64,000 nucleotides of DNA from Terriglobia bacterium (GTDB taxonomy: Bacteria > Acidobacteriota > Terriglobia > Bryobacterales > UBA6623): positions 124,001 to 188,000 of the forward strand of contig VXRL01000016.1 of the NCBI GenBank assembly GCA_009838515.1, written 5' to 3'. This document shows, piece by piece, positions 1 through 64,000 of the stretch (positions within the stretch are counted from its first letter, which is position 1; every line of letters begins with the position of its first letter). The position numbers and the translations under genes were made by a program. The notes under the pieces were generated by a model. The model worked only from the letters and a program-made list of their open reading frames with translations. It ran no database searches and was not told the DNA's origin.

Positions 1-2
1 CC

Positions 3-359
3 TCATGGTCTGTCGCTGCCACCATCCGGCAGCTCCCAGTTCAATTGGTCGTCGAAGCCATCGGCACTCGGGACATCTTGGCGAATTAGGGCCGACTTTC
101 TATAGGCCTCGCGACGGTGAAGTACTCGCACAATCGGCATACTGTCGTTCTTGAGACGATACCTCACCCGCCAATCCCCCACTCTGAGTCTGTACTCTGG
201 CGGATCGAAGCCCTTCAGATACTCAATATCGCCCAGACCCGACTCTGCCAATCGCTCTACAGCTCTTTGAACCCGATCAGAGTCTTGCTTCGAGAGCTTC
301 TTTAGGTCGGACCGTGCTTGGCGCGTCCAGTCTATGGTCCTCGTCTGCCCCACTGGCAA
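3..359 (-). CDS. RelE/ParE-family type II toxin
   Basis: 118 aa ORF (TTG start) with RelE/ParE-like pattern IDWTRQARSDLKKLSKQDSDRVQRAVERLAESG...LKGFDPPEYRLRVGDWRVRYRLKNDSMPIVRVLHRREAYR; directly downstream of a small acidic ORF on the same strand. Confidence 0.8.
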   Translation of the reverse strand: MPVGQTRTIDWTRQARSDLKKLSKQDSDRVQRAVERLAESGLGDIEYLKGFDPPEYRLRVGDWRVRYRLKNDSMPIVRVLHRREAYRKSALIRQDVPSADGFDDQLNWELPDGGSDRP

Positions 360-360
360 C

Positions 361-612
361 TCACTCTAGGCTGAACTCTCGCACAATTTCCTCATGAGGA
401 ATCCCCCTGCCATCGTTTCGTCTGAGCCACTCATCGGCCTCAGCCACCAACCGCGCTTCCTCCTCGGTTTCCGGCTCGTCGGATGCCGGAGCGTTGCGAC
501 AGGCAGCGTCAAGAGGGGTAGGGTACGAAGCCAGTAACTTCTTCAAGCCTTCGACTTGCTCTTCAGGCATCCGATCGATCTCTTCGTGAACCTCCTTGCG
601 AACCTCGGTCAT
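361..612 (-). CDS. Putative cognate antitoxin of the RelE/ParE-like toxin
   Basis: 83 aa small acidic protein, stop codon 1 nt before the toxin TTG start; antitoxin-toxin gene order. Confidence 0.6.
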   Translation of the reverse strand: MTEVRKEVHEEIDRMPEEQVEGLKKLLASYPTPLDAACRNAPASDEPETEEEARLVAEADEWLRRNDGRGIPHEEIVREFSLE

Positions 613-837
613 CTCTACTCCTTCATTTGTCCCATCGTTCGAGCCTCAAATTGGTTGTTCGACCGAACACTGGCCCGAGGCGGCTCTTGCATCGGGCTGA
701 TCGGTCGCCCAAACAGTTGCATGATATCAGCGAACACTTTAAAACTGATTCATGTCTGATCCATCGTCAGTGAGGATGCCCGAGCGAGGAACCTGCCACT
801 CGATCCGAACCCTCCAGCTACACCGCAGCGTCTGTCC

Positions 838-3612
838 CTACTCCACCCAGATCGGCGAACTCCACGCCACCTGGCCATCGTTCTGCACGACGCGGATGTA
901 GTAGTAGTTCGACCCGGCCTCGAAGTTCCGGTCCGTGTATTCGAACGAGTACTCCTCGTGGTTCGGGTGGCTCGTGTAAACGATCTCCTGATTCTTGACG
1001 ATCACGAACTGCTTGATCCGATCAGTCCCCACTGCCCGGATCAGCAGCCGGGGCGCCTGCTGGGAATTGACGATGTCGCCCATGATGTGGTGCCGCCCGC
1101 TAGCGTCCACGGCTTGGAAGTCCAGAATGATGTTGTCCGTAGCACCGTAGGCGTGGCGCGCCTTCAGCGCAGCGAACATTGACTCGCGGGTGAACTCCTC
1201 CGCCACGATCATGGCGTAGGAAATGTGCGTCGACCAGTGGTCGGACGAGGCTTGCACGCCGATCTTGTAGCCCTTGCGCAAGGCGTCCCACCAGTACCCG
1301 ATCGGATTGAAGCCGGAGCGCTGCTCGCGGAGCTTTTGCGCAGACGCCGCCAGCGGCGCGCCCATGTATTCGTAGCTGGCCCGGTACCCCTGGAAGATCT
1401 CCAACAACGGCTCGACCTCTGGATCGTTGTTGAACCAATCCGTGCCCTGCGCCGTGCCGGAGCTGTGCGGCATTGAGATGCCGTCATTTTCGTGCAGGTA
1501 GGCGTACAGCTTCTCGGCGCGCTCCTCGCCGCGACGCTCGGCATCCGGGATCGGCAGCGTCCGCGTGCCGCGTTTGCCGAAGATAATGTTGCGGTGCCCG
1601 TTCGGGAAGGTGAGCGACCGCTCGTAGCCGAACATGGGCACGAACGTCCCGGGCACGTGGAACAGGTCCGCCAGCTTCTCGTCCTGCCACCAAGTGAACT
1701 CTTGGTCGTAGCCCAGCTGGTGGTCAGTCGGCACGATGTAGTCAAATCCGACTGCGTCTAGGGCGTACCGATACACCTCGATCAGCGAGCCGTCGTACTT
1801 GAAGTCCTGCGAGACGTCGGTATGGCGATGCATGTCGCCGCGATAGATCTTGAACTGCCGCTTCCCCGCATCGACGACGTAGCCCCGAACCGCCTCGATG
1901 TTGCGCTCCTCGAATGGATGGACCGGCACCGCCTCGGCAAACGGCTCGGAGTACTGCGCGAAGTTCCCCGCGGAATAGTCAGGCTGGCCAGCGGCCTCGC
2001 CCAGGCTGGCCGCATAGATCTCCGCGTTCTGCGGCACGGCAGTCGCGAAGGTGCGGTTGTCGGTCATCCAAGCCGCCAACAACTCCTCGCCCACAAGCGC
2101 CACGGCGGGACGCTTCTCAATCGAGCCCTGGCTATGCGCCAATGGCACCGGATGCGACCATCCTGTGCCATCGAAGCGTGTCAGGAGCGTCTCCCACATC
2201 ATGCGCGCCCCGATGCTGTGCGCCCGCTGGCGGGTCCAGTGCCGGAAGAGCATCGTCAACGTCCCGCTGCCATCGAACGCCAGTTGCGGATTCTCGAAGT
2301 TGGGGAACAAGCGGTAGACATAGAACGGCTCCAGTTCCGCCTTGGGCTCCACCCACGAACCGCCCGAGCGCTTCACGATCTGGATCGAGCGCTCTTGGTG
2401 CAACGGCACTGCCAGCGGCGGGGTGACCAAGTACCCCTGGTCCTTGCCCCAATTCGTGCCCGATTCGTCCCACGCCAGCCATGGCGTGCCATCTGGAGCA
2501 ACCGCCACGTTCGCATGCGCCTGGAAGCGCGGACTGCTGGTGACCTGTTCGACATCGCCCAGCTTCCCGCCGGCGTACGAGCGGTAGAACACGTCGTAGT
2601 TGCCGCCGTCGTATCCGTCCCATACGACATGCGCCTGGCCATCCGGTCCGCCAGCCACCTGGGGCTCCCAGTCATTGGCGGGCGACTCGCTGACTTGCAG
2701 CGCCTCTCCCCAAGCTCCGTCCCACACGCGCATCCATATATCCGTCTGCCCACTGCCTGCCGTACCTTGCGCGCTCTGCCACACCACGGCAACCTTGCCA
2801 TCGCGAGTCGCCGCAGCCCGGTGGAACGTATTCGAGCCAGCGGTGCTGATCTTCTGAGGATCCCCCCAGTCCGCGCCGTCCAGCAGCCTGTCCGCCTCGT
2901 CCCATCGTGTGCCTGCCCGCTGGCTCCAAAACACCCATAGCCGCCCAGCGCCATCGGCAGCGGCCGACGCGCGCCAGACATCGGCCGGCGCGGGGGTGAC
3001 TTCCTGGGCGCTCTCCCACGATCCGTCGCGGCGCAGTCGCACCAGCACCTTGTCGCCCCGATCCTTGTAGGCCACCCACGCCGCCGCGGCGACGCCGTCG
3101 GAGACCTGCGCGATCGCTGCCTCGTCATCCTCGTACTCGGCCCCTGACAGCTTCTCGACGGTAGGCGTCAGGCTGGCTGTAGCGCGCCCATCGAGAAACG
3201 ATTTCGACCCTCCTGCCAGATCTCCGATGCGGAACGCGAAGTTGCCTTGTTTGGTGCGCACTCGCAGGCTGGTCGCGTCATCGCCGTCTACTACCGCGAA
3301 CAGGCCCACCGGCGAATGCTGTGTTGGCGGCAACTCCGCCGGGCTCATCTCGTTGTAGTTCACCCGCGGAAACCCGCGGATCTGCTCTTCACGAGTCGTG
3401 GCTCTCCATGCGCTCTCTCCGGTAAGCTCGTCCTCGCCTATGAAGTGGCGCTCCTCCAAGAGGAGCAGCTCCCCTCCGGACACGCGAATGGAGCCGTCCC
3501 AAGCCTCCACGGACTCGGCCTTTTCGCCCAAGCTGATGTAGATCGTCGTCGGAGCCGACTCAGCGGACAACTGCGCCGCACACAGGAGTAGAAAGACCAG
3601 GGAACTTCGCAT
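838..3612 (-). CDS. Secreted DUF3604-family protein with N-terminal beta-propeller-like region
   Basis: Long ORF (ORF track 838-3666; internal ATG at 3612 gives signal peptide MRSSLVFLLLCAAQLSAES); C-terminal YRGDMHRHTDVSQDFKYDGSLIEVYRYALDAVGFDYIVPTDH is typical of DUF3604. Confidence 0.8.
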   Translation of the reverse strand: MRSSLVFLLLCAAQLSAESAPTTIYISLGEKAESVEAWDGSIRVSGGELLLLEERHFIGEDELTGESAWRATTREEQIRGFPRVNYNEMSPAELPPTQHSPVGLFAVVDGDDATSLRVRTKQGNFAFRIGDLAGGSKSFLDGRATASLTPTVEKLSGAEYEDDEAAIAQVSDGVAAAAWVAYKDRGDKVLVRLRRDGSWESAQEVTPAPADVWRASAAADGAGRLWVFWSQRAGTRWDEADRLLDGADWGDPQKISTAGSNTFHRAAATRDGKVAVVWQSAQGTAGSGQTDIWMRVWDGAWGEALQVSESPANDWEPQVAGGPDGQAHVVWDGYDGGNYDVFYRSYAGGKLGDVEQVTSSPRFQAHANVAVAPDGTPWLAWDESGTNWGKDQGYLVTPPLAVPLHQERSIQIVKRSGGSWVEPKAELEPFYVYRLFPNFENPQLAFDGSGTLTMLFRHWTRQRAHSIGARMMWETLLTRFDGTGWSHPVPLAHSQGSIEKRPAVALVGEELLAAWMTDNRTFATAVPQNAEIYAASLGEAAGQPDYSAGNFAQYSEPFAEAVPVHPFEERNIEAVRGYVVDAGKRQFKIYRGDMHRHTDVSQDFKYDGSLIEVYRYALDAVGFDYIVPTDHQLGYDQEFTWWQDEKLADLFHVPGTFVPMFGYERSLTFPNGHRNIIFGKRGTRTLPIPDAERRGEERAEKLYAYLHENDGISMPHSSGTAQGTDWFNNDPEVEPLLEIFQGYRASYEYMGAPLAASAQKLREQRSGFNPIGYWWDALRKGYKIGVQASSDHWSTHISYAMIVAEEFTRESMFAALKARHAYGATDNIILDFQAVDASGRHHIMGDIVNSQQAPRLLIRAVGTDRIKQFVIVKNQEIVYTSHPNHEEYSFEYTDRNFEAGSNYYYIRVVQNDGQVAWSSPIWVE

Positions 3613-3743
3613 GTTGCGGCGATTATATCCGAGGAAGGTCGGCACTTTTGGGTCTGCCACAATCACTTTTGGTCCACACGCCGCCTATGGCCCGGAAATG
3701 ACCCCGGATCGCCAGTTGGCGAGCGTTCCCTGCCCAGATTCCG

Positions 3744-4640
3744 ATGCAACTGCCCGATCCTCGCAACGCCGACATCCTGGTCCATATCGACGGCCAACTC
3801 GTGCCCCGCCGCGACGCTAAGGTCTCCGTGTTCGACAGTTCCGTTCAAGGCGGCGATGCCGTGTGGGAGGGCCTGCGAGTGTACCGAGGCCGAATCGCTG
3901 ACCTTGGCCCGCATCTCGACCGCCTGTTCGCGTCTGCCCATGCGATGTGCTTCGCCGGCGTCCCATCGCGAGCGGCCGTTCGCAGCGCCGTGTTCGAGAC
4001 GCTGCGGACGAACGGGATGTCTGACGAGGCCCATGTCCGGCTGACGCTGACGCGCGGCGAAAAGGTCACGTCCGGCATGAGTCCCCACTGGAACCAGTCC
4101 GGCTGCACGCTGATCGTGCTCGCCGAGTGGAAGTCACTCGTCTACGACCAAGCCGGCATCCGGTTGATCACCGCCTCGGTACGACGCAACAGTCCCCAGT
4201 GCATCGATTCGAAGATCCACCACAACAACCTAATCAACAACATCATGGCGAAGATCGAGGCAAACCTGGCCGGAGTCGACGACGCGCTCATGCTGGACCT
4301 ACACGGATTCGTGTCAGAAACCAACGCCACCAACGTCTTCGTAGCCAAGAACGGCACGTTGTTCACGCCCCACGCTGACAGCTGCCTGCCTGGAATCACG
4401 CGCGCCGCCGTGCTCGAAGCGGCCCGAGACGAAGGCCTGCGCCCGATCGAGAAGAACCTCTCCCTCGGGGAGGTCTACACTGCCGACGAAGTGTTCACTA
4501 CCGGCACGATGGGAGGGCTGGCCCCAGTCCTAGAGGTGGATGGCCGCATGATCGGCAGCGGTTCAAGAGGACCCCTCACGCTGCGTTTGCAGCAGGCGCA
4601 TGCTGGCCGGGCCTTCGCCAAGGGTGAGCCCATTCCTTGA
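3744..4640 (+). CDS. Class IV (branched-chain type) aminotransferase
   Basis: 298 aa; VHIDGQLVPRRDAKVSVFDSSVQGGDAVWEGLRVYRGRI..., K in SKIHHNNLINNIMAKIEANLAG, VSETNATNVFVAKNG, LPGITRAAVLE motifs. Confidence 0.85.
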   Translation: MQLPDPRNADILVHIDGQLVPRRDAKVSVFDSSVQGGDAVWEGLRVYRGRIADLGPHLDRLFASAHAMCFAGVPSRAAVRSAVFETLRTNGMSDEAHVRLTLTRGEKVTSGMSPHWNQSGCTLIVLAEWKSLVYDQAGIRLITASVRRNSPQCIDSKIHHNNLINNIMAKIEANLAGVDDALMLDLHGFVSETNATNVFVAKNGTLFTPHADSCLPGITRAAVLEAARDEGLRPIEKNLSLGEVYTADEVFTTGTMGGLAPVLEVDGRMIGSGSRGPLTLRLQQAHAGRAFAKGEPIP

Positions 4641-4775
4641 GAAACGGGTCGTGCGGTCGTCACCAAGCAGGTTTATCTATAAGATATTCACTAAATAATC
4701 TCCTGCATCATAATAAGTTTGATGATAGTTTCCATTAGCAGTATATGATTAAGACTAGTTACTGATCGACACTCA

Positions 4776-4806
4776 GGCACCGTGATCAGACTCGACTCCT
4801 GGTGCC
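4776..4806. repeat. Inverted repeat GGCACC-19nt-GGTGCC upstream of the addB-like gene
   Basis: GGCACC at 4776-4781 and GGTGCC at 4801-4806, read directly; function unknown. Confidence 0.4.
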
Positions 4807-4840
4807 GCTTCTGCCGATCGATCAGGGCTACTGAAGACGC

Positions 4841-7621
4841 ATGGGCGACAAGCCACAGAGCCGCACGCTGCAATTCCTGCTAGTGCCCGACGCCTCTGCC
4901 GGTCGGCGACTGCGACGCATGTTGGCAACGGCGGGAGCGCGGTCCGGGATCGCCGTCGGGACTTGGCACGATCTGTTGAACCGGGCACGGGAGGCGTACT
5001 TCGTTCCCGCCCCGGCAGGCGCTGAAGCAGAGTTCGAGCAAGCCTTGACAAGGGTGGATAAGGCGTTTTGGCAAGAAAGCCTCGGTGCCGCCCCAACCGA
5101 GACCGCCCGCGCGCTGCGCCGGGAATTCGTCGACGTAGTCTCGGCCTCAGACCCCGAGACGGCGCTAGCCAGCTTGGATGTATCGGCTCTGACCGATCGT
5201 CCGCGACGCACGATCGGCGACTTCAAGCGGCTCTACCACCAACTCGAAGCGTGCCTGCCTGCCGATCTGGAGGTCATCAGGCGCTTGCTGCGTGCCGATT
5301 CCAAAGAAGTGCGGCAGCCGCTCTGCGTGCATCGCATCAAGGACTTGCCGCATGCCTCTCGCTGGCAGGACGCACTGATCGACAGGCTCAACGCTGACGC
5401 CGCCATGGCTGGCGTGACGCCGGACGGAGAGCTTTCCCAGACACTCCAAGCTTGCCTTCAGGAGCTTAGCAGCGCCGCTTCGGACTCGGCACTTGGCATC
5501 CTGCAACGCCGCCTCTTCGAACCAGGGTCCGTCGCGGCTGCTGCGGACGAGACCGCCCAGTGGGTGCGTGTGCGCGACTTCTACCAAGAAGCCGAGACTG
5601 CGGCTGGGATGGCGCAGCAGTTGCTGGCGGCCGACCCCGCACTGTCGCCACAGTCCATAGGCCTGCTAGTTCCGGACAGCTTCGAATACAGCGTTGCACT
5701 TGAGGATGCGTTCGGGCTGGGGGGCCTGCCACTGTCCGGCCTGGCCAGCGAGCGCTGGCAACGCGATCTCGGCAATGAGGCGGTGTTCCACTTTCTGTTC
5801 TGCCGCCAGAAACCCGCGCCGGCAATGGCGCTCGCGGTCTGCTTCTCTTCTCGGCTGATGCCGTGGCCCGCTGAAGACGGTGCACAGATGGCCCAAGCGG
5901 TCATGGACGGTGACTACGAGCCGCGCCTGACGAGCCGACGCGGCAAGCCAGCAGAGCGGATGCGCGACCTGCTCTTGGGTGGCGACACGGAGCCGTCGAC
6001 ACTCTCGCAAGCCTTGGCCGACTTCGCGTCACTGCTGGACGGCGGGGATCGCTTCGCGACCCATGCACAGCGAGCCCGGGAAGGCGTGGAACGCGTGCGC
6101 GGCGAACTAGCCGGAGCGCGGGCGGTCGACTGGACCTCCCTGAGGCGAACAGTCAATCCAACCCTTATCTCGGCCGGATCCAGCCCCAGCCACAATCTCG
6201 AAGGCGTCACGGTCTGGCGGGAAGCTGACGAGCCTTGGCGGCCGGTGCAGCACCTGTTCGTGCTGGGCTTCTCCCATGGGCACTACCCGGCCCGCCTGGG
6301 CACTTTGGCTGCGCTCTCTGGAGCGGATCGCAAGGCGATTAGGAACAAGCTTGGCCTCCGGCTCGAGTCGAGAGCAGAGCGTCAATCCCGCCTGCGCAGG
6401 CTCTTCCGCAGGCAACTCGGGGCGGTATCCGGTACCGCGACGTTCTTCGTGCCGCACCGGGGCCCGGACGGTACGATCGCAGCTGCGTCCGACAGCTTGG
6501 CGTTCATCGAGCGCTTGCTCACCCCGCCGGGAACGGCGACCAGCTTGGTAACCACGTTGGACTCGGCAGCTGACCGGGGGCGGATTCGCCATGCAGCCCG
6601 CGCCAACAGTTGCGCGCCGTCCCCACCGAGAGAGCCCTACAGCTTGGGGCTCCGGTTTGGTCGGGACCTGCTCGCCCTGCGGACCGACAAAGCTGGCAAC
6701 CTCCGCCCGGAATCTCCCAGCAGTCTCGAGACCCTGCTCGTGTCGCCCCTGGCGTGGCTGCTCCGCCGAGTCCAGGCCGAGCCTCTTCAGTGGGCTCCCG
6801 AGGCAGCCGATCCAGCCGTATTGGGCAACCTAGCCCACGGAGTCTTCGAGGACTTGTTCCCTCCCGGACGAGGACTGCTCAAAGACGAGGAGATCGGAGG
6901 ACGCGTCGCGGCCGCACTGGAGGGGCGCATCCAGCAGCACGCCCCGTTCTTCCGCAGCCCACACTGGCGCGTCGAGCGGCGCGAACTGGCCGCAGGGATA
7001 GCCCGCGCAGCAAAGGCGTGGCGGAGGGTGCTGGACGAGCTCGGGGCAACCGTCCTCGGCAATGAGCAGTGGCTTCGAGGCGAAGCGCTGGACATCCCGG
7101 TTGTCGGCAAAGCCGATCTCGTACTAGGCATAGGCAACGACTACGCGCTGATCGTGGACTACAAGTGGTCCAAGTCTTACGACAGACGCATCCGGATGGA
7201 ACGGGGCTATGAGAGCCAGGCAAGCCTGTACCGCGAGATGGCCCGGAACGGCGGCATCCAAGCCCACCCCAAGTCCGAGCTGGGCCAGCCGGTCGCCGCG
7301 TCGCTCGCCAAGCCGCCGGTCTTCTCCCCCGCGAACATCGGGATTGTCTACTTCACCATGCGCGACGAAGTCTGCCTCTCCGATTCCGAGCCTCCAGGCC
7401 CGATCCGGGTCACTGGGTGGCACGCCGTTGAAGGCGACGTGGCGGAGGGGGCCATCGGCAAGATTCGCCACCATCTGGAGCAGGCGCGAAAAGGCGAAAT
7501 TGAGATGAACTACCAAGGCGACCGGGAGGCAATCAAGAAGGACTGGGGCGTCACCGCCTTCGCGTTGGACCTAAGTCCGCTCGTTGAGTTGTTCGCTGCA
7601 GAGGCAGCTGGTCGGCATTGA
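4841..7621 (+). CDS. AddB-like double-strand break repair protein with C-terminal PD-(D/E)XK nuclease
   Basis: 926 aa; C-terminal GKADLVLGIGNDYALIVDYKWSKSYDRRIRMERGYESQASLYREMA nuclease motif; overlaps the downstream helicase start by 4 nt. Confidence 0.8.
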   Translation: MGDKPQSRTLQFLLVPDASAGRRLRRMLATAGARSGIAVGTWHDLLNRAREAYFVPAPAGAEAEFEQALTRVDKAFWQESLGAAPTETARALRREFVDVVSASDPETALASLDVSALTDRPRRTIGDFKRLYHQLEACLPADLEVIRRLLRADSKEVRQPLCVHRIKDLPHASRWQDALIDRLNADAAMAGVTPDGELSQTLQACLQELSSAASDSALGILQRRLFEPGSVAAAADETAQWVRVRDFYQEAETAAGMAQQLLAADPALSPQSIGLLVPDSFEYSVALEDAFGLGGLPLSGLASERWQRDLGNEAVFHFLFCRQKPAPAMALAVCFSSRLMPWPAEDGAQMAQAVMDGDYEPRLTSRRGKPAERMRDLLLGGDTEPSTLSQALADFASLLDGGDRFATHAQRAREGVERVRGELAGARAVDWTSLRRTVNPTLISAGSSPSHNLEGVTVWREADEPWRPVQHLFVLGFSHGHYPARLGTLAALSGADRKAIRNKLGLRLESRAERQSRLRRLFRRQLGAVSGTATFFVPHRGPDGTIAAASDSLAFIERLLTPPGTATSLVTTLDSAADRGRIRHAARANSCAPSPPREPYSLGLRFGRDLLALRTDKAGNLRPESPSSLETLLVSPLAWLLRRVQAEPLQWAPEAADPAVLGNLAHGVFEDLFPPGRGLLKDEEIGGRVAAALEGRIQQHAPFFRSPHWRVERRELAAGIARAAKAWRRVLDELGATVLGNEQWLRGEALDIPVVGKADLVLGIGNDYALIVDYKWSKSYDRRIRMERGYESQASLYREMARNGGIQAHPKSELGQPVAASLAKPPVFSPANIGIVYFTMRDEVCLSDSEPPGPIRVTGWHAVEGDVAEGAIGKIRHHLEQARKGEIEMNYQGDREAIKKDWGVTAFALDLSPLVELFAAEAAGRH

Positions 7622-10600
7622 TGACACCGCTGCAAGGACTGAGCATCGTTCCTGCCGGGGCCGGCTCAGGCAAGACCTTTGCGATCCAGCAGAGGCTAGG
7701 GGAGTGGGTCGCGTCAGGCAAGGTCGCTCCCGAGAAGATCATGGCTGTGACGTACACCGAGGCAGCCGCCACCGAGCTGCGCGAGAGGATCAACTCGAAG
7801 CTGCTGGATCTGGGGCACGTCGATGAAGCGTTGCGCCTGTCGGAGGCCTACATCACCACCATCCATGGCTTCGGCTTGCGAGTGCTCGCGGAATTCGCCT
7901 TCGATGCCGGAGCATCACCAAAGCCACGCCTCTTGAACGACTACGAGCAGAGCACGCTGATACGTCGGGCGCTAGCGCGCACCGACACGGCCGACAAGAT
8001 CGCAGAGCGGTTGGAAGCATTCGGGTATTCCTACGACTTTTCCACGAATCGCGCTGCGGTCGACGTCTTCCGAGACGACATTCTGGCTGTGATCGGGATC
8101 CTCCGCTCGATTGGCGCCAACTCAGATGGCAGAACTGATCGACTGATTGTGAAAACCGCGGAGCGCCTGATCGACAGTTACGGAAGGACCGCAAACGAAG
8201 ATAAGATTCGCGAGACCGTGCAGGACTCAGTCTCCGCGCTGCTGCGGGAGTTTCCCGAGTGCATGGACCGCGCATACGGTGCGAGCGCGGCTGCACGCGA
8301 GGACTTCATCCGCGACTTTCGCAACCTCACCCGAGCTTTGCACAGCGAGGGACTAGGAAACGACTGGAGACTGTGGCAAGCGCTCAGGACGCTGCGCACA
8401 TCGAACAAGCGCCTCAAGTTGCCGGAGTGGTACGACACCCTAGCCTACCGAGTGAAAGAGGCCGCTGCACGCTTGCACGACCATCCAGGTCCTCGCGAGC
8501 ACGCGATCGAACATGTCACCGCGTTGCTGAGCGCCGCCGACGGAGCTCTGCAGCACTACGACGAGGCAAAGCGGCAAGCTGGTTTGGTCGACTACGACGA
8601 CATGATTTCGATGGCGGGCCGCCTGCTGCGCACGCAGCCGGCTGTGCTTGCCACGCTGGCCGGGCGCATCGACTGCATGGTTGTGGACGAGTTCCAGGAC
8701 ACGAACCCACTCCAGTTCGAGCTGCTGTGGAAGCTGCGGGACGCGGGCGTACCAACGCTGATCGTTGGTGATCTCAAGCAAGCCATCATGGGCTTCCAAG
8801 GCGCCGACCCGCGCCTGTTCGAAGCGATGATCGACAACAACCCGGACGAAGCCAGCCCGCTGACCCAAAACTGGCGCTCGCAGCCGCGATTGATGCACGC
8901 CATCAACGCGTTCGGGCGGGCGCTGTTTCCATCCAAGCCCAACTACGCGCCGTTGCAGCCCCGAGCACCGGCCAGCCCGCTGGAGCCGCTGGAAATCGTG
9001 TGGTTCCCAAGCAACACCAGGTCCGGCGGACGCCGGGCCAGAGCCTACACGATTGGCGAGCGAATCCAGCAGTTGCTCGCGGACCCGAACCAAAGAGTGA
9101 TCGACCCGGAGACTAAGCGCCCTCGCAGATTGCGTGGCGGGGACATCGCAGTGTTGTGCCAGACACACGCGGCGCTAACGACGTACGCAACCATGCTGCG
9201 CGCTGCGGGCCTGCAAGTGAACTGTACCGAGGACGGGTGGCTGCAGTCGAGGGCGGTGCAACTCGCTTGGTATGCACTGTCTTACCTAGCCAATTCCGCC
9301 GACCGGCACGCAGCGCTTTATCTCGCCGTCACAGAGCTCGGCTCGCTGAGCCTGGAGCAAGGCCTGCGCCAACTCATCGAGCAAGACCGGGTCGAGGAGC
9401 CCTTGCTTCGCAAGCTGGATGCTCTGGTGGAAGGCGTTGCGGACCGGACCATCTATGCGCTGGTTGCGGATACGCTGGCGACGATGAAACTGTTCGACCA
9501 TGTCTCGCTCTGGCCGGATGGCGAACAGGCCCGGGCAAACCTCGTCCACCTGATGGGCTTGGCCGCCGAGTTCATGAACTCAAATCGCGAGGCACTCGCA
9601 CACGGGGGCTATCACGGCTCGGGCATCCAGACGTTTCTCGCCTGGCTGAGGACGAAAGCCGAGCAGGACGACCGTCAGCCCGAAAAGAAGGTGTTGGACG
9701 AAGACGCCGTTGTGCTTCGCACATGGCATGGCTCGAAGGGGCTCGAATGGCCGGTCGTAGCGGTCTGCCAGCTGGATCACGAGTTCGGAGCACGTCTTCC
9801 GGAGCTGGCACTCGGATACGAGTCCTTTGGCGACCTATCCCGCCTCCTGCAGCAGGTACGCATCGACTACTGGCCGGAACATGCATGCCCGGAACGAAAC
9901 GTTGTGGCGCGAATCGCTCTCCGCGCAGCGGCCGAGACCGAGGCTCGCCGCCTACTCTACGTGGCGATCACCCGAGCCCGGGACCGTTTGATCCTGGAAT
10001 GGCCCGAGTACCTTGAGAAACGATGGCAAGACGAGGCCGGCGTCCTTGGGCGGATCGCTGAAGCGCTGAACAGTGGGAATCAGTCCTTGTATGAGCAGCC
10101 GGAGGCAGTTGCAAGGAACATCTTGCAGGACCTCGGGAATCAGTTGGCCGAGAAGGTCCCTGCCAAGAGTAGTTTCTGGTCACTGCTGCGCAATCACTGC
10201 CGGCTTGATAGGGACTACCGTAAGGACTCTGGCGAGCGGAATCCAACGCTTGTAGTCGATGGCGAGAAGATCCCCTGCCTAGCATCGAAGGGATACGTAG
10301 AACTCCCCGGATCAGTGCGCTCCGCCGACCCCGCAGAGCCAAGACAGCTACCGGTCACGGGCCGGCGGGCGATCCTGCCCGCACGCGCGCCGAGCGAATT
10401 GACACCCGACTCTCGCAAGCCGTCTGAGATAGGCGACACATACGAGGCCCCCGCTCCAGTGCACAACGAGCGCTACGGCGACGGACCGGCCGTTGACGTG
10501 GATCTGTTCGGCGCTGAGCTCGGCACGTTCCTGCACCGCTGCTTCGAAGTGCTCGGCAGCCGGCCGGATCTAGCCCCCCGGATTCCAGAGCTGACCGGCG

Positions 10601-10974
10601 TCGAGGCGAGTGCGACGGCGGTCTCGGCAATTGCTGCCTCCGTGGAGCGATTCGAGTCATGGCTCGACCGGATCGGCACTCAGGAGGTGCTCAGAGAATG
10701 GCCCCTGCTGATGCTGGACGGGAGCGGTTCGGTCGTTTCGGGAACCGCTGACCTGATCGCTTGTGCCCCAGGTGGCGTCTGGGTCATCGATCACAAGTCT
10801 GACAACATCGACGATCCTGCCGAGGCCTTCCAGAAGTACCGCAGCCAACTCGATTCGTATGCCGCCGCCTTGGCCGCCCAAGACATGCGTGTGCTCGGGG
10901 TGGGAATTAACTGGATCCGGCTCGGCGTGGTGACGCTACGCGATGTCGCGAATGCTGACCGGCAGAAGTGCTAA
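7618..10974 (+). CDS. addA: AddA-like UvrD-family helicase/nuclease
   Basis: Walker A GAGSGKT, motif II VDEFQDTN, VGDLKQAIMGFQGA, QNWRSQPRLM, TWHGSKGLEWPVV, YVAITRARDRL; C-terminal GTADLIACAPGGVWVIDHKSD PD-(D/E)XK domain. Start could be TTG 7618 or ATG 7621. Confidence 0.9.
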   Translation: MMTPLQGLSIVPAGAGSGKTFAIQQRLGEWVASGKVAPEKIMAVTYTEAAATELRERINSKLLDLGHVDEALRLSEAYITTIHGFGLRVLAEFAFDAGASPKPRLLNDYEQSTLIRRALARTDTADKIAERLEAFGYSYDFSTNRAAVDVFRDDILAVIGILRSIGANSDGRTDRLIVKTAERLIDSYGRTANEDKIRETVQDSVSALLREFPECMDRAYGASAAAREDFIRDFRNLTRALHSEGLGNDWRLWQALRTLRTSNKRLKLPEWYDTLAYRVKEAAARLHDHPGPREHAIEHVTALLSAADGALQHYDEAKRQAGLVDYDDMISMAGRLLRTQPAVLATLAGRIDCMVVDEFQDTNPLQFELLWKLRDAGVPTLIVGDLKQAIMGFQGADPRLFEAMIDNNPDEASPLTQNWRSQPRLMHAINAFGRALFPSKPNYAPLQPRAPASPLEPLEIVWFPSNTRSGGRRARAYTIGERIQQLLADPNQRVIDPETKRPRRLRGGDIAVLCQTHAALTTYATMLRAAGLQVNCTEDGWLQSRAVQLAWYALSYLANSADRHAALYLAVTELGSLSLEQGLRQLIEQDRVEEPLLRKLDALVEGVADRTIYALVADTLATMKLFDHVSLWPDGEQARANLVHLMGLAAEFMNSNREALAHGGYHGSGIQTFLAWLRTKAEQDDRQPEKKVLDEDAVVLRTWHGSKGLEWPVVAVCQLDHEFGARLPELALGYESFGDLSRLLQQVRIDYWPEHACPERNVVARIALRAAAETEARRLLYVAITRARDRLILEWPEYLEKRWQDEAGVLGRIAEALNSGNQSLYEQPEAVARNILQDLGNQLAEKVPAKSSFWSLLRNHCRLDRDYRKDSGERNPTLVVDGEKIPCLASKGYVELPGSVRSADPAEPRQLPVTGRRAILPARAPSELTPDSRKPSEIGDTYEAPAPVHNERYGDGPAVDVDLFGAELGTFLHRCFEVLGSRPDLAPRIPELTGVEASATAVSAIAASVERFESWLDRIGTQEVLREWPLLMLDGSGSVVSGTADLIACAPGGVWVIDHKSDNIDDPAEAFQKYRSQLDSYAAALAAQDMRVLGVGINWIRLGVVTLRDVANADRQKC

Positions 10975-10978
10975 AGCC

Positions 10979-11893
10979 TTACAGGACGGGCTCGTAGCGG
11001 GCCATGAGCGACTCCAGCTCCTTCACTTCTTCCGGTCGCACATCCGGCAGGGGAGGTCGTACCGGGCCTGCCGGCTTGCCCAAGATTTCCATAGCCTTCT
11101 TCATGATGCTGACTTCGTAGCCCTTGCGACGGGCACGCATGGCGTACAGGGGCAGCACGTAGTTGCGCATCAGCCGGCCTAGGCTGGGGTAGTCGAGCAT
11201 CGAGGCCCGTTCGTGCAGCTGCAACGAAAGCCGAGGGGCGATCGTGGCGATGCTCGAGGTGTACGTGCGCACGCCGATGGCGTAGTAGCCGGGGACCATG
11301 TCGTCGCCGATCCCGCCGATCCAGTGCAGCTTGTCGCCGCAGCGCTCCATGATGCGCTGGTAGTTGCGAATGTCGCCCTGCCCTTCCTTGAGCGCGATCA
11401 GGTTCGGGATTTCGGACGCCAGCCGGAAGACCTGCGACGGACTCAAGTTGACGGTGTCCCGCGAATACAAGAACAGGCCTAGGTCTACTGCCTCGCCAAT
11501 CGCCTTGTAATAGCGCACCAGTCCCTCGAAATCAGCATTCGGATAGTAGGGCGGAAACATCAAGATTCCGTGGGCGCCCGCCTCTTGGGCCTTGCGCGCG
11601 AGTTCGACCGACAGCCCGCCGCCGAACCCCACCCCTGCCAGCACTGCGGTCTTGTCCCCGACTTCTGCCACCGTGGCTTCTACCAGCTGCACGTGCTCCT
11701 CCGGAGTCACCGAGTAGAGCTCCCCCGTGCCGCCTGCGGCGACCACCGCGCAGAGCGGAAATTTCACCATCTCGGCGACGTTGGTCCGGTAGGCGTCGAT
11801 GTCCAGCGAATAGTCGGACTTGAAGTTTGTGACCGGGAAAGCGATCACGCCCTCCAGCCGCGCGCGCAGTTCAGACGGCGTCATAGAACCCAT
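10979..11893 (-). CDS. 5-dehydro-4-deoxyglucarate dehydratase-like (DHDPS superfamily)
   Basis: 304 aa; FPVTNFKSDYSLDIDAYRTNVAEMV...AAGGTGELYSVTPEEH...LKEGQGDIRNYQRIM. Confidence 0.85.
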   Translation of the reverse strand: MGSMTPSELRARLEGVIAFPVTNFKSDYSLDIDAYRTNVAEMVKFPLCAVVAAGGTGELYSVTPEEHVQLVEATVAEVGDKTAVLAGVGFGGGLSVELARKAQEAGAHGILMFPPYYPNADFEGLVRYYKAIGEAVDLGLFLYSRDTVNLSPSQVFRLASEIPNLIALKEGQGDIRNYQRIMERCGDKLHWIGGIGDDMVPGYYAIGVRTYTSSIATIAPRLSLQLHERASMLDYPSLGRLMRNYVLPLYAMRARRKGYEVSIMKKAMEILGKPAGPVRPPLPDVRPEEVKELESLMARYEPVL

Positions 11894-11942
11894 TGTCGCA
11901 CCGGCAATTTCGGCACTTCGGAAAGCGAGTCCCGTGGGGCGC

Positions 11943-13184
11943 TCAAACCTGCACGATCCCGGAAATGTCGATCAGATGCAGCTGCCGGCCCTCCCCGCCG
12001 TGCGGTGAATCGATGACTACCTTGGTCCCGTCCGGGCTGAACCTCGGGTGGGTATCACAACGCCACTCGCCGCTGTACTCGGCAGGGGAATAGAAATGGC
12101 CCAGTGGCACGCGGCGGCCGCTGCTGACCTCGTACAGGTACGGATGCTGCAGGCGATCCTCGTCCGGGTAGGTGTCGTTTAGGATCCACGCGTTTCCCGG
12201 CAGATAGGTGCAATGGCCGTTTAGCGGCATCACTTCGGGGCCGATGACTTCCGTCTCCTCCGTGCGGTCCCGATATAGGTAGAACTTGTCCTCGTGCGTT
12301 GGGTGCCATGCCCACGCCAACACTGTCTGGGGATCGCGCCAGATGAAGTGGGAAGTCTTGCCGTAAGGATCCAGCACGTATGGCTCCGAGCCATCGCTGC
12401 CCACCGTGAACATGCGCGTGCCGAACCGGCCCCGCCCGTCCGCCGCGCGCCAGCGATGCAAGAAGATCAGGCGCGATCCGTCGGGAGAGACCAGAAGGTG
12501 ATTAAAGTAGTGCTTCATGCCGGCCGTCTCGGCATGTGGATTCGGGATCGCTGCGGCCTCGGCCACCGAGACCAGCAGCTCTCTCTCGCCACTGGCGAGG
12601 TCCACCTTCCATATGCCGACATCATCCGGAGCTAGCACCTCGGAGTTAGGATCCGGGATACCGACATAGCCGTAGCCGGGTCGCGTGTCGTTGAGCCTGC
12701 GGAAGTCGGTCGAGACTGCCCAAGCGCCGTCGGGAGAGAGCGCGTAGACGGCGGACGGGATCGTGCGCATCGCTCCACTGCTCACGTCTAGGATCCGGCT
12801 GACGTACGCACCGTCTTCACGGTCGTTCCAGATCACCTCGCTGGACGAGCCGGGAATCCACTGCAGCATGCAGCCCTGCTGCCATCCCCAAGCCGTGCTG
12901 CTGCCCAAGTCGGTCCAACGGTCGCCGTCCTCGAGATCGACCATGCCGATGCGGATCTCGTCGTCGGCCTGGGGAGAGCGGTGCTCGAAGTCGACTTCCA
13001 TGCCCAACACCAAGCGGCTGGCGGGATCGAACTCAAGCTTGTCGTAGTAGCCGAACCAATGATGCTTCGGCCCATGTGTCAGAGTTCTAGCTGGCGGCAG
13101 CTTGACAGTCGCTTTCGTCCCACAAGCGGTCGCTACGCTCGCCGAACAGGCGGCGATAAATTCGCGGCGCGTTTGTCCCAGCAT
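11943..13184 (-). CDS. Tat-signal TolB/oligogalacturonate-lyase-like beta-propeller protein
   Basis: 413 aa; twin-Arg N-terminus MLGQTRREFIAACSASVATAC; repeated SPDG(A/S) blades and ...RFSPDGTKVVIDSPHGGEGRQLHLIDI. Confidence 0.65.
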   Translation of the reverse strand: MLGQTRREFIAACSASVATACGTKATVKLPPARTLTHGPKHHWFGYYDKLEFDPASRLVLGMEVDFEHRSPQADDEIRIGMVDLEDGDRWTDLGSSTAWGWQQGCMLQWIPGSSSEVIWNDREDGAYVSRILDVSSGAMRTIPSAVYALSPDGAWAVSTDFRRLNDTRPGYGYVGIPDPNSEVLAPDDVGIWKVDLASGERELLVSVAEAAAIPNPHAETAGMKHYFNHLLVSPDGSRLIFLHRWRAADGRGRFGTRMFTVGSDGSEPYVLDPYGKTSHFIWRDPQTVLAWAWHPTHEDKFYLYRDRTEETEVIGPEVMPLNGHCTYLPGNAWILNDTYPDEDRLQHPYLYEVSSGRRVPLGHFYSPAEYSGEWRCDTHPRFSPDGTKVVIDSPHGGEGRQLHLIDISGIVQV

Positions 13185-13294
13185 CCGCGACTACAGTAGC
13201 ACCGCGAGTCGGAATAGGGTGATTGTGGGACGGATCTAGAAACGAGCAAATTGAGGTGAGGGAAGGAGAGGGTAGCAGGGGGACGTAGCCCCCC

Positions 13295-13534
13295 TTATTG
13301 GAGAAGTAGTTGGAGGAGGTCGAACTCCATGACCGGGCGCGCCCCGCGGTGGAACAGCAAGACATTTCCCTCCGCCGTAGTGGCGACCGCTGCGACCTCG
13401 CTCTACTGCGACGGTGCGGGCGTTCCGGCCGCAGTCGTGGCGGGAAGCGGCCATTCGACTTCTCTGAGCCGCTGCTGGGAACTCGCCGAGCAAGCGGCCG
13501 CGACAGCGACAAGGCATGTGCAAACCGAGCGCAT
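13295..13534 (-). pseudogene. Remnant of an NHL-repeat / six-bladed beta-propeller lipoprotein N-terminus
   Basis: One frame: MRSVCTCLVAVAAACSASSQQRLREVEWPLPATTAAGTPAPSQ-TAG-SEVAAVATTAEGNVLLFHRGARPVMEFD..., in-frame TAG at 13403-13405, then loss of homology-like sequence and TAA at 13295-13297. Confidence 0.5.
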
Positions 13535-13545
13535 CGTAAGTCCAG

Positions 13546-14547
13546 TCAGGCCCTCAAGTACGGCTCGAGAGCCGCGAAGTTGTGCTCGATTTCCGCCACC
13601 GCGTCCCGCGAGTAGACGTAGTCGCCGCGTCGTGACGCTGTGGTCTTGAAGACGCCGCGGCGCTTCATCATGTACGACCGCAGCCCGGGAATGGCCTGCT
13701 CGAGGTTGGTCATTAGCAACAGCTTGCTGTACACCTCGCGAACCTCGTCGCGCTTGCCCGCCAAGTGCAGGTCCCAGAGGTGCGCGTAAACGTCGCCGTA
13801 CATCGGACCGCCAGTCAGCGTGCCGTCCATTCCCAAGCGCATCTCGTAGCTCCATCCACGGGCGCGGAAAGCGCCGAGGATGATCTTGATCGCCCCAGGG
13901 CGATGCTTCGCCATCGCCTTCATGCGCTCGATAGCCGTCGCTACGCTCCGGTATTCCTCCTTCAGGTAGCCGAAGTTGTCGAATTTGCCGCCCATTTCCA
14001 CAATGAACTCGACGGTCGGCTCGACCTTCGGCGATCCGCCGGCTGTCTGTATGAACACCGGGCGCCGAGCAACCTTGCAGAGTTCGCTGTAGTACTCACG
14101 ATAGTCGTCGAGTGATTGCGCCCGCGTTGGCGGGATGGCGATGACAGCGTCCGGCTCCAGATCCTCAGCGCGCCGGGCGAACTCAAGCATGGACGGCGTG
14201 TCTTCCGCCTGCACGCCGAGGACGAGGGCCGGCTTGCGCCCCTTGGCGGCCCTGGCAATGACTTCCATGCCGCGCATCCGCTCGTGTTTCGAGAGATAGC
14301 CCAGGTCGCTGGCGTTTTGGGGCCAGACCATGCCTTGGACGCCGCAACGGTCCAGGAACTCGACTTCGGCCTCGAGGTCGCTGTAGTCGATCGCCTTGCT
14401 CGCCGTGTACGGCGTTGCCAGGATCATGAACGCCCCGCGCAGGGGCTTCTCTGCCAATGCGGCCTCGGTCCGTCCCGGCGATGCCAGCGCAGCGGAGGCG
14501 AGGAGCCCGAAGCTGTCGCGACGAGTGAACCGGGCAGGGCAGGCCAT
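13546..14547 (-). CDS. DHDPS/NAL-family lyase with twin-arginine-type signal
   Basis: 333 aa; FTRRDSFGLLASAALASPGRTEAAL leader, TIM-barrel DHDPS-like core with YLKEE Schiff-base Lys region. Confidence 0.8.
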   Translation of the reverse strand: MACPARFTRRDSFGLLASAALASPGRTEAALAEKPLRGAFMILATPYTASKAIDYSDLEAEVEFLDRCGVQGMVWPQNASDLGYLSKHERMRGMEVIARAAKGRKPALVLGVQAEDTPSMLEFARRAEDLEPDAVIAIPPTRAQSLDDYREYYSELCKVARRPVFIQTAGGSPKVEPTVEFIVEMGGKFDNFGYLKEEYRSVATAIERMKAMAKHRPGAIKIILGAFRARGWSYEMRLGMDGTLTGGPMYGDVYAHLWDLHLAGKRDEVREVYSKLLLMTNLEQAIPGLRSYMMKRRGVFKTTASRRGDYVYSRDAVAEIEHNFAALEPYLRA

Positions 14548-14703
14548 GGTGGGCTCCGAGGTGATTGTAACCCCGTACGATTCCTTCGGTTTCGTGCCGA
14601 CCCCCGAATGCCACTACGGGCAGCCCTCGGTGCCGGTCACCCCGGCGCCCGCCGGATCGAGTTGTCGCCGACCGGGCGTCGCGTCTTACACGGGCTACCG
14701 CGT

Positions 14704-15879
14704 CTACCCGGAAACGCTCCACGTGGCCTGGCGCAGGACAGCGTAGGGCGAGCCCGCCATTCTTTCGTACCAAACCGTGACGAGCGAGCCATCGTCCAGT
14801 TCGACCGTGGAGGGGTAGCCTAGGTCTCCGCCTTCCCCATCGTCGGAGAGCGTCATTGGCCCGGACCAGGAAACTCCGCTGTCTTCGCTCAGCCGGGCTT
14901 GATTGCCGAACGGCTGGCGCCTGTGTCCATAGCTCATCAGCAGTCGCCCGTCGCGCAAACGCAACAGGTGCGAAGGCAGGCCCCAAACACCGGTCGCATG
15001 CGGGGTGGACCATGTGAGCCCGCCATCATCGGACTCCGTCTGGAGGATCTCGCGCTCGTTGGACTTGTTGTGGTTGCGGATTTGGGCGACCAACCGCCCG
15101 TCGGTCGCCTCGGCAATGTGAAGCTCGTGGTATTCGGCGAAGTCGTCCCCGCCGCGCGTCGGGATCTCGGCAAGCCAGCGCCAGGTCATGCCGTCGTCGC
15201 GGGAATCCGCAACGCCGATCCGCCGCTTCTCGTGCCAGAGACGCTTCCCGGCATAAATGATTCGTCCGTCGGACAGCGCGATCGGACCGTGCGGGCTGTT
15301 CACGGGCACGCGGTAGGGAGCGGACCAAGTCACGCCCGCATCGGTCGAGCGCAGCATCCAGGTGCCCAGCATCTGCTCGCGCTCGGCGGCCGGCATGCGC
15401 GCGTGCGCGGACTGCCAAGCGGAGATTCTCTCCGCGGTCCAATCCGTGAAGCGGTCACTCGTGCCTGCCTCGGCTTGGTTGAGGTACTCGACGTAGGCCA
15501 GCGACGTGAACGTCGTGACGAGCAATGACCCTTCCGCCGTCTCGCACACGCCGGCGTCCCGGTCGTCAATGGCCGAGTCCATCAGGATTCTCGGCCAGCT
15601 CCAAGATTCGCCTCCGTCCCTGGACCGCATCATTTCCACCCAGCCGAACGGGCACACATGCGCCTGCCTGCCCCCTGAGCAAACGACAATGAGCTCGCCG
15701 TTCGAACGTCTCGCTACGGTGGGCCAGCCGTGGTAGAGATCCGGGCGCTTGCTGATTGTGCGGACTCGGGTCACCCTTGCTGCGGGACTGGCGGCAGACG
15801 CGGCACTGCTCGCGATGCAGCCGGCGCCCGTGGCGAGGGTTCGGATTAGCTCCCGTCGCGTGCTCGGAGGCTTGAACAC
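14704..15879 (-). CDS. Sialidase (BNR-repeat) family exported protein
   Basis: RSRDGGESWSWPRI, RSTDAGVTWSAPYRV, DSRDDGMTWRWLAEI, SEDSGVSWSGPM Asp-box repeats; start set to GTG 15879 because the ORF-track extension to 16527 runs antisense into the next gene. Confidence 0.8.
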   Translation of the reverse strand: MFKPPSTRRELIRTLATGAGCIASSAASAASPAARVTRVRTISKRPDLYHGWPTVARRSNGELIVVCSGGRQAHVCPFGWVEMMRSRDGGESWSWPRILMDSAIDDRDAGVCETAEGSLLVTTFTSLAYVEYLNQAEAGTSDRFTDWTAERISAWQSAHARMPAAEREQMLGTWMLRSTDAGVTWSAPYRVPVNSPHGPIALSDGRIIYAGKRLWHEKRRIGVADSRDDGMTWRWLAEIPTRGGDDFAEYHELHIAEATDGRLVAQIRNHNKSNEREILQTESDDGGLTWSTPHATGVWGLPSHLLRLRDGRLLMSYGHRRQPFGNQARLSEDSGVSWSGPMTLSDDGEGGDLGYPSTVELDDGSLVTVWYERMAGSPYAVLRQATWSVSG

Positions 15880-16050
15880 GACAAAGAGCTTATCGGATTC
15901 GGAACTCCGATTGCCCGACCCGCGCTCGCTGCCGTAGCCGTGGGCACGGAAGAACCGGCGGTGCGGGGCGCGCCGCTCCGGCTGTCGGCAACGCGGAATG
16001 CGGCCCGCATTCCGGGGTGCTACGATTGCCTCGGCCCCGGTGCCTGGACC

Positions 16051-17391
16051 GTGCCAGACCGAGTTCCTAACATTCTCTTCCTGCACGTCGATCAGATGCA
16101 CGCGGACGCTGTTTCTGCATTCGGCTCGCGATACTGCGCCACGCCGGCAATCGACCGCTTGGTTGCGGATGGCGTGTCGTTTCGCCGTGCGTACGCGGCC
16201 CAGCCGGTCTGCTGCCCCGCGCGGGCAAGCTGGTTCACTGGACGGACCCCGCTCGAACATGGGGTGCTGACCAACGCCGTTCCGATCAATCCCGAATTGC
16301 CCGACCTGGGCCAATGGCTGCGCGAGCACGGCGACTACGAGACCGCCTACGCCGGGAAATGGCACATTCCTGGACGTGACGTAGCGGACAGCTTCGACTA
16401 CCTGCACCCCGGAACGGGCATGGGAGAGATCGGTGACGGCGATGTCGGACGTGCGGGTGCGGCCTTCCTGCGCAACCGGACATCGGAGCGGCCGTTTTTC
16501 CTTTCGATCGGCTTCCTCAACCCGCACGACTGTTGCTACACCTGCGGCGCGGGCGGCGGCGTAGGAAAGTTCAGCTACGCTTCATCGATCGAGGGCGAGT
16601 TGCCCCCGCTTCCCGAAAACTTCGATCCGGATCTGCCCTGGCTGTCGGACGAGCAGCGCGGCCGCGTCGGCCATTGGAGTGAACTGGACTGGCGCTATTA
16701 CATCTACTCCTGCTACCGGCAGACCGAAATGGCCGACGCGCACGTCGGCTTGGTCTACGACGCGCTTCGCCGTTCGCGCTTTGCCGAGAACACGCTCGTG
16801 CTGTTCGCGGCCGACCATGGCGAGGGGATGGGGCATCACGGCCGCATCCTCAAGAACTTCTTGGAGGAGGAGTCGTGGCGCGTTCCCACCATCATGGTCC
16901 CCCCGGGTCCGGTCCGCGAGCGCTCGGAAGAGGACAGGCTCGTTTCCAGCCTCGATATCCCGGCTACGATTTGCGACTACGCCGGGGTCCCGCCGCTCCC
17001 CGACGCCGACGTGGGTCGCAGCTTGCGGTCGCTAGCCGGGGGCGACCCATCCGGCTGGCGGACCTACGTGTTTGGTGAAACCGAGCATTCGGCGGCGGTG
17101 CAAGACGGCCGCTGGAAGGCGATCTTCTATCCGCGATCGCCAACTCGGATGTTCGATCTGGCGGATGACCCCCTCGAGACTCGCAACCTCGCGGCGTCAC
17201 CCGCTCACAAAGCGGAGCTCGGCCGGTTGGCGGAGACCCTGCGGGGCTACGTCCGCGGCCGAGCGGTCTACTCCAGGCTCGGCGAGGATGCGCCGGGTGT
17301 CGACCGCAGCGGACAGACCCGCAGGGAGCGGTTGCGCAAGGCTCGGATTTGGTACGAGAGCATTGCCGCGGGGTCCGGGTTGACGGTATGA
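16051..17391 (+). CDS. Type I sulfatase
   Basis: PNILFLHVDQMHADAVSAFGS...PVCCPARASWFTGRTP (CxPxR formylglycine motif); GTG 16051 chosen inside ORF 15940-17391. Confidence 0.85.
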   Translation: MPDRVPNILFLHVDQMHADAVSAFGSRYCATPAIDRLVADGVSFRRAYAAQPVCCPARASWFTGRTPLEHGVLTNAVPINPELPDLGQWLREHGDYETAYAGKWHIPGRDVADSFDYLHPGTGMGEIGDGDVGRAGAAFLRNRTSERPFFLSIGFLNPHDCCYTCGAGGGVGKFSYASSIEGELPPLPENFDPDLPWLSDEQRGRVGHWSELDWRYYIYSCYRQTEMADAHVGLVYDALRRSRFAENTLVLFAADHGEGMGHHGRILKNFLEEESWRVPTIMVPPGPVRERSEEDRLVSSLDIPATICDYAGVPPLPDADVGRSLRSLAGGDPSGWRTYVFGETEHSAAVQDGRWKAIFYPRSPTRMFDLADDPLETRNLAASPAHKAELGRLAETLRGYVRGRAVYSRLGEDAPGVDRSGQTRRERLRKARIWYESIAAGSGLTV

Positions 17392-18179
17392 GCGGGTCGA
17401 CAAGGCGAGACGCGCTGGGCCTGGCCGGGGCAGTCGCCGCGCTCGCAACCGCTGGTCGCCTACCTTTGCTAGGCGCCCCCGCTGGCCTGCCGGTCGGGCT
17501 ATCGCCCGTCCAGGGCTTTCTGCGACGACATGCGCCGTCCGGCCAAGCGTCCCGGGGTTCTTCCCAAGAGTACGCGGTCCTGCGGTGGCGAGCGACCGAC
17601 CCGGGCACCGGCGAGACCACCAATCAGGAGATTGGCAGGCTGCAACTGCACGTTGAGCGCCAAGCAGACCAAGTGGTTGTGAATGTGATGCAAACCACTC
17701 GCTACTCCAAGCCCCTGAACCGCCTGGAGGCGGAAATCGTCTGCAGTCCCGATCCGCTCCTGTCACTTCGGAGCTGGAAGCTCGACAGCACGGTCGAGGA
17801 ACGCGACGACGGTCGGTACGCGATATCGGGTCGGCGCGACGGAGACACGGTCCGCATCAAGGATGGCATGTCAGAGCGGGTCTTCGATGTCGCGGGGCCG
17901 CTGGTTTCTCAATGGACGCTGGCGCTCGCGACCGGTGGCGGTCCTCCGCCGCAGACGCGCTGCGGCTTGCTCGAGGATCTCCTCTTGTACAAGCCGGACC
18001 AACGCCTGGTCGCGGAAGCGACGGTCGAAGTGCCGTTCTTGGACGGTTCGCACCAACTCCGGTGCTGCTCGCAACGCGGACCGGCGGTGCTGCCCGTCCA
18101 CTACTTCGCGGACGCGCGCGGACGGACGCAGCTTGTCACGCAAGGGGCTTTGGCGTGGGCCCTGGCAGAGTCATCGTAA
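17388..18179 (+). CDS. Tat-signal protein of unknown function, translationally coupled to the sulfatase
   Basis: ATG 17388 overlaps the sulfatase TGA (ATGA); MSGSTRRDALGLAGAVAALATAGRLPLLGAPAG twin-Arg leader. Confidence 0.65.
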   Translation: MSGSTRRDALGLAGAVAALATAGRLPLLGAPAGLPVGLSPVQGFLRRHAPSGQASRGSSQEYAVLRWRATDPGTGETTNQEIGRLQLHVERQADQVVVNVMQTTRYSKPLNRLEAEIVCSPDPLLSLRSWKLDSTVEERDDGRYAISGRRDGDTVRIKDGMSERVFDVAGPLVSQWTLALATGGGPPPQTRCGLLEDLLLYKPDQRLVAEATVEVPFLDGSHQLRCCSQRGPAVLPVHYFADARGRTQLVTQGALAWALAESS

Positions 18180-18195
18180 CCTCCCGCCAACGGCT

Positions 18196-19092
18196 TCAGA
18201 GATTGGAGAGGAAGTCCCTCAGAGCGGCGAGGAGCGCTGCCTTCTCCTCCCGTCGGACGTTGTGTCCGGCACCGTCGATATGCACGATCCTGCCGCTCTT
18301 CAACACCGCGGCGACCGCGTCGTTCTTCTTGCGGGTTTCGTCGTCGGCGTCCGCCTTGAGGATCAACGTCGGAACCCCGATCTTCGCGAACAGCTCGGTC
18401 ATCGGCGGCCTCTCCGCAAACGTGCGGTATCGATAGGCGTTGCTTGGATGGTGCAGCCGCTTCGAGGGCGCCCAGATGCGGCACTCCTCAAGTCCCCACT
18501 TGGGTGACGACTCGACGCATCCTTTGACGAGATCGTCGTAGCTTGTTTGGTTGCGCGCCAATATGCGTGCGTGCGCTCCCTCCACGTTCATCGTGCCGCG
18601 TCCAGTGCGAGGCTGGCGAGGCAGCAACCCGGGGTCCTCGAGCACGATCGCACGCGCCATGTCGGGGTATTTCGCCGCGAACCAAGCGGCCGAAGAGGCG
18701 CCCATCGAATGGCCCATCACGATCGGCCTGTCGAGCTTGAGTTCGCGAATCAGCGCCGCGACATCTTCGGCTAGCACATCGGCTGGGTCCGATGCCTTTG
18801 CGGGATCGGACCAGCCGTGCCCGCGCGCGTCGGGCAGAACCACGTCGTAATCAGAGGTCAGCTCCTTCGCGAGGCTCGTCCAGCATAATCCGTCGTCCGA
18901 TGATCCATGCAACATGACGAGCACCGGCTTCTCGCCCCCGGTTCGCCAGTAATGGATTCGGATTCCGTTGGCCATCACGAAACTGTCCGTCCAGCCCGCC
19001 GGAGGCGCGGGAGGCTGCCCCCCGAGCGCAGCCATGCTGGCGGCCATTGCCACCAGCGGCAGGACAAGCGTTCGTCTCGCTATGTTTCGCAT
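18196..19092 (-). CDS. Exported alpha/beta hydrolase
   Basis: 298 aa; signal peptide, HGSSDDGLCWTSLA, nucleophile elbow GHSMGASSA, DGAGHNVRREEKAAL. Confidence 0.85.
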   Translation of the reverse strand: MRNIARRTLVLPLVAMAASMAALGGQPPAPPAGWTDSFVMANGIRIHYWRTGGEKPVLVMLHGSSDDGLCWTSLAKELTSDYDVVLPDARGHGWSDPAKASDPADVLAEDVAALIRELKLDRPIVMGHSMGASSAAWFAAKYPDMARAIVLEDPGLLPRQPRTGRGTMNVEGAHARILARNQTSYDDLVKGCVESSPKWGLEECRIWAPSKRLHHPSNAYRYRTFAERPPMTELFAKIGVPTLILKADADDETRKKNDAVAAVLKSGRIVHIDGAGHNVRREEKAALLAALRDFLSNL

Positions 19093-19227
19093 GGCAGTTC
19101 GCCTGGTTCGCGTCGTAGTCTAGCACTCGATGGCAGAGGGCGTTAGGTCAAAAGGGTAGGGAGTTCACATCCTCAGTTTGCATTGGTTTCGCGGCAATCA
19201 CAGGCAGTGACGGCGACGAATCGTGGC

Positions 19228-19510
19228 TGGGGAATCCGCGGGCATCTTCTCTAACTTGGAGCGGTAGCCCGCGCTCTGTCAATTTCCGCAACAGCACTAG
19301 CCCTGCTACTGATTTCGGCTTGCAACCCCTCTGGAGACACAGGGCCTGAGGGAGCAGCACCTGCGGCGTCGCCGCGCCAATCGTTCCAAGACGATAACGG
19401 CCACACAGTGGCTGTGCTGGCTGGCAGCACGCTCTACCTCAGTGCGATCTCGCCGACCGATCCGAATTCCCCGATAGCCGACCAGACACACTCGGCAATG
19501 CCACGGCTCG
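19228..19510 (+). repeat. Partial duplication, copy A, of the 5' end of the RidA-lipoprotein gene
   Basis: Ungapped match at constant offset 1324 to 20552-20834; 22 mismatches counted by eye over 19251-19510 (about 91% identity). Confidence 0.9.
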
Positions 19511-19719
19511 CTAGGACAATAATTTCATCGCCAATTCAGCCAATGCAAGATGCTCATCTTCAATCCGAGCGACGGCAGGCCGCTCGGACGTTTGTCGACG
19601 GGCCTCGCAAGAGGCGCGCTCAGCCAACAGCGAACCGACTGCGCTCCTCAGCTGTTGTGTGTTGCGACGATCCGGCGGCCAACACGGAAGCGGCAGGTCT
19701 CAACTCACCGAGCCCTTAA
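19264..19719 (+). pseudogene. Truncated RidA-family lipoprotein fragment (start codon GTG changed to GTA), fused to unrelated downstream sequence
   Basis: VARALSISATALALLLISACNPSGDTGPEGAAPAASPRQSFQDDNGHTVAVLAGSTLYLSAISPTDPNSPIADQTHSAMPRLA matches the N-terminus of the 20588-21781 product, then diverges. Confidence 0.7.
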
Positions 19720-20089
19720 GCTGCCTCGCGTCATCGGCAACCTTGATCAACGACTCCGCTGGAATGCCGAGTCCTTGATGCAATCGCCTGATCATTTTGA
19801 GGCTCAGTGGCCGCCGGCGATTCAATACCTCATATACCCGGTTCCGACTGCCGAAATACTCGACCAGATCTTTCGGCGCAAGCCCGTTCTGCTCCATGTG
19901 GTAGCGGATGGCGTCCACCGGGTCGGGCAGGTCGATAGGGTAGTTCCGCGCTTCCCAAGCCTCGACGAGTGTTACCAAGACGTCCAAGCGGTCGCCTGCG
20001 GGCGTGCCTTGCTTTGCCGTCATCAGGCCCTCGATTTCCTTGATTGTACGGCGGTAGTCTTCTTTGGTCTTGATCGGTACGATTTCCAT
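19700..20089 (-). CDS. higA: HigA-family (COG5499-like) antitoxin with HTH
   Basis: MEIVPIKTKEDYRRTIKEIEGLMTAKQGTPAGDRLDVLVTLVEAWEARNYPIDLPDPVDAIRYHMEQNGLAPKDLVEYFGSRNRVYEVLNRRRPLSLKMIRRLHQGLGIPAESLI. Confidence 0.9.
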   Translation of the reverse strand: MEIVPIKTKEDYRRTIKEIEGLMTAKQGTPAGDRLDVLVTLVEAWEARNYPIDLPDPVDAIRYHMEQNGLAPKDLVEYFGSRNRVYEVLNRRRPLSLKMIRRLHQGLGIPAESLIKVADDARQLKGSVS

Positions 20090-20099
20090 GGCTCGGCCC

Positions 20100-20402
20100 T
20101 CAAATCGATTGCGCATCAATGGCGTCGTACATTCGGTGTGTCCGGATGAATCGAATGTAGACGACCCGGTAGGGGTAGTTGATCCATACCACGATGCGAT
20201 ACTTGTTCCCCGCGATGTTGAACACCGCTCTTCCGCCTTTCAGGATGCTGACACTTCGAGCATCCAGCTTGACATCCGCCGGACTCGCCCAATCCGCAGC
20301 TTTGACCTGCCTATACCAAGCCATGACCGGCTCGCGGGCAGCGGCGTGAGCCGGTGTGGCGTCAAGGAAGGCCTTTAGCGTGGAAAGGGCAATAACCCGC
20401 AT
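20100..20402 (-). CDS. higB: HigB-family toxin
   Basis: MRVIALSTLKAFLDATPAHAAAREPVMAWYRQVKAADWASPADVKLDARSVSILKGGRAVFNIAGNKYRIVVWINYPYRVVYIRFIRTHRMYDAIDA; toxin-first order upstream of HigA. Confidence 0.9.
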   Translation of the reverse strand: MRVIALSTLKAFLDATPAHAAAREPVMAWYRQVKAADWASPADVKLDARSVSILKGGRAVFNIAGNKYRIVVWINYPYRVVYIRFIRTHRMYDAIDAQSI

Positions 20403-20551
20403 GCCATGACACCAGTATAGTCCCAAATTGGGACCATATGGCGCGGATTCGGTCGAGCCCGCAGCTTACATCGGGCTCCCGTGCATCCCACCACACCTCG
20501 CGTCTAACGACTCAGCGGTGGAGTCCGGGGGATTGCAGCGGCGCCTCCGGC

Positions 20552-20834
20552 AGGGGAATCTGCGAGCTTCTTTGCTAACTTGGAGCGGTGACCCGCGCTC
20601 TAGCAATTTCTGCAACAGCACTAGCCCTGCTACTGATTTCGGGTTGCAGCCCCTCTGGAGACGCAGGACCCGAGGGATCAGCACCTGCGGCGTCGCCGCG
20701 CCAAGCGTACCAAGACGATAACGGCCACACGGCGGCTGTGCTGTCCGACAGCACGCTCTACCTCAGCGCGATCTCGCCGACCGATCCGAATGCCCCTATA
20801 GCCGACCAGACACACTCGGCAATGCAACGGCTCG
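20552..20834 (+). repeat. Partial duplication, copy B (parent copy, 5' end of intact RidA-lipoprotein gene)
   Basis: See copy A at 19228-19510. Confidence 0.9.
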
Positions 20835-21781
20835 GCGAAATCCTCGGGATAGCGGGCATTGACTACCCACAGGTCGTCAGTTGCCATGTCCAACTCTCAG
20901 ACATGCAGAACTATGCCGCGATGAACGAGGTATATGGCAGCTACTTCCCGGAGGGTGGCTACCCTGCGAGGACGACCTTGGAATTTCCCGGGCTGCCGGG
21001 CGGAGCGGGTGTGTTGCTAACCTGCATCGCTTACGCAGAAGCCTCCGAGATCGAGGTGATTCGCCCCTCCGAGGACAAGATCCCCGCGGCGATGGGGCCG
21101 TACTCGCCGGCAGTGCGGGCCGGACGCACCGTTTATGTGTCTGGCCAGGGCGGAAGGAACCCGGCCACGGGCGAGTTGGGCGAGACAGCGGACGAGCAAG
21201 CCCGCCAGACTCTGCAGAACATCGGAACCATTCTTGAGGCGGCCGGCCTCTCCTATGACAACACCGTTCTCGCGAGTTCCTACCTGCCCCAGGCATCGGA
21301 CCTAGCCGTCGCAGACAGCGCTTTCGAGTCGATCTTCAGTGTCGGCGGCGCACCCAGCCGAGCCAATGTCGTGCTATCGGCACTGCCGGGCGGCATCGCA
21401 GTGGAAATCACATTTATCGCGGTAGATGACAACTATGTCACTCGCCTGTTCATGCACGATCAGGCTCCCACGGCACTGTCAAGCCCAATCTCGCAAAGCG
21501 GCAACACCGCATACACGTCGGCCATGCCGGGAGCCGGTGCCGATTTCAGGGAGCAGTTCCTGCATGCCTTGGATACCTGTACGGCGGCCCTGCAGCTAGG
21601 CTCGTTGGGACTAGCCAACGTGGTTCGGGTCAACGCCTACATGGGCGACTTGGCGAACCTAGATGAGTTGCGCACCTTGATTGCCGAAGCGTTTCCAGAC
21701 CAAGCCCCAGCACTATCCGCTGTACAGGCCCACCTGGCCGACCCAGCCATTGTCAGCCTAGAGATGATCGCCGTCCAGTAA
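20588..21781 (+). CDS. Lipoprotein with three tandem RidA/YjgF-family domains
   Basis: 397 aa; lipobox LLLISGC; domain 1 ...YPARTTLEFPGLPGGAGVLLTCIAY, domain 2 AMGPYSPAVRAGRTVYVSGQGGRNPATGEL...APSRANVVLSALPGGIAVEITFIAV, domain 3 ...LANVVRVNAYMGDLANLDELRTLIAEAFPDQAPALSAVQAHLADPAIVSLEMIAV. Confidence 0.8.
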   Translation: MTRALAISATALALLLISGCSPSGDAGPEGSAPAASPRQAYQDDNGHTAAVLSDSTLYLSAISPTDPNAPIADQTHSAMQRLGEILGIAGIDYPQVVSCHVQLSDMQNYAAMNEVYGSYFPEGGYPARTTLEFPGLPGGAGVLLTCIAYAEASEIEVIRPSEDKIPAAMGPYSPAVRAGRTVYVSGQGGRNPATGELGETADEQARQTLQNIGTILEAAGLSYDNTVLASSYLPQASDLAVADSAFESIFSVGGAPSRANVVLSALPGGIAVEITFIAVDDNYVTRLFMHDQAPTALSSPISQSGNTAYTSAMPGAGADFREQFLHALDTCTAALQLGSLGLANVVRVNAYMGDLANLDELRTLIAEAFPDQAPALSAVQAHLADPAIVSLEMIAVQ

Positions 21782-21836
21782 CGGCCGGCGTTCCCGCGAT
21801 GTCGTCCCGGCCTGCCCTGTTAGCATAGGCCGTTCG

Positions 21837-22907
21837 ATGCATTCCCGACCCAGCAAGGAAGAGCTGCTTTCCTCGCCGACCAAACCGTTCGCAGTCGACG
21901 ATGCCAACTCGGCGTCCTCTCTGCTTGAGAAGATGGCCGACACCGCATTCCAAGGGCGCCAGCTTGGACAGGCCTTCGCGGCGTGGAAGGCGATGCTGGC
22001 CGATCCGGAATGCACCATCCTGATGGGCCTGTCCGGCGCCATGGTGCCGGCGGGCATGCGTCGGCTCGTGAGGTTCATGATCGAGAACCGCTTGATCGAC
22101 ATCCTGACCTCGACGGGTGCGAACTTCTTTCACGACATCCACGAAACCAAGGGCTTCCACCACTACCAAGGGTCGGCCGACATGGACGACGAGGCGCTTG
22201 GCGAGGCCATGGTGGATCGCATGTACGACGTGCTGGCGGACGAGGTCCGCTTTCGTGAGCACGATCTGTGGATCGGCAGCTTCGCTGCGCGGCTCGACCA
22301 GTCGCGCCCCTACACGACACGCGAGTTTCTCTACCTGCTGGGAAAGGAAGTCGGGCGTGATTGCTCGGAGGACGGCATCGTGACTGCGGCGGCCAAGCAT
22401 GACGTGCCCCTGTTCTGCCCCGCAATCGGCGATAGTTCGATCGGCATCGGTGTCGCCGAGAGCAGGCACCGCGGGGAGAACCGCCTGATGTTCGACATGA
22501 TGGCGGACGTGCTGGAGATCACCAACGCAGTCGCCGACTCCAAGGCGACCGGGGTGATCTACTTCGGCGGCGGAACGCCCAAGAACTACACCCAGCAGTC
22601 CGAGGTTGTCGCCATCCTCATGGACCGGGGCAAGGAGGGCCACCGTTACGGCATTCAGATCGTCACTGATGCACCGCACTGGGGTGGCTTGTCCGGCTGC
22701 ACGCTGGCCGAATCGCAGAGCTGGGGCAAGATCGCCAAGGGCGCGACGATGGTCGACTGCCACTGCGACTCGACCATAGCCATGCCGCTGCTGGTATCGG
22801 CCTTGGCCGAGCAGACCGAGCTGATCAAGAACCGCAGGCCGCCCTCATTCGACATGGGGCGGGTCCTCAAGATCCGCCTGCCGACAGCGGCGCGGGACGG
22901 GCACTAG
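21837..22907 (+). CDS. Deoxyhypusine synthase-family protein
   Basis: 356 aa; LTSTGANFFHDIHETKGFHHYQG, FCPAIGDSSIGIG, GVIYFGGGTPKNYTQQ, QSWGKIAKGATMVDCHCDSTIAMPLLVSAL (SWGKI catalytic-Lys region). Confidence 0.85.
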   Translation: MHSRPSKEELLSSPTKPFAVDDANSASSLLEKMADTAFQGRQLGQAFAAWKAMLADPECTILMGLSGAMVPAGMRRLVRFMIENRLIDILTSTGANFFHDIHETKGFHHYQGSADMDDEALGEAMVDRMYDVLADEVRFREHDLWIGSFAARLDQSRPYTTREFLYLLGKEVGRDCSEDGIVTAAAKHDVPLFCPAIGDSSIGIGVAESRHRGENRLMFDMMADVLEITNAVADSKATGVIYFGGGTPKNYTQQSEVVAILMDRGKEGHRYGIQIVTDAPHWGGLSGCTLAESQSWGKIAKGATMVDCHCDSTIAMPLLVSALAEQTELIKNRRPPSFDMGRVLKIRLPTAARDGH

Positions 22908-25900
22908 CGCAGCTGGCTTAGGAATTCGACCAAGTCCACCAGTTCGTCGACGCCCACTTGCTCCTGCAGGTCGTCCGGCATGGCAGAGACCGTCGAAGCC
23001 CTGCGCTCGACAATCTCGCCTTGCGAAAACTCCGCCACGATTCCTCCCTCCATGCGCAGCGTCACGGTCTGGTCGGTCTCGCTGACCACGAAGCCCGAGA
23101 CCTCGTCGTTCCGCGCCAGTGACAGATGCACCAAGTCATAGCTGGGGGAGACGCTGGCGCTCGGATCTAGGATCGCCTCGTAAAGTCCTGCCTTTGGCAG
23201 CTTGTCACCGATCTTCGACAGCTCTGGCCCGAAGTCTGTGCCCGCACCGTTGACGATGTGGCAGTCGCTGCAAGTGGCTGCTTCGAACACGGCCGCACCC
23301 TTGACAGGATCTCCCGTCAACACGAGCAAGTCGGTCATCTGCGGCAGAGGCTCGCTGTCCCGGAGCGGCGGAACCGGGAACAGCTCGGCGGCCTGCTCGC
23401 GCAGCCGCACGTGCATGGAACGCGTGAACGCAGCCCCGGCGACTTCGGCCAGCTCGGCCGGGAAGTCCCCGTCTCGCGCCAAATCCACCAAGGCCTGGGC
23501 GCCCTCGCTGGTGCCGGCCAAGGATCTGACCGCCCGGTCGCGTGCCACCGGCGCCAAGCGCTCGTCCAACAGCATGCTCGCCAACAAGGGCACGCTCGCA
23601 GAAGATCTTGTGTTGCCTACCGCCTCGACTGCGGCCGCGGCCAATTCGGGCTGGCTGACGACAAACTCCCGAATCACGTCCTGCGCTCCGGCCACGAGCA
23701 GCGTCTGCGCCGAAGCAACGCCGACGGGATTGTCTCTGTTGCGGGCAGCGACCTCAACCAGCGACGGATAGTGGCCGGACAGCTCGTAGCGCTGCACGAG
23801 CCGCGCGAACTGCGCAGTCCCTCGACCGCGGCCAAGCAGTCCGTCGATTGCCCGGCGGATATCGGGATCCCGGCGCAAGTCGAGTTCGGGCATCCGCAGC
23901 AGCGCTTCAGCCGCAACAAGAAACGGTCGCGGCTTGCCATCGCGGGCGGGCCCGAAGGCCAGCTGGCGCAAGGCTCGCTCCTTGGCGTCGCCATCTGGCT
24001 GGAAATCGAAGGCTCTTAAGAACCGCGCCGCCTCGGCACTTCCGATATCCGGCGATCCGAGAATCGTCGCTAGGTAGCTGGGGGTGATGGAGGCCCGCGA
24101 CCTCCACACGATGTCCCGGCCAGCCGTGGTGTTCCAGTTCGCGCCGACCATCGCCAGCCAAGCGCCCAAGTGCGAATTCCAATTCCCGGCGGCGCCAATC
24201 CCGAGCGCCTCCAAGTACCAGCGGTCGCCGGCCACGTGCTGGCTGGCTAGGCGCGCCCAGAGCTCCGGTGCTGCGCGGGACGTGTTGCCGCGCAGTGCGA
24301 TCGCACACTCCCGCCTTACATGAGCGGACGGGTCGGCCGCGAGCCGATCCAAGATTGGGACTACGTCAATCCCGGCTTGACGGGCGGCACGCAGCCCGAC
24401 GACCCGAATGTCTTCATTGGGGTCGGCGAGCGCTTGGTCGAGGTAGTCCCGTCCGCGCTCCTCGATACGGGCCAGCAGCCACAACGCCCTCGCGCGCTGG
24501 CGGATATCCGCTCCATCGCGCCACAGCCGCGCCAAGGCATCCTCAGCTTCCGGCCCGCCCCGGTCGAGAGCGTGCCAAGCCAGGAATCTCGTGTCGGAAT
24601 TGGGGCTCTGAAGAGCTTCGACAGCCCCGTCTACAGAGGCAACGTCGTGGGTCGGTGGCCGGTACGCATGCGCTCGCGGCGCGATGCGGAAAATGCGTCC
24701 GCGCGTCGAGTCCTGCTGGCGGTTCCAGCCGATCACCGGGTCATACCAGTCGCTGACGAACAGCGACCCGTCGGGAGCTACGGCGACATCTACCGGCCGG
24801 ACCCACTTGTCACGTGCACCCTTGAGCAGGTCTACCATCCGTGCCGCATAACCGGCGCCGCTCTTGGACGCTAGGATGCCGCGCAACACCCCGGGGCCTG
24901 CATCGGTCGCCAGCACTTGGTCCCAGAATTCGCTCGGCAGCAGACGCCCTTCGTAGGCGGCCACTCCGGTGGGGGAGCCGGCACCTGTAATCAGCAGGTC
25001 TGGCACCACGCCGGGATCGTTCTGGTGCCAGTGCCGCTTCGCGATGTCGCCGTGGCGGCCGGTCCGCTCGGCTTGGTTCCCGGCGCCCGTCAGCTCGTCC
25101 CGGTAGCCATAATTGCCGTACTCAAGGATGTAGTTGATCCGGCAGGCGTAGTTGCCGTCGTTGTCGTTGTCGGACTGCCACAGCCCGCCCAGCGAGTCCA
25201 CCGCTACCTCGTAGTTGTTGCGAAAGTTGTGCCCCAGCACCTCGGTCGTCCCGCCGTCAAGATCGGAGCGGAACACCATGCCTCCGTGGTACGGGCTCGC
25301 AACCCCGATCAGGGCATCCGCGAAGTCAGGCCGCGAACTCGCAGTCCTGTCGCGAAGGCTGCGCTCGTAGTTGCGGTCCAAGATCGGATTGCCGGCACTG
25401 TCAATGACCAGTCGCCCATCTTTGTCGTGGATGTGGCGGCCTCCGTTGCCCATGTTCCAGTAGAATTTCCCGTCCGGACCGAACGACAGAGAGTGCGTCG
25501 AGTGGTCGTTCTGGGGAGCGCCGGAATTGGTGAAGAGGTACTCCTTCTTGTCGGGAACGTCATCGCCATCCTCGTCGGTGAAGACCACCACGTTGGGAGC
25601 GGCGGTCACGATTACCTGATTGCCGAGCACTGCGATTCCCAGCGCGGCATCCACGTCCCGGCCTTGGTAGTAGACCTTGGAGGCGTCGGCGACTCCGTCG
25701 CCATCCGTGTCTTCAAGGATCAGGATGCGATCCCCCTCGGGGCGCATGTCGTTCCTGCCGTGCTCGCGGTAGTTGACGACGTCGCAAGCCCAGACCCGGC
25801 CCCGATGATCGACATCAATATTGGTCGGGTTCGACAGGATCGGCTCGGAAGCGAACAGCGTAGCCTCAAGGCCGGGATAGAGATCGAGGCTTGCGACCGC

Positions 25901-26005
25901 CTCGGCGGCGCTGCGGCGATCCGCGCCACCCGAACCGCAGCCGGTGCAAGCGACTGCGAAGAGCACCGCCAAGAGCGCGAGTTGGCGGCAACGACTCCGG
26001 CTCAT
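22904..26005 (-). CDS. Lipoprotein: membrane-bound dehydrogenase domain (TIGR02604-like), HEAT-like repeats and C-terminal cytochrome c heme-binding domain (TIGR02603-like)
   Basis: ATG 26005 gives MSRSRCRQLALLAVLFAVACTGCGSGG lipoprotein signal; PGLEATLFASEPILSNPTNIDVDHRGRVWACDVVNYREH; C-terminal GAAVFEAATCSDCHIVNGAGTDFGPELS (CxxCH). Confidence 0.8.
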   Translation of the reverse strand: MSRSRCRQLALLAVLFAVACTGCGSGGADRRSAAEAVASLDLYPGLEATLFASEPILSNPTNIDVDHRGRVWACDVVNYREHGRNDMRPEGDRILILEDTDGDGVADASKVYYQGRDVDAALGIAVLGNQVIVTAAPNVVVFTDEDGDDVPDKKEYLFTNSGAPQNDHSTHSLSFGPDGKFYWNMGNGGRHIHDKDGRLVIDSAGNPILDRNYERSLRDRTASSRPDFADALIGVASPYHGGMVFRSDLDGGTTEVLGHNFRNNYEVAVDSLGGLWQSDNDNDGNYACRINYILEYGNYGYRDELTGAGNQAERTGRHGDIAKRHWHQNDPGVVPDLLITGAGSPTGVAAYEGRLLPSEFWDQVLATDAGPGVLRGILASKSGAGYAARMVDLLKGARDKWVRPVDVAVAPDGSLFVSDWYDPVIGWNRQQDSTRGRIFRIAPRAHAYRPPTHDVASVDGAVEALQSPNSDTRFLAWHALDRGGPEAEDALARLWRDGADIRQRARALWLLARIEERGRDYLDQALADPNEDIRVVGLRAARQAGIDVVPILDRLAADPSAHVRRECAIALRGNTSRAAPELWARLASQHVAGDRWYLEALGIGAAGNWNSHLGAWLAMVGANWNTTAGRDIVWRSRASITPSYLATILGSPDIGSAEAARFLRAFDFQPDGDAKERALRQLAFGPARDGKPRPFLVAAEALLRMPELDLRRDPDIRRAIDGLLGRGRGTAQFARLVQRYELSGHYPSLVEVAARNRDNPVGVASAQTLLVAGAQDVIREFVVSQPELAAAAVEAVGNTRSSASVPLLASMLLDERLAPVARDRAVRSLAGTSEGAQALVDLARDGDFPAELAEVAGAAFTRSMHVRLREQAAELFPVPPLRDSEPLPQMTDLLVLTGDPVKGAAVFEAATCSDCHIVNGAGTDFGPELSKIGDKLPKAGLYEAILDPSASVSPSYDLVHLSLARNDEVSGFVVSETDQTVTLRMEGGIVAEFSQGEIVERRASTVSAMPDDLQEQVGVDELVDLVEFLSQLR

Positions 26006-26095
26006 GGTCGATTCGCCCAACAGGCCGCGATGGTGATCGCTACCTCGCGGCGGGCACACGAAGAATACCAAAGCTCGCAGGTCAGCCCGCGGATG

Positions 26096-27163
26096 TCAGC
26101 CGAGCCAGGAATCGAGGTGTTCGGCCACGAAGTCGTCGTCGACGAGATGCGGATACGCGGCACTGACCCGGTCGATTTCCGCATTCTGGCCGGGCGAGAG
26201 CCGCTCCGCCTCGTTCAGGCACCAGTTTCCGGCCAGCAGGCCCTGTCTCCGCAGCACCTCATGAATGCCGGCTATGCAACCGGAGAACCGATTGCGAGTG
26301 TCGAACAGCGCGGAATTCGCGTCGGTGACTTGTGCGTTGAGGCGGAGCAATGCTTCAGGGACGCTACAAGGGTCTGCGGCCATGGACTCCCGGCACTGCC
26401 GCCAGTGGTCACAAGCCGCCTTGGTCCACACAGCCCAGTGGCCAAGCAGGCCGCCCACAAACGCGGCGGACGCACCTCCGCTCGCATAGCGGGTCAGCAG
26501 ATCGCCGATGATGTTGTCGTCATTGCCCGTATACAGCGCGATCTCGTCGGCGCGCCCTGAATCGCAGACCGCTCGCAGCACCTCCAGCGTGCAATACCGA
26601 TCAAACGGGGCCACCTTGATGGCCACCAAGCCCTCGATCTCGCACATGTCGCGCCAGAACTCGTACGGGAGCGGCATGCCCCCGACGGCGGGCTGGAGGT
26701 AGAAGCCCATGATCGGGATCACGTCGGCTACGGCACGGGCGTGGGCCAGGAGTTCGGCGTGGCCGGCTGCCCGAAGGTCGCTAAAGCCCAGTAAGCCAAC
26801 GTGGTAGCCGAGGTCTACGGCGAGACCGGCTTCGCGCACAGCTTGCGCGGTCAGGCCGAGGATTCCGGCGATGCGGATCACGCCGCCTTCGTCGTGCTCC
26901 GCTGACTCTCGCGTGGTGTCAGCAGCAAGCTCGAGTACCGGCCGATACAACCCTACCTTCGGCTCGTGGATCGCAAACTGGGTGGTGTGGACGCCGACAG
27001 CCACTCCTCCCGCCCCGGCGGCGAGGTAGTAGCGCGTCAACGCACGCTGGCGGCGCTCGTCCAAGCGGCGCCGGGAGTCCAGTGCCAGCGGATGCGCGGG
27101 AATCACAGCTCCGGCGCGCAGCCGAGAAACCGCCGCATCCTCCGCGCGCGGGAGAGCGGGCAT
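26096..27163 (-). CDS. DHDPS-family lyase/aldolase
   Basis: 355 aa; ALTRYYLAAGAGGVAVGVHTTQFAIHEPKVGLYRPVLEL, IPIMGFYLQPAVGG, GLVAIKVAPFDRY (Schiff-base Lys region). Confidence 0.75.
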   Translation of the reverse strand: MPALPRAEDAAVSRLRAGAVIPAHPLALDSRRRLDERRQRALTRYYLAAGAGGVAVGVHTTQFAIHEPKVGLYRPVLELAADTTRESAEHDEGGVIRIAGILGLTAQAVREAGLAVDLGYHVGLLGFSDLRAAGHAELLAHARAVADVIPIMGFYLQPAVGGMPLPYEFWRDMCEIEGLVAIKVAPFDRYCTLEVLRAVCDSGRADEIALYTGNDDNIIGDLLTRYASGGASAAFVGGLLGHWAVWTKAACDHWRQCRESMAADPCSVPEALLRLNAQVTDANSALFDTRNRFSGCIAGIHEVLRRQGLLAGNWCLNEAERLSPGQNAEIDRVSAAYPHLVDDDFVAEHLDSWLG

Positions 27164-27197
27164 AGCCGGATCCGAGTCCCGAAACGTGTCTACGCGG

Positions 27198-27743
27198 CTA
27201 CGAGTCGGCAGAGACCGCGCCCGTCAACCGGTCAACGACTGTGGCTAGCACCGCAGATGCGCGCTCCTCGATCTCTTCGGCCAGCTGGTCCTGGATCGGG
27301 TGCGGCACGTAGACCGCGTCCAAGTCCGCCCTGCCCAAGGCCGAGGCTTGCGCCCGCGCCGCCGACCGGAACACGTCGGTGGCGATCGGCACCGTGGGGA
27401 TGCCGGAGTTTTCGAGTCGAACCGAGTCGTGCAAACTGCACGTCGTGCAAGACCCTCAATCGGCTAGGGCCTCGATCACCGCGTGCGGCTGCGCCTCGCG
27501 GATATCCGTCAGCACTGCTTCGGGTGCCGGTTTCGCGAACGTCGGCTTGCGAAAGCGCAGCACTTCCGACACTCCGTAGCGCTCCCTGAGCAAGGCATCC
27601 ACGCGATCGAGGAAGACCTCTCCCCCGCCCTTGCTGATATCCAGAAGCGCGATCCGCGCACCGCCGACGGATGCGAGTCTCGGAGGCGCCGAGCCTTCCG
27701 GCAGGGGCCGTTCGTCAAGGGGATTCACGACTGTGAGCGACAT
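27198..27743 (-). CDS. UGSC-family selenoprotein; in-frame UGA (27456-27458) read as selenocysteine
   Basis: Two ORF-track entries (27456-27743 and 27198-27434) are in one frame separated only by TGA plus 7 codons; joined product ...VIEALAD-U-GSCTTCSLHDSVRLENSGIPTVPIATDVFRSAARAQ..., the UGSC motif of the UGSC (seleno)protein family. Confidence 0.88.
27429..27458 (-). promoter_or_regulatory. Candidate bacterial SECIS hairpin immediately 3' of the UGA
   Basis: After UGA: GGGUCUUGCACGAC-GUGCA-GUU-UGCAC-G; perfect 5 bp stem (6 bp with flanking C-G), loop GUU beginning with G, loop starts 19 nt after the UGA. Confidence 0.6.
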
Positions 27744-27830
27744 GCTGTTGTGCCTCCGGCGCAGAGCGCCTCAAACAGAGTAGCAGCCACCAAGCCCCCC
27801 GCCAAGGAGCTGAATCTGGCTGCGTCGGGC

Positions 27831-29405
27831 TCAATCGAATTGGTAGCTGACCATCTGGCTGCCGCGAGGCCCGGTGGCCCACGACCCCAGCACGGCTGAG
27901 AACTTCCCGGCGGGCCCGCCGGCCACCATCACGCGAATCGACTCGGGCCGCCGGAATTTCCGGTAGCACCGAACGCCCCGGATCACGCACTCGTCATAAA
28001 AGCCAGCTTCGTGCGTGCCCTCTCCGCCGTCTCCGTCGTATTCGCTCACCGGCACGCCGGTGTTCTCGAATAGGAACTCCACTACATCGCGCTTCGTGAA
28101 ACCGCCGCGGTCCAAGGTAGCCGCATGCTCGGGGCCGATCACCAGTACCGCCTCCGACCGCTTGCAGACGCGATGGGACCACAGGTTCGCGAGCACTGGG
28201 CAGATGGCGCGCAGCAGCACCTTGGGTTCGCGCGCCTTGTGCTCGCTCACCGGGCGAGGCGGCTCGGCGCAGAAGAATGTGACCGCGTTGCGACCCGCGT
28301 CGATTCCGAAGTCTTCGGCCAGCGGTCCCCACGGGCTCACCTCCTCGTTCTCGCCGATCACGAAACTGAACCGCCCCGGGTTCCCCATCGTCGACATATC
28401 GATCCGGCCGGGAGCCGCGCCCCCGAGATTACGCAGGATCAGTTGCAATGCCCGACCGATCGTGGAATTGGCGCGCGCCGCATTCGAAAACACGTTGCTG
28501 CCGCAAGCGAATCCCAGCTCGAGGCGGACCGGACCGTTCACGATGGCTAGGGGAGCGGCGAAGTGGGTGGTGCCCTGCACTCCATGGATGTCGAGGCGCT
28601 CGTCGCACAGGGCGCGGACCGCGGGCACGAGGACCCTCATGTACTCGGGCCGGCAGCCCGCCATGACAGCATTCGCCGCGATTTTCTCAGCGCTGGCTGC
28701 GCCAAAGTTTGGCGGCACGTGCGCGACCACCTCGTCCGGGTTCAAGCCGCTCTCCGCCAGCATCCGCTCGACTCGCTCCACCGTCGGCGGCACCACAGGC
28801 AGGGGGTCGGCATAGCCGCTCTCGTAGCACCATTCCTCGGCATCGGCCTCGGTGGGCAGGTCGATTCTCGAAGCCCGGCCTGCCCGGCGGGAATACAGAT
28901 CGGGAATTTCAGCAGCGGCCGCATCCGACTCTGGTTCCAAGTGGCGCGAAACGCACCCCGGCTGGAAGTCCGGGTTGCCGTCGCCGGTCCGGGCCAACTC
29001 CGGATCCGGCACGTCCAGCAGCTTCGCGAGGTCCCCGCCAAGGCGATTCAGGTCGGCCTTGTCAAAGCCTTGCGAACTGGCCAGGACCCGACCCGACCGG
29101 TCCAGCAGGAACAGCGTCGGAACCGCCTCCAGGCCGAAGCCAGCGCTAGCCGCCAGGTCGCGATCGAAGCGCAGGGGAAGATCCGCTCCCAAGGAGCGCA
29201 TCAACTTGTCGGTTGGGGCAATCTCGTCCTGAGAGACGGCCACCACGTGGTCGCCAGACCCAAGACTGCGGGAGAGACTGTCCAAGTAGCGCAGCGCCAA
29301 GTGGCACGCCGGGCAGTCGGCCTTGAAGAAAGCGAGCAGGGAGGGGCCGGAGAGTGGCTGGCCCGGGACTGGGGGCGCAACGACGCCGTTGGAGAGCATG
29401 GGCAT
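27831..29405 (-). CDS. Thioredoxin-like (CPAC) N-terminal domain fused to a large uncharacterised domain; predicted operon partner of the UGSC selenoprotein
   Basis: ATG 29405 inside ORF 27831-29513; GPSLLAFFKADCPACHLALRYLDSLSRSLG...VPTLFLLDRSGRVLASSQGF thioredoxin fold, then about 350 aa unknown; about 90 nt upstream of the UGSC gene, same strand. Confidence 0.75.
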   Translation of the reverse strand: MPMLSNGVVAPPVPGQPLSGPSLLAFFKADCPACHLALRYLDSLSRSLGSGDHVVAVSQDEIAPTDKLMRSLGADLPLRFDRDLAASAGFGLEAVPTLFLLDRSGRVLASSQGFDKADLNRLGGDLAKLLDVPDPELARTGDGNPDFQPGCVSRHLEPESDAAAAEIPDLYSRRAGRASRIDLPTEADAEEWCYESGYADPLPVVPPTVERVERMLAESGLNPDEVVAHVPPNFGAASAEKIAANAVMAGCRPEYMRVLVPAVRALCDERLDIHGVQGTTHFAAPLAIVNGPVRLELGFACGSNVFSNAARANSTIGRALQLILRNLGGAAPGRIDMSTMGNPGRFSFVIGENEEVSPWGPLAEDFGIDAGRNAVTFFCAEPPRPVSEHKAREPKVLLRAICPVLANLWSHRVCKRSEAVLVIGPEHAATLDRGGFTKRDVVEFLFENTGVPVSEYDGDGGEGTHEAGFYDECVIRGVRCYRKFRRPESIRVMVAGGPAGKFSAVLGSWATGPRGSQMVSYQFD

Positions 29406-29615
29406 GATTTTTGGGCGCGGCGGATCGCGTGGGCCTGCGAGCCCCATCCTACAAGAAGTGCATCTGCGCGTATTCGCTCGACCTCCTGACGCACAGGTGG
29501 ACAAGTTCCACAACGGGGTTGGGAGCTCAACGGGCCAAAGTTTCCTGCGGCGGGTACGCGGCCCTCTCGATTGCTACACTAGCTATGTAAGCGAGGCGTT
29601 GCTCTCCCGCCCGCA

Positions 29616-30302
29616 ATGAAGTTCGGCGTCATCATTTTCCCAGGCTCGAACTGCGATCACGACGCGCTCTACGCGCTTACGCACAACCTCGGCCAGCGAG
29701 CCACGGAGATCTGGCACGAGTCCGAAGAGCTGGGTGACGCGGATGCCGTCTTCGTGCCCGGCGGATTCTCCTACGGCGATTACCTGCGTTGCGGCGCGAT
29801 TGCCCGGTTTTCGCCAGTCATCCGCTCATTGCGGCGCTTCGCGGATTCCGGCGGGCTGGTGATCGGGGTGTGCAACGGCTTCCAGATCTTGTGCGAGGCC
29901 GGCCTGCTGGACGGCGCCCTGATCCGCAATCAAGACCTGCGTTTCGTGTGCCGGACTGTCGAGCTCGTCCCGGGCACGCTGGACTCGGCCTTCACCTCGG
30001 CTTGCCAGCCCGACAGGCCGCTCAGGATCCCGGTCGCCCACGGCGAGGGCTGCTTCTTCGCCGACGAGGCCACCTTGGACCGGATCGAGGCGGAGGATCG
30101 CGTCGCCTTCCGCTACTCCGGAAACAACCCCAACGGGTCGAGCCGGAACATTGCCGGCGTGCTGAGCGAGGGACGCAACGTGCTCGGTATGATGCCGCAC
30201 CCCGAACGCGCCTGCGATACCGCAGTGGGCTCCACCGATGGAATTGCAGTCTTTCGATCGATGATCGCCGCGGCCGGGAACGGCCTTCGCCATGCAGACT
30301 GA
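29616..30302 (+). CDS. purQ: Phosphoribosylformylglycinamidine synthase subunit PurQ
   Basis: [64 protein letters not shown]. Confidence 0.95.
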
Positions 30303-32547
30303 AGTCGACGAGCGGACAGCCGCCGAACACGGTCTCACGTCTGAGGAATACCAGCGGATCACCGACCGCATCGGGCGCGTTCCGACACTGACAGAACTCG
30401 GAATTCTCAGCGTCATGTGGAGCGAGCACTGCTCGTACAAGAGCTCGCGGCTGCACCTGAAGAAGCTTCCCACTCGAGGCGATCGGATCTTGGTCGGGCC
30501 GGGCGAGAACGCGGGCATCGTCGATATCGGCGGCGGCTGGGCGGCCGCCTTCAAGATCGAGTCGCACAACCATCCCAGCTATATCGAGCCGTTCCAAGGG
30601 GCCGCGACCGGTGTTGGCGGCATCCTTCGCGATATCTTCACCATGGGCGCCCGCCCTGTAGCGGTGCTCGACGCCCTTCGGTTCGGCCCTCCCGACGATC
30701 CGGAGAACGGTCCAGCCAACCGGCGGATCATCCGCGGAGTGGTCGAGGGCATCGCTCACTACGGCAATTGCATCGGAGTGCCCACGATCGGCGGGGAATG
30801 CTCCTTCGACCCCTGCTTCAGCGCGAACCCCTTGGTCAACGTCTTCGCCCTTGGGGTGTTCCGCCAAGACTCGATCTTCCTCGGATCCGCCAAGGGGCTC
30901 GGCAACCCTGTCATCTACGTGGGCGCCAAGACCGGCAGGGACGGCATCCAAGGGGCATCGATGGCCTCTGCCGAGTTCGACGAGGATTCGGAGGCCAAGC
31001 GCCCCAACGTCCAGGTTGGCGACCCGTTCCTGGAAAAACTCCTGCTCGAGGCATGCCTCGAGGCAATGCGCACGGGCGCGATTCTCGGCATTCAAGACAT
31101 GGGTGCAGCCGGGCTGACCTGCTCGACCGCGGAGATGGGCGGGCGCGGCGGGGTCGGGATCGAGATCGAACTCGACCGCGTCCCGCAACGCGAAAGCGGG
31201 ATGACGCCCTACGAAATCATGCTCTCGGAATCGCAGGAGCGCATGCTGCTGGTGGCAGAACGCGGTCGAGAAGGCGAAGTGCTGGCGGTCTTTCGAAAAT
31301 GGGGGCTGGACGCTGTAGAGATTGGAACTGTGACGGCGGATCGGCTCTTGCGTGTCAAGCACGGCGGGAGCGTGGTGGCCGAACTGGACGCGGGCTTTCT
31401 CAGCGACGACGCGCCGCTATACGACCGTCCGCACAGCGAGCCGCGCCGCACAGCGCCGCTGGACGGGCCGGCCCTGAACGAACCGTCAGCAGCAGATCTG
31501 CTTGCTGGAATCGAAGCCCTGCTGGCTTCGCCTGAACTCAATTCCAAGCGCTGGATCTGGGAGCAGTACGACCATCAGGTTCGGACGAATACGACATCGG
31601 GCCCGGGTGCCGACGCCGCCGTGATCCGCATCAAGGAGGCAAACGTCTCCCTTGCCATGTCACTGGACGGCAATTCGCGCTACTGCTCGCTCGACCCGCG
31701 CCTCGGCACCCAATTGATCGTGGCCGAATGCTGTCGCAACCTCGCCACGGTCGGCGCGACGCCGATCGCCGCGACCAACAACCTCAACTTCGGCAATCCC
31801 GAAAAGCCGGAGATCATGGCCCAGCTCGTGGAATCGATCGAAGGCATGGCCGAAGCGTGCCGCCATTTCGGCACGCCGATTACCGGCGGCAACGTCAGCC
31901 TGTACAACGAGACCCTTGGCGAGGGCATCGATCCGGCTCCCGTGCTGGGCATCGTAGGGATGCTGGATCACATGGCCGCCCCGATCGGGTCTTGCTTCAC
32001 GCAAGCAGGCGATCTGGTCGTCCTGCTCGGCGGATTGCTGCCCGACTGCCGAGGCGACGAATTGCCCCAGAGGTTTGGATCGTCGCAGTACGCCAAGACC
32101 CTGCTGGCCCAGACATGGGGCCTGCCGCCGTCCTTGGACTTGGAGCACGAGGCGAGCGTCCACGAGGCGACGCGCAACATCGTCCGCCAAGACTTGGTCC
32201 ACTCGGCGCACGATGTCGGCAGCGGAGGCTTGGCTGTGGCGCTGGCCGAGTGCTGCTTCGGCCCGGAACCGATCGGGGTGACCATCGAGTTCGATACCGA
32301 CCATCCCCTGCTCAGCGCGATGTTTCACGAGTGCCCTTCCCGCGTGCTGCTTTCGCTGCCCCGTGCGAACATTGGGGAAGTGGTCGCGATCACGGCGTCG
32401 CTACACGTCCCGCTGGTCGAACTCGGCCACACCGGTGGTTCAACGCTGGCGTTCAGGCTGAATTCGACTACGCGCGTAGAAGCGCCGGTCGCGCAGCTGC
32501 GCAAAATCTGGGAGTCTTCGTTCGAAGCCTCCCTGGAGGCTCAATGA
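30292..32547 (+). CDS. purL: Phosphoribosylformylglycinamidine synthase subunit PurL
   Basis: [70 protein letters not shown]. Confidence 0.97.
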
Positions 32548-34049
32548 GCGAACAGGCCGCGCCCGTCCCGAGCCGGGCAGTCGAAGTGGACGCCGGGGAC
32601 CGCTTCCGCGAGGAGTGCGGCATCTGCGCGATCTTCGGCCATCCAGAGGCCGCCAACCTGGCGTACCTAGGCCTCTACGCCCTGCAGCACCGTGGCCAAG
32701 AGAGCGCGGGCATATGCTCCAGCGACGGCCAGACCATCCACACGCGCAAAGGCATGGGCCTCGTCAGCGAGATCTTCGGCGAGGATGAGCTCCAACAGTT
32801 GACCGGCCACATGGCAATCGGTCACACGCGTTACTCGACTGCGGGCGACATTGGCTCGCGCAATGCTCAGCCGTTCTATGTCGAGTGCAACAAGGGCGCA
32901 TTGGCGGTCGCCCACAACGGCAACCTGACCAATGGCCACGCACTTCGGAGAGCGATTGAGAAGAGCGGATCCATCTTCCATGCCACTAGCGACACCGAAG
33001 TCATTCCTCACCTGATGGCCCGTTCCACGGAGCAGACGCTGGACACCGCACTGCGCGAGTCGCTCTTGGAACTGGAAGGGGCCTATTCGCTGGTCTTACT
33101 GAGCACCGATCAGATCATCGTCGCCCGCGACCAGCGCGGGTTCCGTCCGCTCGCCTACGGCACCATGAAGCACGAGGGGCGCAACGTCCACGTGTTCGCC
33201 TCCGAGACCTGCGCCTTCGATCTCATCGGAGCGAAGTATCAAGGAGAGGTGGAGCCGGGCGAGATGGTCATCGTCACCGACAGGGGCGTGACGAGGCAGC
33301 GCTTCGCGCCTGCGCTAAAGCCTTCCCAGTGCGCCTTCGAGCACGTCTATTTCTCGCGTCCGGATTCGATCGTGTTCGGACGCTCGGTGCACAAGTCGCG
33401 CGAGGCCTTGGGCCGCATCCTCGCGCGAGAGAGCCCAGTCGAGGCCGATTGCGTCGTGGCCGTGCCTGATTCCGGCAACGCGGCGGCGCTGGGCTTCGCG
33501 CAGGAGTCGGGAATTCCCTTCAGCATCGGACTCATCCGCAATCACTACGTGGGCCGCACATTCATCGAACCCAAGCAATCGATCCGCAACTTCGGCGTCA
33601 AGCTCAAGCTCAATCCGGTGAACCACCTGGTCGCCGGCAAGCGCGTGGTGCTGGTGGACGATTCGCTGGTGCGCGGCACCACGAGCCGCAAGATCGTGGG
33701 GATCATGCGTGACGCGGGCGCAACAGAGGTCCACCTGCGCATCTCCTGCCCTCCCACCATTGCGTCGTGCTACTACGGAGTGGACACGCCCGACAAGGAC
33801 GAGCTGATTGCCAACCGGATGACCGTCGAAGAGATCCGGGAGCACACCGGCGCCGACTCGCTCGCCTACCTGTCGCTGCAAGGACTCAAGCAGGCGGTCG
33901 GAGACAACAACGGCGGCAGGTACTGCTATTCGTGCTACACCGGCTCGTATCCGACGGACCTCGTCGACGTCGATCAATTCGTCCAAGACCATCGCCAGAA
34001 GGACACCGCCGAGAACACGATCGCGTGGCGATCTAGGCCGAGCGAGTAG
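32544..34049 (+). CDS. purF: Amidophosphoribosyltransferase
   Basis: ATG 32544 overlaps pur[58 protein letters not shown]-track upstream extension to 31728 is antithetical to purL and rejected. Confidence 0.95.
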
Positions 34050-34203
34050 CCGGCGCCCAACCGCTGGCCTCGCCGGCCGGGCAGCAGACAAGCGCTGTTG
34101 CGTGCGCGCCGATGTCCTGTGCCCAAGCTCAACGGTTCTCGCAGACCATGTATACTGTTGCCGTTCGGCGACTGGCAGTCGCAGCGAATTCGAGGGGGTC
34201 CAA

Positions 34204-35049
34204 GTGCAACGCAAGAATCTGTCCCGCCTTATCTTGGTGCCGCTGGCACTGGCCTGTGCCATGCCGGCCCTGGCCGAAGAGACGCGGATTTTCAACACCG
34301 TCAAGCAAAAGCTCGCGGAGGGCAAGCAGGTCGTCGGCGGCACGATCAACACCTCCGACCCGAACGTGTACTGCGCCATGGCGAATTCCGGGTTCGACTT
34401 CCTGTGGATCGAGATGCAGCACAGCCCGCTGAACTACGACCAAGTCGCGAAGATGATCTGGGCTTGCAAGGACGCGCCTGCGATCCCCTTTATTCGGGTC
34501 CCGACACCCACTGAAGGCGACATCCAAAAGGCCACCGACATCGGCGCACTCGGAATTGTCGTGCCCATGGTGGACAGCGTCCAAGAGGCCGAGGACGGCG
34601 TGACCTACGCGAAGTTCCCGCCCCGGGGCAAGCGTAGCCGGGGCGGCGGCCAGTACGGCCGTCTCTGGGGATCGGACTACCGGGCCGTGGCCAATGACAA
34701 CATCATGGTCGTCGTGATGATCGAATCGCCCGCGGGCATCGACATTGTCGACAAGGTAGCGGCGATCGATGGAGTGGACGTGGTCTTCGCCGCGAGCGGC
34801 GACATCGGCAGCTTTACCGGCTGGGAGCGTGACGACCCGCGCTATATGGCCCTGATCGAGAAGATCAAGGTTGAAACGCTCAAGGCTGGCAAGATCGTAG
34901 CCGGGCCGTTGGCCTGGCGCGACCGGGACGGCTTCATGTTCTTCCAAGGGCCTTCGGAAGGCAGCTTGATCAGGGACGGCGCGAGAGCGGCCCTGGAGCG
35001 CCCGGCGGAGAAGATGGAGGACGTCGCCACCGGCGACGAGAGCAACTGA
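34204..35049 (+). CDS. Exported HpcH/HpaI-family aldolase
   Basis: GTG 34204 gives signal peptide MQRKNLSRLILVPLALACAMPALAEE; FLWIEMQHSPL, VVVMIESPAGIDIVDKVAAIDGVDVVFAASGDIGSFTG. Confidence 0.85.
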   Translation: MQRKNLSRLILVPLALACAMPALAEETRIFNTVKQKLAEGKQVVGGTINTSDPNVYCAMANSGFDFLWIEMQHSPLNYDQVAKMIWACKDAPAIPFIRVPTPTEGDIQKATDIGALGIVVPMVDSVQEAEDGVTYAKFPPRGKRSRGGGQYGRLWGSDYRAVANDNIMVVVMIESPAGIDIVDKVAAIDGVDVVFAASGDIGSFTGWERDDPRYMALIEKIKVETLKAGKIVAGPLAWRDRDGFMFFQGPSEGSLIRDGARAALERPAEKMEDVATGDESN

Positions 35050-35099
35050 CGCCGCCGCCGCGCCCCGCTGGCGGCGCGGGCAGAAGCTCGGACAAGCCG

Positions 35100-36005
35100 T
35101 CAGGGCTTGGCGACCAGCAGGAACAGGTATAGCAACGGCAGGTATAGCACCGACGCGCGCAGCAAGTCTCTCGCGTCGCCAGCCGCGCCGCTCTTGGCCA
35201 GTCGAACCCCTGCCGCGAGGTAAGCGCAGCCGAGCAGGAACGCGGGCACCACGTACCACGAGGCTGCCATGCCCAGCCACGCCGGGGCCATCGAGAGCGG
35301 CACGAGCAGGGTCGAACTGGCGATGATCTGGCGGTACGTCGATCTGCCCGACGGCTCGACCACGGGCAGCATCCGGATGCCGGCCCGAGCGTAGTCCTCG
35401 CGGTACATCCACGCAATCGCGTAGAAGTGCGGGAATTGCCACAGGAACAGGATTCCGAACAGGATCCAGGCCTCGACACCCAAGCTGCCGCGCAGGGCCG
35501 CCCAGCCCATAAGAGGCGGCACGGCTCCCGGGAACGCGCCCAGCGTGGTCGACCACCACGTGCGCGTCTTCAGCGGCGTGTAGACGAGGTTATAGCTGAC
35601 TACCGTACACACGCCGAGCCAAAAGCTGAGCGCATTGACGCCAGCGAACAAGTAGGCCAAGCCCGCGACCGTCAGTCCGGACGCATAGATCAATGCCGAA
35701 CGCGACGGAACCCTGCCCGCCGGCAGCGGACGGTTCGCCGTGCGGCGCATGCGGGCATCCACGTCCCGCTCCCACCACTGATTCAAGGCACCCGTCCCGG
35801 CGGCCAGCAGTGCCGTCGCGAACAGGGCGTGAAGCATCTGCGCGGCCGGCAGGGCGCCGTCGGCTGCCAAGTAGCAGCCCATCGCCGTGGACATCAGAAT
35901 GAGCCAGACGATCGAAGGCTTGATCAGTTCGTAGTAATCGGCCAGCACAGCGGCCGAATTGGTGCCGCCAGCAGCCCGCACGCTGGTCGGGACGTTGGTG
36001 TTCAT
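35100..36005 (-). CDS. ctaB: Protoheme IX farnesyltransferase (UbiA family)
   Basis: 301 aa; LIKPSIVWLILMSTAMGCYLAA, GALNQWWERDVDARMRRTANRPLPAGR, WSTTLGAFPGAVPPLMGWAA. Confidence 0.92.
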   Translation of the reverse strand: MNTNVPTSVRAAGGTNSAAVLADYYELIKPSIVWLILMSTAMGCYLAADGALPAAQMLHALFATALLAAGTGALNQWWERDVDARMRRTANRPLPAGRVPSRSALIYASGLTVAGLAYLFAGVNALSFWLGVCTVVSYNLVYTPLKTRTWWSTTLGAFPGAVPPLMGWAALRGSLGVEAWILFGILFLWQFPHFYAIAWMYREDYARAGIRMLPVVEPSGRSTYRQIIASSTLLVPLSMAPAWLGMAASWYVVPAFLLGCAYLAAGVRLAKSGAAGDARDLLRASVLYLPLLYLFLLVAKP

Positions 36006-36034
36006 TGCCTAGGCGCGCCGGCGGCGCTCGGTCA

Positions 36035-36850
36035 TCAGCCGGAATAGGCGAAAGTGACTTCCGTGCTCTCGCTGGGCCCGACGGTGATCTGCACTTCCTG
36101 CTCTCCCAGCTGCTCATGCACCGCTTGCAGCGTGTAGCTGCCCGGAGGCAGGTTGCCGATCTCGAACGTCCCGTCGGAAGCGCTGACCGCGAAGTACGGG
36201 TGCTCCATCACGTGGATATAGGCCTGCATCCAAGGATGGATGTTGCACTTGACCGCGATCTTCATTTCGGCGCGCGGGAAGGCGTACTCAATCGCCGGGG
36301 CGTTGGAGGTCTGGGACTTGTTCCACTCGCGGTTCTCGCGCGGCAGCGGGTGCACGTTGTGGGTCGTGGGGTCGGAGTTGGTGATGTTCAGCGGCTGGCC
36401 CATCTGCACGGCGACGACGTGCGGCTTGTAGATGCAGCCGTCTTGATCCAGATTGACCGCGTCGGTGCGCACGGGGAAGCGCTTGCCCTCCAGCCCCTGC
36501 GAGACCCACACCAATACGTGCTGCAGCTTGCCGTCGTTGATGACCACGCGGTCCGAGGGCACGCGCCCGCCGTGCAACTGGATGCAGTCAGGCTCGGCGC
36601 TCATGTTGACCGGAGGGAAGCGCGGCGCATCGCCCGAGAACGTGATCATGCCCGTCACCGTCGCGGCCGTGGCCGGGTCCACCGTCACCATCTCGCCGAC
36701 GGGCGCGGCATCGCCGCCGGACTGGCCACCCTGCTGGCCCCTCGTCCTCGCGTCGTAGTCGTCGAAGTAGTCGTCGCCGCCACAGGCTACGGCCAGGGCC
36801 AGCAGGACCGCGGGCAACAATGCCGCCGCCAGAACTTTACCTTTGCTCAC
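36035..36850 (-). CDS. Cupredoxin-like lipoprotein
   Basis: Lipobox LLALAVACGG; NSDPTTHNVHPL...KCNIHPWMQAYIHVMEHPYFAVS, type-1 copper ligand pattern (His...Cys-x2-His-x2-Met). Confidence 0.75.
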   Translation of the reverse strand: MSKGKVLAAALLPAVLLALAVACGGDDYFDDYDARTRGQQGGQSGGDAAPVGEMVTVDPATAATVTGMITFSGDAPRFPPVNMSAEPDCIQLHGGRVPSDRVVINDGKLQHVLVWVSQGLEGKRFPVRTDAVNLDQDGCIYKPHVVAVQMGQPLNITNSDPTTHNVHPLPRENREWNKSQTSNAPAIEYAFPRAEMKIAVKCNIHPWMQAYIHVMEHPYFAVSASDGTFEIGNLPPGSYTLQAVHEQLGEQEVQITVGPSESTEVTFAYSG

Positions 36851-36881
36851 GCTTGCATACCTCCGAAAAGCGTTCGAATCC

Positions 36882-39878
36882 TCATTGTAGGGCTTGCAGA
36901 CGCCGCAATTCCGCGCCGTCCATCTGGAACATGTAGCGCGTCAGCAGATCGGCGTGGTCGCCCTCGTAGTTGCGCGCTTGGGCCGGGATCTGGCCTGCGA
37001 ACACCCAGCGGTTGCCGTCGCGTTCGAACAGTTCGGACGGCATCGCCGTGCCCGGCGCGATCGAGGCCGGCTCGAGCATCCAGCGGTAGGTCCAGTTCGG
37101 CTTCAGACGCTCGGACGCGATCAGGAAATTGGGCGCCGTAGCGTCGACATCCTGCGATGGGACTCCGGTCATATGGCAGTTCAGGCACGGCGCCGCATCG
37201 CTGACGAACAGCTGACGCCCGATTGCCCGCTCCGCGTTGGTCAGCGGCTCCATCGCTTCGGGCATGTGCGGCACAGGCTGCGAGTCGCGCGCCATGAAGA
37301 ACTTGGTGAGCTTTGCCAGCTGGCGGTCCGAGAAGTAGAACGTCGGCATGCGCGCGTGCAAGTACTCGCGCACCCCGTTGCGGTTCACGTCTTGTTCGCT
37401 GAGAGCCGGGTTGGCAAGGAAGCCCGTCAGCCAGTCGGGCTGCACGCGCGCGCCTTCCGTGTACAACTGCGGCGGCAGCTGCTCGGCCCAGTCGGGGTCG
37501 TCGGTGTAGCGCGGAATCGTCATGAACGACGAAACATTGCCCGGGCGGATCTGGTGGCATCCCGTGCAGTTGTGCCGCGTGATGATCCACCAGCCCTCCT
37601 GCACGTCAGCCCGCTCGTCTTCCGGCTCGAAGCGGTACTGCTCGGGAAAGGTCGTCTCGACCGCGCCAAGCAGGAACGTCGTCAGGGCGTTGATCTCCTC
37701 GGCGCTGAGGTTGAAGTTGGGCATCCGCAGGCGCTCGAGGTGCTCGCGCTCCTTGCCCTCGTCGAAGACCGCCGGGTTCTCGAGCTTGCGCTCGAAGAAG
37801 CCCTTGTGCGAATACCAGCCCTCCAACTCGGCCTCGTGCGTCTTGAGGGCGAAGTCGAGTCGCTCCAGCGGCTTGCTGCCCTCCAGCGTCAGGTCCGTGC
37901 CGATGCGACCCTCTTCCTCGAGGCCCGCGATCTCGTGACAGCCCGCGCAACCGTAGTGCCGGATGGCGTCCAAGCCCGCCGCTGCCATCTCCGGATCGTC
38001 CATGTACGGCGCCGGCGGGTACTCCTGGTCCGTGCGCTGCTCGCTGAGGTAGGTGGCGATGTCCCGCGACTCGCGATCGGTCAGGCGCAGGCTCGGCATT
38101 ACCGGGCGCGGCCGCATCGCGTCGGGCACGTTCGGATCCGGGGTCACCTCCGAGGGATCGTGAATCCAGCGCACCATGTAGTCGTAGTTCATCTTCTCGC
38201 CGACCCGGCTGAGGTTGGCGGCAAAGTCCCCGCCCATCTGGGTGTCGCCCTCTCCGATCGAGTGGCAGCCCAGGCAGCCCCGGGTCTCGAAAAGTTCCTG
38301 GCCGCGCTCGGCGTTTCCGCGCGGGTGACGGACCAGCTCGCCGTCCAGCGCGTTCTGCCACAGATAGGCCGAGATCTGCTGGACCTCCTCGTCCAGCAGC
38401 CGAAACACCGGCATCTTCGAACCCGGACGGAACTCGTGGGGATTCTTGACCCATGCCGGAATCCACTCCTTGACGTCCTTGAGCTTGATCTCCTTCAGGC
38501 TCGGGCCGAACTTCTTGACCTCCTGGGCGAGATTGGCCTGTTCCATCTCTAGGTTGTGGAGCTCCGCATCCAGGCGCGTGTTGGTCAGCCGCAGTTCCTC
38601 GGCCCGGGCGTAGTACCGCTGGGCGGCAGCACCGTCCGCGGCCGTGTCGCCCAAGTCGAGGTTGACGCGCATCTCCTTGGCATTCGCCGCGTGGGTAGCG
38701 CTGAGATTGCGCAACTCCTGACTCACGGCGGTCAGCTCTTCGGCTTCGGCATCGTAGCCCTCGAAGCGGTGGCAGCCCCAGCAACCCTTGTTCATGTACA
38801 GCTCGCGCCCCATGTTCAGCGTCTCGCCGCCGGGAGTGACGATCTCCTTCGCGTGGCACTGCTGGCAGCCGGCCTCGACATTCTCTGGGAAATACATCGG
38901 CCAGAGCCAGAACTTGTGTCGCCCGTGGCCCTTGGTCACGCTGCGCGTGGCTCGGCCGTTGCCGTTGTGACAGGACGAGCAGCCGAAAGCCTCGGGGTCG
39001 TGGATCGTGAGCAGTTCCGGCCGGGGGTGGCTCTGGAACACCGGGTAGATCAGGTCCGTGGGCCCGATCTCGACGGGCTCGCGAATGCCGAGGTGGCAGG
39101 ACTCGCAGCGATCCACCAAGTCGATGTCCAGCAGGTGGATCTGCTTGATGCCGATGTCGAAGTTCCGCATGTTCGCCATCAGCCCGTCGATCTGCGTCGC
39201 GCCCAGGCCGACCAAGCGGTCGGACATCAATGCGTCGCGCTTGGAGCGCAGCCGGTTCGCTTCGGCCAGCGCCTCCAAGCGCTCAGCCTGCAGGTTGGTG
39301 CGCAGCTCCTGCATGCCGAGGAATTCCGCCTCGAGCTGCTCGTACTGCAGCTCCAGCTCCTCGGTGCCGCCGGAGCCGTCGGCCAGCGGCAGCTCGACTT
39401 CGACCACGCGGGAGCGGATTTCCTCGATTTCCTCCCGCATGGACTGCTTATCTCCCTCGTCGTGGGAGACCTCGATCAGGTAGCGCTGCGCGTCGATCTC
39501 GCTGCGCAGGACCTGGAATGCGTTGCGGGCCGCGGTCATGCGCGGCACCACCCCTTGGCCGACCTCGCGGTCGATTTCCGCGATCCGCGCGCGAACCGCC
39601 TCTTCGGCGGTGCCGAGCTCGCCGCTGATCTGCTGGTATTCCGGCGACTGGCGGATGGCGTCCTCCTTGGCCGCCTGCTGGGGCTGCAGTTCCGTCAAGA
39701 AGCGCGAATAGTAGGCTCTGAAGCGGCCCTGGTACTCCTTGTAGGGCCGCATGATCTCGACTTCGTCGTAGATCGCCCACACCAGCGACGCGAGCAGTAA
39801 CAGCATCGACACCAGCAGGTGGACGCTGTACGACTTGGTGGTTATCGGATCCGGCTGAACCTGGGTTTCTTCTGCCAT
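36882..39878 (-). CDS. Large membrane-anchored multiheme (8 CxxCH) cytochrome c of the bc-type complex operon
   Basis: 998 aa; CESCH, CSSCH, CQQCH, CWGCH, CLGCH, CAGCH, CTGCH, CLNCH; N-terminal TM segment HLLVSMLLLLASLVWAIYDEVEIMRPYK. Confidence 0.9.
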   Translation of the reverse strand: MAEETQVQPDPITTKSYSVHLLVSMLLLLASLVWAIYDEVEIMRPYKEYQGRFRAYYSRFLTELQPQQAAKEDAIRQSPEYQQISGELGTAEEAVRARIAEIDREVGQGVVPRMTAARNAFQVLRSEIDAQRYLIEVSHDEGDKQSMREEIEEIRSRVVEVELPLADGSGGTEELELQYEQLEAEFLGMQELRTNLQAERLEALAEANRLRSKRDALMSDRLVGLGATQIDGLMANMRNFDIGIKQIHLLDIDLVDRCESCHLGIREPVEIGPTDLIYPVFQSHPRPELLTIHDPEAFGCSSCHNGNGRATRSVTKGHGRHKFWLWPMYFPENVEAGCQQCHAKEIVTPGGETLNMGRELYMNKGCWGCHRFEGYDAEAEELTAVSQELRNLSATHAANAKEMRVNLDLGDTAADGAAAQRYYARAEELRLTNTRLDAELHNLEMEQANLAQEVKKFGPSLKEIKLKDVKEWIPAWVKNPHEFRPGSKMPVFRLLDEEVQQISAYLWQNALDGELVRHPRGNAERGQELFETRGCLGCHSIGEGDTQMGGDFAANLSRVGEKMNYDYMVRWIHDPSEVTPDPNVPDAMRPRPVMPSLRLTDRESRDIATYLSEQRTDQEYPPAPYMDDPEMAAAGLDAIRHYGCAGCHEIAGLEEEGRIGTDLTLEGSKPLERLDFALKTHEAELEGWYSHKGFFERKLENPAVFDEGKEREHLERLRMPNFNLSAEEINALTTFLLGAVETTFPEQYRFEPEDERADVQEGWWIITRHNCTGCHQIRPGNVSSFMTIPRYTDDPDWAEQLPPQLYTEGARVQPDWLTGFLANPALSEQDVNRNGVREYLHARMPTFYFSDRQLAKLTKFFMARDSQPVPHMPEAMEPLTNAERAIGRQLFVSDAAPCLNCHMTGVPSQDVDATAPNFLIASERLKPNWTYRWMLEPASIAPGTAMPSELFERDGNRWVFAGQIPAQARNYEGDHADLLTRYMFQMDGAELRRLQALQ

Positions 39879-39924
39879 GTAAATCGCTATGCCTTCCCTT
39901 GCGCGGCCTCTCTTGCCTGCAACG

Positions 39925-40860
39925 CTAGACGTTGAACCAAGGCGTCACCCACACGTACTTGATGCGGAACAACAAGCGCGCCGCCATCTTGACCGGCAGC
40001 GCCAGCATGATGATGAGCAGCCCCTGCATGATCGCGTACTGCAGCAGCGACATGCGGCCCAGGATCTTGCGGCTGAACTCGGTGGCCGTGATGATGCGGT
40101 GGCAAGCGTAGCCCGCCACCACCATGAAGCCTCCCACCACCAAGCCGCCGAAAATTCCGATCCACGGCTGGGAGGTGATGCCCACGATCTCGTGCAAGTC
40201 GCGGTTGATCTCGAAGATCAGGCGGTTGTGGTCCCAGGTCATGCCCGGCCAGAACCACATCCAGCCCGGGCCGCGGATCAATGTGCCGATCACGATCATC
40301 GAGCACCACAGGATGATGAAGCCGAATATGAAGGCCCAGATCGCGAAGCGCCGCTGCTTGTAGGTGTAGTAGCCGTTGCCCAGCGGGTTCGCGTCGATGT
40401 AGGGAATCACGATCAGGCCGATGATGATCAGCGTCGGCATCACGACGCCGGCAATCCACGGGTCAAAGTAGACCAGCATCTCCTGCAGGCCGAGGAAGTA
40501 CCACGGCGCCTTGGACGGGTTCATCGTCAGGGACGGGTTGGCCGGCTCTTCCAGCGGCGCGTCGAGCGTGATGGACCACACCATCAGGATGATGGTGACG
40601 ATGATCGCCGCCAGGAACTCCATGCGCAGCAGGTAGGGCCAAACGGCTACCTCCCGCACCCAGCCCTTCTGGAAGGGCTGCACCTTGCGGTGGTGCGTCT
40701 TGGCCATGTCCGGGTCGTTCTCGAGCCGCTCGGCCAGGCGGTCGTTGGCGCGCGCCTGTCGCAGGGCGTACCAGGTGAAGAACGGGATGATGAAGAGCAT
40801 CCCCACGATCGGGATGTTGTCCGGGAGCGAGACGATGGTCCAGAGTTGGTGCCAATCCAT
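39925..40860 (-). CDS. Cytochrome b C-terminal domain (subunit IV-like)
   Basis: 311 aa multi-TM; SLTMNPSKAPWYFLGLQEMLVYFDPWIAGVVMPTLIIIGLIVIPYID. Confidence 0.9.
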   Translation of the reverse strand: MDWHQLWTIVSLPDNIPIVGMLFIIPFFTWYALRQARANDRLAERLENDPDMAKTHHRKVQPFQKGWVREVAVWPYLLRMEFLAAIIVTIILMVWSITLDAPLEEPANPSLTMNPSKAPWYFLGLQEMLVYFDPWIAGVVMPTLIIIGLIVIPYIDANPLGNGYYTYKQRRFAIWAFIFGFIILWCSMIVIGTLIRGPGWMWFWPGMTWDHNRLIFEINRDLHEIVGITSQPWIGIFGGLVVGGFMVVAGYACHRIITATEFSRKILGRMSLLQYAIMQGLLIIMLALPVKMAARLLFRIKYVWVTPWFNV

Positions 40861-40890
40861 GGTGCTGATTCCTGCTCGATTCGCTAACGC

Positions 40891-41820
40891 CTACCTGCGG
40901 ACCGGCTTGATTTCCTTCTCGAGCATGATCGGGGCAGGACCGGAAATGCCGCCGTCCTTGCGGACTCGCCAGAAGTGCACGATCATGAAGATCGCCGCGA
41001 AGCCCGGGATGGCGATGCAGTGCCAGATATAGGCGCGCAGCAGCGCGTTGGCATCCACGATCGAGCCGCCCAGCAGGGCGAAGCGCACGTCGTTGAAGGG
41101 CGTCATGCCCAGTTCCGGCCCGAAGGGACCCTCGTGCCCAAGCATGGGCGTCGCGCGCGCCATGTTGGTGCCGACGGTGACCGCCCAGAATCCGAGCTGG
41201 TCGTCGGGCAGCAGGTAACCCGTGAACGACAGCAGCAGCGTCAGAACCAGCAAGATCACCCCGACCGACCAGTTGAACTGGCGCGGCTTCTTGTACGAAC
41301 CGGTCAGGAACACCCGGAACATGTGCAACTGCACGGTCAGCACCATCGCGTGCGCCGCCCAGCGGTGCATGTTGCGCAGCAGCTTGCCGAAGGGCACGTC
41401 GTGCTCGAGGTAGAGAATGTCGCGGAAGGCCTGGACCTTGGTCGGGTGGTAATAGAACATCAGCAGCACGCCGGTCCAGGTCAGCACCCAGAACAGGTAG
41501 AAGCTGATGCCGCCCATGCCCCACGTGAAGTTGTAGCGCACCGCGTCGCGGTTGACCTTGGCCGGGTGCAAGTGCAGGAACACGTTGCTCAACACGCCCA
41601 GCGTGCGGCTGCGGGCGGTCTGGTCATGCTTGACGCGGAAGATCGACTTGTAGACCTCGGTCTTGGTCGGCTGCTTGAGGCCCTCGAGGTCGATCTGCGC
41701 CTTCTTCTTGATCTCGTCCGGATCGATGGTCACGCCCAGCAGCGAGCGGGCACCGTTGCCGTTGCCGCCAGCCGGCGCGGCGGGCTTGTCCTTGACTTCG
41801 CTTGGGTTGTTCTCAGCCAT
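40891..41820 (-). CDS. Cytochrome b N-terminal (cytochrome b6-like)
   Basis: 309 aa; RNMHRWAAHAMVLTVQLHMFRVFLTGSYKKPRQFNWSVGVILL, YIWHCIAIPGFAAIFMIVHFWRVRKDGG heme-ligand His. Confidence 0.93.
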   Translation of the reverse strand: MAENNPSEVKDKPAAPAGGNGNGARSLLGVTIDPDEIKKKAQIDLEGLKQPTKTEVYKSIFRVKHDQTARSRTLGVLSNVFLHLHPAKVNRDAVRYNFTWGMGGISFYLFWVLTWTGVLLMFYYHPTKVQAFRDILYLEHDVPFGKLLRNMHRWAAHAMVLTVQLHMFRVFLTGSYKKPRQFNWSVGVILLVLTLLLSFTGYLLPDDQLGFWAVTVGTNMARATPMLGHEGPFGPELGMTPFNDVRFALLGGSIVDANALLRAYIWHCIAIPGFAAIFMIVHFWRVRKDGGISGPAPIMLEKEIKPVRR

Positions 41821-41841
41821 GCTCTTGGTCTCCTGCCGCCA

Positions 41842-42411
41842 TCACACCTGAAGGTAGCTGCCCTCGGAGTCGAACTGCGTGGGCTGGCCCTTTTCCTCGC
41901 GGTAGAGCACGCTGGTGTCCACGACGATGCGCCCCTGAGGGTCCAGTGACACGTACGCCCGGTCCATCGGTCGCGGGGCCGGGCCCTCGTAGTTGCGGCC
42001 CTCCGGGTCGTAGCCGCTTCCGTGGCACGGGCACTTGAACTTCGCCTCGCTGAGCTTCCAGTCCGGGGTGCAGCCCAGATGCGTGCAACTGGCGTAGATC
42101 ACGAACAGCCGGTCGGTCGTGCGCACGACCCAGATACGCTTGCTCTTCTGGAAGCGCGTGTCGACGCCGATGCCGTAGTCGGTTGGCAGGCCGATGCGGA
42201 ACTGCGTCCGCGGCTCGAAGATCGTGCGCGGAAAGAAGAACCGCAGGAACATCAGCAAATTCGTCGTCAGGAAGCCGCCCGTGAGCAGTCCGATCAACCT
42301 CCGCCGCGAGCGGATCTTCGCCTCTTCGTCCTTGCCCTCGGCCTGGATGCTCGCCTTGATGCGGCCAATCAGCGAGGCGCCAGACGCACCCCCGGCCTGT
42401 TCTTCCGACAT
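41842..42411 (-). CDS. Rieske iron-sulfur protein
   Basis: 189 aa; CTHLGCTPDW...CPCHGSGYDPEGRNYEGPAPRPM. Confidence 0.95.
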   Translation of the reverse strand: MSEEQAGGASGASLIGRIKASIQAEGKDEEAKIRSRRRLIGLLTGGFLTTNLLMFLRFFFPRTIFEPRTQFRIGLPTDYGIGVDTRFQKSKRIWVVRTTDRLFVIYASCTHLGCTPDWKLSEAKFKCPCHGSGYDPEGRNYEGPAPRPMDRAYVSLDPQGRIVVDTSVLYREEKGQPTQFDSEGSYLQV

Positions 42412-42516
42412 CCCGTCTTCCCTCCACGAAAGCGCGTTCCAATGAATCGGAACTGCCTTCCCTAACCCTATTGTAGAAAAGCCGCGCCCCCTGCTTCAAT
42501 CGCCCTCTCGCGCGTC

Positions 42517-43266
42517 CTAGGCAGGGGCCGCAGCAATCTGCTCCAGCATCTGCCGCGCCCGGCGCAGATCGTCAGGAGTGTCCACGCTGACGCCGACGTG
42601 GTCGCCGGTTCGGACGACTGCTATACGGTGGCCGCGGTCCAAGGCGCGGAGTTGCTCTAGCCCTTCGGCCAGTTCCAGCTGCGTCGGCCGCATGCGGCTG
42701 AAAGCCAGCAGGAAGTCCCTGCGGTAGGCGTAGATTCCGATGTGCTCCCACGCGGCCGCGTCCACGCCGCGATCCGGATAGGGGATCGGGCTGCGCGAGA
42801 AATACAGCGCGGTGCCGTCTGAGGCCGTCACGACCTTGACCACGTTGGGATCTTCCAGCACAGCTCGCTCCGTGATCCGCTTGCACAGCGTCGCCATCGG
42901 CGGCGCAGTCGGCTCCAGCAGCGGACGCACCACCTGCTCTAGCACGCGTGCGTTGACGAACGGCTCGTCGCCTTGGATGTTGACGACGATCGCAGCGCTC
43001 TCGGCGGCAGCCACTTCGGCCACGCGGTCCGTTCCGGAGACGTGATCAGAAGAGGTCATCGCCACCGCGCCGCCGAAGCGTTCCACCGTGGCGCGGATCC
43101 GCTCATCGTCCGTGGCGACAACCACCCGCTCCAAGACCGCGCACGCGGCAGAGCGCTCGTATACGTGCTGGATCAGGGGCTTCCCGCCCAAGTCCGCCAG
43201 AGGCTTGCCCTCGAAGCGGCGCGATGCGAAGCGGGCGGGGATGACGCCGAGAACGGTCTCAGGCAC
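42517..43266 (-). CDS. kdsB: 3-deoxy-manno-octulosonate cytidylyltransferase
   Basis: VIPARFASRRFEGKPLADLGGKPLIQHVYERS, NIQGDEPFV, HIGIYAYRRDFLLAF, LEQLRAL. Confidence 0.95.
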   Translation of the reverse strand: MPETVLGVIPARFASRRFEGKPLADLGGKPLIQHVYERSAACAVLERVVVATDDERIRATVERFGGAVAMTSSDHVSGTDRVAEVAAAESAAIVVNIQGDEPFVNARVLEQVVRPLLEPTAPPMATLCKRITERAVLEDPNVVKVVTASDGTALYFSRSPIPYPDRGVDAAAWEHIGIYAYRRDFLLAFSRMRPTQLELAEGLEQLRALDRGHRIAVVRTGDHVGVSVDTPDDLRRARQMLEQIAAAPA

Positions 43267-43335
43267 GACACTCCATTGTTGTCAGATGGAAGCGGTGGTG
43301 CGCCAAGGCTTGCCTCGGCGCATCACAGTCCCCCA

Positions 43336-44832
43336 TCAGATCTCTGGAATGGGATCGGTCGGAGCTACGTCCTCGCCCTCCCAGTTCACGTTGCCTTCGT
43401 CGTAGATGAGCACCCGAGCGCGGCTGCCGGGCGCGTGCGGCCGTTCGCTCTCGGGCAGGAAGCGACGGTGTTCGGCCATCACCTCGGCATACTGGCTGTC
43501 CCCGGCGAGGTTCTCGAACTCCTGCGGGTCGTTGCGCATGTCGTACAGCTCTTCGGATCCGTCAGCGTGGCGGATGTAGCGCCAGTTCTCCGAGCGGACG
43601 CCGTGGTTGCCAGGATTGTGCGTGGTGATGGCGGGCCATTCGCGCGGCGCTGACGCGTCCTGCAGTTGCGGCGCCAAGCTGCGGCCGTCCAGCCCCTGCT
43701 GGGCGGGCAGGCCGGCAAGCTCGACCAGCGTGGGGTAGATGTCGAGCAGCTCCGCCGGGCTGGTAACGCGAGCGCCGCTCGCGACGCCCGGGCCCGCGAA
43801 GATCAGCGGCACCCTAGCCGAGCGGTCCCAGAGCGTGTTCTTGCCTGTAATCAGCTTCTCGCCGAGGTGCCAGCCGTGGTCGGACCAGAGCACGACGACC
43901 GTGTCGTCGGCATGGCCGCTCGCCTGCAGCGCGTCCAGCACGCGGCCAACCTGGCTGTCGACGAAGCTGACCGACGCCAGATAGGACGCCACCAGATTGC
44001 GCCACTCGCCGGCATCCTCGAGAAACTTCAGCCGCGGCTCGGGCAGCTTCCAGTGCAGGTACCAGCTGAAGCGGGGCGTGTCGTCACGGTCGTCGCGGCG
44101 GATCTCGGGCAGGACGACCGAATCGAGCGGGTACATGTCGTACCACTCCTGTGTCACGTAGCAAGGCACGTGGGGCAGGAAGAACCCGGCGGCCAAGAAG
44201 AAGGGCTGCTCCTGAGGCCCGTTCAGCGGTCCTTGCAGCTGTTCGACGGCCCAACTGGCGACCTGCCAATCGCCTTTATCCTCGTCGTTGTGCGGGAATG
44301 TCCCCCAGTCCATCAGCGGGTGGTTCTGCGGCGTCTGCACCAGCTTTTCCTCGGGGCGGGCTCCCACTCCAGCAGGCGGTCCCAAAAACTGGAACTCGCT
44401 ATCTGTATCGGCCCTTCCGAATCGCCCGTGGTAGATCTTGCCGGTGGAGTAGGTGGCGTAGCCGTTGCGCTCAAAATACTGCGGCAGTGACTCGATGTCC
44501 TGCAGCGATTCAACCTCGCGGAACCACGGCGCGAGTCCGTAAATCCCTGTGCTGGTAGGCCGGCGGCCGGTCAGGAGACTGGTGCGAGACGGATTACACA
44601 ACGGCGCCTGGGTCTGGGCGTTGAGGAAGGTCGTGCCACGCGCGGCCAGCCGGTCCATGTACGGCGTCTTCACCTGCGGGTGGCCCCCCAGCGGTCCCAC
44701 CCAATCGTTGAGGTCATCGATCGCGATGAACAGGATGTTGGGCTTGGGCGGGGGCGCCTGCTCGGCCGAGCAGGCCGCCAACAGGGCGGCGATCACAACG
44801 CCAGTGCAGGCTACGCGGATGCTACGGGTCAT
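43336..44832 (-). CDS. Sulfatase lipoprotein (iduronate-2-sulfatase-like)
   Basis: Lipobox VIAALLAACS; PNILFIAIDDLNDWVGPLGGHPQ...PLCNPSRTSLLTGRRPTSTGIY (CxPSR). Confidence 0.9.
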   Translation of the reverse strand: MTRSIRVACTGVVIAALLAACSAEQAPPPKPNILFIAIDDLNDWVGPLGGHPQVKTPYMDRLAARGTTFLNAQTQAPLCNPSRTSLLTGRRPTSTGIYGLAPWFREVESLQDIESLPQYFERNGYATYSTGKIYHGRFGRADTDSEFQFLGPPAGVGARPEEKLVQTPQNHPLMDWGTFPHNDEDKGDWQVASWAVEQLQGPLNGPQEQPFFLAAGFFLPHVPCYVTQEWYDMYPLDSVVLPEIRRDDRDDTPRFSWYLHWKLPEPRLKFLEDAGEWRNLVASYLASVSFVDSQVGRVLDALQASGHADDTVVVLWSDHGWHLGEKLITGKNTLWDRSARVPLIFAGPGVASGARVTSPAELLDIYPTLVELAGLPAQQGLDGRSLAPQLQDASAPREWPAITTHNPGNHGVRSENWRYIRHADGSEELYDMRNDPQEFENLAGDSQYAEVMAEHRRFLPESERPHAPGSRARVLIYDEGNVNWEGEDVAPTDPIPEI

Positions 44833-45118
44833 GGGAATCCCGGTCGATACCCTATCACAGGCAGGAGCCTAGCGCGGCCTAATCGTTACGAGTCATCACC
44901 GACTGGACCGGCGTCGACATCTCGACGGCGGGCAGTCGCTCGCGTTGCCCATGTAGAGCAGTAGTCCCGTTCCCGCGTTGACGCTGCACAAAATCGCACA
45001 GCGGCCGCAGAACGATTTCCGCCCGTCGTTCGCGGACTGGGCGGCCGAGGAGTCCAGACACCTCGCGAAGTCATCGAAGCGGACCGATGCCTTCCCGTCG
45101 GCGTAGGGTGGCGACCGG

Positions 45119-45307
45119 TCAGCGCGGCAACCCCGCCTGAGGCGCGGGCACGGGCGCGTCGTCGCGCCGGCCCTCGTCGTGCTGCTTCCGCTCGGTCCGG
45201 CTCAGCTCAGTCAGCACTTGAGCCGTGTTCTCCTTGACCGCGACCTGAGTCTTCGGCGGCAGCCGCTCGAACAGCTCTTGCCAAGGCCGATGCTTCATCT
45301 TTCTCAT
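45119..45307 (-). pseudogene. Possible degenerate antitoxin remnant
   Basis: 62 aa MRKMKHRPWQELFERLPPKTQVAVKENTAQVLTELSRTER...; overlaps the truncated toxin stop. Confidence 0.35.
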
Positions 45308-45504
45308 CCTCTCTCTGACTCCAGCAACCCCTCGCGCATGTGCGGGTGCCTTGAACTCTTGACCTGTGACGAATAAGGGCTCCCCGGCGTTGTGCCACGC
45401 GCCACCAGCAGATCCACCACCTTCGCGGAATCAGTCTGCTCGCGGAGCGTCAGGCCGTTCCACCATGCCTCGAATTCGTCCGTGTACTCGACACTATGGG
45501 ACAT
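45304..45504 (-). pseudogene. Truncated HigB/RelE-like toxin (N-terminal half only)
   Basis: MSHSVEYTDEFEAWWNGLTLREQTDSAKVVDLLVARGTTPGSPYSSQVKSSRHPHMRE then GLLESERG-stop; family members normally continue after SRHxHMREL. Confidence 0.55.
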
Positions 45505-46175
45505 GGTCGTTTCCTGTGCAGCGCGGTGAATTCGCATCAGAAGGCTGGCCGCTCCAAGCACTTGATATCGGTCAAGCCGCAGCCAATAGCCCGCACTTCA
45601 GCGTTCAGTATCGCCCGGTTGCGCGAATTCAAACGCAACCCGCACGTGTTCGAGTTTCGGGGTGCAGATGCCGAGGGCAACGGGATGGGTATCGTCGTGG
45701 CGTTGCGGAGCGTGATTCGCCTCGGCGCCATCACGGCTTCTCTGGTCTTGGCGACCCTCCGGACCGGACTATCGTTACCTCATGCGGTGGCACAGTCTCG
45801 CGCGCCGAATGGCGTGGATCATTACATTTCCTTGAGCTGAAGGGATTAGTCCTGCTGGGATTTCAGGCGGGACGGTACCGCACGGCCGCACTACGACCAC
45901 AGTTGTCGCGCGCTGCCAAGACATCCGTCGCTGGGCGACCAGACAGTTTCCTAGCGGGCTGGGAGCATGCTCGAACAGCCTCGTGGCCGGTGCATTGAAC
46001 CCGCGCAGTCCCCGAAATTTGCTGATCCAAGTTCCCACGCGTACGAGAAAACATGGGAGGGCAGTGCCCGTTTGAGTCTGCATGTCGTCGCGCTCCTGTA
46101 AGATCTCATGTCAACGAGTGATATCGGAATCCCCTCCTGTAGCGGGGCTATTCTCGATGGCCGGAATCCACGGGG

Positions 46176-47075
46176 ATGACAGAGACCGGAGGCTCGCACG
46201 TGAATCCTGCAGGACTAAGAGGGAAGACGGCTCTCGTCACCGGTGGCAACCACGGCATAGGGGCGGCCGTAGCGAGGGCTCTCGGCGCCCAAGGCGCCAA
46301 TGTGTTCATTACCTATTTCCGACCGGAGACCTCCTATTCGAAAAACGAGCTCCGCGAAGCTCTCTCGGCGGGCATAGGCGGTGACGCGCTCTATCGTGCC
46401 CACCAGCAGCAAACACCCGAGCACATCGTGTCGTCCGTCAAGTCAGCCGGCGGGCGCGCCTCCATGTTGGAACTTGATCTCTCCGCGGGCGAGTCGGTCT
46501 CAACAGTGCTCGACGCCTGCGAAGCTGAGCTCGGCCACGTAGAGATTCTGGTGAACAATCACGCCTACTGTTCGCTGGAGACGTTCGATCCCGCCGGTGT
46601 CGGAGGAAGCGAGTACGACGCGAGAGTGGAATTGACAACCGCCGAAGGAATTGACCGGCACTTCGCCGTCAATGTCAGAGCCACCGTGCTCCTGATGGCC
46701 GAGTTCACGAGAAGCCACATAGCGAGGGATGCCAAATGGGGCCGGATCATTAACATCAGCACTGATGCAGCGGATGCACACAGCCTGAATGTCAGCTACG
46801 CCGCAAGCAAGCATGCGATCGAATCCTACAGTCGGTCAGCAGCCTCAGAGCTTGGCAAGTACGGGATCACCTGTAACGTCGTTGCGCCGGGACCGATACA
46901 GACTGGTTACATCACCCCCGAGCTGGAAGGGGTGATTGTCGAACGCACTCCCCTCGGTCGGCTGGGAACACCACAGGATGTGGCGGACGTCGTCTCGTTT
47001 CTGGCCTCCGACGAGGCGCGATGGCTGACCGGACAACTGCTCTACGTTGGGGGCGGATTTCGAATGCCTCAGTGA
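46176..47075 (+). CDS. SDR-family NAD(P)-dependent oxidoreductase
   Basis: GKTALVTGGNHGIGAAVARALGAQGANVFITYF, NNHAY, SYAASKHAIESYSRSAASELGKYGITCNVVAPGPIQTGY. Confidence 0.92.
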   Translation: MTETGGSHVNPAGLRGKTALVTGGNHGIGAAVARALGAQGANVFITYFRPETSYSKNELREALSAGIGGDALYRAHQQQTPEHIVSSVKSAGGRASMLELDLSAGESVSTVLDACEAELGHVEILVNNHAYCSLETFDPAGVGGSEYDARVELTTAEGIDRHFAVNVRATVLLMAEFTRSHIARDAKWGRIINISTDAADAHSLNVSYAASKHAIESYSRSAASELGKYGITCNVVAPGPIQTGYITPELEGVIVERTPLGRLGTPQDVADVVSFLASDEARWLTGQLLYVGGGFRMPQ

Positions 47076-47255
47076 GAGCCGCGATTCCTTCTGAAGTCGC
47101 GTCGGAAAGACTCGGCTGTGCGGAGCTTCGCAGGCACGCGAGGCGCCTACGCCGCTGGCAGGTTTGGAGCGGGACAACGCACTGCCGGCCGCAGCCCTAG
47201 CCTGCCGGAGCCAGTCCGAATGGGGCAGAGGCTAACGTACGATTAGAAATCGCAC

Positions 47256-48038
47256 ATGTCGCGGGCGACAGAACAGTTCGGGGGCTTGCTGGCCATCATG
47301 CAGCGACTGCGATCGCCGGAGGGCTGCCCGTGGGACCGCGAGCAAACGCTGGAGTCTCTGCGTCGCTACCTCATCGAAGAGACCTACGAGGTGATCGACG
47401 CGATCGACCGGCGCGACTGGACGGGCCTGGCGGAGGAGCTAGGGGACCTGCAGCTGCAGGTCGTCTTCCAGGCAGAGATCGCCCGGAGCGAAGGATGGTT
47501 TGACATCCAAGCCGTCTTGGAGACCATCAACTCCAAACTGGTCCGACGCCACCCGCACGTGTTCGAGTCGGAGTCGCTGAAGACGGCCGAGGACGTGACC
47601 CAACGCTGGGAGCAAATCAAGCAGCAGGAGAAGCCTCAGCCGCAGGGCGAGGGATTGCTAGACAAAGTTCCCAGGCACCAGCCAGCCATGCTGGAGGCGC
47701 ACCAAGCGGGCAGGGTCGCGGCCAAAGCCGGCTTCGACTGGCAGGAATTCGAGGACATGGGCGACAAGCTCGCCGAGGAATTCCGCGAGGTGTGCGAGGC
47801 GCTCCAGGCGAGTGATCCGGGACGCGTCGAGGACGAGGTCGGGGACTTGCTCTTCATGGCTGTCAACGTCGCACGATTCTCCGGAGTGGACCCGGAACTG
47901 GCGCTCAAGCGCGCCAATTCCAAGTTCCGCCAACGCTTTCGCTCGATGGAGCGAGCGCTGGCAGCGGAGGACCGGGAGATGGCGGCCTGCACCCCTGCGG
48001 AGTTGGAACAGCTATGGCAGCGCGCCAAGCAGGACTAG
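47256..48038 (+). CDS. mazG: Nucleoside triphosphate pyrophosphohydrolase
   Basis: LLAIMQRLRSPEGCPWDREQTLESLRRYLIEETYEVIDAI...ELGDLQLQVVFQAEIA; second EVGDLLFMAVNVAR. Confidence 0.95.
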   Translation: MSRATEQFGGLLAIMQRLRSPEGCPWDREQTLESLRRYLIEETYEVIDAIDRRDWTGLAEELGDLQLQVVFQAEIARSEGWFDIQAVLETINSKLVRRHPHVFESESLKTAEDVTQRWEQIKQQEKPQPQGEGLLDKVPRHQPAMLEAHQAGRVAAKAGFDWQEFEDMGDKLAEEFREVCEALQASDPGRVEDEVGDLLFMAVNVARFSGVDPELALKRANSKFRQRFRSMERALAAEDREMAACTPAELEQLWQRAKQD

Positions 48039-48754
48039 GGCCGGTCGAGATCCGGCCGCTGCGAACGCTGGAAGAGTTCCAGTCGACCTTGAGGCTCCAG
48101 TCGGAGATCTGGGGATTCGACCAAGCCGATCTGGTCGCGCCCAGGCTGTTCGGCGTATTCGACCGCACCGGGGGCTCGTGCCTGGGGGCCTACCTCGGCG
48201 GCGAGATGGCGGGCTTCTCGCTGGCCTTTGCCGGGTTCAAGCTCGATGGCCGTCGCTATTGGCACAGCCACATGGTGGGGGTAAGGCCGCACCTGCACGG
48301 GCAAGGTGTCGGGTACCAGATCAAGCTTCGCCAGCGCGAAGAGGCCCTCGCTGTCGGCTTGGACCTAATCGAATGGACATTCGATCCGCTCCAGTCCCGC
48401 AACGCCTACTTCAACGTCGAAAAGCTCGGCGTCGACGTGCAAGCCTACCTGCCCGACTTCTACGGGATAACTTCAGCCGAATTGCACGGCGCGCTGCCCA
48501 CCGACCGCTTGGTCGCCGCATGGAACCTGCGTAGCCCGGGCGCGGTGGCACGCCTCGCAGGCCGCCCGCGTCCCGGCTCCGAGAGCTCTGAGCGCATTGA
48601 GATTCCGGCACGGATCTCGGATGTCCCGCGCGAACGCGCAGCGAAGATCCAAGCGCGCGTGCGCGGGTCCTTTCAGGCGGCCTTCGCGAGCGGCCTGCGC
48701 GTGTCGGGCTTTGAACGAACAACAGAGGGCGGCGTATACCACCTAGCAGCGTGA
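48014..48754 (+). CDS. GNAT-like acetyltransferase (COG3375-like)
   Basis: 246 aa; RYWHSHMVGVRPHLHGQGVGYQIKLRQREEAL, IEWTFDPLQSRNAYFNVEKLG. Confidence 0.75.
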   Translation: MAARQAGLGPVEIRPLRTLEEFQSTLRLQSEIWGFDQADLVAPRLFGVFDRTGGSCLGAYLGGEMAGFSLAFAGFKLDGRRYWHSHMVGVRPHLHGQGVGYQIKLRQREEALAVGLDLIEWTFDPLQSRNAYFNVEKLGVDVQAYLPDFYGITSAELHGALPTDRLVAAWNLRSPGAVARLAGRPRPGSESSERIEIPARISDVPRERAAKIQARVRGSFQAAFASGLRVSGFERTTEGGVYHLAA

Positions 48755-48802
48755 CGGGCGTCGGCAGGGCCTTGCCGTCGCGCCCGCCTACGATGGAGAA
48801 CG

Positions 48803-49669
48803 ATGGCAACCTTCCCAATCGCGGTCATCACGGACGAGTTCTCTCAGGACTTCGAGCGCGTGTGCAAAACCGCCATGGAACTGGACATCTCCGGGCTCGA
48901 GATCCGCACTGCCTGGGACAAGAACGTATTGTCGATGTCAAACGGCGAGATCGAACAGCTGAAGCAGATCGCCGACCGGCACGGCAGACGGTTCGTCGCT
49001 GTCGCCTCGCCAGTCTACAAGTGCGCCCTGCCCGCCGGCGGGGAAATCGACCAGCGATTCCAGCAGGACGCCTTCCAGGCCGCCTACGGCTTCGCGGAAC
49101 AGCCGCGCATCTTGGCCAGGGCGCTGGAGATCGCACGCCGACTGGAGGCGCCCGTCGTAAGGGTCTTCAGCTTCTGGCGCACGGTGGGCCCGGAGCGCAA
49201 CTTTCGACGCATCACCGAAATCCTCGCCGAGGGCGGCGAAGTCGCCCGCCAAGCCGGCATTCGCCTAGGCCTCGAAAACGAACCCGCCTGCCACTTTGCA
49301 ACCGGAGCAGAAGTCGGCCGCGCTATCGACGAACTCGATCCCAGTCCCTACGGTGTGGTGTGGGATCCCGGCAACGCCTTCGCCGCGGGAGAGGCGGCGG
49401 TGCCGCACGGTTATTGCGAGGTTCCCGCGGGGCGAATCTGCCATGTCCACGTCAAGGACTGCACGCGCGATCCGAGCGGCGGCCAGCCGCAATGGTGTGA
49501 CATCGGCGCCGGCGGGGTCGGGTGGCAGCAGCAGCTTTCGGCTCTCGCAGCCGACGGCTACGCGGGCGCGGTGAGCTTGGAGACCCACTGGACGGGTCCC
49601 GGCGGCGACAAGTACCTCGGAACGACGATCTGCGCCAAGAGCCTGGCAAGGCTCCTGACGCAAGCGTGA
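48803..49669 (+). CDS. Sugar phosphate isomerase/epimerase (xylose isomerase-like TIM barrel)
   Basis: 288 aa; ITDEFSQDFERVCKTAMELDISGLEIRTAWDKN, LGLENEPACHFATGAEVGRAI, ICHVHVKDC. Confidence 0.85.
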   Translation: MATFPIAVITDEFSQDFERVCKTAMELDISGLEIRTAWDKNVLSMSNGEIEQLKQIADRHGRRFVAVASPVYKCALPAGGEIDQRFQQDAFQAAYGFAEQPRILARALEIARRLEAPVVRVFSFWRTVGPERNFRRITEILAEGGEVARQAGIRLGLENEPACHFATGAEVGRAIDELDPSPYGVVWDPGNAFAAGEAAVPHGYCEVPAGRICHVHVKDCTRDPSGGQPQWCDIGAGGVGWQQQLSALAADGYAGAVSLETHWTGPGGDKYLGTTICAKSLARLLTQA

Positions 49670-49675
49670 GAGGCC

Positions 49676-51757
49676 TTATTCGTCGTCTTCTCCGTCTCCG
49701 TCCGAGCGCTTGGCAGCCTGTACGATCTTGTCCGCGAGTTGTCCCGGCACGAAGTCGTAGACATGCTGCTCCATCGAGAACGAGCCGCGCCCCTGTGTCA
49801 TCGAGGTCAGGTCGTTGGCGTAGGTGAGCATCTCGGCCATCGGCACGTGCGCATGGATCAGCTGGGTGGCGCCCTTGGCCTCCATGCCCTGGATGCGGCC
49901 GCGACGGCTGTTCAGGTCGCCCATCAGGTCGCCGGAAAATTCGCTCGGGGCCACGACCTCGACCTTCATGATCGGCTCTAGCAAGGCCGGCCGCGCCTCC
50001 GCCATGGCCAGCTTGAACGCCTTGCTGCCCGCCAGCTTGAACGCCAGCTCCGAGGAGTCCACGTCGTGATAGGAGCCGTCGTACAGGGTGACCTTGAAGT
50101 CGACGACTGGATAGCCCGCCAAGTAGCCCCTTTGCGCTGCCTCGCGAATTCCCTTCTCCACGGCCGGGATGTAGGTCTTGGGAATCGCGCCGCCGAAGAT
50201 TTCGTCCGCGAACTCGAATTCGCCGCCACGCTCCAGTGGCGCCACCCGGATCTTGCAATCGCCAAACTGGCCGTGACCTCCGGTCTGCTTCTTGTGGCGC
50301 CCGTGCACATCCGCCTGGCCGCGGATCGTCTCCCGGTAGGGGATCTTGGGCGAGTGCAGCTCGACATCAACGTTGTAGCGCTTGCGCAGCTTGCTGCAGA
50401 CGATGTCGATGTGCTGCTGGCCGTTGCCCGCCAGCAGGAACTCCTGCGTCTGCGGATCGCGGTAAAAGTTCAGCGAAGCATCTTCTTCCAGCACCCTGGC
50501 TATGGTGCTGCCGAGACGGTCCTCGTCCTGGCGCGTCTTGGGCTGGATAGCGTACGAGATTGATGGCGGCGGCAGCTTGACCTGCGGGAACGCGACTGGC
50601 CGCTCCTTTGCTCCGAGGCTATCGCCCGTGCCGGTGTCCTTAAGCTTGGCAACCACCCCGATGTCACCCGCATGGATCGCCGAGACCGGATCCAGCGTCT
50701 TGCCCTGCGCCACGCTGATGCGCGCGAACTTCTCGCTGGATTGCTTGCTGTGGTTGTACACAGACGCATCGTTCTGCAGCACGCCGGAAGCGACGCGAAA
50801 GTAGCTGACCCGCCCCGCGAATGCATCCGAGGCGGTCTTCCAGACGCGCAACGAGAGCGCCTCGCCATCGTCGACGCGGACTGCGCCGTCCTCCGTCGGG
50901 AGCTCGCCGCGATCGGCGGGCGACGGCGTCGAATCGACCAAGAAATCGAGCAGCCGATCAATGCCCATGTTGTGCAGCGCCGAGCCGCACAGCAGGGGCA
51001 CGACCTCTCCGGCAGCCACCGCCTTGCGCAGGCCGGCGACCAGCTTGTCGGTCTCGAGCGTGCCCTCCTCGAAGTACTCTTCCATCAACTCCTCATCCGT
51101 CTCAGCGACGGCCTCGATCAGGCTGGTGCGCATCTCCTCGACTTGGTCGGCCAAATCGTCCGGGACGGCGGTCGAGGCGCCTTGTCCCGGGCCGCCCATC
51201 TCGTACTCGTAAGCACTGCCGCTGAGCAGGTCAACGACGCCGCGGAAACCGCTCTCGCGCCCGATCGGAAGCTGCACCGAGACCGCGGTAACGCCGAAGA
51301 TCTCCTTGGCCTGTTGCGCGACCGCCTCGACCGAAGCCCGCTCCTTGTGCATCTTGTTGGCGAAGATCACCTTGGGCAGGCCGAACTCCGAGGCAAAGCC
51401 CCAGCCCTTCTCCGTTTGGATCTCGATGCCGTTGACCGCATCGACCACCACAAGGGCAGTCTCGGCGGCGGACATCGCGGTCTTGGCCTCGTTGATGAAG
51501 ATGTTGTATCCGGGGGTATCGAGCAGGTTGACCTTCGCGCCCTTCCACTGGGCGTTCGCCACGCCCGTGGAAATCGACACCTTGCGGGCGACCTCCTCCT
51601 CGTCGAAGTCGGTAATCGAGTTGCCTTCGTCAACACTCGTCAGCCGGTTGGTGGCGCCCGACGTGTAGAGCATGGCGGCGGCTAGAGTGGTCTTGCCGCA
51701 GTCGCCATGGCCAACAATGCAGATGTTGCGAACATCCTTGCCCTCGTATTCCTTCAT
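49676..51757 (-). CDS. EF-G-like translational GTPase (EF-G2 type paralog)
   Basis: 693 aa; GHGDCGKTTLAAAML, LLDTPGYNIFINEAKTAM, ANKMHKERA, C-terminal GRGSFSMEQHVYDFVPGQLADKIVQAAK. Confidence 0.92.
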   Translation of the reverse strand: MKEYEGKDVRNICIVGHGDCGKTTLAAAMLYTSGATNRLTSVDEGNSITDFDEEEVARKVSISTGVANAQWKGAKVNLLDTPGYNIFINEAKTAMSAAETALVVVDAVNGIEIQTEKGWGFASEFGLPKVIFANKMHKERASVEAVAQQAKEIFGVTAVSVQLPIGRESGFRGVVDLLSGSAYEYEMGGPGQGASTAVPDDLADQVEEMRTSLIEAVAETDEELMEEYFEEGTLETDKLVAGLRKAVAAGEVVPLLCGSALHNMGIDRLLDFLVDSTPSPADRGELPTEDGAVRVDDGEALSLRVWKTASDAFAGRVSYFRVASGVLQNDASVYNHSKQSSEKFARISVAQGKTLDPVSAIHAGDIGVVAKLKDTGTGDSLGAKERPVAFPQVKLPPPSISYAIQPKTRQDEDRLGSTIARVLEEDASLNFYRDPQTQEFLLAGNGQQHIDIVCSKLRKRYNVDVELHSPKIPYRETIRGQADVHGRHKKQTGGHGQFGDCKIRVAPLERGGEFEFADEIFGGAIPKTYIPAVEKGIREAAQRGYLAGYPVVDFKVTLYDGSYHDVDSSELAFKLAGSKAFKLAMAEARPALLEPIMKVEVVAPSEFSGDLMGDLNSRRGRIQGMEAKGATQLIHAHVPMAEMLTYANDLTSMTQGRGSFSMEQHVYDFVPGQLADKIVQAAKRSDGDGEDDE

Positions 51758-51899
51758 CGCACCTGTCCCACGAATTTCAGATTAGATTGGCCGGGAGTGT
51801 GATCCAAGCCCCGGCCGGCCCCAGATTCCAACCCTGCGCCGCGATAGGATCGCAAGCGCGGCTATCGCGTCTAGTATATGCGGTCAAGGGGCTTCGGCC

Positions 51900-53378
51900 T
51901 TACGAGCCGTTGTGTTCCAGCCATGTCGAATAGGAGTGGCGGCGCTGGCCGGTGTACCTATAGGTGTCGAAGACCCACGCCTCCCCCAAGGCGCGCGGGT
52001 CGCCGTCGCGTTCCAAGCGTTGCTGCAGTTCGGCCCGCAGGGACTTCTTCGCCTCGGCATGAGACGGGTCCGCCGCTAGGTTGCGGGCGCAGTCTGGATC
52101 GCTGTCAACGCGATAGAGCTCCTCGGCCGGACGCTTGCCGAACGACATCCGGTAGTACTCGTCGAAGCGGCCCACGAGCCGGGACTTTGTCGGGCTGGCA
52201 TCACAGTTGCGATAGCCGGTTTCCGGATTGCCCGCGGGCCAGCGGTCCGGCTCGTAGTTGCGGACGTAGAGGTATTCTGGCGTGCGCAAGGCCCGCACCG
52301 GGTATCCCCAGTCGTTAGGCCGGCCCAAGTCGTGCCGTTCCTTGCCCACCAGCATGCGGTTGCGGCTGGAATCGACCCAGCCTTCGGAGTCCGAATTCAA
52401 GATCTCCAAGAAGCTCCTGCCAGTTACCGAGTCCGGAACCTCTACGCCGGCGAGTTCCAGGATCGTGGGCGCGAAGTCCCTGACATTGATGAAGTCCTCC
52501 ACGGTGCGCCCCTTGCGGCCGCCGCCCCCGCGGACGGCGAGCGGCAGGTGAAAGCCGTACTCGTAAATCTGGCCCTTCACTCTTGGGAACGGCATGCCGT
52601 GATCCGAGGTGGCGATGATCAGCGTGTTGTCCAACTCGCCGATCTCCTCCAACTTGGCCAAGATCCGCCCCAAGTGCGTGTCGAACCACTCGGACTCCAC
52701 GGCGTAGTCGGCTAGGTCGCGCCGGATGGTCGGGTCATCAGGGTAGAAGGCAGGCACGTCGACATCCTCGACGCGCTTGCCGCTGAGTTCTCCCGCTCCG
52801 TCTTGGAACGCGCGGTGGGGCTCGTGCGTGCCGAACCAGAAGCAGAACGGCTGGTTGGGGCCGCGGGCCTCGAGGAAGTACTCGAAATTCCTCGCATAGT
52901 CCTTGTTCGACATGGCGCGGAACTCCGGTTCGAGCGTGTGCTTGGCGTACTCCGGCCCGGCGGGATTGCGCTCGAAGCCGCCCGCCTTGTAGTCTCCCGG
53001 GCCCCAGCCCTTGCCGGTGTAGCCGACGTGGTAGCCGGCCTGTTCCAGCAGATCGGGGAAGACAGGCCACTTGGCCGGGAAGACTCCGAAGTGACTGACG
53101 GCCTCTTCGAGCTGCCAAGTGTTGCGCCCGGTCAGGATGCTGGCGCGGCAGGGAGAGCACTTGGGATTGGAGGTGAAGCAGTTGGCGAACAACACGCCTT
53201 CGCTCGCGATGCGGTCGAAAGCAGGCGTGCTGACCCAACTGCACCCGTAGGCTCCGGCGTGGGGCCAGCCCCAGTCATCGGCAATGGCGAAAAGAATATT
53301 GGGGCGCCTCTCTGCTCCTAGGGCGGGTAGCGTGGCGGCCGCTCCCAGGGCGGTGGACATCATCTGCCTGCGGGTCAT
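51900..53378 (-). CDS. Sulfatase with export signal
   Basis: MTRRQMMSTALGAAATLPALGAERRPNILFAIADDWGWPHAGAYG...NPKCSPCRASILTGRNTW (CxPxR). Confidence 0.9.
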   Translation of the reverse strand: MTRRQMMSTALGAAATLPALGAERRPNILFAIADDWGWPHAGAYGCSWVSTPAFDRIASEGVLFANCFTSNPKCSPCRASILTGRNTWQLEEAVSHFGVFPAKWPVFPDLLEQAGYHVGYTGKGWGPGDYKAGGFERNPAGPEYAKHTLEPEFRAMSNKDYARNFEYFLEARGPNQPFCFWFGTHEPHRAFQDGAGELSGKRVEDVDVPAFYPDDPTIRRDLADYAVESEWFDTHLGRILAKLEEIGELDNTLIIATSDHGMPFPRVKGQIYEYGFHLPLAVRGGGGRKGRTVEDFINVRDFAPTILELAGVEVPDSVTGRSFLEILNSDSEGWVDSSRNRMLVGKERHDLGRPNDWGYPVRALRTPEYLYVRNYEPDRWPAGNPETGYRNCDASPTKSRLVGRFDEYYRMSFGKRPAEELYRVDSDPDCARNLAADPSHAEAKKSLRAELQQRLERDGDPRALGEAWVFDTYRYTGQRRHSYSTWLEHNGS

Positions 53379-53453
53379 TCCTCAAGTAGAATAGCCGACC
53401 CATCCGCAGCTGCCTCTGCTGGCCGCTTGAGTCAAGACCGCGCCCTGCAGCCT

Positions 53454-53936
53454 TCACTCAGCTCGTTCCAAGCGACCAAACATGCTTCCGCCGTGGGTGC
53501 CGCCCGACCATGTTCCGGCGTATGAGTCGCCGTAGAAGAGAACACGTGCGGTGTAGGAGCCCAGTCCTGGCAGACCAAGATCGGTCACGCTGACCACCGG
53601 GGTGTCGTCCGCCCAAGTGAGCTTGACCGGAACCGGCAGAGTCACGTCCGTGTTGCCGAATTGAATCCGAGCATGAAACGTCCAGACGTTGGCGGAGCGC
53701 TTGACCACTTTCTCGATTTCATAGCGTTCCGAGCGCAGACGCGCCGCGTCACCGCCGCCTTCGGCCCCGGACGGGTCGCCCTCCAAACGGACCAGCGTGA
53801 AGTGGCCGTCCAAAACGGTGCCCCGCATCGACTCTTCGAAGGCTTGCTCGCGCGCGAGTTGGTCGGCAGGAGTGTCCGCTGCTCCGGTGCACGAGAGCAA
53901 CATCAGGGCGACGAAAGAAACGAGGACGAACCGCAC
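53454..53936 (-). CDS. Lipoprotein of unknown function
   Basis: 160 aa; MRFVLVSFVALMLLSCTGAAD lipobox. Confidence 0.55.
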   Translation of the reverse strand: MRFVLVSFVALMLLSCTGAADTPADQLAREQAFEESMRGTVLDGHFTLVRLEGDPSGAEGGGDAARLRSERYEIEKVVKRSANVWTFHARIQFGNTDVTLPVPVKLTWADDTPVVSVTDLGLPGLGSYTARVLFYGDSYAGTWSGGTHGGSMFGRLERAE

Positions 53937-54006
53937 CCCCTCACTCTAGCTGAGCCGGAGGCGGTTGCAAAGCGCAGCTTGCCGAAACCGCTGGGCCAAG
54001 CGCCGG

Positions 54007-54897
54007 CTACTGCGGCTCGGGCCGCACGCTAACCGTATCCACAGTCGGAAATTCGTCCGGAAGCGCTTGGGTGACCTCGCCGGTCACGGCCCACTCCGCA
54101 CCCCGCTTGAAGGTTGTGATGAAGCCGTTGCAGCGCTGCGAGATCAGTGCGTGACCCAAGGTCGTATGGAAAATCCGGCCTTCGCCGTAGCGGATCGTCA
54201 TCAAGATAGGCTCGTGTTCCCCTGTGCCCTCCGACTCAACAGTTGAGTACGCCGTCGCCAAGACGTGAAGATTCTTGGCAGGTCCGCGCAATCGGTCGTA
54301 GAGTTCGTCGTTGGCGTGCATCCACTTCAGGGGAAGCCCACTGGTGATGGGGTGGTCAGAGTCGCGGATATCGATTTGGAACTCGTGGCGGACGCCGTGG
54401 CTGCCGCCGATGCCGGGGGTGTGATCCCGCACGAACTCGCCTTCGCGCAAGCGCACGTACGGTCCGTGGCGCTCGGTGCGATCGCCCCAGCCTCCGATGC
54501 CGATCATCTCGTTGTAGGCGGTCCATTCCGGAAAGGCGTTGTTGGCGGCATGCACGGATACGAATGCTCCGCCCCCGCCGACGAATGCTTCGAAATCCGC
54601 CATTGCACCCTCGCCCCACGGTTCCCCGTTGTAATTCGACACGACCAGGTCGTAGTCGCCGAAGGCCGGCCGGTACGCTTCCAACGGCTCGCCAGCAGGC
54701 GGAGTCGTGGCGATGTCAACGGTGAACATGCCCGTTTCCTCGAGATAGGTCTTGAGGTACTGGCTAGTGGTGGGCCAAATGCGATGGTTGCTCTGGCCGT
54801 CAACGATCAGGGCGGCGTACTTGCTCGGAGGAGCAGGTGAGGAGCAACTTAGCAGGCAAGCTGCGACAAGGCTGGCGGCGAACAGTCTGGGGCTCAC
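54007..54897 (-). CDS. ThuA-domain lipoprotein
   Basis: 296 aa; SLVAACLLSCSSPAP lipobox; ALIVDGQSNHRIWPTTSQYLKTYLEETGMFTVDIATTPP...GGGGAFVSVHAANNAFPEW...ILMTIRYGEGRIFHTTLGH. Confidence 0.88.
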   Translation of the reverse strand: MSPRLFAASLVAACLLSCSSPAPPSKYAALIVDGQSNHRIWPTTSQYLKTYLEETGMFTVDIATTPPAGEPLEAYRPAFGDYDLVVSNYNGEPWGEGAMADFEAFVGGGGAFVSVHAANNAFPEWTAYNEMIGIGGWGDRTERHGPYVRLREGEFVRDHTPGIGGSHGVRHEFQIDIRDSDHPITSGLPLKWMHANDELYDRLRGPAKNLHVLATAYSTVESEGTGEHEPILMTIRYGEGRIFHTTLGHALISQRCNGFITTFKRGAEWAVTGEVTQALPDEFPTVDTVSVRPEPQ

Positions 54898-55483
54898 GGT
54901 GACGGTTCAACGCTACCACGGGCGCGCAAGTGCTGCAACGGGCAGAAGCCACAAACGACGCGATTCCCCTATGCCCGAGTCCCGCCCGCGCGATGGCCGC
55001 CACGATTCTCGGGGGCACGCTTCGCGGCGCCCTATGATCGGTACTTCAAGAGCAGGAGAAAACCGCTTCGCGAAGACTTCTTGATCGTCCTTCTGGCCGC
55101 CGTCACGACTGTTGTCTTCGGGGTTCTCGCGGAAGTGGCCGCAAGGCTGGTGGCAACGTCGGCAGCTTCTCGGTCCGCAGCAGACGATCGGACCTGGTCA
55201 GGGCCAGCATCCGACAAGCAGATGCCGGTGCAACAGGAACCGAACCATTCCGGAGCGGGGCATCAAGGAGAGCGTCAACCTGTCTTACGATTGAGAGGGC
55301 TGGACTCCTCAAATTCCGCTAAGCTTTACGATTGATCAAGATTCTTGGCAAGGTCAACCGCCCGTCCTATCAGCACGAGCGCAGCCTCGCCAGGAATCGG
55401 GCTGGGCATGAGTTCCCGTTTGTTGGGCGCGAATCGGCCGAAAGGTAACGCACTTGCCAGATCTGACTGAAGAAGGGAACGTT

Positions 55484-58400
55484 GTGCCCGCCAATGCGGA
55501 TCCATCGAAACGGCAGACCCCGCCCGGCGAACCGATCGCGATCGTCGGCATGGCGTGCCGGTTTCCCGGCGCACCCGACATTTCCGCCCTCTGGCACCTG
55601 CTAGAGGCCGGCGGGAACGCAGTCGCGGAGGCCACGCCTGGCTCCGGCGTCAGCAGAGTCGACGAGCTCTTCTCGAATTCCTCGAATCTAAGCGGCGCGT
55701 GCCGTTTCTGTGCCTACGTCGACGGGATCGAGCAGTTCGATGCGCGGTTCTTTAGAATCTCGCCGGTCGAGGCCGAGATGCTGGATCCGCAGCAGCGGAT
55801 GATGCTCGAAACCACGTGGCAGGCCCTCGAGGAAGCCGGAATCGATCCCGACCAGCTGAAGGGCAGCCGCACCGGCGTCTATACCGGGATCAGCAATGAC
55901 GAATACCGGATGCTGGTCGTGGAGTCCAGCAAGCCTGCCGAGGCCGCTTCATGCCTCTACGCCCTGAGCGGCACCAACCTGAACGGCACCGCCGGACGAG
56001 TCTCCTTCGTGTTGGGTCTCATGGGGCCGGCCAAGGCTGTGGACGCCGCTTGCGCGTCGTCGTTGGTGTCGGTACATGACGCCGTGGCGGATCTCCAGCA
56101 GCGCCGGGCGGACTTGGCGATTGCAGGCGGAGTGCAGGCCATTCTGAACGGCCGCATATTCGAACTCCGCGCGGATTCGATGATGCTGTCTCCGGACGGG
56201 CAGTGCAAGGCGTTCGACGCGTCCGCCAACGGTTACGTGCGCGGCGAGGGCTGCGGGGTGGTTGTCCTCAAGCGGCTGAGCGAGGCCGAGGCGGACGGCG
56301 ATCGGATTTGGGGGGTCATCACAGGCTCGGCAGTGAATCACGGCGGGGCCAGCGTCGGATTGACGGTTCCACACACGCCAGCACTGGAAAAGGTCATTGA
56401 AGCGGCGTTGTCGCAGGCCGGAATCGCTCCGTCGGAAGTCGACTACCTAGAGGCTCACGGCACTGGAACGGCTGTGGGCGATCCGATCGAACTCAACGCG
56501 GTATCCACCGTCTACGGCAGGGGACGCAGGGCCGACCGACCGCTACTGGTCGGTTCCATCAAGACCAACGTCGGCCATTTGGAGTCGGCCGCCGGGATCG
56601 CCGGCCTGATCAAGGCAGCGCTGGTCATGCAGCGCGGGGTGATTCCCAAGCATCTACATTTCCAGACCCCCACCCCGGCCGTCGATTGGGACCGGATGCC
56701 CTTGCAGGTCACCTCCACCATGATGGACCTTCCGGAGCGAGGCCGACCGCGAAGGGCCGGCGTGAACTCCTTTGGAATTTCCGGGACGAATGTCCACCTG
56801 GTGGTGGAAGAGTATTGTGCCCCGGACAAGGGGCCGTACGGCCGGAGTCAGGCCGCAGGCGCAGCCTATGAGGTGTCGGTGCCGCCGTCGGCGGCCGTCG
56901 CGGATCTGGCGCTGCCGGAGCAGGGTCTCGAGCGGCGCGAGACCCGCCTGCTTCCGCTCTCTGGAAAATCAGACGTCGCGCTCCAGGAACTCGCGCAGCG
57001 CTATGTCTCCTGGCTCGAAGGGCATTCGGCTGAGCTGGCTTCGGCGAGCTCCGCCGCAGACCCGTTGCTGTCGGACATGGCGTGGACGGCGGGCGTAGGG
57101 AGAACCCATTTCGACCTCCGCGCGGGAATCGTCTTCCGCGATGTCGGGACGTTGCGGGAGCGGCTCGCGGCGCTGGCCGCAGGAGGCGCTGGCGCTAGCC
57201 CACGTACGCCGGCAACGGTCGCATTCGCCTATACCGGACAGGGAAGCCAGTGGGTCGGCATGGGAAGCGCGCTATATCGCCGTGAACCGGTCGCGCGGGC
57301 CGTGCTGGACCGATGCGAGGAAGTGTTCCGCGCGGCGACCGGCACCTCGTTGCTGGAGGTGATGTTCGGGCCGAGCGAATGCAATCTGGGACATACCGAA
57401 TGGGAGCAGCCTGCCCTCTACGCGTTGGGGTGCGCGCTCACGGCGCTCTGGTCGAGTGTCGACGTCCGGCCCAGCGTGGTGGTGGGCCACAGCGTCGGGG
57501 AACTGCCTGCAGCGCAGGCGGCGGGCGTGTTCAGCCTAGAGGACGGCATGCGCTTTGCCATTGCGCGAGGCACCCTGCTAGCGGATACCGAACCGGGCGC
57601 CATGGCAGCGGTCTTCGCACCGCCGACAACGGTGGCGAAGGCAGTCGAAGCACTGAACCTATCGGCAAACGGCCTCGGACTGAGTATTTCGGCGGACAAC
57701 GGCACCCACCAAGTGCTGAGCGGTCCGGTGGCAAGAATTGACGCCGCTTTGAAGCACTTCGAGTCGAGCGGAGTTCGCGTGAGGCGCCTGAATACGACGC
57801 GGGCGTTCCACAGCGCCCTCGTAGAGCCGGCACTGGGCGAATTGGAGGCTTGCTTCACCGGCATAGACGTCAAGCCACCCTCCCTCGCCGTGGTCAGCAA
57901 CGTCACTGGCCGGGCAGTAGCACCTGACGACGCGATGGACGGAAGCTACTGGCGGCGGCATGCCCGCGAGCCGGTGGCATTCGCCCAGGGCGTCAAGACG
58001 CTGGCGGACCTCGGGGTCGACTTGGTGGTGGAGATCGGCCCGCGGCCCGTGCTGGCAGGACTGCTGGCCTCGGCTTGGCCAGACTCTGCGGAGATACCGG
58101 CGCCGACGGCGCTTGCAAGCCTGCACCCGCCCTCGGGCAACTCGGCGGAACGGGAAGGGGGCGTCGATCTGACACGGGCGGTCGCGGAGGCGTACGAGGC
58201 GGGGCTGCCTGTCTGTTTCGCGGGGCTGTTCGCCGGGGAAGCGCGGCGCCGGATCTCCCTGCCGAGCTATCCGTTCCAGCGCGAGCGCTATTGGCTCGAA
58301 CCGGCGAAGCGAAGGCGCGCGGCGGCAGGTCATCCCATGCTTGGCGTCCGCCACGAATCCGCCAGCGGGACGGTCACGTTCGAGACAGAAGTGTTCCCGG

Positions 58401-61400
58401 CTGATCCGGAGTGGCTGAGCGACCACCAGGTGTTCGGCCGGGTAATCGCTCCCGGCGCGCTCTACGGTGCCATGGCGGCGGCAGCCTCGCTCGCCGAGGG
58501 GGCCGACACCGCCATGGTGGAAGACCTGCAGCTCCACAACGCGCTGGTCTTCCCGAAAAGCGACTCCCAGGACGGCAGCGAAGAATCGGGCCGGACGGTA
58601 CAGGTCATGCTCGATCCTTCCGATGGGGCAGATTCGCGGCACGTGCAGATCTTCAGCAGGGGAAGTGACGGGGGCTGGACCGTCCACGTGGAGGGTCGCG
58701 TGTCGCCGCAAGCTCCGGTGCCAGACGTCGCTGCGAGCATCGCGCTGGAGAGCCTGAAGGAGAGTCTCTCGCCCGTTGACGTGTCGGCCTACTATCGCGC
58801 ACGGGCCGCTACCGGGATCGATCTCGGTCCGAGCTTCCGGACGCTAGGCCGGCTTTGGTGCGGCCCGGGCGAGGCGCTGGGCGAGGTGTCCTTGCCCGAG
58901 GCGCTCGGCCGCAACGGACTTGACGTACACCCGCTCGTGCTGGACGGGTGCTTTCAGGTCGTTGCCGCGGCCCGCAATCCGGGCGCCGTCGAAGCCGGAA
59001 TCACCTACCTTCCGTTCGGCTGGGAGCGCCTGTGGCTAACGGGGCGACTTCCGGACCGCGTGGTCTGCCATGTGCGCATGAACGAGGCTTCCCGGGCTGC
59101 CGAAGCGGCATCCGGCGAGCTGCCGGAGGTTGTGACCGGCGAAGTGCGCATCTACGACCCCGAAGGGGTTCCGCTCGGTGGGTTGAGCGGGTATACGGTC
59201 AAGCGAGCGACGCGGGCCGCGCTGCTTTCGGCAGTGGAAGGGGTAAACGACCTCCTCTACGAGGTGGTGTGGCGTGAGAGCGCACTGGCACCGGGAATCA
59301 GCCCCGCGGACTTCCTGCCCTCTCCGTCAGCTGTCGCGTCCCGCTCGGGCTTGCTCTCCGACTATCTGTCCCAAGAAGGAGTGGCACCGACAGACAGGAG
59401 CGCCCTGCTGGCTGACCTGGAGCGATGGTCGCGTTCCCGCGCGTTGGTAACGCTGGACAAGCTCGGCTGGGAGCGCAAGGCAGGCGATGTCGTGGACGCC
59501 GATGACCTGCGAGAGCGGCTGGATGTCATCGCGGACCACAAGCGGGTCTTCCGCCGCATGCTCGAAATGCTGGCCAAGTCCGGCGTGCTGGAGGCAGCGG
59601 ACGGCGGCTTCGGCGTGAAGGTAGGTTCGGCTGATCCGTTGCCGGACGAAATGCCCGGCGACCTAGAGGAGTTCGCCGATCGGATGCTTGAGCTGTATCC
59701 CCACGGCGCGACCGAAGTCGGGCTGTTCCGGCGCTGTGGCGGCGAACTGGCCGAGGTGCTCCGCGGTCGCGCGGACGCGCTGACATTGCTCTTCAGCAGC
59801 GGGGATCCGACACCGGGCGATCTCTACCTGAAAGCGCCCGTTGCGCGCGCGGCCAACCGGATTCTTCGAGAGACCGTTCAAGCCCTAGTGGCTGGGCTGC
59901 CCGAAGGACGACGCCTGAAGGTGATCGAAGTCGGGGCCGGCACAGGATCGGCAACCGCCGCGATCCTGCCAGAACTCCCGCCCGAGCAGTTCGACTACGT
60001 GTACACGGACATCTCGGCGGGCTTCTTTGCGGAAGCGGAGGCACGCTTCGGAGGCGCCGAAGCGTCGATAGAATACCGTGCGCTGGACATCGAGAGTGAC
60101 CCCATCGAGCAAGGCTTTCGGCCCCACGGCTATGACTTGCTGATCGCCTCCAATGTGCTCCACGCCACTCGCTACTTGCAGGAGACTTTGGCTCACTGTC
60201 GCGAGCTCCTGGCGCCATCGGGGCATCTGGTTGCGCTTGAGAACCTGAGCGGCCAGGGCTGGATGGACCTGACCTTTGGGCAACTGGACGGCTGGTGGCG
60301 TTTTGCGGATGACTACCGTCCGCACCACGCCTTGGCCAGCCCTGCGATATGGCGGCGCGCTCTCTCTGACGCCGGTTTCAGGGAGGCGGAAGTCCTCGGA
60401 TTGGATGAGTCCGACCCGGCCGCATTTCCGGACAAAGGCGTGATCGTGGCGCAAGGACCCGTTGAGGTGGCCGAGCGTCCCGGCATCTGGGTTCTGGCGT
60501 CAAGCAGCGGCGGCGCGTCCGAGGAACTCGCGGGGATCTTGGCTGCGCACAACCAGACCGTCGTGCTGGCGCAGCCGGCTGGAGAACAGAACCGGGATTC
60601 GGGGCAGGAAGGTTCCGACGCAGCGCGCAAGGCCGTCGAGACGGAGCGGCGCGAGTCGTGGCAGTCGCTATTCGAGAGCCTGCCTGGGGAAATCCCGCTG
60701 GCCGGCGTCGTGCACCTCGGGGCGCTGGACGGCCACGGGGACGCTGCAACGACTGCGGAGATTGCAGAGGACACCAGACGGTTGGTGGCGAGCGCATTGG
60801 CGCTGTCGCAGGGACTGCTGGACGCCGACGCGACGCCCGAGAAAGGCGTTTGGTTCCTCACGCGCGGAGCACAGGTGCTGGAGCGGGAGCGGGGCGGCCA
60901 GCTTCTGGGCGCGACCTTGTGGGGCTTCGGAAAGGCACTGGCCCGCGAACTGCCGCACTTGCAGCCGAGAATGATCGACCTGGATACCTCAGGGACGGCG
61001 GTGCCGCGCGACCTTGCCAATGAGCTGTTGTGGCCCGACTCCGAAAATCACATCGCGCACCGTTTTGGAAGCCGCCAGGTGGCCCGTCTGGTTCGAATGG
61101 AGGACGGCGCCCAAAGGCTGACATTGCCAGACGATCCTGCGTGGGCCTTGGCTCCGGACCCGGGCGGCGTATTCGAAAGGCCGTGCGTCAGCCCGCTGGC
61201 GGAGCGTCCGCTGGAACCGCACGAAATCCGCGTCTCCGTCGAGGCTTCCGGTCTCAACTTCTGGGACGTTTTCCGATCCCTTGGCTTCATTGAAGAAGGA
61301 AACCTTGGCAGGGAGATGTGTGGCCACATCGTCGATGTGGGGTCCGAGGTGTCGAAGGTCTCGGTCGGCGACCACGTCGTCGGACTGGGGTTTGGCGCAT

Positions 61401-64000
61401 TCGCGGCGCAAATGGTCACGCACGAGGAACTGGTGGCGCCGGCGCCGCCGGGGGTCTCCGTGACGGACCTCGCCACAGTACCTAGCGCCTTTGTCTCAGC
61501 CGCGCTTTCCTACGAATACTCTGGGCTAGAGGCTGGCGAGCGGGTGCTGATTCACGCCGGCGCGGGCGGAGTGGGACTGGCGGCCATTCAGCTGGCCCGG
61601 GCCGCGGGCGCGGAAGTGTTCACGACCGCGAGCGAGCCAAAGCAGGGATATCTCCGATCCCTAGGCGTGTCGCACGTGTTCGACAGCCGCACGACTAGGT
61701 TCGCGGAAGGAATCCTCGAAGCCACGGGCGGCGCCGGGGTCGACATAGTCCTCAACAGCTTGACCGGAGAGGGATTCATCGACGCCAGCCTGTCGTGCCT
61801 GGCACATGGCGGGAGATTCGTGGAACTCGCGAGAAGGGACATCCTCAGCGAGGACGAGATGGCCTCGGTGCGGCCCGACGTGGGCTACGACATCTTGGAA
61901 CTGGATGTTCTGAAGAAGACCGAGCCGGCCTGGGTGGGAACGGTCCTGCGGGGCATCATGCAGCGCCTTTCGGCGGGAAAGCTAGAGCCGCTGATCCATA
62001 GCAGGTGGCCACTGGCCGAAGCAGGCGCGGCGCTGAGGTTCATGCGCTCAGCCCGCCATCTCGGGAAGATCGTCGTAACGACGCCACCGCTCGCGGGCGG
62101 GCGATTGCGGCCGGAAAGGACCTATCTGGTGACCGGCGGCCTGGGCGGGATTGGATGTGCCGTGGCCGGGTGGCTGGCCGACCGCGGAGCGGCGACGATC
62201 GTGCTCAACGGACGGCGGCCGCCGGACCCCGAGGCCGAGGCAGAGATTGCAGCGCTGCGGGCGCGCGGTGTCGACGTGCGGGTTGAGCTTGCGGACGTGT
62301 CAGACGCCGTGGCGGTGAATGAAATGCTCGCGAGGACGGATCGGGAGCTGCCCGCGCTAGGCGGCGTGATTCACAGCGTAGGGGTGCTCTCGGACGGTGC
62401 GCTCGGCAACCAGAGCTGGGAGCGGTTCGAGCGGGTGCTGTGGCCCAAAGTGCTGGGCGCGTGGCACCTGCACCGCGCGACGGCCAGCCGCGATCTCGAT
62501 CTCTTCATCCTTTTCTCGAGCCGAGTCGGTGTCATGGGCAATCCGGGCCAGGCGAACCACGCCACGGCCAATGCATTCCTAGATCAGCTGGCTGCCCATC
62601 GTCGCGCGCTGGGGCTTCCGGGCCAAGCCATAGCCTGGGGGGCGTGGTCGGACATCGGGGAAGCGGCCGAACAAAAGGAGCGGATCGAAAGGCAGCGGGC
62701 GGCTCTCGGCGGTCGCTGGTTCACGCCGCAACAGGGCCTTCGGGCGATGGAAGGGCTGGTGCGCCAGGACGTTACGAATTCCGTCGTGATGTCGATGGAC
62801 TGGGAGGTCTTCCAAGAGGCTGTCGAGGACCGGCCGCCCCTGCTAGAGGAACTGCTCGCCGGGACCGACGAAGCCCAGGTGGATTCGCCGGCTCTGGCCG
62901 ACGACCTGATCTCACGGCTGCAGGCCACGCCTGCGGGCGAACGCGAGGGCTTGCTGTCGTCGTTCGTGCAGCAGGAGTTGCAGGCGGTGCTGCGATTGCC
63001 GAATGCGCCGGCGCCCACGGTAGGGTTTTTCGACCTGGGAATGGACTCGCTAATGGCCGTGGAGCTAAGGAATCGGCTGAACCGCGCATTGGCCGACGCG
63101 TACATGGCCTCGAATACGGTCGTGTTCGACTACCCCAGCGTCGCCGCGCTCGCCGGCCATCTGGCGGAGGAGCTAGCCGGTGTGGGGGCCGCGCCCGTCC
63201 CGCAGGCGGCAGTCGAGCCGGAAGCGGCGCGGCAGCCGGCAGTGCCTGGCGAGGGCGGTCAAATCGCGATCGTGGGCATGGCGTGCCTGTTCCCCGGTGC
63301 GCCGGATCTCGACGCTTACTGGCGTCTGCTCGAGTCAGGTGCCGACGCTGTGACAGACGGGAGACGGGATTCCGGCCCTTGGAGCGGTGTCGCGGGAGAC
63401 CCCGGCGCCGAGAGAGCCGAATTGCGGCGGGGCGGGTTCGTTGACGGGCTCGATCGGTTCGACGCGAGGTTCTTTCGCATCAGGCCGATCGAGGCGAGGA
63501 CGATGGACCCGCGCCAAAGGATGTTGCTAGAGACGAGCTGGCGGGCGCTTGAGGATGCTGGAATTGATCCCGGGCCACTCGGGGGATCGCCCGCCGGCGT
63601 GTATGCCGGCCTAACCGGAGGCAGCGAGTATCGCGACCTAGTCGCGTCCAGCGGCCAAGATGACAGCTACCTCGGCACGGCCGCAAGCGTCGCGCTGGGG
63701 CGGATCGCGTACACGCTTGGCCTGATGGGCCCCGCCGTGCCGGTGGACGCGACTTGTGCGTCTTCGCTGGTCGCGGTTCACCAAGCGGTAGCCGCCTTGC
63801 AACAGGGTGAAGTTGAGCTTGCCTTGGCGGGAGGCGTGCAGACGGCCCTGTCACCCTCCGTTGCTAAGTTCATGGCGGAATTCGGACTGTTGTCGAAGAC
63901 CGGCCGTTGCAGGACGTTCGACGCGGCTGCGGATGGCTTCGTGCGCGGCGAGGGCTGCGGGATGGTGGTTCTCAAGCGGCTGCGGGATGCGGAGGAAGAT
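55484..64000 (+). CDS. Type I modular polyketide synthase, KS-AT-DH-cMT-ER-KR-ACP-KS..., continues past the window edge
   Basis: Not in ORF track because it has no stop in window. GTG 55484 preceded by GAAGAAGGG (TTG 55454 is an alternative). Same frame confirmed at KS1 VDAACASS (56039), AT VVVGHSVGE (57476), DH HPMLG (58328) and DHQVFGRVIAPGA, cMT VIEVGAGTGSATA (59921), ER GAGGVGLAAIQLA (61562), KR YLVTGGLGGIG (62126), ACP LGMDSLMAVELRNRL (63041), KS2 VDATCASS (63743). Confidence 0.95.
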   Translation, partial: MPANADPSKRQTPPGEPIAIVGMACRFPGAPDISALWHLLEAGGNAVAEATPGSGVSRVDELFSNSSNLSGACRFCAYVDGIEQFDARFFRISPVEAEMLDPQQRMMLETTWQALEEAGIDPDQLKGSRTGVYTGISNDEYRMLVVESSKPAEAASCLYALSGTNLNGTAGRVSFVLGLMGPAKAVDAACASSLVSVHDAVADLQQRRADLAIAGGVQAILNGRIFELRADSMMLSPDGQCKAFDASANGYVRGEGCGVVVLKRLSEAEADGDRIWGVITGSAVNHGGASVGLTVPHTPALEKVIEAALSQAGIAPSEVDYLEAHGTGTAVGDPIELNAVSTVYGRGRRADRPLLVGSIKTNVGHLESAAGIAGLIKAALVMQRGVIPKHLHFQTPTPAVDWDRMPLQVTSTMMDLPERGRPRRAGVNSFGISGTNVHLVVEEYCAPDKGPYGRSQAAGAAYEVSVPPSAAVADLALPEQGLERRETRLLPLSGKSDVALQELAQRYVSWLEGHSAELASASSAADPLLSDMAWTAGVGRTHFDLRAGIVFRDVGTLRERLAALAAGGAGASPRTPATVAFAYTGQGSQWVGMGSALYRREPVARAVLDRCEEVFRAATGTSLLEVMFGPSECNLGHTEWEQPALYALGCALTALWSSVDVRPSVVVGHSVGELPAAQAAGVFSLEDGMRFAIARGTLLADTEPGAMAAVFAPPTTVAKAVEALNLSANGLGLSISADNGTHQVLSGPVARIDAALKHFESSGVRVRRLNTTRAFHSALVEPALGELEACFTGIDVKPPSLAVVSNVTGRAVAPDDAMDGSYWRRHAREPVAFAQGVKTLADLGVDLVVEIGPRPVLAGLLASAWPDSAEIPAPTALASLHPPSGNSAEREGGVDLTRAVAEAYEAGLPVCFAGLFAGEARRRISLPSYPFQRERYWLEPAKRRRAAAGHPMLGVRHESASGTVTFETEVFPADPEWLSDHQVFGRVIAPGALYGAMAAAASLAEGADTAMVEDLQLHNALVFPKSDSQDGSEESGRTVQVMLDPSDGADSRHVQIFSRGSDGGWTVHVEGRVSPQAPVPDVAASIALESLKESLSPVDVSAYYRARAATGIDLGPSFRTLGRLWCGPGEALGEVSLPEALGRNGLDVHPLVLDGCFQVVAAARNPGAVEAGITYLPFGWERLWLTGRLPDRVVCHVRMNEASRAAEAASGELPEVVTGEVRIYDPEGVPLGGLSGYTVKRATRAALLSAVEGVNDLLYEVVWRESALAPGISPADFLPSPSAVASRSGLLSDYLSQEGVAPTDRSALLADLERWSRSRALVTLDKLGWERKAGDVVDADDLRERLDVIADHKRVFRRMLEMLAKSGVLEAADGGFGVKVGSADPLPDEMPGDLEEFADRMLELYPHGATEVGLFRRCGGELAEVLRGRADALTLLFSSGDPTPGDLYLKAPVARAANRILRETVQALVAGLPEGRRLKVIEVGAGTGSATAAILPELPPEQFDYVYTDISAGFFAEAEARFGGAEASIEYRALDIESDPIEQGFRPHGYDLLIASNVLHATRYLQETLAHCRELLAPSGHLVALENLSGQGWMDLTFGQLDGWWRFADDYRPHHALASPAIWRRALSDAGFREAEVLGLDESDPAAFPDKGVIVAQGPVEVAERPGIWVLASSSGGASEELAGILAAHNQTVVLAQPAGEQNRDSGQEGSDAARKAVETERRESWQSLFESLPGEIPLAGVVHLGALDGHGDAATTAEIAEDTRRLVASALALSQGLLDADATPEKGVWFLTRGAQVLERERGGQLLGATLWGFGKALARELPHLQPRMIDLDTSGTAVPRDLANELLWPDSENHIAHRFGSRQVARLVRMEDGAQRLTLPDDPAWALAPDPGGVFERPCVSPLAERPLEPHEIRVSVEASGLNFWDVFRSLGFIEEGNLGREMCGHIVDVGSEVSKVSVGDHVVGLGFGAFAAQMVTHEELVAPAPPGVSVTDLATVPSAFVSAALSYEYSGLEAGERVLIHAGAGGVGLAAIQLARAAGAEVFTTASEPKQGYLRSLGVSHVFDSRTTRFAEGILEATGGAGVDIVLNSLTGEGFIDASLSCLAHGGRFVELARRDILSEDEMASVRPDVGYDILELDVLKKTEPAWVGTVLRGIMQRLSAGKLEPLIHSRWPLAEAGAALRFMRSARHLGKIVVTTPPLAGGRLRPERTYLVTGGLGGIGCAVAGWLADRGAATIVLNGRRPPDPEAEAEIAALRARGVDVRVELADVSDAVAVNEMLARTDRELPALGGVIHSVGVLSDGALGNQSWERFERVLWPKVLGAWHLHRATASRDLDLFILFSSRVGVMGNPGQANHATANAFLDQLAAHRRALGLPGQAIAWGAWSDIGEAAEQKERIERQRAALGGRWFTPQQGLRAMEGLVRQDVTNSVVMSMDWEVFQEAVEDRPPLLEELLAGTDEAQVDSPALADDLISRLQATPAGEREGLLSSFVQQELQAVLRLPNAPAPTVGFFDLGMDSLMAVELRNRLNRALADAYMASNTVVFDYPSVAALAGHLAEELAGVGAAPVPQAAVEPEAARQPAVPGEGGQIAIVGMACLFPGAPDLDAYWRLLESGADAVTDGRRDSGPWSGVAGDPGAERAELRRGGFVDGLDRFDARFFRIRPIEARTMDPRQRMLLETSWRALEDAGIDPGPLGGSPAGVYAGLTGGSEYRDLVASSGQDDSYLGTAASVALGRIAYTLGLMGPAVPVDATCASSLVAVHQAVAALQQGEVELALAGGVQTALSPSVAKFMAEFGLLSKTGRCRTFDAAADGFVRGEGCGMVVLKRLRDAEED

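Follow-up and report, generated by a model that had tools for sequence, protein, structure and literature searches.

A UGSC-family selenoprotein gene and its thioredoxin-bearing partner gene in a Bryobacterales genome

The UGSC locus

We analysed a window of 64,000 nucleotides from the genome of a Bryobacterales (Acidobacteriota) MAG (5.84-Mb assembly, 99% complete). The following genes and features make up the locus described here:

27198 to 27743, minus strand: UGSC-family selenoprotein gene, 181 aa including Sec96 (frame and family models)
27456 to 27458, minus strand: UGA codon, predicted to be read as selenocysteine (Sec; U96 of UGSCTTC); TGA in homologues, Cys in distant ones
27428 to 27442, minus strand: core of a putative bSECIS hairpin, CGUGCA-GUU-UGCACG (fold, conservation, covariation)
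27831 to 29405, minus strand: putative obligate partner gene, 524 aa, from ATG 29405 to stop TGA 27831-27833 (Redoxin match, AlphaFold2, co-occurrence, adjacency)
27834 to 28913, minus strand: C-terminal domain of the partner, ~350 aa (alignment; fusion to UGSC in loci L133-L136)
26096 to 27163, minus strand: DHDPS/N-acetylneuraminate-lyase-like gene, 355 aa, downstream of UGSC (weak PDB match, 3.5e-5)

The UGSC gene starts at ATG 27743 and stops at TAG 27198-27200, and the TGA at 27456-27458 is the only interruption of this frame. The earlier note on this DNA described an open reading frame ending at that TGA and the same frame continuing to 27198, and its coordinates and frame are exact; of the “TAG/TGA-type” terminal stop that it placed at 27198, the TAG stands and the TGA does not. 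The joined translation around the UGA reads LADUGSCTTCSLHDS, with U at position 96; UGSCTTC corresponds to residues 96-102, and the [U/C]GSC motif is invariant in the UGSC alignment. The family models match on either side of the TGA: Pfam UGSC (PF24696) covers residues 5-174 of the joined protein (E = 1.3e-45, 156 bits versus a cut-off of 25), and NCBIfam NF041046 aligns over positions 2-147 of 147, unbroken across the TGA (150.4 bits versus a curated cut-off of 125). The proposal that the joined 181-aa protein carries the UGSC-family motif is thus borne out by an exact motif and by whole-length matches to both models.

The window gene, present as one copy in its genome, adds a new member to a selenoprotein family that has been known since 2008, when it was described from GOS metagenomes (PMC2398784). 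It resembles the family defined by PF24696/NF041046 in its whole-length match, UGSC motif, predicted bSECIS and Sec position, and differs in nothing essential; its genome belongs to an uncultivated lineage of Acidobacteriota.

The protein encoded at 26096-27163 (minus strand) had no Pfam or NCBIfam match. We considered this downstream gene as a third component and rejected it, as it is present in the closest loci only; it is probably a lineage-specific neighbour outside the UGSC unit. Elsewhere in the window, a bacterial deoxyhypusine-synthase-like gene (21837-22907, plus strand) has a convergent 4-base overlap with the gene for a PVC-type heme-binding CxxCH protein (22904-26071, minus strand).

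Decoding of the in-frame UGA

A search for selA, selB, selD and tRNA-Sec, which the earlier note had proposed as a check, found all four in the window's own genome: tRNA-Sec with anticodon TCA (71.2 bits versus a cut-off of 47), and SelB, SelA and SelD at 374, 517 and 304 bits, respectively, all above the curated cut-offs. Since tRNA-Sec is present in 182 of 200 genomes of this order, its co-occurrence with UGSC carries no information here.

Homologues were searched with the motif masked in the query, which leaves no preference for Sec or Cys. TGA occupies the Sec codon in 80/80 of the best public homologous loci, which are titled Acidobacteria, Gemmatimonadetes, Sumerlaeota, Chloroflexi, Proteobacteria, Actinomycetota and others. 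The family occurs in 23 of 200 relatives, with an in-frame TGA inside the match in all 23. TGA is likewise found at the Sec column in Paracoccus ferrooxidans and Acidovorax sp. T1, where public annotation gives two “hypothetical proteins” and a fragment, respectively. More distant, plasmid-borne homologues in Natrinema zhouii, Arthrobacter sp. ERGS1:01, Halalkalicoccus jeotgali and Embleya carry Cys at this column, and deep UGSC paralogues in one Acidobacteriota genus have other residues instead of Sec or Cys. The expectation that homologues show Sec or Cys at the UGA position therefore holds for the best 80 loci and for the distant homologues, with the deep paralogues of that genus as the exception.

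The putative bSECIS hairpin begins 13 nt past the UGA and has a 6-bp stem and a 3-nt loop, GUU, with G at loop position 1; the UGA and the loop are 19 nt apart, additional outer base pairs span ~27414-27455, and the folding energy is -16.1 kcal/mol (45 nt). The hairpin agrees with every constraint of the published bSECIS model (stem of 4-16 bp; loop of 3-9 nt, located 16-37 nt from the UGA and with G among its first two positions; MFE <= -7.5; PMC13188914). Compared with shuffled sequences, single-sequence folding was not significant (z from -0.6 to -1.8), and Rfam at gathering thresholds gave no match within the window, so that no Rfam SECIS model fits. The case for a bSECIS rests on conservation, for which comparison gives strong evidence. 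At codons +5 to +8 (ACG/TCG, TGC, AGT, NTG), the third base is invariant in 63/63 dereplicated loci, and the flanking synonymous sites on either side vary freely in the same set. Furthermore, compensatory changes preserve the stem in divergent Sec members: L043/L044 have G-C in place of A-U, and L133, L143 and L144 have G-C in place of C-G, a swap that coincides with the replacement of Cys102 by Trp.

Standard gene callers stop at the TGA, as they would if the gene were decaying and the TGA were the product of a nonsense mutation or of a sequencing error; however, this reading is contradicted by the conservation of TGA in 80/80 homologues of several phyla, by the complete Sec machinery and by a hairpin frozen at synonymous sites, and its probability is negligible. 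Even less probable is a genome-wide reassignment of UGA to another amino acid, which has the in-frame TGA in its favour and nothing more: UGA acts as an ordinary stop elsewhere in the genome, terminating the upstream partner gene at 27831-27833, so that the recoding is local, and a tRNA-Sec with anticodon TCA is present. Sec insertion is generally inefficient and release factor 2 competes for the codon, which would favour a 95-aa termination product as the main functional protein, with Sec readthrough minor and selenium-regulated. This is very unlikely, given that the catalytic motif and the strongly conserved C-terminal half come after the UGA and that the Cys homologues are full length.

Reading the TGA as Sec rather than as a nonsense mutation, as the earlier note did, is instead upheld by the conserved TGA, Cys in distant homologues, the complete machinery and the bSECIS; neither of the two refuting conditions named in that note applied. 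On these comparisons, the UGA at 27456-27458 is almost certainly decoded as Sec by SelB and tRNA-Sec, directed by the predicted downstream bSECIS, and would yield one 181-aa selenoprotein.

Locus L138 (G003:C229) contains a second, divergent UGSC-partner pair, in which the codon in the Sec column is TAG and is preceded by a TGA at a distance of three codons (~3029-3040, plus strand), an arrangement that is probably due to decay or assembly error. UGSC proteins with UAG-encoded Sec have been reported in Geodermatophilaceae (PMC5330540).

The partner gene and its linkage to UGSC

A partner gene immediately upstream, missing from the earlier note, sits 87 nt from the UGSC gene. Its open reading frame opens at TTG 29513; its closest relatives start at the ATG equivalent to 29405, and the TTG start, with the extension over 29405-29513 (minus strand), is probably wrong. 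The N-terminal domain is a ResA/TlpA-like thioredoxin with C31-P-A-C34 as its CxxC (Redoxin match, 8.9e-9; sequence match to ResA, 2.8e-11), and in the AlphaFold2 model of the partner (pLDDT 89) the thioredoxin part matches ResA/DsbE structures. The partner has a further conserved Cys, C151. The domain is thus like ResA/TlpA/DsbE in CxxC, fold and sequence, but the partner differs from these proteins by a conserved ~350-aa domain that follows the thioredoxin and has no known relative. No Pfam or NCBIfam model covers this C-terminal part, Foldseek with the partner recovered the thioredoxin domain only among the matches listed, and a search of viral contigs for relatives of the partner found none. 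In the alignment, the domain displays a dense set of invariant residues besides Cys. A fusion of UGSC to “Unknown_1” was reported in GOS data (PMC2398784), and the C-terminal domain of the partner is probably this “Unknown_1”.

The C-terminal domain was found in 77 of the 80 best public UGSC loci. In 72 of the 80, the partner is on the same strand and within 160 nt of UGSC, the reading frames overlapping in 22 of these 72; partner and UGSC are divergent in two further loci, and the three loci without the partner include contigs cut near UGSC. Among the 200 relatives, the domain and UGSC are confined to the identical 23 genomes, and in a phylum-wide sample of 396 genomes the domain again occurs in the 39 that have UGSC, and additionally as a fragment of 46 codons where one contig ends; the genomes are related, so these counts are not independent events, but the genomes represent 10 of 75 and 17 of 211 genera, respectively. 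Both genes are still present in G066, where they lie on separate contigs. In other Acidobacteriota, UGSC and the partner domain form a single polypeptide of ~570-650 aa with UGSC N-terminal (for example, L133-L136). Co-occurrence, adjacency and fusion make it very probable that UGSC and the partner are a functional unit. The UGSC family itself is already known; what is new here is its obligate partner.

Three genomes of genus g119 (Acidobacteriota), G312, G472 and G321, contain 25, 24 and 17 UGSC-like domains, most of them in frames of ~560-650 codons, and those examined are fused to the partner domain. One in-frame TGA is found in 18, 14 and 16 of these domains, respectively; others have lost the Sec/Cys residue.

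The probable source of reducing equivalents and the genes around the pair vary among loci. In Arthrobacter, the partner is without a fused thioredoxin and the operon is trxB-trxA-partner-UGSC; the locus (L141, 4001-4816 and neighbours) is on a plasmid of Arthrobacter sp. ERGS1:01, its UGSC is the Cys form, and phosphosulfolactate synthase is encoded nearby, as it also is near UGSC in Natrinema zhouii. In five Sulfitobacter loci and one Hyphomonadaceae MAG locus (L082, L085, L093, L103, L107 and L113), selA-selB-tRNASec lies immediately upstream of partner-UGSC, with SelA and SelB confirmed with NCBIfam for L103. Sulfitobacter strains with this locus include S. brevis DSM 11443 and S. noctilucae NB-68. 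UGSC may be a main reason for Sec retention in these alphaproteobacterial loci; no paper in the literature searched pairs Sulfitobacter with selenoproteins. Other neighbours differ by lineage and include acyl-CoA dehydrogenase-like and CoA-transferase-like proteins (judged by eye from sequence in the public loci), phosphosulfolactate synthase and PEP mutase/isocitrate lyase-type proteins. Because the neighbours differ between lineages, we name no substrate.

Fold, remote relatives and possible function

The AlphaFold2 model of UGSC (pLDDT 86) has alternating beta strands and alpha helices, with Sec after a strand. Foldseek matches in the PDB were weak, with TM 0.34-0.58 for the top ones, and the best were to RpiB, lumazine synthase and flavodoxin-type proteins; PDB sequence searches gave chance matches only. 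A thioredoxin-like fold was suggested for UGSC in 2008 (PMC2398784). The predicted model does not have this topology, and no thioredoxin is among the best PDB matches, which makes the proposal appear doubtful.

Sub-threshold similarity to GrdF was detected in 35 of 54 UGSC members and to GrdB in 33 of 54; in the window protein, the similar stretch surrounds the Sec site. The curated cut-offs of TIGR01917 and TIGR01918 were not reached (19.6 bits versus 602 and 13.7 versus 65, respectively), and the Pfam model of the GrdB family was not among the UGSC matches at E 0.1. An hhalign comparison with GrdB-type selenoproteins of the relatives aligned Sec to Sec with E = 2.1e-4 but a probability of 46%, from an 11-sequence profile. 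The relation of UGSC to GrdB is probably remote homology, not membership. UGSC shares UxxC with GrdB/GrdF (selenoprotein B of glycine/sarcosine/betaine reductase) and with PrdB of D-proline reductase, and the Sec columns align tentatively in the HMM and profile comparisons; however, UGSC is a single short domain with family scores far below the curated cut-offs, and none of the models searched identifies its companion as a GrdE/PrdA-type subunit. UGSC hosts, in contrast, include marine Sulfitobacter and haloarchaea. The reductant of glycine reductase is thioredoxin (PMC13188914). GrdB/PrdB-type selenoproteins are themselves scattered in the order of the window's genome (L147-L154 and L156; frames of ~245-290 codons, with UPxC in those read), and G053 (L155) encodes one with Cys instead of Sec.

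Overall, the best explanation is that a Sec-decoded UGSC protein acts with a thioredoxin-fused partner, to which we assign a probability of roughly 85%. Sequence comparison supports three elements of it: the decoding of Sec, the redox pair in UxxC and an apparently obligate partner that bears a thioredoxin. Not every member of the family is a redox enzyme, some deep paralogues being without Sec or Cys.

By analogy, UGSC could be a thioredoxin-fed selenol reductase in which Sec96 and Cys99 act on a substrate and the partner recycles the enzyme, a mechanism that we rate slightly below even odds. The Sec96-Cys99 selenol/thiol pair, which follows a beta strand of the predicted flavodoxin-like alpha/beta fold, would attack the substrate, the attack by Sec being modelled on glycine and D-proline reductases. 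Cys99 would then resolve the Se-S or Se-substrate bond, the CxxC of the partner's thioredoxin domain would re-reduce UGSC, and the C-terminal domain of the partner might bind or activate the substrate.

A less probable, though still serious, competitor is that UGSC works as a general oxidoreductase, of the thiol-disulfide or the peroxide-detoxifying kind, which the partner thioredoxin services and which has no dedicated metabolic substrate. The UxxC motif and a thioredoxin fused to, or encoded beside, the partner agree with this view, as does the large number of redox proteins among the selenoproteins of aquatic bacteria (PMC2398784). However, the predicted UGSC fold is not thioredoxin-like, the large partner domain with its dense invariant residues beyond Cys suggests a specific substrate, and the probable remote relatives of UGSC are GrdB-type substrate reductases.

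A selenol reductase recycled by its partner could be placed in a wider frame, which we put forward tentatively, as one possibility among several: UGSC and the partner might be the two subunits of a selenoenzyme driven by thioredoxin, which would form a third branch next to the glycine and D-proline reductases. It would be found mainly in marine, soil and sponge-associated bacteria, would have moved between lineages, sometimes with its own selA-selB-tRNASec cassette, and would have expanded in one Acidobacteriota genus, where a genome can carry as many as 25 paralogues, most of them fused.

Few selenoprotein families are commoner than UGSC in aquatic metagenomes (PMC2398784); the function of UGSC has been described as uncharacterised (PMC13188914). 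Public annotation still splits UGSC genes, as in Paracoccus ferrooxidans. The thioredoxin-bearing obligate partner provides the first concrete lead to the function of the family, and this partner, the thioredoxin fused to it and the compact locus of named Sulfitobacter strains (selA-selB-tRNASec-partner-UGSC) point to two-protein biochemistry in a cultured group.
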